A stretch of 36,383 nucleotides of DNA from Gemmatimonas sp. GTDB taxonomy: Bacteria > Gemmatimonadota > Gemmatimonadetes > Gemmatimonadales > Gemmatimonadaceae. The DNA lies in contig NZ_JAJTHI010000084.1 in the NCBI RefSeq assembly GCF_021298855.1, forward strand, positions 1 to 36,383, written 5' to 3'. Of this stretch, positions 1 through 36,383 are shown piece by piece. Under the pieces are notes generated by a model. The model made no database searches. It saw only the letters and a program-made list of their open reading frames with translations, and was not told where the DNA came from. The translations under genes and the position numbers were made by a program. Numbering within the stretch: position 1 is the stretch's first letter; the number at the start of each line of letters is the position of its first letter.

Positions 1-411
1 CCCTCCGGCGTCGGACCTCTGAGGACGGATCGGGACTCGGACCTCCGGTACCCGTCGGACTTCCGACATCCGAGGTCCGACTTCCGAGGTCCGACCTCGG
101 AGGCCGGATGGTTGTCGGAGGTCCGAGGCCCGACGGTTGTCGGAGGTCCGAGGCCTGACGGTTGTCGGAGGTCCGAGGCGGGATCCGCTTTGGCCCGATC
201 CCCGGCCGCGAGTGCATCACGGCAGGGGCGCGGCGGAGCCGCCCTCGCGGTTCCCTCCGGCGTCGGACCTCTGAGGACGGATCGGGACTCGGACCTCCGG
301 TACCCGTCGGACTTCCGACATCCGAGGTCCGACTTCCGAGGTCCGACCTCGGAGGCCGGATGGCTGTCGGAGGTCCGAGGCCTGACGGTTGTCGGAGGTC
401 CGAGGCGGGAT
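1..411. repeat. Tandem ~252-bp repeat block with GTCGGAGGTCCGAGG motifs
   Basis: The stretch starting at 1 recurs at 253: about 110 bases are identical, with the first visible difference T to C (112/113 against 364/365). The period is 252 bp. The block is full of the word GTCGGAGGTCCGAG and its complement (CTCGGACCTCCG near 36-47), so it can fold into hairpins; one example is CCGAGGT at 84-90, CCG loop, ACCTCGG at 94-100. Short open frames through it look like repeat artefacts. It stops a few bases before the ilvD stop codon (418-420). The left edge is cut by the window, so more copies may exist. I see no gene in it. Confidence 0.85.
110..184. repeat. 25-nt tandem repeat, three copies
   Basis: Units start at 110, 135 and 160, each beginning GGTTGTCGGAGGTCCGAGGC; the third diverges at its end (GGGA in place of GAC). 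The second large copy holds only two units, at 362 and 387, the first with one substitution (GGCTGT). The copy-number difference between the two 252-bp blocks suggests slippage or unequal exchange. Confidence 0.8.
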
Positions 412-417
412 GACGCG

Positions 418-2112
418 CTACGCGGTGCCGTACGGCCCCGAGTGCGTCACGGCACCGCGGTGTGCCGGCCCCACCACGGCACGGTACTTCTCCAGTAGCC
501 CACCACGCACGGGCTGCTGACACGGCGTTACGGCCGCCAGTCGCATGGCGAGCTCCTCGTCGCTCAGCTCCACGACAATCGTGCGCGCTTCCGGACGGGC
601 ATCGATGGCCACGATGTCGCCGTTGCGCAACGCGGCAATGGGACCGCCGGCGGCCGCTTCCGGGCCGGCATGACCAACGCAGAGCCCCCGTGTGGCACCA
701 CTGAAGCGGCCGTCAGTCAGTAGCGCCACGCGATCGCCTACTCCCTGGCCATACAGCAGCGCCGTGATCCCCAGCATCTCGCGCATGCCGGGGCCACCGC
801 GCGGGCCTTCGTTGCGAATCACGAGCACATCCCCCACGTCGTACGCCCGCGCCGCCACGGCGGCCTGCGCGTCCTCTTCACACTCGAAGACGCGCACGGG
901 CCCGCGATGCACCAGCGTGCCCAACCCGGCCGTCTTGAGCAGGGCGCCGTGCGGACAAAGGTTGCCGGTGAGCACGGTCACGCCGCCATCGGGTGAGCGC
1001 GCCTGCGCCACGGCATGCACCACCCGCCCGTCGGGTGCCGGCGCCGTGGCCAACTCCTCGGCCAGGGTACGCCCCGTGACGGTGAGCGCACGGCCGTCGA
1101 GATGTCCGGACTCGAGCAGCGCGCGCAGCACCACACCGGCCCCGCCAACATGGTGCAGGTCACGCGCAAAGAAACGACCGCCGGGTTGCAGATCGGCAAT
1201 GAGCGGCGTGCGGGCAAACACGCGCGCCACATCGGCGAGCGTGAACGCGATGCCGGCCTCGTGCGCGAGCGCCGGCAGATGGAGCGCGGCGTTGGTGGAC
1301 CCGCCCGTGGCGGAGACCGCCGCGCAGGCATTCTCGAGCGCGGCGCGGGTCACGATGTCGCGCGGTCGCGGGCCATGGGCCATGACGGCGCGCATGAGCG
1401 TGGCCGCGGCGCGCCGCATGAGCGGGGCGCGCTCGCTGTACACCGCCGGCACCATGCTCGACCCCACCGGCGCGAGGCCGAGCGCCTCCGACACCATGCC
1501 CATGGTGTTGGCCGTGAACTGGCCGGCACAGGCACCCGCCGTGGGGAGACAGGCGTGGGCCAGGGCCTGCAGCGTGTCCGCCGACGCCTCGCCGGCGAGC
1601 ACCTTGCCGATGGTTTCGTACGTTTCGCCCACGTGGGTGTCGCGTCCCTGCCAGTGCCCCGGCAGCGCCGACCCGCCATGCACGAACACGGCCGGCACGT
1701 TGCAGCGCAGCATCCCCATCATGAGTCCGGGGAGGTTCTTGTCGCAGGCGCCTATGGCGAAGATGCCATCCCACTGGTGGGCCTCGGTGCTGGCCTCCAC
1801 GCTGTCGGCGATCAGTTCGCGTGACACGAGGGAGTAGCGCATGCCGGGGTGCGCCACCGACAGGCCGTCGGAGACGGACACCACGGGACACTCGTGCGGC
1901 ATGCCGCCATGCGCGTAGATACCGGTCTTCGCGTGCTGCGCCTGCTCGCGCAGATTCAGGTTGCACGGGCTCATCTCCCCGCCCGTGTGAAACACGCCGA
2001 TGTGCGGCCGGCGGATCTCGTCGTCGTCCTGCCCGAGCGCCTGCAGAAACGCGTGCGTGGTGGCGCGCAGGGTGCCCTCGTAGATGGCGCTCGAGCGAAA
2101 GGGGCGCGTCAT
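418..2112 (-). CDS. ilvD: IlvD/Edd-family dehydratase (dihydroxy-acid dehydratase type)
   Basis: A 564-residue member of the IlvD/Edd family of iron-sulfur dehydratases, which remove water from 2,3-dihydroxy acids to give 2-keto acids. The three expected cluster cysteines are present: C50 (SPCNLNLRE), C123 (GACDKNLPG) and C195 (TAGACAGQF). The C-terminal half has the family motif [16 protein letters not shown]. Length is normal for the short (about 560-570 aa) branch. The ATG at 2112 overlaps the stop of the upstream dehydrogenase (ATGA at 2109-2112), so it is the last gene of a four-gene minus-strand operon. The classic role is valine/isoleucine synthesis, but no other ilv gene is nearby. 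Its neighbours are an SDR and a beta-hydroxyacid dehydrogenase, so a sugar-acid or hydroxy-acid dehydratase role is also possible. The family is certain; the substrate is not. Confidence 0.9.
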
Positions 2113-3035
2113 GCGCCGCCCTCCGTGGGCGTCCGGACCAGGCGAATGAGCCGCGAGGCATCGGCGTCGTGGCCGATGTCGGCATGCGCCAGGGCCGCCG
2201 CATAGCGCGCCAGCGCCGCCCGTGTGAGGGGCACCTCCGCCCCAACGGCTTCAGCGAGACGGACCACCTGCGCGATGTCCTTGTTGAAGGTACCGACCGC
2301 GCCGAGGCGTGGCAGGTCGGTGTCGTGCACCATGCGCGGGCCGAAGATCTGCAGCGGCAGCGAATCGGCAAAGCCGCCGGCGAGCGCCGTCGGCAGCCGC
2401 GAGGCATCCACCCCCGCGCGTTCGGCGAAGGCGAGCATCTCGGCAATCACCAGCAGGTTGCAGGCAACGATCTGCTGATTGCAGCTCTTGGCGAGTTGCC
2501 CCGCGCCGTGCCCGCCCATGTGCGTGACCCGCTGGGCCAGGGCACTGAACACCGGCGTGGCGCGCGCCACATCGTTGGCGTCACCGCCCGCGAACACGAT
2601 GAGCCGACCCGCCCGCGCGGCGGGCACACCGCCCGAAACCGGCGCGTCCAGCCAGGCGGCGCCGCACCCCTCGGCGAGCGCGCGTGCCATGTCGCGCGTG
2701 GCATCGGGGGCAATGCTGGAGAGGTCCACGACCAGCGATTCCTCGCGCAGCCCGGCCACGAGGTTGCCGGCGCCAAAAACCACCTCCCTCACCGCGGCGG
2801 TGTCGGTGAGGCAGAGGCAGATGATATCGGTGTCGCGCGCCAGTTGCTGCGCGGAGGGGGCCAGGCGCGCTCCCGCCGCCACCAGCGGTGCGCACTTTGC
2901 CGGCGAGCGGTTCCAGATCGTCACGTCACGCCCGCATTCGAGCAGTCGCTCCACCATGGGCGCGCCAATGAGCCCCGTGCCGATGAAACCGATGCGCACC
3001 GTGTCGGCCATCTCGGCGTCGTGTGCCGTGTGCAT
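2109..3035 (-). CDS. NAD(P)-dependent beta-hydroxyacid dehydrogenase (3-hydroxyisobutyrate dehydrogenase family)
   Basis: This is a soluble dehydrogenase of the 3-hydroxyisobutyrate / tartronate-semialdehyde reductase family, about 300 residues, the usual length. The N-terminal Rossmann motif is GFIGTGLIG, the substrate-binding motif is [11 protein letters not shown], and the catalytic lysine lies in GQLAKSCNQ, all in family order. It interconverts a beta-hydroxyacid and its semialdehyde using NAD(P). The longest start (ATG at 3035) lies 5 nt after the SDR stop. A second ATG at 3011 (MADTVRIGF) begins right at the conserved fold and may be the true start; neither has a clear Shine-Dalgarno site. 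The stop overlaps the ilvD start. The operon context suggests it reduces or oxidises an intermediate of the same pathway as the dehydratase. Confidence 0.88.
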
Positions 3036-3040
3036 GCGTG

Positions 3041-3817
3041 TCAGCCGTTGAGGTGCAGGCCGTTGTCGATGCGGATGACCTCGCCCGTGATGCCCACCGG
3101 TCCATCCACGAGAAAGAGCGTGAGTGCCGCCACTTCGTCGGGGTGCAGCAGTCGCTTGAGCGGCTGCGTTTCGAGATAGCGCGCCTCCACCGCCGCCAAC
3201 GCCTCGGGGTCGAGCACACGGCTGGGCAGGCCGCCCGCCACATAGCCCGGCGCAATGGCATTCACGCGAATGTGGGGGGCCAGCGAGCGCGCCGTGGAGA
3301 GGGTGAGGGCAATCACCGCGCCCTTGCTGGCCGCGTAGGCCACGCTCGACCCCACCCCCGACAACCCGGCAATGGACGAGTAGTTCACGATGGCCCCGCG
3401 TCCGCTGCGCTCGAGCGCCCCGCGGCAGGCGCGAATCATCTGGAAAGTCCCCAACACGTTCACCTCATTCGTGCGCCCGAACTCGCTCGAGGGCAGCGCC
3501 TCGAGGTCGTGATGCGGCACGAAGCGCGTGACGCCGGCACAGTTCACGAGGCCGTCGAGACGACCGAAGTGCTGTTCGGTGCGGTCGGCGGCGCGCCGGC
3601 AGCTCGCGTCGTCGGTGACATCGAGGTCCACGACCAGTGCGTCGGCGCCCAGCGCGATGCACTCGGCCTGCACCACTTCGGCCTCGCGCTGGGTGGCGGG
3701 CAGGGTGGCAATGGCCACCCGCCATCCGGCGCGGGCAAAGGCGCGGGCGCACGCCGCGCCAATGCCGGTGGCGGCACCGGTGATGAGGACCACGGACGAC
3801 TCATGAGCGTCGGTCAC
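3041..3817 (-). CDS. Short-chain dehydrogenase/reductase (SDR)
   Basis: A 258-residue classical SDR. It has the cofactor motif TGAATGIG near residue 13, the NCAG motif near residue 92, and the catalytic Ser-Tyr-Lys set in YSSIAGLSG...AYAASKG. A PG motif (NAIAPGYV) follows, and the C-terminal end is typical (GITGEVIRIDNG). It should oxidise or reduce a hydroxyl/keto group with NAD(P). The start is a GTG at 3817 that overlaps the stop of the upstream serine hydrolase (GTGA at 3814-3817), indicating translational coupling. The next gene begins 5 nt after its stop. Sugar or hydroxy-acid dehydrogenases of this type often precede IlvD/Edd dehydratases in oxidative sugar pathways, but the sequence alone does not give the substrate. 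Confidence 0.9.
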   Translation of the reverse strand: MTDAHESSVVLITGAATGIGAACARAFARAGWRVAIATLPATQREAEVVQAECIALGADALVVDLDVTDDASCRRAADRTEQHFGRLDGLVNCAGVTRFVPHHDLEALPSSEFGRTNEVNVLGTFQMIRACRGALERSGRGAIVNYSSIAGLSGVGSSVAYAASKGAVIALTLSTARSLAPHIRVNAIAPGYVAGGLPSRVLDPEALAAVEARYLETQPLKRLLHPDEVAALTLFLVDGPVGITGEVIRIDNGLHLNG

Positions 3818-5466
3818 GGCACACGCCCCGCCGTGAAGTGCCAGACGCGGCTCGCCCCGAAGTGCATCTCACGCCCCGTTCCGTTGCGACCGCGCGTGAA
3901 CCACACGGCGTTGTCGCTGCCGTCGAACGCGTCGCGCGCCGTGGGGGTGAGCGTGTCCACCACACCCGGGCGTGAACTCACCGTGAGCGTCCCGTTCTGC
4001 ACCGCCACCACGAACGTGACCCCGATTTCGTCGCTGGTGTAGCGTCCCGCCAGCGACTGCAGCTCGGCAAGGCCGGGGCGCCACCGCTCGGCCTGCCGCC
4101 ACCGGTGCACGACACTGTCCCCGTCGCTCGTCACCGTGCGCAGGGTGCGTGTCCGCCCGTCCGCATCCATGGCCAGCCGCATGACCTGGCTGCCAATGAG
4201 ATACGTGCCGTCGCGCAGCGGCCGCACCGGCGCGCCATCGAGGCGCATGGTGCCACTGACCGTGTCCATGATGGCCACGCTGTGCCACCGTGTGTCTTCG
4301 TACAGGCCCCGCCACGGCAGCAACGAAGCAAGGTCGGCGGCAACGGTATCCCGCGCTGCGGGGCGCGCGAGTTCGGGGTGCAGCGCATCCACGATGGCAT
4401 GCGTGTAGTTCGTGGCTGGTGCGCCGGCCGAGTTGCACAGCACCGCGATGGAGAGATTGCCCAATTGCGGATACCGGGCGAGGTACGTGCTGTACCCGGC
4501 CGTGGAGCCCGAGTGGGCGATTTGCGCCGTGCCGCGATACTCCCCCACCATGAGACCCAGCGCGTAGCCGATGTCGATACCGTTGGTGAGCCGCATGCGG
4601 CGGCTCAGCGAATCGACCACGGCGGCGCCCAGCGTGCGCTTCGTGAGATGCTCGTTCCACGCCAGCCAGTCTCCCACCGTGGTCCAGAGGCCGCCGGCGG
4701 CAATGACATGGTCGTTGGGCATGTCCAGCTGCCACTCACCGCGGGTGCGACGATAGGCCTGCGCCAGACCGGGTACGATGCGCGTGAAGTTGCCGCGCCA
4801 CGACGTGTGGGTCAGCCCGAGCGGTGCGAAGATGCGCTGGGCCGTGAACGTCTCGAAGTCCTGGCCGCTGACGCGCTCCACGAGGGTGCGGGCCAGCAGG
4901 TACCCCGAGTTGGTGTACGAATAGTGATCGCCCACCGGATAGTTGAGCGCGCGCTGGCTGGTGATGATGCGGAAGGCGTCCCCCTGCGTGTGCACCCGCG
5001 TGCCCCGTGGCCATCCCTGCCACGCCACCAGGTTGCTCCATTCGCGCAGCCCGCTGGTATGGGTAAGCAGATGGCGCACCGTGATGGGACGCCCGTACGT
5101 GGGCAGCTCGGGCAGGTAGCTGCGCGCGTCGTCCTCCAGTCGCAGCTTGCCGTCGGCCACCAGCAGCATGACCGCCGTGGCAGTGAACTGCTTGGCCACG
5201 GAGCCCGACTCCAGAATGGTGCCGGGTGTGATGGGGCGTCCGCCCGCGAGGTCGGCCATGCCGTAGCCACGCTCGAGCAGCGTGGTGCCGCCGCGCGCAA
5301 TGCCCACCGCACAGCCGGGAGAGTGGGTGCTGTTCCACGGCGCAAAGACCTTGTCGGTGATGGCCGTGAGTTGCGCGGTCGTGGGAGCCTGGCTCCACGC
5401 GGGCGCGGCCCCCGCGCACAGCAGGAGCGCGGTCAGGGAACCGGTGGCAGGAAGGTGTGGTCGCAT
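3814..5466 (-). CDS. Exported serine hydrolase, class C beta-lactamase/penicillin-binding-protein fold
   Basis: A 550-residue precursor. The first 26 residues form a signal peptide ending APAWSQA. The catalytic SxxK is S89-V-A-K92 in ESGSVAKQF, the YxN-like motif is YTN in YSYTNSGY, and the third motif is HSG (IAHSGSTAGYS) replacing KTG. A further domain of about 180 residues follows the hydrolase fold, as in many esterase or D-aminopeptidase-like members. Cleavage of an ester or peptide bond in the periplasm is the expected activity; true beta-lactam resistance is not implied. It is the first gene of the minus-strand operon, coupled by GTGA to the SDR. This is an unusual partner for cytosolic dehydrogenases; it may release a substrate outside the cytoplasm. 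Confidence 0.88.
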   Translation of the reverse strand: MRPHLPATGSLTALLLCAGAAPAWSQAPTTAQLTAITDKVFAPWNSTHSPGCAVGIARGGTTLLERGYGMADLAGGRPITPGTILESGSVAKQFTATAVMLLVADGKLRLEDDARSYLPELPTYGRPITVRHLLTHTSGLREWSNLVAWQGWPRGTRVHTQGDAFRIITSQRALNYPVGDHYSYTNSGYLLARTLVERVSGQDFETFTAQRIFAPLGLTHTSWRGNFTRIVPGLAQAYRRTRGEWQLDMPNDHVIAAGGLWTTVGDWLAWNEHLTKRTLGAAVVDSLSRRMRLTNGIDIGYALGLMVGEYRGTAQIAHSGSTAGYSTYLARYPQLGNLSIAVLCNSAGAPATNYTHAIVDALHPELARPAARDTVAADLASLLPWRGLYEDTRWHSVAIMDTVSGTMRLDGAPVRPLRDGTYLIGSQVMRLAMDADGRTRTLRTVTSDGDSVVHRWRQAERWRPGLAELQSLAGRYTSDEIGVTFVVAVQNGTLTVSSRPGVVDTLTPTARDAFDGSDNAVWFTRGRNGTGREMHFGASRVWHFTAGRVP

Positions 5467-5499
5467 GGGGCGAAGCTACAGCCCGGTCCCGCAGGGGGC

Positions 5500-5513
5500 C
5501 ACGGCGCGCCGTG
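5500..5513. promoter_or_regulatory. 14-bp perfect palindrome in a divergent intergenic region
   Basis: CACGGCGCGCCGTG is a perfect dyad in the 82-nt gap between the serine hydrolase start (5466, minus) and the FmdB-like start (5549, plus). Its position suits an operator for one or both directions. GC-rich palindromes of this length can also occur by chance, so support is weak. Confidence 0.25.
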
Positions 5514-5548
5514 CCGAACGGAATTGACGCGGGCGATACCTTGAAGGC

Positions 5549-5791
5549 ATGCCGATCTACGTCTACGAAACGATTCCCGCTGCTCCCGATGCGGTGCCCG
5601 AACGGTTCGAGTTTCGCCAGTCGATGGCCGACGCGCCGCTGACGCGGCATCCGGACACTCAGGTACCGGTGCGTCGCGTCCTGTCGGGCGGGTTGGTCAC
5701 CTTCACCCACGGCCAGTCCGGCGACTCCTGTGCCGTGCCAAGCGGGCCGCCGCGCGGTGGGTGCGGCAGTGGGAACTGCTGCATGACCTGA
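5549..5791 (+). CDS. FmdB-like small protein lacking the zinc-ribbon cysteines
   Basis: An 80-residue protein that follows the FmdB pattern: it starts MPIYVYE, then FEFRQSMADAPLTRHPDTQVPVRRVLSGG, where normal members have MPIYEY..C..C....QSM.DPPL..CP.C...VRR. Both CxxC pairs that bind zinc are absent. The only cysteines lie in the tail (SGDSCAV and GCGSGNCC), which resembles the usual glycine/cysteine-rich FmdB end. GAAGG lies one base before the ATG, a rather tight Shine-Dalgarno site. It is followed after 14 nt by the EVE-domain gene, probably co-transcribed. The function of the family is unclear (named after a formamidase regulator); zinc binding by the core is not expected here. Confidence 0.75.
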   Translation: MPIYVYETIPAAPDAVPERFEFRQSMADAPLTRHPDTQVPVRRVLSGGLVTFTHGQSGDSCAVPSGPPRGGCGSGNCCMT

Positions 5792-5805
5792 CGGGTTTCC
5801 CGCGC

Positions 5806-6354
5806 ATGCCTGCCAAGAAAGCCCCCAAGTCGATGCCCTATGAGCAGGGCGCGTGGGCGCACGTGTTCGCGCCGCGCGCCCCCGGCGAGCAACGTTACTG
5901 GCTCATCAAGTCGGAGCCCGACGTGTTCTCCTGGGACGATCTCGAGCGGGCGCCCAAACGCACCACCTGCTGGGACAGCGTCCGCAACAGCAGCGCCCGC
6001 AACTTCATGCGCGATGGCATGAAGAAAGGGGACCTGGCGTTCTACTATCACTCCAATGCCGAGCCGTCGGGCATCGTGGGCATCTGCGAGATCGTGCGCG
6101 AAGGCTATCCCGACCACACCGCCTGGGACCCGCAGCACGACTACTTCGATGCCAAGAGTGACCCCGACACGCCCACCTGGTACATGGTCGACGTGAAGGC
6201 GGTGCAGCCGTTTCGTACCATGGTCACGCTGCCGCAGCTCAAGGCCGATCCGGCGCTTGCCGAGATGGCGCTCATCAAGGTGGGGCGCCTGTCGGTGGTC
6301 CCGGTGGCTGCGGCCGAGTGGGCGCACATCTGCCAGCTGGGCGGCGTGGCGTGA
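5806..6354 (+). CDS. EVE-domain protein (THYN1-like)
   Basis: A 182-residue protein with a full EVE domain of the PUA-like fold, which binds modified bases in nucleic acid. Recognisable blocks are YWLIKSEPDVFSWDDL, WDSVRNSSARNFMRDGMKKGDLAFYYHSN, GIVGICEIVREGYPDHTAWDP and YFDAKSDPDTPTWYMVDV, in the order seen in THYN1 and bacterial homologues. A short lysine-rich N-terminus precedes it. I chose the ATG at 5806; an in-frame GTG at 5761 would overlap the FmdB-like gene and adds unconserved residues. It probably acts in the cytoplasm as a reader of modified DNA or RNA; the partner is unknown. It ends in front of a strong hairpin shared with the convergent oxidoreductase. Confidence 0.88.
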   Translation: MPAKKAPKSMPYEQGAWAHVFAPRAPGEQRYWLIKSEPDVFSWDDLERAPKRTTCWDSVRNSSARNFMRDGMKKGDLAFYYHSNAEPSGIVGICEIVREGYPDHTAWDPQHDYFDAKSDPDTPTWYMVDVKAVQPFRTMVTLPQLKADPALAEMALIKVGRLSVVPVAAAEWAHICQLGGVA

Positions 6355-6361
6355 GAGAAGC

Positions 6362-7541
<1,180 letters not shown>

Positions 7542-7547
7542 TCACGC

Positions 7548-9125
7548 ATGGAATCGCATTCTCCCATCCTGGTTGGCCTCACGTTCGCCACGTTGGTGGT
7601 GGCGCTCACGGCGTTCGGCCGTCGGCTGCCCGTGCCTCCTCCGGTATTGCAGGTGGTGGCCGGACTCGTGCTGGCAGCCGTGCCGGGCGTGAGCGTGCCC
7701 ACGCTGCAGCCTGATCTCGTCTTTTTCGTCTTCCTGCCCCCCATCCTCTGGGCCGCGGCGTTCTTCACGAGCCTGCGCGAGTTCAAGGCCAATCGCCGCC
7801 CCATCGGGCTGCTGGCGATCGGACTGGTGGTGGCCACCACGGTGAGCGTGGCCCTCGCCGCGCGCGCGCTCTTCCCCGGCATGCCCTGGGCGGTCGCCGT
7901 GGCGCTGGGCGCAATTGTCTCGCCGCCGGATGCCGTGGCGGCCGCGGCCGTGGTCTCGCGATTGCCCGTGCCGCGGCGGGTGATCGTGGTGCTCGAGGGC
8001 GAGAGCCTGGTCAACGACGCGTCGGCGCTGGTGCTCTATCGCTCGGCCGTGGCCGCAGCCGTGACCGGCGTGTTCAGCCTCGGCGAGTCGGTGGTGCGCT
8101 TCTTTCTCGACGCCGGCGTCGGGGTGCTGGTGGGGCTCGCCGTGGGCTGGGTGCTGGTGTGGGCGTTGCGCCGCACGCACGATGAACTCGCGGAAATCCT
8201 GCTCACGCTCGCTGGCCCCTACGCCGCCTGGATCCTCGCCGAGGAGATGCACGTGTCGGCCGTGCTCGCCTGCGTGGCCGGCGGGCTGTATGTACGGCAG
8301 CACTTCTCCACCGTGGTGGGGCCGCGCTCGCGCATTCAGTCCAAGGCCGTGTGGGATCTCGTGGTGTTCGTGCTCAACGCGATGATCTTCGTGCTGCTCG
8401 GCATGCAGTTCACGGCGCTGCTCGAGGCCACCTCGCTGGCGGCGTTGCCGGCATTGCTTGCACCGGGGCTGGTGATCAGTGCGGTGTGCGTGGTGGTACG
8501 CGTGCTCTGGGTACCCATTGCCACCTGGATCCCGCGCTGGTTCAGCCCGAGCCTGGCCCGCCGGGACCCCCCGCCGGAGCCGCGGGCGGTGGCGCTCGTG
8601 GCGTGGACGAGCATGCGGGGCATCGTGTCGCTGGCCACGGCGCTGGCGTTGCCGCTCACGCTCGCCAACGGTGCGCCGTTCCCGTTTCGTCAGGAGCTGC
8701 TGTACGTCACCATGAGCGTCATCCTGTTCACGCTGGTGGTACAGGGGTGCACCCTCGCGCCGCTCATCCGGCGCTTCCACTTCGCGCCCGAGACCCATCA
8801 CGCGCAGGAGGAGCGCTTTGCCCGTATCGAGGCGTTGCGGCGCGCATCCGATGCGCTGGAGGACGCGGCCGCCGAAGGGGCGGCCAGTGCCGATGACGTG
8901 TCGTGGCTGCGCGCCGAACTGCGCGATCGGCTGGCGGCGCAGCAGGATCCCGCGCGAGCGCTCGCGCGCCACCGGCTGCGCGAGCGCATGCGCGAGGCGG
9001 AGCGGCGTATGCTGGTGCGGTTGCGCAACGAGGGCGCCATTTCCGACGAGGTGCTGCGCGAGCTCGAGCAGGAGCTCGATCTCGATGCCATGCGCCTGAC
9101 CACGGCCGCGCCGCACGCGCACTGA
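7548..9125 (+). CDS. CPA1-family Na+/H+ antiporter
   Basis: A 525-residue membrane protein with about twelve hydrophobic segments over residues 5-400 and a charged, probably coiled-coil cytoplasmic tail (about residues 420-515, rich in Arg/Glu/Ala). The ion-path motif ALGAIVSPPDAVAAAAVV (D128) and the following LEGESLVNDASALVLY (N156, D157) are diagnostic of NhaP/CPA1 exchangers, which swap cytoplasmic Na+ (or K+) for protons. SMRGIVSLATALALPL is the other conserved block. I prefer ATG 7548; an in-frame GTG at 7530 adds six residues and neither start has a good Shine-Dalgarno site. It likely serves pH and sodium homeostasis, and may be transcribed alone. Confidence 0.92.
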   Translation: MESHSPILVGLTFATLVVALTAFGRRLPVPPPVLQVVAGLVLAAVPGVSVPTLQPDLVFFVFLPPILWAAAFFTSLREFKANRRPIGLLAIGLVVATTVSVALAARALFPGMPWAVAVALGAIVSPPDAVAAAAVVSRLPVPRRVIVVLEGESLVNDASALVLYRSAVAAAVTGVFSLGESVVRFFLDAGVGVLVGLAVGWVLVWALRRTHDELAEILLTLAGPYAAWILAEEMHVSAVLACVAGGLYVRQHFSTVVGPRSRIQSKAVWDLVVFVLNAMIFVLLGMQFTALLEATSLAALPALLAPGLVISAVCVVVRVLWVPIATWIPRWFSPSLARRDPPPEPRAVALVAWTSMRGIVSLATALALPLTLANGAPFPFRQELLYVTMSVILFTLVVQGCTLAPLIRRFHFAPETHHAQEERFARIEALRRASDALEDAAAEGAASADDVSWLRAELRDRLAAQQDPARALARHRLRERMREAERRMLVRLRNEGAISDEVLRELEQELDLDAMRLTTAAPHAH

Positions 9126-9127
9126 GC

Positions 9128-9144
9128 GTGCCCGGGATGGGCAC
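9128..9144. terminator. Short hairpin between convergent antiporter and channel genes
   Basis: GTGCCC (9128-9133), loop GGGAT, GGGCAC (9139-9144) is a perfect 6-bp stem in the 33-nt gap between two convergent genes. It lacks a T-tract but sits where a bidirectional terminator is expected. Confidence 0.4.
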
Positions 9145-9158
9145 GGTCTGCGCGTGCG

Positions 9159-10202
9159 TCAGGGGATGGGCGGCCCCTCGTGCGCGGCGGGGGCGCGTGT
9201 GCTGTTCTCGGCCAGGCGGTCGAAACGGCTGAGGCGATCGACATCGATGGCCAACGCGCCGTCGATGGACTCGATGAAGACGTTCGCGAACTTCGCGTCC
9301 CACGTGACTTCATCCCACGCATACGAGTGACTCACCGACACCTGCGTGGAGAAGGTCTCCTCGTGCGCGCTGATGCGGATGAGGATCTCGGCCTCGCCGC
9401 GCCGCAGGCGATCGGGCGTCACGCCACGCAACGGGCTGGCGTCGTCGATGGGGTGCACAATGGTCCAGTGCAGCGGAAAAAAGGTGACGTCGCGCCGCTC
9501 GAGGGTGAGCTGGTGGAAGTTGCGTTCACGCTGGCCGTCGATGTTCTCGAACCACGTCATGCTCACGGCCGCCCGCACGTCGGTCAGCTCGCTGGGCAGC
9601 GCGTTGACGATGCGGAACATGAGCGCGCGGCCGCCTTCGTACGGGGCGATGACCGCCGATTCGCTGAAGCGGATCTGCGCGCGCGGCCGCGTGAGCCGGG
9701 CAATGATGATGCCCAGCACCACCATGGCCACGAGCGGTCCCAGCAGCGCCTCGGCCACGGTGAGCAGGTGGGCCGTGGCACCGGCGGCGTGTACGCCATC
9801 GGTGCCGGTGGTGGTGAACACGCCCACGCTGTACACGAAGGCACGCAGGAACGGATCGGTGAGTCCGAGGGTGTCGGTGCCCACCAGCGCGGCGTCGCCG
9901 AGTGCCCGGTAGGCGAGGGCGAAGAGGCCGTTGAGCAGCAGGATGCCGCCCACGAGCCAGAGCAGGAATTGCGGCCACGGCGTGGCGAGGGCACGCAGGT
10001 AGAACTGCTCGGCCGCCTGCCCGCGCAGCCCGAGCTTGCGTGCGGTGGAGTGGCCGTCGGGCGAGAGAAAGCGCCCGCGCACCGACTGCGCCACGACACG
10101 ACCGAACCCCAGGTCGGACTCGGCGGCGCTGGAGGTGGCAAAGGAACCGGGGCGCGGCCGCGTCGTGGGCTCGTCGCCCGGATGGTGTGGGGGGATCGTC
10201 AC
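9159..10202 (-). CDS. Inward-rectifier-type (KirBac-like) ion channel with non-canonical filter
   Basis: A 347-residue protein with the KirBac layout: an amphipathic N-terminal stretch, TM1 (about residues 76-98), a pore region, TM2 (about 144-168), then a cytoplasmic immunoglobulin-like Kir domain. That domain is recognisable by ARLTRPRAQIRFSESAVIAPYEG, LMFRIVNALPSELTDVRA, WTIVHPIDDASPLRGVTPDRL and SHSYAWDEVTWDAKF. The filter segment reads VFTTTGTDGVHAAG (residues 128-141), where K+ channels have T-V-G-Y-G-D; the Gly-Tyr-Gly signature is absent. The ion passed is therefore uncertain. The start is a GTG at 10202 overlapping the PQQ dehydrogenase stop (GTGA at 10199-10202), so the two are translationally coupled. 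A longer open frame to 10556 is a shadow of that gene. Confidence 0.85.
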   Translation of the reverse strand: MTIPPHHPGDEPTTRPRPGSFATSSAAESDLGFGRVVAQSVRGRFLSPDGHSTARKLGLRGQAAEQFYLRALATPWPQFLLWLVGGILLLNGLFALAYRALGDAALVGTDTLGLTDPFLRAFVYSVGVFTTTGTDGVHAAGATAHLLTVAEALLGPLVAMVVLGIIIARLTRPRAQIRFSESAVIAPYEGGRALMFRIVNALPSELTDVRAAVSMTWFENIDGQRERNFHQLTLERRDVTFFPLHWTIVHPIDDASPLRGVTPDRLRRGEAEILIRISAHEETFSTQVSVSHSYAWDEVTWDAKFANVFIESIDGALAIDVDRLSRFDRLAENSTRAPAAHEGPPIP

Positions 10203-12289
10203 AGGGAGAACGCCACGTAGACGCCGCCGCTGGGCGCGCCGTTCTTGCCGCCACCGCAGGCGATCACGATGTACTGCTTGCCGTTCACCATGTACGTGCT
10301 GGGTGTGGCATTGCCGGCGAAAGGCAACGTGGCCTCCCAGAGCAGCGTGCCGTTGGCCTTGTCGAACGCACGGATCTTGTTGTCGTAGGTGGTGGCGGCA
10401 ATGATGAGCAGCCCGTTCTCGGTCACGATGGCGCCGCCGTAGCTGTCGGTGCCCGTGTTCTTCACCCCTTTCGCGGCCAGCTTGGGGTACTCGCCGAACG
10501 GAATCGACCAGGCGATCGTGCCCCGGTTGAGGTCGATGGCATTGAGCGTGCCCCACGGCGTCTTCACGCCGGGGTAGCCCTCGTGGTCGAGAAAGATGTC
10601 GAAGTACGCCGTGCGATAGGGCAGGGCGTACGGGCTGGGAGCCGCCGCAACCTTGGCCTTGGTTTCGTCCTTGCCCGTGACGAGGTAGTTCACGATGTCA
10701 TTGATGGCCCCCCCATCCATGGCGGCGCCGAAGCCCGGCATGCGCCCGGTCCCTTCGCGTACCATCTGCGTGATCTGCTCACGCGAACGCCGACTGGCAA
10801 TGCCAAGGAGCGACGGACCAAGGGCGGAGCCCTGTCGCTTGGCGCCGTGACACCCGGCACAGTTGGCCCCGTACAGCGAGGCATCGCTGCGCGGCACCAG
10901 CTTGAGCAGCCACGCCATTTCGTTGGAGTTCACGTACATGAGGCCGGTCTTCGGGTCGAAGGCTGGCCCGCCCCACTCACCGCCGCCATCCACGCCGGGG
11001 TAGATGATGATCCCCTTGCCATTGGGGGCGGTGAACGGATGCGGCGTGTTGTATTCATTGAACGTCTTGAGCGCCGCGCGGTACGCGGCCGGCGTGCGCC
11101 GTGTGAGGTCGTTGCGCGTGAGCTGCTGCCGGGCGAAGGGGGGCGGGCTCACCGGAAACGGCTGCGAGGGCGACGGGTTCTCGCCGGGGAGCGCCAGCCT
11201 GGGCATGGCGCGCTCCTCGATGGGGAAGAGCGGTGTCCCCGTGACGCGATCGAACAGAAACGTGTGCCCCGTCTTGGTGATCTGCGCGACGGCGTCCACC
11301 GCTTTTCCGCCGCGCTGCACCGTCACGAGGATGGGCGCGGCCGGGAGATCGCGATCCCAGAGGTCGTGCCGCAGCACCTGGTAATGCCAGAGCCGCTGTC
11401 CGGTGCGGGCATCGAGGGCGATGACACTGTTGGCGTAGAGGTTGTCGCCCAGCCGGTTGGCGCCGTAGAAGTCGTAGCTGGCCGAGCCGGTGGCGGCGAA
11501 GACCATGCCGCGCGCCGCGTCGAGCGTCACGCCGCTCCAGGCGTTCGCGCCGCCGGCCACCTTCCAGGCGTCGGGGGGCCAGGAGTCGTAGCCCGGCTCG
11601 CCGGGGTGCGGAATGGTGTGAAAGCTCCACACCAGCTTGCCCGTGGCAATGTCGAAGGCGCGGATATCCCCCGGGGCACTCGGCAGCTGCTCGGGCACCG
11701 TGCTGCCCATGATGAGCAGGTTGCCAAAGACAACGCCCGGGGTGGAGGCGCTCACGGAGAGCCCTTCGACGGGGCGGCCCAGTCCCTGGCGCAGGTCCAC
11801 CCACCCCGAGTCGCCGAAGCTGCGAATGGGTTGCCCCGTGCGGCGATCGAGCGCGTAGAGCCGGTTGCGGTAGTTGAAGAGCACCCGGTCGCCCGTGACC
11901 ACGACGCCGCGGTGCCGAATGCGGGAGGTGGGGGGCGCGCCGTTCTGCGGGTCGAAGCGCCAGAGCTGCCGTCCCGTGGCCGCATCGAGGGCGATGACCT
12001 GGAGCTTGGGGGTGGTGGCGTAGAGGACCCCGTCGATGACGATGGGGTTGGCCTGCATCTCCGACCCGGCGAAGGCGTCGCCCGTGTCGAAGGTCCACGC
12101 CACCTTGAGCTGCTTCACGTTGGCCGGCGAGATCTGCGACAGCGTGGAGTAGTGGGTGTGATCGTCGTTGCCGTGGTACACCGGCCAGTCGGCATTCTGG
12201 GCGCCGGCGGCGGTGGCCGCGACGGCGGTGGCCGCGACGGCGGTGGCCGCGACGGCCAGCAGGGAAGGCAGAAGGAGCAAGGGGCGCAT
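10199..12289 (-). CDS. PQQ-dependent dehydrogenase with internal cytochrome c domain
   Basis: A 696-residue exported quinoprotein. A signal peptide (about residues 1-30, MRPLLLLPSLLAV then a VAATA repeat, ending GAQN) leads into an eight-bladed PQQ propeller starting DWPVYHGNDDHTHYSTL. Repeated blade motifs such as LDAATGRQLW and FDIATGKLVW are visible. A cytochrome c domain (CxxCH: C477-A-G-C480-H481, with a methionine ligand candidate in GRMPGFG near residue 508) is inserted before the last blades, and the propeller resumes at YPGVKTPWGTLNAIDLNRG. This resembles the membrane glucose-dehydrogenase-like class. It would oxidise a sugar or alcohol in the periplasm and pass electrons to its own heme. 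ATG 12289 is the only start giving a signal peptide. The downstream Kir-like channel is coupled by GTGA. Confidence 0.92.
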   Translation of the reverse strand: MRPLLLLPSLLAVAATAVAATAVAATAAGAQNADWPVYHGNDDHTHYSTLSQISPANVKQLKVAWTFDTGDAFAGSEMQANPIVIDGVLYATTPKLQVIALDAATGRQLWRFDPQNGAPPTSRIRHRGVVVTGDRVLFNYRNRLYALDRRTGQPIRSFGDSGWVDLRQGLGRPVEGLSVSASTPGVVFGNLLIMGSTVPEQLPSAPGDIRAFDIATGKLVWSFHTIPHPGEPGYDSWPPDAWKVAGGANAWSGVTLDAARGMVFAATGSASYDFYGANRLGDNLYANSVIALDARTGQRLWHYQVLRHDLWDRDLPAAPILVTVQRGGKAVDAVAQITKTGHTFLFDRVTGTPLFPIEERAMPRLALPGENPSPSQPFPVSPPPFARQQLTRNDLTRRTPAAYRAALKTFNEYNTPHPFTAPNGKGIIIYPGVDGGGEWGGPAFDPKTGLMYVNSNEMAWLLKLVPRSDASLYGANCAGCHGAKRQGSALGPSLLGIASRRSREQITQMVREGTGRMPGFGAAMDGGAINDIVNYLVTGKDETKAKVAAAPSPYALPYRTAYFDIFLDHEGYPGVKTPWGTLNAIDLNRGTIAWSIPFGEYPKLAAKGVKNTGTDSYGGAIVTENGLLIIAATTYDNKIRAFDKANGTLLWEATLPFAGNATPSTYMVNGKQYIVIACGGGKNGAPSGGVYVAFSL
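12211..12255. repeat. Three perfect 15-nt tandem repeats inside the signal peptide
   Basis: The unit CGGTGGCCGCGACGG starts at 12211, 12226 and 12241. On the minus strand it encodes a five-residue Ala/Val/Thr repeat (VAATA) in the hydrophobic core of the PQQ dehydrogenase signal peptide. Gain or loss of a unit keeps the reading frame. Confidence 0.85.
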
Positions 12290-12418
12290 GCAGAGGTCGG
12301 AAGAAGGGTCGAGAGGAAAGCTATGGCTCCCGCCCGCATCCTGCGCAGCGCATGTTAGGGAATCCCCTGCGCCTCCTCTGCTCCGCGTCTCTCCTTCTCC
12401 GCGCCTCCAATCTTCCCC

Positions 12419-13744
12419 ATGGACCGTCGCCACTTCGTGCAACAGGCCGCCGCCCTCGCGGCGCTGCCGGCGTTGAGCCGCCTTGGCGGCGCTGCCCACA
12501 CCGGGCCCGTACAGACGAAGCCGCTGGCGGTGAACGGCACCCGGCTCAACGGCTGGCTGACGGAGTTCGATCGCATCGGCCGCACGGCGGGTGGGATCAA
12601 CCGGGTCGCCTATTCGGAGGCCGATCTGGCCGGTCGCGCCTTCACGCGTGGCCTGTTCGAGCAGAGCGGGCTGACGCTGCGTCTCGACACGGCCGGCAAC
12701 ATGCTGGCGCGCGTGCCCGGCACCGATGCCCGGCTGGCGCCCATCCTGATCGGGTCGCACATCGACTCGGTCACCGACGGGGGCAATTTCGACGGGCCGG
12801 TGGGATCGTTTGCCGCGATCGAGGTGGCGCGTTCGCTGGCGGAGCAGCGCGTGCGGTTGCGTCACCCGCTGGAAGTGGTGGTGTGGCAGAACGAGGAAGG
12901 GGGGACGATCGGCAGCAAGATCGCCGTGGGGCTGCTCACGCCGGCGGATCTCGACAAGGTCGCGCGCAGCGGCAAGACCGTGCGTGAGGGGATCGGCATC
13001 ATTGGCGGCGACGTGACGCGCGTGGGCGAGGCGGTGCGCAAGAAGGGCGACATTGCCGGCTACATCGAGTTGCACATCGAGCAGGGGGGGCTGCTGGAGA
13101 AGGCCAGCCGGCAGATCGGCGTGGTGGAAGGCATCGTGGGGCTCCGCTGGTTCGAGATCACCATTACCGGCTTCTCCAACCACGCCGGCGCCACGCCCAT
13201 GGATCAGCGGCAGGACGCCATGCTGGCGGCGGCCCGGTTTACCGTGGCGGTGAACGAGGCCATTCGCAGCGAAGGCGGGCGGCAGGTGGCCACGGTGGGG
13301 CGCCTCAACGTGACGCCCAACACGACCAACGTGATCCCCGGGCAGGTGGTGCTCACGGTGGATCTGCGCGATCTGGAGCAGGCCAAGATCGATCGCTTCA
13401 CCGCCACCTTCGAACGGCTCGGGCGCGAAATCGGGGCGGCCACCGGCACGAAGTTCTCGTTCACGCAGATGGTGAACAGCACGCCGGCGCTGTCCGACCC
13501 GCGCATCATGGATGTGGTGCAGGGGAGCGCGACGGCGCTGGGACTTTCGCATCAGCGCATGCCCAGCGGCGCGGGGCACGACGCGCAGGAAGTGGCGCAC
13601 GTTGCGCCCATGGGGATGATCTTCATTCCGAGCGTGGGCGGCATCTCCCATTCGCCGAAGGAGTTCTCGCGGGCCGCCGACATCACCAACGGGGCCAACG
13701 TCCTGCTGAACGCAGTGGTGGCGGCGGATCGGGTGCTGCCGTAA
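12419..13744 (+). CDS. Exported M20-family amidohydrolase (N-carbamoyl-amino-acid hydrolase/allantoate amidohydrolase type)
   Basis: A 441-residue binuclear-metal hydrolase of the hydantoinase/carbamoylase branch of M20. Metal ligands are in place: H114 (GSHIDSV), D125 (FDGPVGS), E159-E160 (WQNEEGG), H219 (ELHIEQGG) and the late histidine in GGISHSPKEF. The lid/dimerisation domain has FSNHAGATPMDQRQDA. The N-terminus MDRRHFVQQAAALAALPAL has a twin-arginine export pattern, unusual for a family that is normally cytosolic. It would remove carbamoyl or ureido groups from amino acids or purine-breakdown products. No Shine-Dalgarno site is visible before the ATG. The gene is divergent from the PQQ dehydrogenase (129-nt gap, no clear promoter seen) and is followed by a large palindrome. 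Confidence 0.9.
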   Translation: MDRRHFVQQAAALAALPALSRLGGAAHTGPVQTKPLAVNGTRLNGWLTEFDRIGRTAGGINRVAYSEADLAGRAFTRGLFEQSGLTLRLDTAGNMLARVPGTDARLAPILIGSHIDSVTDGGNFDGPVGSFAAIEVARSLAEQRVRLRHPLEVVVWQNEEGGTIGSKIAVGLLTPADLDKVARSGKTVREGIGIIGGDVTRVGEAVRKKGDIAGYIELHIEQGGLLEKASRQIGVVEGIVGLRWFEITITGFSNHAGATPMDQRQDAMLAAARFTVAVNEAIRSEGGRQVATVGRLNVTPNTTNVIPGQVVLTVDLRDLEQAKIDRFTATFERLGREIGAATGTKFSFTQMVNSTPALSDPRIMDVVQGSATALGLSHQRMPSGAGHDAQEVAHVAPMGMIFIPSVGGISHSPKEFSRAADITNGANVLLNAVVAADRVLP

Positions 13745-13745
13745 G

Positions 13746-14005
13746 GCGGGGTGGGGGGTGGGGTGGCGAGGCTGGTGTGTTGGGCTACACGCAGACGGCA
13801 GACGGCAGGAACCACAGTTCGCAGACGGCAGGGCTGCGGTAGAACAACACGGTGCCAGCGCTGCGCGCGGCCCCGATGGCCCAACCGCAAAGGAATCGGG
13901 GGCGCCGCACCGCGGTCGCCCCCGTGTTGTTCTTCCGCATCCCTGCCCAACTGCCGTCTGTAGTTCCTGCCGTCTGCCGTCTGCTTGTGGCCCCCCCCAC
14001 CCCGC
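13746..14005. repeat. 260-bp nested imperfect palindrome before recC
   Basis: This fills the 313-nt gap between the M20 hydrolase and recC. Paired arms are 13746-13758 (GCGGGGTGGGGGG) with 13993-14005; 13791-13812 with 13963-13984 (22 bp, perfect, built of GCAGACG units); and 13841-13852 (AGAACAACACGG) with 13922-13933 (12 bp, perfect). The stretches between them also pair imperfectly, including GCGCTGCG..CCCCGAT against ATCGGGGG..CGCACCGC, with the centre near 13887. The G-rich left edge (13746-13765) could form a quadruplex. It may be a terminator, a non-autonomous mobile repeat or a structured RNA. No gene is visible inside. Confidence 0.85.
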
Positions 14006-14057
14006 GATCCATCCCCGCCGCATAGTCTCTGTCAGCCCCCCTCGCCAGATTCCGGGC

Positions 14058-17000
14058 ATGACCTTGATGTCCGTAATCACGGGGGATGCACCGGCGGTGC
14101 TCTTCGCCCGAATGGCGCAGGATCTCGCCGCCGCGCCACTCGCGCCGCTCGACGAGGAATGCATCGTGGTGCAGTCACTCGGCATGGACCGGTGGCTGCG
14201 CCAGCAGTTCGCCCGCACGTACGGCTGTGCCGCGTCGCTGGCCATGCCCTTTCCCGCGGCCTTCTGCCGGCGGCTGGCCTCCACGCTGCAGCGCGACCGG
14301 CGCTTTGCCACCGGCGACGGGGTCAGCATCGACACGCGCTTCGAGGAGCAGGCACTCACCTGGCGGGTGTTCACGCGGCTTGCCGACCGCGCCTTTCTCG
14401 CGCAGCCGGTGAACGCCCCGCTGCGCAGCTTCCTCGAGGGTGCCACCGACGCCAAGCGCTTCGGACTCGCCCAGCGCATCACCGCCTGCTTCGACGAGTA
14501 TCGACTCTATCGGCCCGAGCGGGTGATCACGTGGGAAGCGCAGGGCGCGTCCCCCGACGCTGGTGAGCACGAGCAGTGGCAGGCCGCGCTGTGGCGCACG
14601 CTGCTGGGAAACGAGCGCCCCGCGCACTTCGCCCGCTGGTTCCTGCAGACCATCGAACGGCTGGAGTCCATCGCCGATCGGCCCGTGGGCTTGCCTACGC
14701 GGGTGTCGGTGTTCGGGGTGTCCACGCTGCCGCCGCTGTTCGTGCGTCTGCTGCGCGCGCTGGCGCGCTTCGTGCCGGTGCGCTTCTACGTGCTCATGCC
14801 GCAGGCGCGCGGCTGGGAGCCCCACCGCGTCGGTCACCCGTTGTTCGAGGCGTTCGGCCACTCGTCGCGCGACTTCGTGCGCACGCTGGTGACCGAGGTG
14901 GCTCCGGTGGGAGTGGAGCACGTGGACCGTGGCCCCTGGCATGCCCCGGAAACGCCCACGCTGCTGCAGCAGCTGCAGCACGGATTGCGCTCCGGCATCG
15001 CCCCCCCGTTCGCGCCTGATTCGCACGATCGCTCCGTCACGGTGCACGTGTGTCATTCGCCACTGCGGGAGCTGGAGGTGCTGCGCGACCAGCTGCTCGA
15101 CGCTTTCGCCAACGATCCCACGTTGCGCCCGCACGACGTGCTCGTCATGGCCCCCGATGTGGAGCCGTATGCGGCCCTGGCCGAGGTCATCTTCGGACAG
15201 CGCCGCGGCGCTGACGCCGACGAACGCCCCGCCATTCCGTACCGCATTGCCGATCGCACGCTGGCCCGCGAGAGCGCACCGGCCACGGCGCTGGCCGGCA
15301 TGCTGCAGCTGGTCACGTCGCGACTGGCCGCGAGCGAGGTGCTGGCGTTGCTGTCGCAGCCGCTGGTGCGGGAGGCCGCCGGCGTGGCCCCCGCCCAAAT
15401 GGACCAGATCACCCGGTGGGTGGAAGATGCCGCCATTCGCTGGGGGCACGACGGCCCCACGCGTGCCGCCTGGCACGGTGTACCTCCGTTCGGCGAGAAC
15501 AGTTGGCGCACGGGGCTCGATCGTTTGCTGGCTGGCTACGCTACCGGCCAGGTGGAGGCCCTCGTGGGCGACGTGGCGCCGCTGGCGGGCGACGTGGCCG
15601 GTGACGTGGAGCTGCTCGGCCACTTCGTGACCTGGGTGGAGCAATTGGCCGCATGGGTCGACGTGCTGCGTGGCGAACGACGGCTCGCCGACTGGCCGCC
15701 GCTGCTGCAGCAGGGGCTGGACTGGCTGGTGGCACCCACCAACGCCGACGATCGGGCGGCCACCGATCGGTTGCGCAGCGATCTCGCGCGCCTGGCCGCG
15801 CAGGATACTGCACAGGATGCCGCGCAACCGGTGGCGTTCGAGGTGGTGCGGGAGTGGGTCATGAATCTGTTGTCCGACGACGAGCAGGCCAGTGGCTTCC
15901 TCACCGGCGGGCTCACGCTGTGCGCCATGAAGCCCATGCGCGCCATCCCGCACCGCATCATCGCCATGCTGGGGCTCGACGACCGCGCCTTTCCCCGGCG
16001 GCAGCGGCGTCCTGCCTTCGACCTCATTGGCGCCGACCCGCAGCGTGGCGACCGGGACCCGCGCGCCGACGATCGGCAACTCGTGCTCGACACGCTGCTC
16101 AGCGCCGGTGACCGCCTCATCCTGTCGTACGTGGGGCGCTCGCAGGAGAACAACGCCGAGATCGCGCCATCGGTGGTACTGTCGGAGCTGCTCGATGGCA
16201 TCGATCGGCTGGCGCCCGGCGGTGCGCTCCCCTCACGGCAACTGCGCGTGGAGCACCGCCTGCAACCGTTCAGCCCGGTGTACTTCGCGCAACACGCCGA
16301 CCGGGATGCGCGCCTGTTCAGCTTCGATACCGCTCTCGCGCGCAGTCTCACCGCCGGGGATCGCATGGACGCCCCGCCGTTCTTGCCCACACTCCCGCCG
16401 GTCCCGGTGCTGGTGCGTGATGCGCACACCGCGGTCCATGCCCCGCCGCTGGAGCTCACGGTGAACGAGCTGGTGGACGCGTGGCTCGATCCGGCGCGCG
16501 TGTACTGCCGGCGCGTCCTGCAGGTCACGGTGGCCGGCGACGACCCGCTCATCGAAGACGTGGAGCCCATGACGGTGGACGCGCGGCGTCGCACCATCGA
16601 ACAGCAGCGCATGCTGGACCGCACGCTGCAGGGGCGCAGCGAACCGGTGCGGGAACGGGTGCTGGCCGCCGCGAGCGGACACCTGCCGGCCGCCGCGCTG
16701 GGCACGCACTGGCATTACCGCCTGCGCGACGAGCTCTCCCCGCTGCTGGCGCGCGTGGGCGGCGCCATGTTTCTCGACCCCCTGCCGGTGGAGGTTCGCG
16801 GTGCCGACTGGACGGTGCGCGGTCACCTCGACCTGCAGCGCGAGGGCGAGCAGTGGCGCGTGCGCGCGGGCAAGCTCACGTCCCGTGACAAGGCGCGGGC
16901 CTGGGTCCTGCACCTGGTGCGTTGTGCCGCCGCCTCGCCGGTGCCAACGGTGGTCATTGCGCGCGACAAGGAACTCGTGCTGCCGCCACTCAACGACGCT

Positions 17001-17303
17001 CTCGCGCAGCTCGACATGCTCGTACAGGGCGTGCGCGCGCTGCACACGGCGCCGCTGCCGTACTTCCTGGAAGCGGCGTGTGTGTACCGCAGCAAGGCGC
17101 GCCGCGGCGATACCGGCGCCTTGGTCGCGGCACAACAGGAATACCGGCGCGAGCCCGGCTTCGGGCGCGGTGGTGGCGACGGCTGCGACCCCTACGTGCA
17201 ACTGCTCTGGCGCGGCCGTGACCCCGTCGTGGAATGCGCCGAGGCGTTCGTGGCCTGTGCCAATGCCTTCTGGGAGCGGTTCGACGAGGTGACGGGCGCA
17301 TGA
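14058..17303 (+). CDS. recC: RecC subunit of exodeoxyribonuclease V
   Basis: A 1081-residue protein, close to E. coli RecC (about 1120). Conserved blocks run in order: VVQSLGMDRWLRQQFA and MPFPAAFCRRL at the N-terminus, FGVSTLPPLFVRLLRALA, HVCHSPLRELEVLRDQLLDAF, HDVLVMAPDVEPYAALAEVIFG, KPMRAIPHRIIAMLGLDD, DDRQLVLDTLLSAGDRLILSY and GRSQENNAEIAPSVVLSELLD. RecC splits the duplex and recognises Chi in RecBCD; it carries dead helicase and nuclease folds. I chose ATG 14058 (MTLMSVITG; ATG 14067 is possible) because upstream sequence is palindrome. Its stop overlaps the recB start (ATGA at 17300-17303), the head of a recC-recB-recD operon. Confidence 0.96.
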   Translation: MTLMSVITGDAPAVLFARMAQDLAAAPLAPLDEECIVVQSLGMDRWLRQQFARTYGCAASLAMPFPAAFCRRLASTLQRDRRFATGDGVSIDTRFEEQALTWRVFTRLADRAFLAQPVNAPLRSFLEGATDAKRFGLAQRITACFDEYRLYRPERVITWEAQGASPDAGEHEQWQAALWRTLLGNERPAHFARWFLQTIERLESIADRPVGLPTRVSVFGVSTLPPLFVRLLRALARFVPVRFYVLMPQARGWEPHRVGHPLFEAFGHSSRDFVRTLVTEVAPVGVEHVDRGPWHAPETPTLLQQLQHGLRSGIAPPFAPDSHDRSVTVHVCHSPLRELEVLRDQLLDAFANDPTLRPHDVLVMAPDVEPYAALAEVIFGQRRGADADERPAIPYRIADRTLARESAPATALAGMLQLVTSRLAASEVLALLSQPLVREAAGVAPAQMDQITRWVEDAAIRWGHDGPTRAAWHGVPPFGENSWRTGLDRLLAGYATGQVEALVGDVAPLAGDVAGDVELLGHFVTWVEQLAAWVDVLRGERRLADWPPLLQQGLDWLVAPTNADDRAATDRLRSDLARLAAQDTAQDAAQPVAFEVVREWVMNLLSDDEQASGFLTGGLTLCAMKPMRAIPHRIIAMLGLDDRAFPRRQRRPAFDLIGADPQRGDRDPRADDRQLVLDTLLSAGDRLILSYVGRSQENNAEIAPSVVLSELLDGIDRLAPGGALPSRQLRVEHRLQPFSPVYFAQHADRDARLFSFDTALARSLTAGDRMDAPPFLPTLPPVPVLVRDAHTAVHAPPLELTVNELVDAWLDPARVYCRRVLQVTVAGDDPLIEDVEPMTVDARRRTIEQQRMLDRTLQGRSEPVRERVLAAASGHLPAAALGTHWHYRLRDELSPLLARVGGAMFLDPLPVEVRGADWTVRGHLDLQREGEQWRVRAGKLTSRDKARAWVLHLVRCAAASPVPTVVIARDKELVLPPLNDALAQLDMLVQGVRALHTAPLPYFLEAACVYRSKARRGDTGALVAAQQEYRREPGFGRGGGDGCDPYVQLLWRGRDPVVECAEAFVACANAFWERFDEVTGA

Positions 17304-20300
17304 GCACCACACATGTCGTCAACGCAAGCGTGCCGCCGGCTCGCGAGCAGTTTCAGGTGCATCGCAGTCATGTGCCACAGGGCACCGCCCTGGTGGAGGC
17401 CAGCGCCGGTACCGGCAAGACTTTCAACATTGCCATGAGTGTGGTGCGGCTGCTGCTTGAGCGTGATGCCCGGGGTGAGCCGCTGGTGCGCGGCGTGGGG
17501 AGCATTCTGGTGGTCACCTTCACCAAGGCCGCCACCGACGAGCTCATTTCGCGCATCCGCACGGTGCTGCGCGAGGCGCACGAGCTGTTCCACGGTCGCC
17601 CCACGTCGGCCTCCCACGCCACCGAGCAGCTGTTGATCAAGTTGGCCGACGGTCGCGAACCCGACTGGGTACGGGCGCGGCTCACCGAGGCGCTCGCCCA
17701 GGTGGACACGCTGGCCGTGTACACCATTCACAGCTTCTGCAAGCGCGTGCTCGACGAGTTCGCCCTCGAGAGTGGCTCGGCATTCGGTGCCACCCTGCTG
17801 GACGATGACAGCGACCTGCTGCAAAGCGCTCTGCACGACTGGTGGCGCCGCCGCTTCTACGTGGACGAAACGCTCGCGTCATTCGCGGTCGCGACGTCGT
17901 GGTCACCCGACAGCTTCGTGCAGGCCTACCGTCTGTGGCGCCGCTTCCCGCAGGTGCGTCTCGATCCCGACCTGGGGTACGAGGTTGGGCGTGCGCAGCT
18001 GGACGAGGCCATTCGGCAGTTCGCAGCCGTGTGGGACGAAGACGCCTTCTGTACGGTGGTGTCGGACATGACGTGGAACGGCGACGCACCGTGCGGCCCC
18101 GCCGGACTGGCCACGCTGCTGCGACAGGCGGCCCAGGCCGTTGAGGGGGACGTTGGTGCCGCTCGGGCGCTGGCCGATGCCCTCAACACGGGTGCGGTGC
18201 ACAAGGCCGCCACCAAGAAATCGAACAAGCAGAAGGCGCAGCTGGCCGAATTGCTGGCGCACCCGGTGATCGTCGCCGCCACCACGGTGAGCCTCGCCAT
18301 TACGGCGCTGGAGCAGGCGCTGCGCGTGGATTGCCTCTTGGCGGTGCGCGCGGCCACCGAGGCCGAGAAGCGCCGCCGCAACGTGCTGGCCTTCGACGAC
18401 CTGCTGGAAGCGCTGCACACCGTGCTCGCCGCGCAGGGATCGCAGGGGCTGCTCGCGCGTGCCATTCGCGCGCAGTTCCAGGCCGCCCTCATCGACGAGT
18501 TCCAGGATACCGATCGCTTCCAGTTCGACATCTTCGCCACCGCGTTCGCGGGGTGTCCGCTCTTCCTCATCGGTGATCCCAAGCAGGCCATCTACGCCTT
18601 CCGCGGCGCCGACGTGCACGCGTACCTGGCGGCGGTGCGTACCGCCGATCCGCAGTACACGCTCGCCACCAACTACCGCAGCACCGATGCCATGGTGCAG
18701 GCGGTGAACGCGGTGTTCTCGCAGCGCGGACACGCCTTCGTGGACGAGGCCATTCGCTTCGAACCCGCCGTCGCCGCCTCCAACGAAGCCCCGCGCGCCA
18801 TACTCGAGGGGGCGCAGGCGCTGCATTGGCTGTTCGTGCCCCCCGACGACAGCACCGGCAAGGTCACGGGCGTGGGCACGGCCCGCACGCTGCTCTTCGG
18901 GGCCTGCGTACGGCATATCGCCACGCAGTTGAACGCCGGCTGGCGTCCGGGCCGCATTGCCGTGCTGGTGCGAGACCGCGCCGAGGGGGTGGCCGTGGCC
19001 GACCTGCTGCGCCGTCACCGCATTCCGGCCGTGGTCTCGGGGCTGGGCAACGTGATGGACTCCGAGGAGATGCTGGAGCTGCAGCTGGTGCTCGAGGCCG
19101 TGGCCAACCCGCGTCACGAGGGGCGCGTGCGCGCGGCGCTGGCCACGCATCTCTGGGGCAGCGATGCCGACGCGGTGCTGCGCCTTTCGCACCCTGGCAG
19201 CGAGCCCCTGTGGGACGCCCTGCAGTCGCAGCTCACCCAACTGCGGGAGCAGTGGCTGTCGCACGGGTTCCTGCAGCTCGTGCAGGCGCTGGTGGCCACC
19301 CGTGCCGTGTACGAACGCTTCCTGTCATTTCACGACGGCGAGCGTCGCCTGACCAACCTGCGGCATCTCATCGAGCTCGTGCACGCGGCCGAGTCGTCAG
19401 CCGGACTGAACATGGAAGGGGTGCTGCACTGGATCGCCTCGCGGCGATTGGTGAACACCGGGACCGACGAGGTAAGCGAGCTGCGGCTCGAGACCGACGC
19501 CGAGGCGGTGCAGGTGCTCACCATTCACAAGAGCAAGGGGCTGCAGTTCGACCTGGTGTACTGTCCCACGCTGTTCAGTGCGCGCCCCGTAAACGACGGC
19601 GGGCCGCTGCTGGTGCACGAGGGCGACTCCGTGGTGTTCGACCACACGGAACCCATCGCCCCCGAACGGGTGCGGCAGGCCGAGGCCGAGCGCCTGGCCG
19701 AGGATTGCCGGTTGGCGTACGTCGCGCTCACGCGCGCGCGGCATCGCACCTATGCCGGCTGGGGCGCCATTGGCACCAGCACCGGCAAGGTGCGGGGAGC
19801 GTGGAATTCCGCCATGGCCTATCTGCTGTGTGACGACCCGGCGGTTGATGCGCTCCCGGCCGCCGAGCGGCCGGAGGCGGTGGCGCAGCTGTTCCGCAAC
19901 GATGTCACGCGCTATGAACAGGCGCTCACGGCGCTGGTGGACCGTCACCCGCAGATCATGACGCTCGAGCGCGTGGACGCCCTGGCCGGCACACCCACCG
20001 TGCAGAGCCTGGTGGCCACAAACCCCGGCTTCGCCGCGCGGGCATTGCCAGCCAACGTGCCGCTGCGGGAGCGCTTCGACACCTACACGGTGAGCAGCTT
20101 CACGCACCTCGCCGCCGGCAGTCACGCGGTGGCGGCCGAGGTGGTACGTGACGTGGACGATGTGCGGGAAGCCGTGGGCAGCCTGGAAGCGCTCCCTCCC
20201 AGCGACTTCCGCACCTTCCCCGCCGGACGGCGCGCCGGTACCGCGCTGCACGGATTGTTCGAGCACACCCGCTTCGACGACAGCGACGAGGTGCTGCACA

Positions 20301-20974
20301 CGCGCGTGGCTCAGCACCTCGTGCGCGAGGGGCTCGCCGCCGACGCGCTCGACCCGCAGGTGCAGGCCACGGCCACCATGATGCGCGCGGTGTTCGACAC
20401 CCCGCTCGCCCCCTGGTCGCTGCGGCTGGCGCAGCTGTCGCCGCACGCGGCGCGCCACGAGTGGCAGTTCCTGCTCCCCTTCGCCAGCGCCGGGCACGCG
20501 TACACGCGGCAGGCCATCGCCCGCTGCTTCGAACAGCATGGTGGCGCGGCCGGCGAGCGCTACGCGCAGCAGCTGCGTCGTCTGGGCAGTGGTCGCGTGC
20601 ACGGCTATCTCACCGGCTTCGTGGATCTCGTGTTCGAACATGAGGGGCGGTGGTACGTGGTGGACTGGAAATCCAACCAGCTGGGCGCCGACCTGGCGGC
20701 GTACGAACCCGCGGCGCTGCAGCGCACCATGGAGTCGCATCACTACGTGCTGCAGTACCACCTCTACCTGGTGGCGTTGCACCGGCAGCTCGCGGTTCGG
20801 GTGCCCGGCTACGACTACGACACCCACATGGGCGGCGCGGCCTACGCCTTTCTGCGCGGCTTTGCCACCGGCGCGTCGGCCGACGGGCGCGGCTGGTTCA
20901 CCGACCGGCCGTCACGCGCGCTCATCGAGGCGCTGAGCGCCGTGATGGACAGCACCAACTCGGCGGCCTCATGA
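17300..20974 (+). CDS. recB: RecB helicase-nuclease subunit of exodeoxyribonuclease V
   Basis: A 1224-residue SF1A helicase plus C-terminal nuclease, similar in length to E. coli RecB (1180). Walker A is EASAGTGKTF (residues 33-42), motif II is ALIDEFQDTDRFQFDIF, then IGDPKQAIYAFRGAD (III), LATNYRS (IV), VLTIHKSKGLQFDLVY (V) and YVALTRAR (VI). The nuclease domain has GTALHGLFEH, GYLTGFVDLVFEHEG and the catalytic VVDWKSNQLG (D1122, K1124), followed by YVLQYHLYLVALHR. It unwinds and degrades broken DNA ends and loads RecA. The gene overlaps recC at its start and recD at its stop by ATGA, so the three subunits are translationally coupled. All catalytic residues are intact. Confidence 0.97.
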   Translation: MSTTHVVNASVPPAREQFQVHRSHVPQGTALVEASAGTGKTFNIAMSVVRLLLERDARGEPLVRGVGSILVVTFTKAATDELISRIRTVLREAHELFHGRPTSASHATEQLLIKLADGREPDWVRARLTEALAQVDTLAVYTIHSFCKRVLDEFALESGSAFGATLLDDDSDLLQSALHDWWRRRFYVDETLASFAVATSWSPDSFVQAYRLWRRFPQVRLDPDLGYEVGRAQLDEAIRQFAAVWDEDAFCTVVSDMTWNGDAPCGPAGLATLLRQAAQAVEGDVGAARALADALNTGAVHKAATKKSNKQKAQLAELLAHPVIVAATTVSLAITALEQALRVDCLLAVRAATEAEKRRRNVLAFDDLLEALHTVLAAQGSQGLLARAIRAQFQAALIDEFQDTDRFQFDIFATAFAGCPLFLIGDPKQAIYAFRGADVHAYLAAVRTADPQYTLATNYRSTDAMVQAVNAVFSQRGHAFVDEAIRFEPAVAASNEAPRAILEGAQALHWLFVPPDDSTGKVTGVGTARTLLFGACVRHIATQLNAGWRPGRIAVLVRDRAEGVAVADLLRRHRIPAVVSGLGNVMDSEEMLELQLVLEAVANPRHEGRVRAALATHLWGSDADAVLRLSHPGSEPLWDALQSQLTQLREQWLSHGFLQLVQALVATRAVYERFLSFHDGERRLTNLRHLIELVHAAESSAGLNMEGVLHWIASRRLVNTGTDEVSELRLETDAEAVQVLTIHKSKGLQFDLVYCPTLFSARPVNDGGPLLVHEGDSVVFDHTEPIAPERVRQAEAERLAEDCRLAYVALTRARHRTYAGWGAIGTSTGKVRGAWNSAMAYLLCDDPAVDALPAAERPEAVAQLFRNDVTRYEQALTALVDRHPQIMTLERVDALAGTPTVQSLVATNPGFAARALPANVPLRERFDTYTVSSFTHLAAGSHAVAAEVVRDVDDVREAVGSLEALPPSDFRTFPAGRRAGTALHGLFEHTRFDDSDEVLHTRVAQHLVREGLAADALDPQVQATATMMRAVFDTPLAPWSLRLAQLSPHAARHEWQFLLPFASAGHAYTRQAIARCFEQHGGAAGERYAQQLRRLGSGRVHGYLTGFVDLVFEHEGRWYVVDWKSNQLGADLAAYEPAALQRTMESHHYVLQYHLYLVALHRQLAVRVPGYDYDTHMGGAAYAFLRGFATGASADGRGWFTDRPSRALIEALSAVMDSTNSAAS

Positions 20975-22875
20975 CCACAACGCCACCCGCTGCCGTCGCG
21001 CCCATTCACACGGCATTCGCGCGGTTCGTGTCGCGCACGGCGGCCTCACCCCAGAATGGGCTGGTGTACCACAGCGCCCTGCTGGCCAGCGCCGAGCGTG
21101 CGGAGGGGAACAGTTGTGTGGACCTCTCGGTGCATGCCACGCGCCCCGCGCTGCCCGGTGACGACGGGGAATTCGTGTTTCCGCCGTTGCCCGAGTGGCA
21201 GACGCGCCTGCTGGCCAGTGGCGTCTGCGCCGCGCCGGACCAGCCCGCGCATGGGTACGCGGTCACCCCGCTGGTACTCGATGGCCCGCGGCTGTACCTG
21301 CGGCGCTACTTCGACGCGGAACGGCGGCTGGCTGCGGCCATTCAGGCGCGGGTGAGTACCCCGCCACCGGCGCATCTCGCGGCGTCGGCGCCGCTGTTCC
21401 GTACGCTCTTCCCGCAGGCGTCGGCGGGGCTTGACTGGCAGGCGGTCGCTGCCGTGGCGGCGCTGCGCTCGTTGCTGGTGTTCGTGACCGGTGGCCCCGG
21501 TACGGGCAAGACCACGGTGGCGGCGCGATTGCTGGCGCTGCTGCTGGATCGTGATCCCACGCTCGACGTGGCCGTGGCCGCGCCCACGGGACGGGCCGCA
21601 GCGCGCCTCACCGAGGCCATTGGCGCGGCCGTGCAGCGAGAGCGGCTGTCGTCATTGGTCGAGGGGCAGCTGCCCACCACCGGCAACACGCTGCACCGGC
21701 TGCTGGGCTACCGGCCGTGGGACGAGCGCTTCGTGCACCACGCGGGCAATCCCATGCCGCACGACGTGGTCATCGTGGACGAGGCGAGCATGGTGGACGT
21801 GCTCATGATGGACGCGCTCTTCGCCGCGCTCAGGCCGTCGGCGCGGCTCATCGTGTTGGGCGATCCCGATCAGCTGGCCAGCGTGGATACCGGCTATGTG
21901 CTGGGCGACGTGGCGCGCGCCGCGCACGAGGCGGGCGGTGCCCATCCCGACCGGCACGGGCCGTCGCTGGCGGCCGATTACGCCATGCTCTCCGGTGGCG
22001 ACGCCGCGTGGTTCGAGGGCAATGCCCACGCGGGGGCGCTGCGCGACGCGGTGGTCCGGCTGCGGGTGTCGTATCGTTTCGGCGCGCGCCCCGGCATTGG
22101 CCGGTTGGCTTCGGCCACGCAGGAAGGGCAGGCCGACGACGTGCTGGCCGTGCTCGCCAACGCGGCGCACGCCGACGTGGCGCTCGACCCGTGGCCCGCG
22201 CCGGCGGGCACTGCCCAGGGGGGCACCGTACCGCGTGCCAGTGCACCAACCGTACACATGGCGCAGCTGTTGCTGCACCCGCTGCTGCCGCACGTGGAGG
22301 CCTATCTCGCCGCGCACGACCCTGCGCGGGCGCTGGCGGCGCTGGCCCGCTTCCGGCTGCTCTGCGCGCTGCGCGAAGGGGACACCGGGGTGTCTGGTCT
22401 CAACTCGCTGGTGGAGCAGTGGCTCGAGGCGCGTGGGCTCGTCACCGGCGGCTGGTACGATCACCGCCCCGTACTCATCACCGCCAACGATGCCGGCCTG
22501 CGGCTCTTCAACGGTGACGTGGGGGTCACGCTGTCGGTGAACGGCGTGCCCATGGTGCACTTCCCGCAGCCCGATGGCACCGTGCGGTCACTGCCCCCCT
22601 CACGGTTGCCCGCACACGAAACCGCCTGGGCCATGACGGTGCACAAGTCGCAGGGGTCCGAGTTCGATCACGTGCGGCTGGTACTGCCGGTGACGGACAA
22701 CCGGCTCGTCACTCGCGAGCTGCTGTACACCGGCATCACGCGCGCCAAGGAGTCGGTCAGCATCGTGGGCTCGGCCGATCTCGTGCGGCTGGCTGTGCAG
22801 CGGAGCGTGGTGCGCGCGTCGGGACTCACGGCACGGTTGGCCACGGGCCACGACCAACCCGGTGATGCCCGCTGA
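20971..22875 (+). CDS. recD: RecD helicase subunit of exodeoxyribonuclease V
   Basis: A 634-residue SF1B 5'-3' helicase, the fast motor of RecBCD (E. coli 608). An N-terminal domain of about 165 residues that contacts RecC precedes Walker A VTGGPGTGKTTVAARL (from about residue 172). These follow: APTGRAAARLTEAIG, VIVDEASMVDVLMMDAL, LGDPDQLASVDTGYVLGD, VVRLRVSYRFG, and the C-terminal AWAMTVHKSQGSEFDHVRLVLP with YTGITRAKESVSIVGS. The ATG at 20971 overlaps the recB stop. A hairpin immediately after the stop probably ends the operon. The N-terminal RecC-binding region and operon position rule out a stand-alone RecD2. Confidence 0.96.
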   Translation: MTTTPPAAVAPIHTAFARFVSRTAASPQNGLVYHSALLASAERAEGNSCVDLSVHATRPALPGDDGEFVFPPLPEWQTRLLASGVCAAPDQPAHGYAVTPLVLDGPRLYLRRYFDAERRLAAAIQARVSTPPPAHLAASAPLFRTLFPQASAGLDWQAVAAVAALRSLLVFVTGGPGTGKTTVAARLLALLLDRDPTLDVAVAAPTGRAAARLTEAIGAAVQRERLSSLVEGQLPTTGNTLHRLLGYRPWDERFVHHAGNPMPHDVVIVDEASMVDVLMMDALFAALRPSARLIVLGDPDQLASVDTGYVLGDVARAAHEAGGAHPDRHGPSLAADYAMLSGGDAAWFEGNAHAGALRDAVVRLRVSYRFGARPGIGRLASATQEGQADDVLAVLANAAHADVALDPWPAPAGTAQGGTVPRASAPTVHMAQLLLHPLLPHVEAYLAAHDPARALAALARFRLLCALREGDTGVSGLNSLVEQWLEARGLVTGGWYDHRPVLITANDAGLRLFNGDVGVTLSVNGVPMVHFPQPDGTVRSLPPSRLPAHETAWAMTVHKSQGSEFDHVRLVLPVTDNRLVTRELLYTGITRAKESVSIVGSADLVRLAVQRSVVRASGLTARLATGHDQPGDAR

Positions 22876-22900
22876 CCGCCGCCCCCTCGTGGCCGGCGGT
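22875..22900 (+). terminator. Hairpin after recD
   Basis: ACCGCCG (22875-22881) pairs with CGGCGGT (22894-22900) across a 12-nt loop, starting at the last base of the recD stop codon. It fits the end of the recCBD operon, though no T-tract follows. Confidence 0.4.
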
Positions 22901-23049
22901 TGGCGTTCCCGCCCTCGCCCGGCGCCCGAACGCCTGGTCGCGACACCTCCCGCGAAGGGCTAGCTTCGCTGCTGCCCACGGCGGACGATCCGACGAATGG
23001 CTCCGTGACGTCCGGTTCACCTCACCCGACCCCGCCTTCCCCCGCCCGC

Positions 23050-25497
23050 ATGCCCAACGCCCCATTCCTCCGGCCGTTCCGTCGCGTCGCGACCGTTGCC
23101 GCAGCCCTGCAGGCCCTGTCGCCGTATGCCTTGCAGGCACAGGGTGACGCCCCGTTCCTGCGCGTCCGTGTGGACGACGCCCGCAATCGCGCCCTGCTGG
23201 AGATCCCCGCAGGCCAGCTCAACAAGGACGTCCTGCACACGGTCACGCTCGCCACCGGCCTCGGCAACGGCGCGCTCGATCGCGGCCAGACAGGGCCCAG
23301 CGGCATCGTGCGCCTCGAGCGCCGCGGCAATCGTGTGCTCATGGTGCGCGACAACTGGACGGTGCGCGCCCCCAACGGCGACGCCGCCAACCAGCGAGCC
23401 GCCACCGAAGCGTTCCCCCGTTCGATCGTGGCGTCCATGCCCATCGAGCGCGACACCGCCGGGATGCTGCTGGTGGACGCGACGTCGGTGTTTCTGGCCG
23501 ATGCCTACGGGGTGGCCGACGGGCTGCGCGCCGGTGGCAGCGCCGGGGGCACGGCGGCTTCGGCGCCCGGCGTGGGGAGCTATCGGCTGGATGTGGCCCG
23601 CAGCTACATCGATCCGGAGCGTACGCGCGCCTTCCCACGCAACGCCGAAGTGCACGCGGTGCTCACCTTCGTTACCGATCAGGCGGCACGCGGACGTGGC
23701 GGCTTGGCCCCCGATGCGCGCGCGATGACCTTCGAGCAGCATCACTCGCTCATCGTACTCCCCGATACCGCCGGCTACCGCCCGCGGCAGTACGACCCGC
23801 GTTTCGGCTACGGCGGCACCTCGTTCTTCGACCTCTCCAAGGGGTTCGATGGCGACTACCGCGGCGGCTTCATCAACCGGTGGCGTCTCGTGCCCAAGGA
23901 CCCGGCGGCCTATGCCCGCGGCGAACTGGTGGAGCCGGTCACCCCCATCACGTACTACCTCGATCCCGGTATCCCCGCGCCGTACCGCGAAGCCTTCCGC
24001 GAGGGGGGCAACTGGTGGGCCAAGGTGTACGAGGCGGCGGGCTTCAAGAACGCCTTCCGCGTGCTCGACCTGCCGGCCGGCGCCGACCCCATGGACGCGC
24101 GCTACAACATGCTCATGTGGGTGCACCGATCGGGGCCCGGCCCCAGCGTGGGGCCCAGCTACAGCGATCCGCGCACCGGCGAGATCGTGCGCGCGGTGGT
24201 GCGCATGGACGCCTGGCGTTCGCTCATCGACTACAACATCTGGGCGGGCACGGTGCCGGCGTCGGGGAGCACCGGCCCCAACGTGGACGCGGAAGCCTTC
24301 GCCATGGCCCGTCGTCGTCAGCACGCCGCGCACGAGATTGGCCACACGCTGGGGCTGCAGCACAACTACATCGCCTCGGCGCAGAACCGCTCGAGCGTGA
24401 TGGACTATCCGTTCCCGCTCATCACCATCGACGCGTCCGGCCGTCCCGACCTGCGCAACGCGTACCGTACGGGTCCCGGCGCCTGGGACACGCTGGCCAT
24501 TCGCCTGGGGTACCGCTGGTTCCCCTCGGCCAGCGCCGAGCAGAGCGGGTTGGCGGCCATCATGGCCGATGGCATTGCCAAGAACGTGCGCTACATCAAC
24601 GACACGTACGCGAACGCCAACGGTTCGATCCCGCTGGTCACGCGCTGGGAGGAAGGCGCCACGCCGTTCGAGGCGGTGCAGCGCTCGGCCAGCGTGCGTC
24701 GCGTGCTCATGGACAACTTCGACGAGCGCGCGATCAAGCCTGGCGAGCCCATGGCGCTGCTCAACATGCGGTTCGCGCACGTGTACCTGCACCACCGCTA
24801 CTCGCTCGAGGCGCTGTCGAAGTACATCGGCGGCATGGACTTCACCTTCGCGCTGCGCGGCGATGGGCAGACGCCCACCAGCATCGTGCCGGCGGCCGAG
24901 CAGCGCAAGGCGCTGGGGCTGCTGCTGGACGCGATCGCGCCGAAGGAGCTGACGGTGCCGGAGAAGGTGCAGCGGCTCATTCCGCCACCGCCGCCGGGCT
25001 TCAACACCGATCAGACGTGGATCGAGGGGAGTGGTCAGACGATGCTCGACGCCATCACCCTGGGCGGCGGGCTGGCCACCGAGGTGATCGGCTACATCCT
25101 CGATCGCGAGCGCGCGGCGCGGCTGGTGCACACGGCGGCGAGTGATGCCAAGGCGCTCACCCTGCCTGAGGTCACCGACGCCGTGGTGCGGCGCACGTGG
25201 GGCGCCCCGCTGCCGGCGTCGTCGGCCGAACGCGCCATGCTGCGGGCGTCACAGCGCGCGGCGCTGGACATCCTGCTCGATCTGGCCGGCGACGGGCGCG
25301 CGCTCCCCGACGTGCGGGCGGCGGCGATGCATGAATTGCGCAAGCTGGAGACGCGGCTCGCGCGCGTCATCACGACCGACGACATGCAGCGCGCGCACGT
25401 GGATGCCGCACGCGTCGATCTCGACCGCTTCTTCGATGGCGACGACCAGCCCACCCGTCGTCCGCGCTTCCCGGTGATCGTGCTGCCGTGGCCGTGA
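23050..25497 (+). CDS. Secreted zinc metalloprotease (DUF5117/DUF4953 type)
   Basis: An 815-residue precursor of the large metzincin-like family seen in Bacteroidota, Gemmatimonadota and Xanthomonadales. The signal peptide spans about residues 1-31 (MPNAPFLRPFRRVATVAAAL...YALQAQG). The N-terminal DUF5117-type region has FLRVRVDDARNRALLEIPAG and GALDRGQTGP. The zinc site is HEIGHTLGLQH (H428, E429, H432, H438), followed by the Met-turn SSVMDYPFP near residue 449. A conserved C-terminal region (EGATPFEAVQRSASVRRVLM, LGLLLDAIAPKELTVPEKV) completes the family pattern. It likely degrades protein outside the cytoplasm. I chose ATG 23050 because it opens the signal peptide; the frame stays open back to 22900 but that part is not conserved. 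It probably has its own promoter after the recD hairpin. Confidence 0.92.
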   Translation: MPNAPFLRPFRRVATVAAALQALSPYALQAQGDAPFLRVRVDDARNRALLEIPAGQLNKDVLHTVTLATGLGNGALDRGQTGPSGIVRLERRGNRVLMVRDNWTVRAPNGDAANQRAATEAFPRSIVASMPIERDTAGMLLVDATSVFLADAYGVADGLRAGGSAGGTAASAPGVGSYRLDVARSYIDPERTRAFPRNAEVHAVLTFVTDQAARGRGGLAPDARAMTFEQHHSLIVLPDTAGYRPRQYDPRFGYGGTSFFDLSKGFDGDYRGGFINRWRLVPKDPAAYARGELVEPVTPITYYLDPGIPAPYREAFREGGNWWAKVYEAAGFKNAFRVLDLPAGADPMDARYNMLMWVHRSGPGPSVGPSYSDPRTGEIVRAVVRMDAWRSLIDYNIWAGTVPASGSTGPNVDAEAFAMARRRQHAAHEIGHTLGLQHNYIASAQNRSSVMDYPFPLITIDASGRPDLRNAYRTGPGAWDTLAIRLGYRWFPSASAEQSGLAAIMADGIAKNVRYINDTYANANGSIPLVTRWEEGATPFEAVQRSASVRRVLMDNFDERAIKPGEPMALLNMRFAHVYLHHRYSLEALSKYIGGMDFTFALRGDGQTPTSIVPAAEQRKALGLLLDAIAPKELTVPEKVQRLIPPPPPGFNTDQTWIEGSGQTMLDAITLGGGLATEVIGYILDRERAARLVHTAASDAKALTLPEVTDAVVRRTWGAPLPASSAERAMLRASQRAALDILLDLAGDGRALPDVRAAAMHELRKLETRLARVITTDDMQRAHVDAARVDLDRFFDGDDQPTRRPRFPVIVLPWP

Positions 25498-25531
25498 GAC
25501 ACGAGTAGAGCGCATCAAGGGAACCGCTCGT

Positions 25532-25612
25532 CGGAGTGCTCGGAGGAACGGAGGCACGGGGAACACCGTCATGCATTTCTCCGCGCCCCCGTGGCTCCGC
25601 GACCTCCGACAA
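25532..25612. repeat. Imperfect inverted repeat after the metalloprotease gene
   Basis: GTCGGAG (25532-25538) pairs with CTCCGAC (25606-25612), and 25551-25563 (CGGAGGCACGGGG) pairs with 25589-25601 with one mismatch. It lies in the 167-nt gap between convergent genes and may terminate transcription. The word GTCGGAGGTC on its complementary strand also occurs in the 1-411 repeat block, so a dispersed repeat family is possible. Confidence 0.55.
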
Positions 25613-25664
25613 GCCGTTCAACCAAACTCATGCCGGCACCGAAGCCAGCCGTATCGCTACGAAC

Positions 25665-26090
25665 TCACCGCGACTCTCGCGCCAGTCGCAGCAGCGCCCA
25701 CAGCACCCAGGCACCGCTCACGATGTGCATGATCTCCGTGGCCACGATGGTCGTGAGCGTGAACAGCTCGGCCCCTTCCATGTAGGGCTCGTAGGCGGCA
25801 ATGACGGGGCCGAGTCCGTAGAGGCCGATGGCAATGGCGGTGATGACCGCGAACCAGCGCACGGCGTGCTGGGTGAAGCGGCCCAGGAGCCAGTACACGA
25901 TGCCGGCCAGGAGCGCGCCGATGACGCTGGCGATGATGGTTTCGGCAAGGCCGATGGTCATGCGGCCGTAGCGCACGGCGGCATAGTACACCCCTACATT
26001 GCACGCCGTGCTCCCCACCGCCGCCACGAGGGTGGCGACGGGGATGCGGCGGAGAACGACCCGATCATCGGGATTGACGGCGTAACGCAT
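25665..26090 (-). CDS. Small four-helix membrane protein (DUF6069-like)
   Basis: A 141-residue integral membrane protein with four hydrophobic segments at about residues 17-37, 45-68, 78-98 and 108-135, and charged ends (MRYAVNPDDRVVLRR; RLARESR). The layout resembles DUF6069-type proteins: a first helix with a small polar loop, GALLAGIVYWLLGR, then a helix with GPVIAAY and a final helix with conserved His/Glu (TEIMHIVSGAW). I do not recognise a catalytic motif and function is unknown. An ATG at 26090 opens the frame. A perfect 6-bp inverted repeat GGCGCC (26091-26096 and 26105-26110) directly abuts the start codon and may affect ribosome access. It lies 54 nt downstream of the fabH-like gene on the same strand and may share its transcript. 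Confidence 0.75.
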   Translation of the reverse strand: MRYAVNPDDRVVLRRIPVATLVAAVGSTACNVGVYYAAVRYGRMTIGLAETIIASVIGALLAGIVYWLLGRFTQHAVRWFAVITAIAIGLYGLGPVIAAYEPYMEGAELFTLTTIVATEIMHIVSGAWVLWALLRLARESR

Positions 26091-26144
26091 GGCGCCAACC
26101 TAACGGCGCCGGGACGCGCACCGTTCCGGGCCCGCCGGCAGGGG

Positions 26145-27290
26145 TCAGGCGGAGGTGCTGCTCCCCAGCTGCGTTTCGATGAAGCGGGTGTTGGTCAGGG
26201 CGTCGTGGGAGCGGCCGTTGGGGTCCTGCCGGGCGCGGATGGCGTTGACCATCTCGAGCGCTGTGTGGGCCGCGGGCGGGTGCTGCGCATCGCTCTCTCC
26301 CAGCGGGGTCACGCGGTTGCCCCAGCGCACCAGCAGCGCGCCGAAGGTCAGGCCGCCGCCGAAGCCCGGCATGAGAATGAGACTGCCCGGCTTCACCCGC
26401 CCCTCCTTGAGGGCGTCCACGAGGCTCACTGGTACCGTGGCGGCGCTCATGTTGCCGTAGCGCTGCACGGTGAGCATGACCCGCTCCATGGGCACGCCGG
26501 CGTACTTGGCCACCGCCTCGATGATGCGCAGGTTGGCCTGATGCGGCACCACCAGGTCGATGTCGTCGGCGGTGACCCCGGCGGCCTGCATGACGCGCCC
26601 GCAGGCGTCGCTCATGCCATGCACCGCCCGCTTGAAAATGGCCTGTCCGTCGAAGTCCCAGAGCGTATCGCCGTAGTGCAGATCGCCGTTCACGTACGAG
26701 CACCCCATGCCACGCACGCGCAGCGTCTGCCGCGCCTCGGCGTCGCACCCCAGGACGGTGCCGATCACGCCCCCCGGCGTGTCGCTGGCCTGCAGCACCA
26801 CCGCTGCCGCGCCGTCGCCGAAGAGCACGGCCACGTTGCGGTTGCTCCAGTCCATGAAGGGGCTGATGAACTCCACGCCAATGACGAGGGCGTTCTGCAC
26901 CATGCCGCTCTGGATCATGGCCGTGGCACTGGAGAGCCCGTACAGGAAGCTCGTGCAGGCGGTGTTCACGTCCATGGCGGCGGCGCGGGCGGCGCCCAGG
27001 GCCACCTGGACGCCGGAGGCGCAATTGGGGACCTGCTCATCGGGGGAGCAGCTGCCGTACACGATGAGCTCGAGCGCCCCGGCGTCGAGCCCCGCGCAGG
27101 CCAGCGCCCGCCGGCTGGCGAGGGTGGCCATCTCGATGGCGGACACATGGGAAATGCGCCGCTCCTTCATGCCGGTGCGCTGCGTGATCCACTCGTCGGA
27201 GGTCTCGAGAAAGGTCGAGAGGTCGTCGTTGGTGAGCACCGCGGGGGGCAGGCCTTCGCCCCAGCCGGTGATGGCAGCGTATCGGGTCAC
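26145..27290 (-). CDS. Beta-ketoacyl-ACP synthase III (FabH family)
   Basis: A 381-residue thiolase-fold synthase. With the GTG start at 27290 the catalytic cysteine falls at C112 (DVNTACTSFLYG), exactly as in E. coli FabH; the other triad residues are H250 (VPHQANLRII) and N280 (QRYGNMSAATVPVSL). FLETSDEWITQRTGMKERRI and FGDGAAAVVL are also typical. It condenses acetyl- or another acyl-CoA with malonyl-ACP, or a related acyl transfer. The frame runs back to a TTG at 27374, but residues there are unlike the family. After the usual end (VRWG, about residue 323) there is an extra tail of about 58 residues. No fab genes are nearby, so it may be a paralogue in secondary or specialised lipid synthesis. 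Confidence 0.9.
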   Translation of the reverse strand: MTRYAAITGWGEGLPPAVLTNDDLSTFLETSDEWITQRTGMKERRISHVSAIEMATLASRRALACAGLDAGALELIVYGSCSPDEQVPNCASGVQVALGAARAAAMDVNTACTSFLYGLSSATAMIQSGMVQNALVIGVEFISPFMDWSNRNVAVLFGDGAAAVVLQASDTPGGVIGTVLGCDAEARQTLRVRGMGCSYVNGDLHYGDTLWDFDGQAIFKRAVHGMSDACGRVMQAAGVTADDIDLVVPHQANLRIIEAVAKYAGVPMERVMLTVQRYGNMSAATVPVSLVDALKEGRVKPGSLILMPGFGGGLTFGALLVRWGNRVTPLGESDAQHPPAAHTALEMVNAIRARQDPNGRSHDALTNTRFIETQLGSSTSA

Positions 27291-27409
27291 GGGAAGTTGC
27301 CGGAGGGTGAGCGGTGCCCCGCAGGAGGGAGATGGGGCCGGGGGAACGCTATGGATGGGACGCGCATGTGACAAGCGGGGCCCCCGGTCCGCTGCCGAAC
27401 CGGGTGAGC

Positions 27410-27424
27410 CGTACGTAACGTACG
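27410..27424. promoter_or_regulatory. 15-bp near-palindrome (7+1+7), candidate operator
   Basis: CGTACGT A ACGTACG is a perfect inverted repeat with one central base, 40 nt upstream of the PH-domain gene start and 120 nt upstream of the divergent fabH-like start. Its tight symmetry and AT content, higher than the surroundings, suit a transcription-factor site. The binding factor is unknown. Confidence 0.45.
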
Positions 27425-27464
27425 ACGTTCGCGGGTCCGTCCAATTTCACCCTGGGGAGACTGC

Positions 27465-28073
27465 ATGTTCAAGAAATTCGCCGCCGAAGCGCTGGGGCTG
27501 AGCGATATCGGCATCATCGTGTCAGCGAAGGACTACGACAAGGTCGATGCCGACGATTACCTGTTCCACGAGGACCAGGAGCGCATCTTCTTCCTCATCA
27601 AGAGCAAGAAGGACGAGTACTGCTTCACGAACTTCGCGCTCATCCACGTGGACGGCGAGTCGGCGATTTCCAGCAAGCGGGTGATCAAGCGGTACGACTA
27701 CGCGCAGTACCCCATTGCGAATGTCACCATCGAGACCGCCGGCACGATCGACCTCGACATCGAGCTCAAGTTCACGATCGGCGACCACGTGTTCAGCATC
27801 GACGTCCGCAAGGACCACATCGAGCAGCTGAAGGACATCTACAAGGCGCTGCACACCATCGGCAAGCTGCAGCGGCACGACGAGCAGGGGCGGTCGAACG
27901 CCATGTCGGCGGCGTCGGTGCTGGGCAGCATGCTCAAGCTCAACTCGGCGTCGGACCCCGCCGCCGTATCGGCGCACTACCGCTCACTGCTGGATGAGCT
28001 CAACGAGTCCGTGCTGCAGCGTCACCTGCGCAAGGATTTCAGCTCGGTGTTCGAGAAGTACATTCACGCCTAA
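27465..28073 (+). CDS. PH-domain protein, YvbH-like
   Basis: A 202-residue cytoplasmic protein. Residues 1-125 are a bacterial pleckstrin-homology domain very like Bacillus YvbH: MFKKFAAEALGLSDIG, VDADDYLFHEDQERIFFLIKSKKDEYCFTNFALIHVDG, KRVIKRYDYAQYP and ETAGTIDLDIELKFTIGDHVFSIDV. The remainder (about 130-202) is a helical segment in the place of the YvbH oligomerisation region. A good Shine-Dalgarno sequence (GGGGAGA, 27454-27460) precedes the ATG. The role of the family is unknown; self-assembly is suggested for YvbH-type PH proteins. It is apparently monocistronic, with a 15-bp inverted repeat in its promoter region, which suggests specific regulation. Confidence 0.9.
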   Translation: MFKKFAAEALGLSDIGIIVSAKDYDKVDADDYLFHEDQERIFFLIKSKKDEYCFTNFALIHVDGESAISSKRVIKRYDYAQYPIANVTIETAGTIDLDIELKFTIGDHVFSIDVRKDHIEQLKDIYKALHTIGKLQRHDEQGRSNAMSAASVLGSMLKLNSASDPAAVSAHYRSLLDELNESVLQRHLRKDFSSVFEKYIHA

Positions 28074-28110
28074 GCGCGACTCGAAACCCGAAACCCGAAA
28101 CTCCTGCGGC

Positions 28111-28149
28111 TGGCGCGGCGCCCGCCCTACCGCAAGAACCGCCGCGCCA
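28111..28149. terminator. Inverted repeat between convergent genes
   Basis: TGGCGCGGCG (28111-28120) and CGCCGCGCCA (28140-28149) form a perfect 10-bp stem with a 19-nt loop. It lies after the PH-domain gene stop (28073) and covers the 3' end of the convergent small gene, so a bidirectional terminator is plausible. Just before it, at 28082-28101, CGAAACC is repeated three times (last copy CGAAAC). Confidence 0.5.
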
Positions 28150-28399
28150 CCTGCTCCAATCGGTCATCGCCGGCCAGTTCGGCCTCGTGCAGGATGACCT
28201 CGACGTACGGCTTGAGGCCGGGCTCGCCCCAGTAGTACCCGGTGGCGCGCTCGGCCAATTCCGTTTCCCCCACGCGGGCGGCTTCGAGCAGGGCACGGGC
28301 AGCCACGCGGTCGTAGTCGGGATCGGCCTTGTCGGGGAGCCCGTAGTTGCGGCGCGGCTTTTCGCCTTCGGCGTCGTCGCGCAGGAATGCCATGGACAT
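28127..28399 (-). CDS. Small protein of unknown function
   Basis: A 90-residue acidic soluble protein beginning MSMAFLRDDAEGEKPRRNYGLPDKADPDYD and continuing with helical, Ala/Glu/Arg-rich sequence (RALLEAARVGETELAERATGY, EVILHEAELAGDDRLEQVARRFLR). I do not recognise the family. Support for a real gene is the Shine-Dalgarno sequence GGGAGG four nt before the ATG at 28399 (a second in-frame ATG at 28393), the coding-like composition and the tight fit between neighbours. A longer frame to 28786 overlaps the response regulator and is a shadow. It lies downstream of the regulator gene on the same strand, with a possible hairpin between them. Confidence 0.65.
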   Translation of the reverse strand: MSMAFLRDDAEGEKPRRNYGLPDKADPDYDRVAARALLEAARVGETELAERATGYYWGEPGLKPYVEVILHEAELAGDDRLEQVARRFLR

Positions 28400-28439
28400 G
28401 CTGCCTCCCGGCGGGTGGTGGAACCGCGAAAGGTAGCGA

Positions 28440-28470
28440 CCTCCGGGGCCCGGTGCAGCCGCGCCGGAGG
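28440..28470 (-). terminator. Possible hairpin after the response regulator
   Basis: CCTCCGG (28440-28446) and CCGGAGG (28464-28470) form a 7-bp stem with a 17-nt loop, 24 nt past the LytTR regulator stop codon. It has no T-tract, so this is tentative. Confidence 0.3.
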
Positions 28471-28494
28471 CGTGTGCGCCGCTCGTGTGCTTCG

Positions 28495-29292
28495 TCACAA
28501 GCGCAACTGCTCGGCCATCGCGCGACTCTGGCGCCTGGATACCACCACCTCGTGCCCACCGTCCAGACGCAACAGCAGGCGACCGGCGAACCACGAACGC
28601 ACCTCGCGAATCCAGTGCACACCGACGATCTGTGTCCGATTCGCGCGGAGGAACGCCCGCGCTGGCAAGCGCGCCTCGACCAGTCGCAGCGAACGGGGGC
28701 TCACGGCGCTCCCGCGTCCGAAATGCACGCGCGTGGACTCCCCGTGTACCTCGAGGAGCCGCATCTCGCCGAGTGTCACGAACCATCCGGCCTCACCGTC
28801 GCTCAGGAAGACCCGATCGTGCAGTGCCAGGGGGTGCCGCGACGCGGTTTCACCGCCCTCGTCGTGCGACGCGGCCTCCATGGCCGGCGTCGCCTCGGTT
28901 GCTCCCCGCGCCTGGGCGGTGGCCTCGAGGGAAGGCAGCACCCGGGCCATCGTGGTGGCCAACCGCGTCGCCGTGACCGGCTTGAGCAGATAGTCCAACG
29001 CGTTCAACTCGAGCGCCCGGAACACATACGATTGATGCGCCGTCACGAACACCACATGCGGGGCCGTGTCCAGCGTGCTCAACCACTGCACCCCGTTGCC
29101 ATCCGGCAACGTGATGTCGAGCAACACCAGATCAGGTTCCAGTTCGAGAATTGCCGCTTTGGCCGACGCGATGGTGGAGACCTCGCCCACCACCTCCAAT
29201 CGGTCGGCAAAGTCCGACAACAGGCGCCTCAGCTCCTGGCGCGCGAGCGGTTCGTCGTCCACCAGAAGAACACGGAACAACGGGCGAATCAC
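28495..29292 (-). CDS. LytTR-family response regulator
   Basis: A 265-residue two-domain regulator. The receiver domain (1-120) has the acidic pair D12-D13 (LLVDDEPLAR), the phospho-acceptor D59 (LVLLDITLPDG), FVTAHQSYVFRALELNALDYLLKP with the conserved lysine. A polar Ala/Glu linker follows (about 125-150). The C-terminal LytTR DNA-binding domain (about 155-265) has DRVFLSDGEAGWFV, LLEVHGESTRVHFG, FLRANRTQIVGVHWIREV and RLDGGHEVVVSRRQ. The start is GTG at 29292. It should be phosphorylated by a LytS/YehU-type kinase; one lies 1.6 kb away at 30883-31983 on the same strand, separated by an opposite-strand esterase gene. The 211-nt divergent gap upstream (29293-29503) shows no clear promoter motif. 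Confidence 0.94.
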   Translation of the reverse strand: MIRPLFRVLLVDDEPLARQELRRLLSDFADRLEVVGEVSTIASAKAAILELEPDLVLLDITLPDGNGVQWLSTLDTAPHVVFVTAHQSYVFRALELNALDYLLKPVTATRLATTMARVLPSLEATAQARGATEATPAMEAASHDEGGETASRHPLALHDRVFLSDGEAGWFVTLGEMRLLEVHGESTRVHFGRGSAVSPRSLRLVEARLPARAFLRANRTQIVGVHWIREVRSWFAGRLLLRLDGGHEVVVSRRQSRAMAEQLRL

Positions 29293-29503
29293 GATCTTCG
29301 TTCTCGGCTATTGGGTCCTGGCGGGTTGCTCACTGGGCCGGTACGATGCCGCGTGGTCCGCGGTTTCGCATGACCGCTCGACGGTCTCACGAACCGTTCG
29401 GAGGCAGCGAGGCACCATTCGAACGGCCGCAAGTTGCCGATCGCCCGAGGGGGCACGACCCTGTCGGCTGTCCACGATCGTCACTCCCCTCGCGCACAGA
29501 TCC

Positions 29504-30832
29504 ATGAAGAACGTATACGCGGCGCGCGCGCTGCGCCTGCCGACGCTGGCCACCATCATGCTCGTGGTGGCATGTCAGTCGAACACGGAGCCCGCCGCCA
29601 CACCGGAAGTGGTCGCCGAGATCCGCGCGCAGGCCACGTCGCTCGGTGACAGCGGCCTGCTGGCATCGGCGGTTCGACAGCGTGTGCTGCAAAGCACGAG
29701 TAGTGCCACAGTAGTGACACTCGGGGAAGCGACCCACGGCACCCGTGAGTTCTTCGTTTACAAGAATCAGGCCATTCAACTGCTGATCCAGAACGGGACG
29801 CGGATCGTCGCGTTCGAGGCCCCGTGGGCCGCCACGCGCTCGGTGAACGCATATGTGCAGGGCGATCCCGTGCCGGAAACGGCCGCGATGACGGCCTTGC
29901 AGTACAACGTGTGGCGGACCGAGGAGGTGCGGGACCTGCTGCGCATGCTCCGCGCGGCGAACGCCACCCGCTCCGCCAGCGAGCGGGTGCAGTTCGTGGG
30001 GGTGGACCCGCAGGACTACGGGTTCACCACGGGCGATGGGACGATGGCGCAGCTGGATACCCTCCTGCGCCGGACGGATCCGCTCCTGGCCAACCAGGTG
30101 AAGCAGAACTACGCGACGGCGGGCGCGATTGCCGATACGGCGACGCGCGCCGGCCGCTTCACGTCGGCGCAGGTCACACGATTCACCACCGTGCTGCGCC
30201 AGGCCTCGACGGCGGTTGCGGCCGCTGCGCCGCAGCTGGCCGCGTCACTGGGCCCGAGCGACGCCGCGTGGGCCGTACGCAGCGCGGAGGTCCTGCGGCT
30301 GTTTGGCGACCAGGCTGTGAAGTCGGGCGCCGGCGACGAGGATGGGGCCTTCACCCTGCGCGACAGCGTCATGGCGGACAATCTGCTGTGGTGGGCCCAA
30401 CGATCCGGCACCACCCGGCGCGCGGTCCTGTGGGGGCACAACGGACACACCGGGGTCGTCGACACGGATGGGGTCCGATCGACCGGGTGGTTCCTTCGCC
30501 GTACGCTGGGCAACGCGCTGGTGTCGGTCGGTTTCTCGTTCGGGGGGGGGCAGTACAATGCCAACGTCCCCAACGATCCACAGACGGCGCCACCCGCCCC
30601 GTCGTCCACCGTCGATGGCGCGTTGGCTGCAGCCCTCACCACACCAGCCTGGTTCGACCTGCGCACGGTGACCGGTGCACTGGCCACGTGGTTCACGCAA
30701 GCCAAGGGCACGCGCTGGCTGGGCGCCGGCGGAGACAGCAGCCCGAACGTGTATCTGCCGCTGACCATGCGTCCCACGTTCGATGCCCTGATCTTCGTCC
30801 CCACCATCACGGCCAGTCGCAAGCTGCCCTGA
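29504..30832 (+). CDS. Erythromycin-esterase-family lipoprotein
   Basis: A 442-residue protein of the erythromycin esterase (EreA/EreB-like) family. The N-terminus MKNVYAARALRLPTLATIML ends in a lipobox VVAC with C24, so it is probably a lipoprotein. The active-site blocks match: GEATHGTREFF with E75, H78 and R81, then VAFEAPW with E105, spaced as E43/H46/E74 in EreB. The later histidine block is VLWGHNGHTG. It could hydrolyse a lactone or ester; family membership does not prove macrolide resistance, and extracytoplasmic Ere-like proteins are mostly uncharacterised. I chose ATG 29504 because it opens the signal peptide. It lies between, and opposite to, the two genes of a LytTR two-component system. 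Confidence 0.9.
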   Translation: MKNVYAARALRLPTLATIMLVVACQSNTEPAATPEVVAEIRAQATSLGDSGLLASAVRQRVLQSTSSATVVTLGEATHGTREFFVYKNQAIQLLIQNGTRIVAFEAPWAATRSVNAYVQGDPVPETAAMTALQYNVWRTEEVRDLLRMLRAANATRSASERVQFVGVDPQDYGFTTGDGTMAQLDTLLRRTDPLLANQVKQNYATAGAIADTATRAGRFTSAQVTRFTTVLRQASTAVAAAAPQLAASLGPSDAAWAVRSAEVLRLFGDQAVKSGAGDEDGAFTLRDSVMADNLLWWAQRSGTTRRAVLWGHNGHTGVVDTDGVRSTGWFLRRTLGNALVSVGFSFGGGQYNANVPNDPQTAPPAPSSTVDGALAAALTTPAWFDLRTVTGALATWFTQAKGTRWLGAGGDSSPNVYLPLTMRPTFDALIFVPTITASRKLP

Positions 30833-30842
30833 GCCGGCCGCT

Positions 30843-30870
30843 GCCCGCCGGCCGCCGCCGGCCCGCGGGC
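30843..30870. terminator. Hairpin between convergent esterase and kinase genes
   Basis: GCCCGC (30843-30848), C, GGCC (30850-30853), loop GCCGCC, GGCC (30860-30863), C, GCGGGC (30865-30870): a ten-pair stem with one mismatch in the 50-nt convergent gap. Likely bidirectional terminator. Confidence 0.55.
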
Positions 30871-30882
30871 AATCTGCCAGCG

Positions 30883-31983
30883 TCACCCGGACAATTCGTC
30901 AGCGCTCAGCGGGAAGCGGATGTGCGTGGCGAATTCCGTCGGTGCGGTGCGACGCGGTTCGAGGGTGGCTTCCTCGCCATACAGGAGCCGCAACCGCTCG
31001 ATCGAGTTGCGAAGCCCGGACGATTCCCTGCGCGGCGCTGCGGTGTGCTCGTCGCCCACGGGGTTCCGGATGGTGAGCTCCACGAAATGGCCCGCCCGTT
31101 GGGCCTGCACGACAATGGTTCCCCCCAATGGCGACGTGCCGATCCCATGGTGTACGGCATTTTCGCAGAGCGTCTGCAGCATCAGCGGGGGAACCATGGC
31201 CTGCGCCACCGCGGGGTCCAGTTCGACACGGATCTGCATGCGGTCGTGGAATCGCTCCTGCTCGATTTCCAGGTAGCTCCGTGCGATCGCCACCTCGTCC
31301 TGCAGCGGCACCGCGTGACGACGGCCGGTGACGGTCGCGTAGTGCAGAATCTCGGCATATCGCCCGATCATCGCGCGCGCGCGCTCAGGGTCGCTGGCAA
31401 TGAGCGCCTGGACCGAGTTGAGCGCGTTGAACAGGAAATGCGGATTCATCACGGCGCGAGCCACCCGCGCCTCCGCGTCCTGCGCCAGTCGTTGGAGTTC
31501 ACGCTGCTCTGCCGCGGCCTGGCCCGCGTACATCAGCGAGACGGCGCTGATGTACACCGCGAGCCACGTCACCAGTCCGAGGCACCACTGGACCAGCGAG
31601 GGGAGGAACCAGTCGAGCAGCAGCGCGCGCACGGATGGTGGGAACTCGGCGCCCCGCAGGCCGAGCTCCAGCACGCCAATGGTGACGAGGCAACACACCG
31701 CCGTCCGCGGCACGGCCCGCAGCGCCCATCGACGGACGGTTGCCACCTGCAGGATCGGCAGCCCCGCCAGCGCCAGATCGCGCCTGAGCCAGGTCGTTCC
31801 CACGGCGCCGACCACGCCGGACAGCACGTGATACACGACGTCGCCGCTGGACCGGGTGTCGAACAACACGCCGGGCAGCGCGAGGAGACCGAAGAGGGCG
31901 GTCTGTCCGTACCAGAACGCCGGGGTCGGGGCAACGGGAAGTGCGGGTCGGGACCCGACCGCAGAGGGACGCGAGGCAGGCAT
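30883..31983 (-). CDS. LytS/YehU-type sensor histidine kinase
   Basis: A 366-residue kinase of the His_kinase (PF06580) family. Four hydrophobic segments span about residues 22-42, 50-66, 93-110 and 126-150, with no separate sensor domain. The phospho-acceptor H182 is in MNPHFLFNALNSVQAL, preceded by a short coiled coil (AAEQRELQRLAQDAEARVARA). The HATPase region has LEIEQERFHDRM, VPPLMLQTLCENAVHHGI (N-box) and SGLRNSIERLRLLYGEEATLE (G-box). It should phosphorylate a LytTR regulator, almost surely the one at 28495-29292. In most genomes the two genes are adjacent and overlap; here an esterase gene on the other strand separates them. It has its own 158-nt upstream gap. Confidence 0.94.
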   Translation of the reverse strand: MPASRPSAVGSRPALPVAPTPAFWYGQTALFGLLALPGVLFDTRSSGDVVYHVLSGVVGAVGTTWLRRDLALAGLPILQVATVRRWALRAVPRTAVCCLVTIGVLELGLRGAEFPPSVRALLLDWFLPSLVQWCLGLVTWLAVYISAVSLMYAGQAAAEQRELQRLAQDAEARVARAVMNPHFLFNALNSVQALIASDPERARAMIGRYAEILHYATVTGRRHAVPLQDEVAIARSYLEIEQERFHDRMQIRVELDPAVAQAMVPPLMLQTLCENAVHHGIGTSPLGGTIVVQAQRAGHFVELTIRNPVGDEHTAAPRRESSGLRNSIERLRLLYGEEATLEPRRTAPTEFATHIRFPLSADELSG

Positions 31984-32059
31984 GTGCGGCCAAACTTGCA
32001 GGCGGTCACCATGGAGAACAACGGCGAGCGGCGGCCCGGTCGAGCGGCTGCGGCTCCCG

Positions 32060-32072
32060 GTGGTGTCACCAC
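32060..32072. promoter_or_regulatory. 13-bp inverted repeat upstream of the kinase gene
   Basis: GTGGTG T CACCAC is a perfect 6+1+6 dyad, 77 nt upstream of the kinase ATG and about 70 nt after the stop of the preceding serine hydrolase. It could be an operator or part of a terminator. Weak evidence. Confidence 0.25.
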
Positions 32073-32141
32073 CCGGCGTGCTGACAACGCCGGCGACCGT
32101 GGCTTGCGTGGACCGCCAGTGTCATTGGCCACCGACTCCGT

Positions 32142-33692
32142 TCAACGCCCCCCGGCGCCACGCAGCGCCTGCAGGAGCGTTACCGTACCCTTCCGCCGCG
32201 CCGCCTCGCCCGCCGACGACCCGCGGTACTTGCCGATGCGCACGATCACCAGGTCGTGCGACGGGATCATCCAGGCGCTCTGCCCGCCGGCGCCCAGCAT
32301 GGCAAACGCCTCGCGGGGCATGGGCTCGCGGCCGTCGCCGTTGATCCAGAAGAACGCGCCGCCGTATTGTGGGCGCCCGTCGGCCACCCACGCTGGCGCC
32401 AGTGTACGCACGTGCTCGCGCACGAACCCCTCCGGCAGCAGCCGCTCGCCGTTCCACACGCCATCCTGCAGGTGCAGCATCCCCAGCCGGGCCCAATCGC
32501 GCGCGGCAATCACCTCGCCGCCGTTCCCCAGCAGATTCCCCGCGGGGTCGGCCCAGATGACGACGTCGCGCATTCCCAGCTTGTCGAACAGCGTGCGCTG
32601 CGGGAAGCTGAAATAGTCTTGCCCCAGCTTTGCGGCCCCCAGCTTGACCAGGTAGCTGGCCAAAATGGGATCGGTGTTGCGGTAGCGCCCCACGGTGTTG
32701 GGGGCCCACTGCGGCGGCCGCGTGGCAGCCCACTGGTAGGCGTTGGGGCCGGTGTAGTAGTACAGGTGGTCGGGGTACCCGAGCGAGGCCTCGTAGTCGG
32801 GGTCCTGCGGCGCGCGGATGCGCAGCCCGCTGGACATGCGCAGGATGTCCTGAATACGGATGGCCTGCCGCGGATCGCCGGGCTGCTGCCACTCGGGGAT
32901 GGGGGCGGGCTGGTCCAGCCGGTACACCCCCATCTGGATGAGGCGCCCCACCAGCGTGCCGGTGAGGCTCTTCCCCATGGACCAGCTCTCCAGCGGTGTG
33001 TGAATGCCGATCCCCGGTGCATACCGCTCGCCGATGATGCGCCCCTTGTGCGTGATCACCACACCCAGCGTCATCGCCTCGGCGGGGCCGAAGATCTCGT
33101 TCACGGCACGCGCCACCAGCGCCGAGTCCACGCCGGCGGGCCAGGGCGTGGTGGGGAGCACGTCGCCCATGGGCCACGGCGTGCTGGCGGCAGGGGGAAG
33201 GTTGGGGGTGACCACCTGCGGGGTGAAGCGCACCGAGTCTTCGCCGATGGAACGCGTGACGCAACCCTGGCTGCCGTACACCTTGGCGGCGCGCTCCACG
33301 CCGCCGGGCAGCGTGAGGCGGATCTCGCGGCGGGCACGGTCGACCACGGTGTCGATGACCTGACGGCGGTACTCCACCGGCCCGGAGAAGAACCCCACGT
33401 TGGCGGCGGCGTCGGCGGGGTCGAGGCCGGTCAGGAAGACCGCGGCGCACATGGTGGTGGCAAAGCCGGCAATGTGGTGCGCCAACCCGTCGCCAGGAGG
33501 CGGGGTCCACGCGCCCGGCAGTTGCAGCGAGTCGGCGCGCGCGATGAGCCGCTGGGTGGCCGCACTGCGCGCGGGGCGGGCGCCCTGGGCGTACGCGGCG
33601 TGCGGCAGCATCGGGAGGGTCATCAGGGTGACGGCGGCCACGCCGGTGGCCTGCAGCAGCCGGGTCAGGGGGGCGAGTGGGCGGTGGGGCAT
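32142..33692 (-). CDS. Exported serine hydrolase, NylB/beta-lactamase fold
   Basis: A 516-residue precursor with a long signal peptide (residues 1-36, ending HAAYAQG). An N-terminal region of about 170 residues is followed by the beta-lactamase-type hydrolase: SxxK in ESWSMGKSLTGTLVGRLI, YRNTDPILASYLV near the tyrosine motif, and LLGNGGEVIAARDWARLGMLHLQDG, a block typical of 6-aminohexanoate-dimer hydrolase-like members. The end (GGQSAWMIPSHDLVIVRIGK) replaces the KTG region. Substrates of this branch are diverse amides and esters; none can be assigned here. The bases before the ATG are C-rich with no Shine-Dalgarno site. It is divergent from the HisD-family gene. Confidence 0.88.
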   Translation of the reverse strand: MPHRPLAPLTRLLQATGVAAVTLMTLPMLPHAAYAQGARPARSAATQRLIARADSLQLPGAWTPPPGDGLAHHIAGFATTMCAAVFLTGLDPADAAANVGFFSGPVEYRRQVIDTVVDRARREIRLTLPGGVERAAKVYGSQGCVTRSIGEDSVRFTPQVVTPNLPPAASTPWPMGDVLPTTPWPAGVDSALVARAVNEIFGPAEAMTLGVVITHKGRIIGERYAPGIGIHTPLESWSMGKSLTGTLVGRLIQMGVYRLDQPAPIPEWQQPGDPRQAIRIQDILRMSSGLRIRAPQDPDYEASLGYPDHLYYYTGPNAYQWAATRPPQWAPNTVGRYRNTDPILASYLVKLGAAKLGQDYFSFPQRTLFDKLGMRDVVIWADPAGNLLGNGGEVIAARDWARLGMLHLQDGVWNGERLLPEGFVREHVRTLAPAWVADGRPQYGGAFFWINGDGREPMPREAFAMLGAGGQSAWMIPSHDLVIVRIGKYRGSSAGEAARRKGTVTLLQALRGAGGR

Positions 33693-33961
33693 CGCGGGGC
33701 GGGAGGGGGCGAGGCGCGGGACCGGATTTCAACGGACGGCGAGTTCCTTCGGGATGCGTGACGCTCCGTCGAGCATACGGCGCGATGGCCGGCGTCGCCA
33801 GCACCACGTCGGGGGGTCCACATGATGGGTCTCCATGACCGGCCACCGTGGGGGGCCAGCGATTGGGATCGTGCGCGAGTGGCGCGCGGGCCCCATCGTT
33901 CTGGGGGCAGGAGGGACAGCGAACCGCGCGTCACAGATCGAGCACAGCTCGGGAGGGGTCG

Positions 33962-35242
33962 ATGATCAGACAGGTGAAGTCCGGTCGCCCGCCGGCGGCG
34001 CAGCGGGCGGACGACGCGGCCATCCGGACCACGGTCGAGGACATGCTGTTGGAGATCGAGCGCCACGGCGACGCTGCGGTCCGGGCGTATTCCGAACAGC
34101 TCGATCAGTGGGCGCCGCCGTCCTTCCGGCTGAGCCAGACGGAGATCGACGCCTGCATTACGTCACTGCCGACCCGCACCCTCGACGACATCCGGTTCGC
34201 CCAAGCGCAGATTCGCCGTTTCGCGGAGGCGCAGCTGGGGGCGCTGCGCGACATCGAGGTGGAGACACTTCCGGGCGTCATCCTCGGCCATCGCAACATC
34301 CCGGTGCACTCGGTCGGCTGCTATGTGCCGGGCGGGAAATATCCGATGGTCGCCTCGGCACACATGAGCGTGCTTACGGCCCGGGTGGCCGGCGTCACGC
34401 GCGTAATCGCGGCGACGCCGCCCTACGAGGGAAAACCGGAGGCCGCGACCATCGCCGCGATGGCGCTGGCCGGCGCCGACGAGATCTATGTACTGGGCGG
34501 GGTCCAGGCCGTCGCCGCGATGGCGCTTGGCACGGCGCAGATGGCGCCGGTCGACATGCTGGTCGGCCCCGGCAACGCCTATGTCGCCGAGGCCAAGCGG
34601 CAGCTGTTCGGGCGCGTCGGAATTGATCTGCTCGCCGGCCCGACAGAGACGCTCGTCATCTGCGACGACAGCTGCGATCCGGAACTGGTCGCGGTCGACC
34701 TGCTCGGGCAGGCGGAACACGGCCCCACGTCGCCCGCCGTTTGCGTCACCACGTCACGACGCATCGCCGATGGCTTGCCAGAGGCGATCGACGCCGTGCT
34801 GGCGCGGCTGGACACCGCCCCGATCGCGCGCGCGGCGTGGCAGGACCACGGCGAGATCATCCTGTGCGATACCAACGAGGAGATGCTCGCGGAGAGCGAG
34901 CGGATCTGCTCCGAACACGTGCAGGTGATGACCGCGGACCCCGACTGGTTCCTGGCCCGCCTGACCAATTACGGGGCGCTGTTTCTGGGGCACCGGACCA
35001 ACGTCGCGTACGGCGACAAGGTGATCGGCACCAACCATACACTGCCGACGCGCCGGGCCGGCCGGTACACCGGCGGGCTGTGGGTGGGGAAGTTCATCAA
35101 GACCCACACCTACCAGCGCATCGTGACCGACGAGGCGTCGGTCGCGATCGGGGAGTATTGCTCGCGCCTGTGCGCGATCGAACGCTTTTCGGGGCACCGC
35201 GAGCAGGCCGACATCCGGGTGCGGCGCCTCACGCGCCGGTAA
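33962..35242 (+). CDS. HisD-family alcohol dehydrogenase, HpsN-like rather than biosynthetic
   Basis: A 426-residue zinc/NAD enzyme of the histidinol dehydrogenase family. Zinc ligands and catalytic residues are all there: Q250, H253 ([10 protein letters not shown]), E318-H319 (SEHVQV), D352 ([15 protein letters not shown]) and H412 (FSGHREQ). The cofactor block reads [19 protein letters not shown], and [18 protein letters not shown] follows the NH motif; these are features I associate with the HpsN branch (sulfopropanediol dehydrogenase) rather than with true HisD (GVYVPGG..AYPSSVLM). No his gene is adjacent. A clear GGAGG lies 7 nt before ATG 33962. Valine is often coded by GTC, unlike the GTG-rich neighbours, hinting at recent acquisition. 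The 269-nt divergent region upstream shows no other gene. Confidence 0.88.
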
Positions 35243-35302
35243 CGGCGAAGACCCGGTGCTTTCGCTTTGGGGTATCTCCACGCCAAACGGCGACTATCGC
35301 GC

Positions 35303-35926
35303 ATGAACAGTCTCACCGCAATCGTGTTCGGGGTGTTGGCGGCCGTGGTCCTGCTGCTGTTGGGCTCGATCGTGGCGGCGTTCCTCGCCAACTCGCCGGA
35401 TCGCTCCGCCGACGACCTCCTGGCGCCACTCAATCGGACGCGGGGCGGGACGTTTCGTCGAGTCGCGCCCGGACGCACCATGCTCGAGTACGTCGACGAC
35501 ACGGGGACCGTCCTCGTCGGCTACTGGAAGCAGCGCGACACGGGCGCCCTCGTGGCGAAGCCGTCCTTGTCCGTCCGATGGCGACCATCGCGAGCCTCGG
35601 AGTCGCCCGAATTCATGCTGCGCCTCGCGACAGGACCCGGCGTGAAGACGACAGTTTCCGGCTTCCAGCGAACCGCGTCTCCGCTGCGCGTTCCGGACAG
35701 GACGTTCGACCTCTTCGTCCGGCCGTTCCTGTCCGAGCGGGAGCGGGAGCAGCTTGCTGCGCGACTAGTGGTCGTGCTCTCGGACGCGAGGGACACGTCG
35801 GCGCTGGTGGCACTCGCACACCTCGAGGGACACTTCTCGGTGCAGCTGCAGGAGACCGTCGCGACGTCCGAACGGACGGAGGCGTTGCTGCAGGGAGCGC
35901 TCGCGCTGCTGGGCAAGATCGCCTGA
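35303..35926 (+). CDS. Membrane-anchored protein of unknown function
   Basis: A 207-residue protein. A single N-terminal transmembrane helix (about residues 5-28, LTAIVFGVLAAVVLLLLGSIV) is followed by a soluble domain with a mixed strand-rich middle (RTMLEYVDDTGTVLVGYWKQ, VKTTVSGFQRT) and a helical end (SEREREQLAARLVVVLSD, TSERTEALLQGALALLGKIA). I do not recognise the family. ATG 35303 starts at the membrane helix; the frame extends to a GTG-type start at 35267 without support. It lies 60 nt after the HisD-family gene on the same strand and could share its transcript. Codon use resembles that gene more than the recCBD region. Confidence 0.6.
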   Translation: MNSLTAIVFGVLAAVVLLLLGSIVAAFLANSPDRSADDLLAPLNRTRGGTFRRVAPGRTMLEYVDDTGTVLVGYWKQRDTGALVAKPSLSVRWRPSRASESPEFMLRLATGPGVKTTVSGFQRTASPLRVPDRTFDLFVRPFLSEREREQLAARLVVVLSDARDTSALVALAHLEGHFSVQLQETVATSERTEALLQGALALLGKIA

Positions 35927-35957
35927 GGCCGAGGCAGCGGCGCCGGCGGACCGCCAG

Positions 35958-36179
35958 GTGGTGGGCATCACCGCTCCGTACCAGATCCACCATGGCGACA
36001 ACGACAATGTCGTGCCACGGGCCATGGATCCGCGCCTCGCATCGCGGCTGGCATCGCGCGGTCGTCGGCATGAACTGCACGTGTATCCCGGCGGGACGCA
36101 CAACGACGTGCCCTTCAGCCGGCAGATGTACGATCGTGTCCGCAGTTGGTATCGCAGCTACGGGGTGCTGGCGCCGTAA
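35958..36179 (+). pseudogene. C-terminal remnant of an alpha/beta hydrolase (prolyl-oligopeptidase-like)
   Basis: The 73-residue frame reads like the last part of an S9/dienelactone-type alpha/beta hydrolase: PYQIHHGDNDNVVPRAMDPRLA carries the catalytic-acid block and ELHVYPGGTHNDVPF the catalytic-histidine block, then a terminal helix RVRSWYRSYGVL. The nucleophile-serine half is missing: upstream sequence belongs to the unknown membrane protein in another frame. It starts at a GTG with no ribosome site. It is best read as a truncated gene left after a deletion or insertion; a functional 73-residue protein is unlikely. Confidence 0.7.
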
Positions 36180-36245
36180 GGGACCGGGCCCGTTCGAGGG
36201 TCATGCTCTCCCTGTGGTGTTCGCTTCCGGCATGACCGCGGTGAT

Positions 36246-36383
36246 TCAGGACGCTCCCAGCAGGTCCCACCGGTTGCCGAACGGATCGCGAAAGACGACT
36301 ACCGCGCCATAGCTCTCCCGTCGCGGCTCTCCCTCCACGACCAGACCGGCGGCGCGAATACGGGCCAATGTCTCGTCGAAGCG
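36246..36383 (-). CDS. VOC/glyoxalase-family protein, partial (5' end outside the window)
   Basis: Only the last 45 residues are present. They read RFDETLARIRAAGLVVEGEP, then GAVVVFRDPFGNRWDLLGAS and a TGA stop at 36246-36248. FRDPFGNRWDL is the standard end of a vicinal-oxygen-chelate (glyoxalase/bleomycin-resistance/dioxygenase) domain; the usual metal-binding glutamate position (GN.xEL) is Asp here. The substrate cannot be told from this fragment. It is convergent with the hydrolase remnant. Confidence 0.8.
   Translation of the reverse strand, partial: RFDETLARIRAAGLVVEGEPRRESYGAVVVFRDPFGNRWDLLGAS

Follow-up and report, generated by a model that had tools for sequence, protein, structure and literature searches.

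A dispersed palindromic repeat of Gemmatimonas with a predicted two-way terminator at its core

The large palindrome lying between an M20-family gene and recC in Gemmatimonas sp. contains a full-length copy of a repeat that is dispersed in the same genome, and this element is probably a palindromic repeat of MITE-like, non-autonomous type that includes an intrinsic terminator working in both directions. Judged from its sequence, it would represent a new family of bacterial palindromic mobile repeats, the unusual part of which is the putative two-way terminator core. The window referred to below is the whole stretch of DNA analysed (36,383 nt of contig NZ_JAJTHI010000084.1).

The gene for an M20-family amidohydrolase/peptidase (12419–13744, + strand; Pfam PF01546, E 2e-24) is followed in the window by recC (14058–17303, + strand; PF04257 and PF17946), the identities given earlier to recC, recB and recD being confirmed by Pfam. 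The distance from the stop codon of the former (13744) to the ATG of the latter (14058) is 313 bp, so that the palindrome (13746–14005) does have the length of about 260 bp reported in the first-pass annotation without filling the gap as claimed there. Three sets of perfect arms had been described and all are present: 13 bp (13746–13758/13993–14005, the outer G/C-run arms), 22 bp (13791–13812/13963–13984, within a pair of 51-nt arms that are 82% complementary) and 12 bp (13841–13852/13922–13933, within a 26-nt pair, 92% complementary, formed on the + strand by an inner left arm at 13827–13852 and an inner right arm at 13922–13947). The shared centre attributed to them holds for the two inner sets (13887–13887.5) but not for the outer G/C arms, which are centred 12 bp away (13875.5) and lie outside the repeat. 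It was this offset that first hinted at two nested things, and the palindrome is made of two parts: the repeat element (13791–13984) and outer G/C-run arms belonging to the flanks. The left outer flank (13746–13790, + strand) bears the G-rich arm, is conserved among copies only over its last ~4 nt, and appears to form one side of an outer hairpin enclosing the nested element; the C-rich partner arm (13993–14005) lies in the right outer flank (13985–14005, + strand).

Over 271 nt the folding energy is -191.9 kcal/mol (z = -11.2 for the + strand, -12.4 for the - strand), a stability reached by 0/200 dinucleotide shuffles, which confirms that the palindrome is real. The quadruplex potential ascribed to the outer G-runs was rejected, as the outer G arm is devoid of a canonical four-run motif. 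A known RNA family was rejected likewise, the window giving no Rfam match at gathering score, and a simple scan for consensus promoters found nothing.

The copy in the window (194 bp, + strand) matches the family covariance model with 190.5 bits. In an alignment of 29 copies the family consists of a long arm, hairpin 1, a spacer (CCCAACCGCAAAGGAAAT), hairpin 2 and a complementary arm, the spacer sequence AAGGAAAT being near-invariant. The left terminal arm of the window copy (13791–13824, + strand) is composed of GCAG-NNN heptads (GCAGACG GCAGACG GCAGGAACCACAG nnn GCAG) and pairs as helix 1 with its reverse complement, the right terminal arm (13951–13984, + strand). Terminal inverted repeats, as in MITE-like elements, are present as 34-nt outer arms, with 95.5% of cells paired over the 29 copies. 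Compensatory changes occur at 5/12 pairs of hairpin 1 (helix 2; 13850–13875, + strand), which is degenerate in the window copy and folds weakly there (z -0.64), and at 5/11 pairs of hairpin 2 (helix 4; 13897–13924), where 97.2% of cells are paired. Overall, 95.9% of cells are paired and 15/55 pairs have pairing-preserving changes on both sides; cells with double changes number 77, whereas shuffles give 24 and slid controls no more than 20, the slid controls weighing more since the copies are related and the shuffle counts cannot be read as probabilities. This covariation supports the predicted structure of an arm, two GC hairpins and a complementary arm.

Terminator signatures, each made up of a GC hairpin (9 bp or longer) with a T-rich tail behind it, are found on both strands in 24/32 full copies versus 1/160 shuffles. 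Unselected Gemmatimonadota windows (1252) have the signature on both strands in no case and on one strand in 29. The signature is missing from at least one strand in 8/32 full copies, and the T-tails are imperfect (5–7 T out of 9). In the window copy, a single stem usable on both strands (13897–13924, -25 to -28 kcal/mol) is followed on the + strand by the tail TGTTGTTCT (13925–13933) and on the - strand by the tail ATTCCTTTG. The latter is provided by the central spacer (13876–13896, + strand), which contains CCCAACCGCAAAGGAAT and presents an A-tract on the + strand. The inner left arm contains AGAACAACACGG, the T-rich tail of the minus-strand hairpin in many copies. The core is retained in some shortened forms and in some foreign ones (G003, G042), and is missing from others. 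We infer from these features that the core is a bidirectional intrinsic terminator, predicted to end transcripts arriving from either side. RNA polymerase from either direction would be released at hairpin 2 with the second arm not yet made, and on the - strand release would often take place at hairpin 1. Since transcripts would end at the stem, ahead of the second arm, the long arms are likelier to be DNA-level features, and their main role may be that of substrates in mobility or conversion, in the form of a cruciform or a single-strand hairpin. The first-pass suggestion of a structured RNA is thus supported in part only, in that the core reads as a terminator with covarying hairpins. A related reading, in line with RNA proposals made for BIME, NEMIS and YPAL, is that the element protects or processes mRNA 3' ends rather than terminating transcription. 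Very stable hairpins do lie directly 3' of stop codons, and a precedent for repeats acting as determinants of mRNA stability is cited in PMC2267715, but T-rich tails and A-tracts on both strands typify intrinsic terminators and would be needless for protection, and we regard this reading as unlikely.

With the palindrome as query, the genome itself (91 contigs, 4.09 Mb) gave 90 strand-matches, and a profile run on the fetched stretches located about 41 places (23 of full length). Copies occur on either strand and for the most part in differing surroundings; family counts are based on copies fetched as stretches, to which the sister genome G015 contributed 9 full copies. The suspected repeat family is confirmed by this search. 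The conserved unit corresponds to 13791–13984 plus a few flanking bases (AACN before, NGTT after), measures about 194–204 bp, and has a pairwise identity between copies of 77% (median), reaching 95–96%. Near-identical copies must also exist, because contigs C19 and C74 both begin with an identical 141 bp that stops inside the element. Relatives carrying matches belong to Gemmatimonas/Gemmatimonadaceae. A covariance model derived from 29 copies detected elements of full length only in the genome studied (G000) and its sister, and partial or diverged forms in G003, G042 and a few other genomes. Plasmid and phage collections contained no match to the element, and spread via phages or plasmids was rejected on this ground. 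In the literature searched, we found no paper pairing Gemmatimonas with palindromic repeats.

The position of the window copy 53–73 bp before recC could suggest a leader regulating that gene, or a block to recombination or replication specific to the recBCD operon, and the first-pass annotation had considered the link to double-strand-break repair worth attention. This arrangement is seen in the window only. The gap upstream of recC measures about 90–100 bp in the two nearest relatives, G015 and G003, versus 313 bp here; it contains a small hairpin with a G-rich left arm and a C-rich right arm, and the element is absent from it, as it is from the corresponding gaps of all other relatives examined. 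About 40 copies lie elsewhere in the genome and adjoin other genes, so that the sequence is not one conserved solely as a recC leader, the situation named at the outset as contrary to a mobile element. A recC-specific leader was therefore rejected, any such role being extremely improbable; the proximity of recC is incidental, and no link of the element to recC function is apparent.

Comparison of orthologous sites points to mobility. Genes of G015 are 92% identical to those of the genome studied, and searches with the flanking sequences identified the orthologous site for almost every full copy. Four full copies are common to both genomes, and 13 sites, including that of the window, are without the element in G015. 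Sites both filled and empty, along with the dispersed copies, agree with the mobile hairpin repeat that was among the options first listed. The clearest insertion is at C41:96918, where G015 has GGTCGGGGTC-TCCAGACTGCTGGT-GATCCCGAC and G000 carries the element within that loop. No target-site duplication is visible at the orthologous sites compared, the intergenic flanks having diverged. End-like remnants were seen at two of the "empty" sites (L232, L249), and some of these sites may represent losses. Energy-based permutation over 27 non-redundant sites shows that flanks pair more strongly with their true partners than with permuted ones (p 0.001–0.006 for most window sizes), ungapped position-by-position pairing giving only a weak signal. 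Outer-flank complementarity is strong at about 7/27 sites, including that of the window, and about 20/27 have no strong outer hairpin; about a quarter of the sites appear to be nested in an outer hairpin. Several orthologous sites in G015 hold truncated copies or other long palindromes. Two of the latter (L225, L226), at places occupied by the element in G000, are formed of GCAGGGG/CTGCCTC heptads, and different palindrome families succeed one another at these gene ends.

Such successions are also what would be expected if nothing had moved, that is, if fast-growing terminator hairpins had arisen in place through template switching during replication, slippage of the heptads and conversion among copies. 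The arms are heptad repeats, as this requires, and hairpin blocks have been swapped between orthologous copies: L183:1151–1348 and L208:1150–1347 are mostly identical apart from a cluster of eight changes that turns one hairpin from GGCGGC..GCCGCC into GGAGCC..GGCTCC, which suggests conversion between copies. Inside-out arms in arrays of ~119 bp (G005/G008/G017) could be taken in the same sense. Growth in place is nonetheless improbable, as copies at unrelated sites are up to 95% identical over ~195 bp, two contig ends share their 141 bp exactly, and a spacer that is conserved yet not repetitive (AACCGCAAAGGAAAT), like the defined ends of the element (AACN..NGTT), requires copying from elsewhere. 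In the ~119-bp tandem palindromes themselves (L265, L043 and L053; G005 and G008), the arm sequence of the element is inverted and surrounds a CGGCGCG hairpin.

Heuristic gene calls (ORF length and codon-position GC) put the neighbouring genes in convergent orientation for 18 copies, in tandem for 14 and in divergent orientation for 3, with a stop codon mostly 16–60 nt away (46 bp for that of the M20-family gene in the window). Since a circular chromosome has equal numbers of convergent and divergent junctions, the 18:3 ratio (15:3 once three orthologous duplicates are dropped) reflects a real bias towards gene 3' ends, which could arise by target choice or by selection. A mobile repeat would insert at gene 3' ends, sometimes in the loop of a pre-existing terminator-like hairpin, and insertion there would be tolerated because the element brings its own terminator; the window copy, 3' of the M20-family gene, would isolate that gene from recBCD.

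Little is known about how bacteria acquire, lose and exchange their terminators, and a two-way terminator element placed mainly between convergent genes would offer a direct route of replacement as well as account for the tolerance of insertions. We tentatively propose, as a possibility going further than the reading preferred above, that a selfish palindromic element equipped with its own two-way intrinsic terminator inserts at terminator-like hairpins or within their loops, that Gemmatimonas lineages swap gene 3' ends by its transposition, and that core and mobility arms are interchangeable modules. For the last point we cite G042, in which a similar core (AACCACCAAGGAAAT and GC hairpins) is joined to different arms. 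The palindrome in question in this single-contig genome of the genus (L279:1431–1770; C1:211149–211349) is nested, ~340 nt long and folds at -229.5 kcal/mol; its arms differ from those of the element but it has two GC hairpins and the same spacer.

As to what moves the element, the fragmented assembly of the genome studied yielded no larger one sharing its ends, and an autonomous parent recognisable by matching ends was rejected, as no end pairs are spaced beyond element variants, the single exception being a 640-bp pair of single-mismatch end matches of which only one fits the family profile. That the element is of REP/REPIN type and is moved by the RAYT-like Y1 transposase encoded in its genome is a reading that we consider unlikely. 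A Y1_Tnp gene (PF01797) is present in 8/30 genomes of the genus, including 5/5 of those with at least 25 arm matches and 3/25 of the remainder; it is single-copy, as is usual for RAYTs, and an HUH enzyme acting on ssDNA would suit both the hairpins and the missing target-site duplication. The element-rich genomes nevertheless represent two lineages only, and G003, whose genome is 59% complete, bears partial copies, with no Y1 gene detected. Furthermore, TGACCCC-type repeats (in arrays or as short repeats at most of the loci) lie near 8/8 Y1 genes and element arms near 0/8, and the element is ~196 bp long with paired GCAG ends, not a 20–40 bp hairpin with an unpaired GTAG/CGTC tag (PMC3733652). 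The RAYT was rejected as dedicated mobiliser, given that its loci carry TGACCCC repeats instead. GACCCC is not significantly enriched near element copies (5/27 sites versus 2.9 expected, p 0.16). The RAYT-like Y1 gene of G000 (L054:1162–2080, contig C30) has inverted 12-bp repeat arrays on both sides (GCTGGGGTCAGG / CCAGCTCTGACC), and the Y1 genes of relatives have GACTCTGACCCC-type repeats.

The nearest known kind by behaviour would be YPAL/RU-2 of Yersinia, compared here by its published description. According to PMC2229807, these are ~168 bp palindromes whose targets span or adjoin dyad symmetry, and they resemble the Gemmatimonas element in being intergenic, non-coding palindromic repeats of similar size that are not A+T-rich and lack TA ends, and whose sites are filled or empty in relatives; the Gemmatimonas element may favour dyad symmetry too, the excess of flank pairing being significant overall and strong at about 7/27 sites. 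A conserved structure is a further likeness (PMC2267715). YPAL differs in having target duplications of 3–26 bp, none being visible for the Gemmatimonas element, and a two-way terminator core does not figure in the YPAL descriptions consulted. REP, BIME and REPIN are likewise extragenic palindromic repeats, and the genome does hold a RAYT-like gene, but the Gemmatimonas element is much longer; the two defining REP features tested, a tagged 20–40 bp hairpin and a RAYT flanked by the repeat, are both absent, the tag (GTAG/CGTC) being lacking and the RAYT being flanked by other repeats. REP dimers nested in palindromes are described from A. variabilis, T. roseum and H. neapolitanus (PMC3733652). 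With MITEs such as Correia/NEMIS, ERIC and RUP the element shares a length below ~200 bp, inverted ends, the lack of coding capacity and dispersed copies; unlike them it is GC-rich, has two internal covarying hairpins, shows no TA duplication, and has no parent IS that we could find. Uptake sequences are words of ~10–12 nt, whereas the Gemmatimonas element is a ~200 bp composite with long arms. Inverted pairs of them in Neisseria and Pasteurellaceae are similar in that a repeat forms terminator hairpins at gene ends (PMC2267715).

A further repeat-rich structure was noticed at the contig end, where heptad-type repeats (TCCGAGG/TCGGAGG) are densely arrayed over positions 1–420 of the window and include a direct duplication of ~252 bp. 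The folding of this array surpasses even that of the element (z -7 relative to a GC regression).
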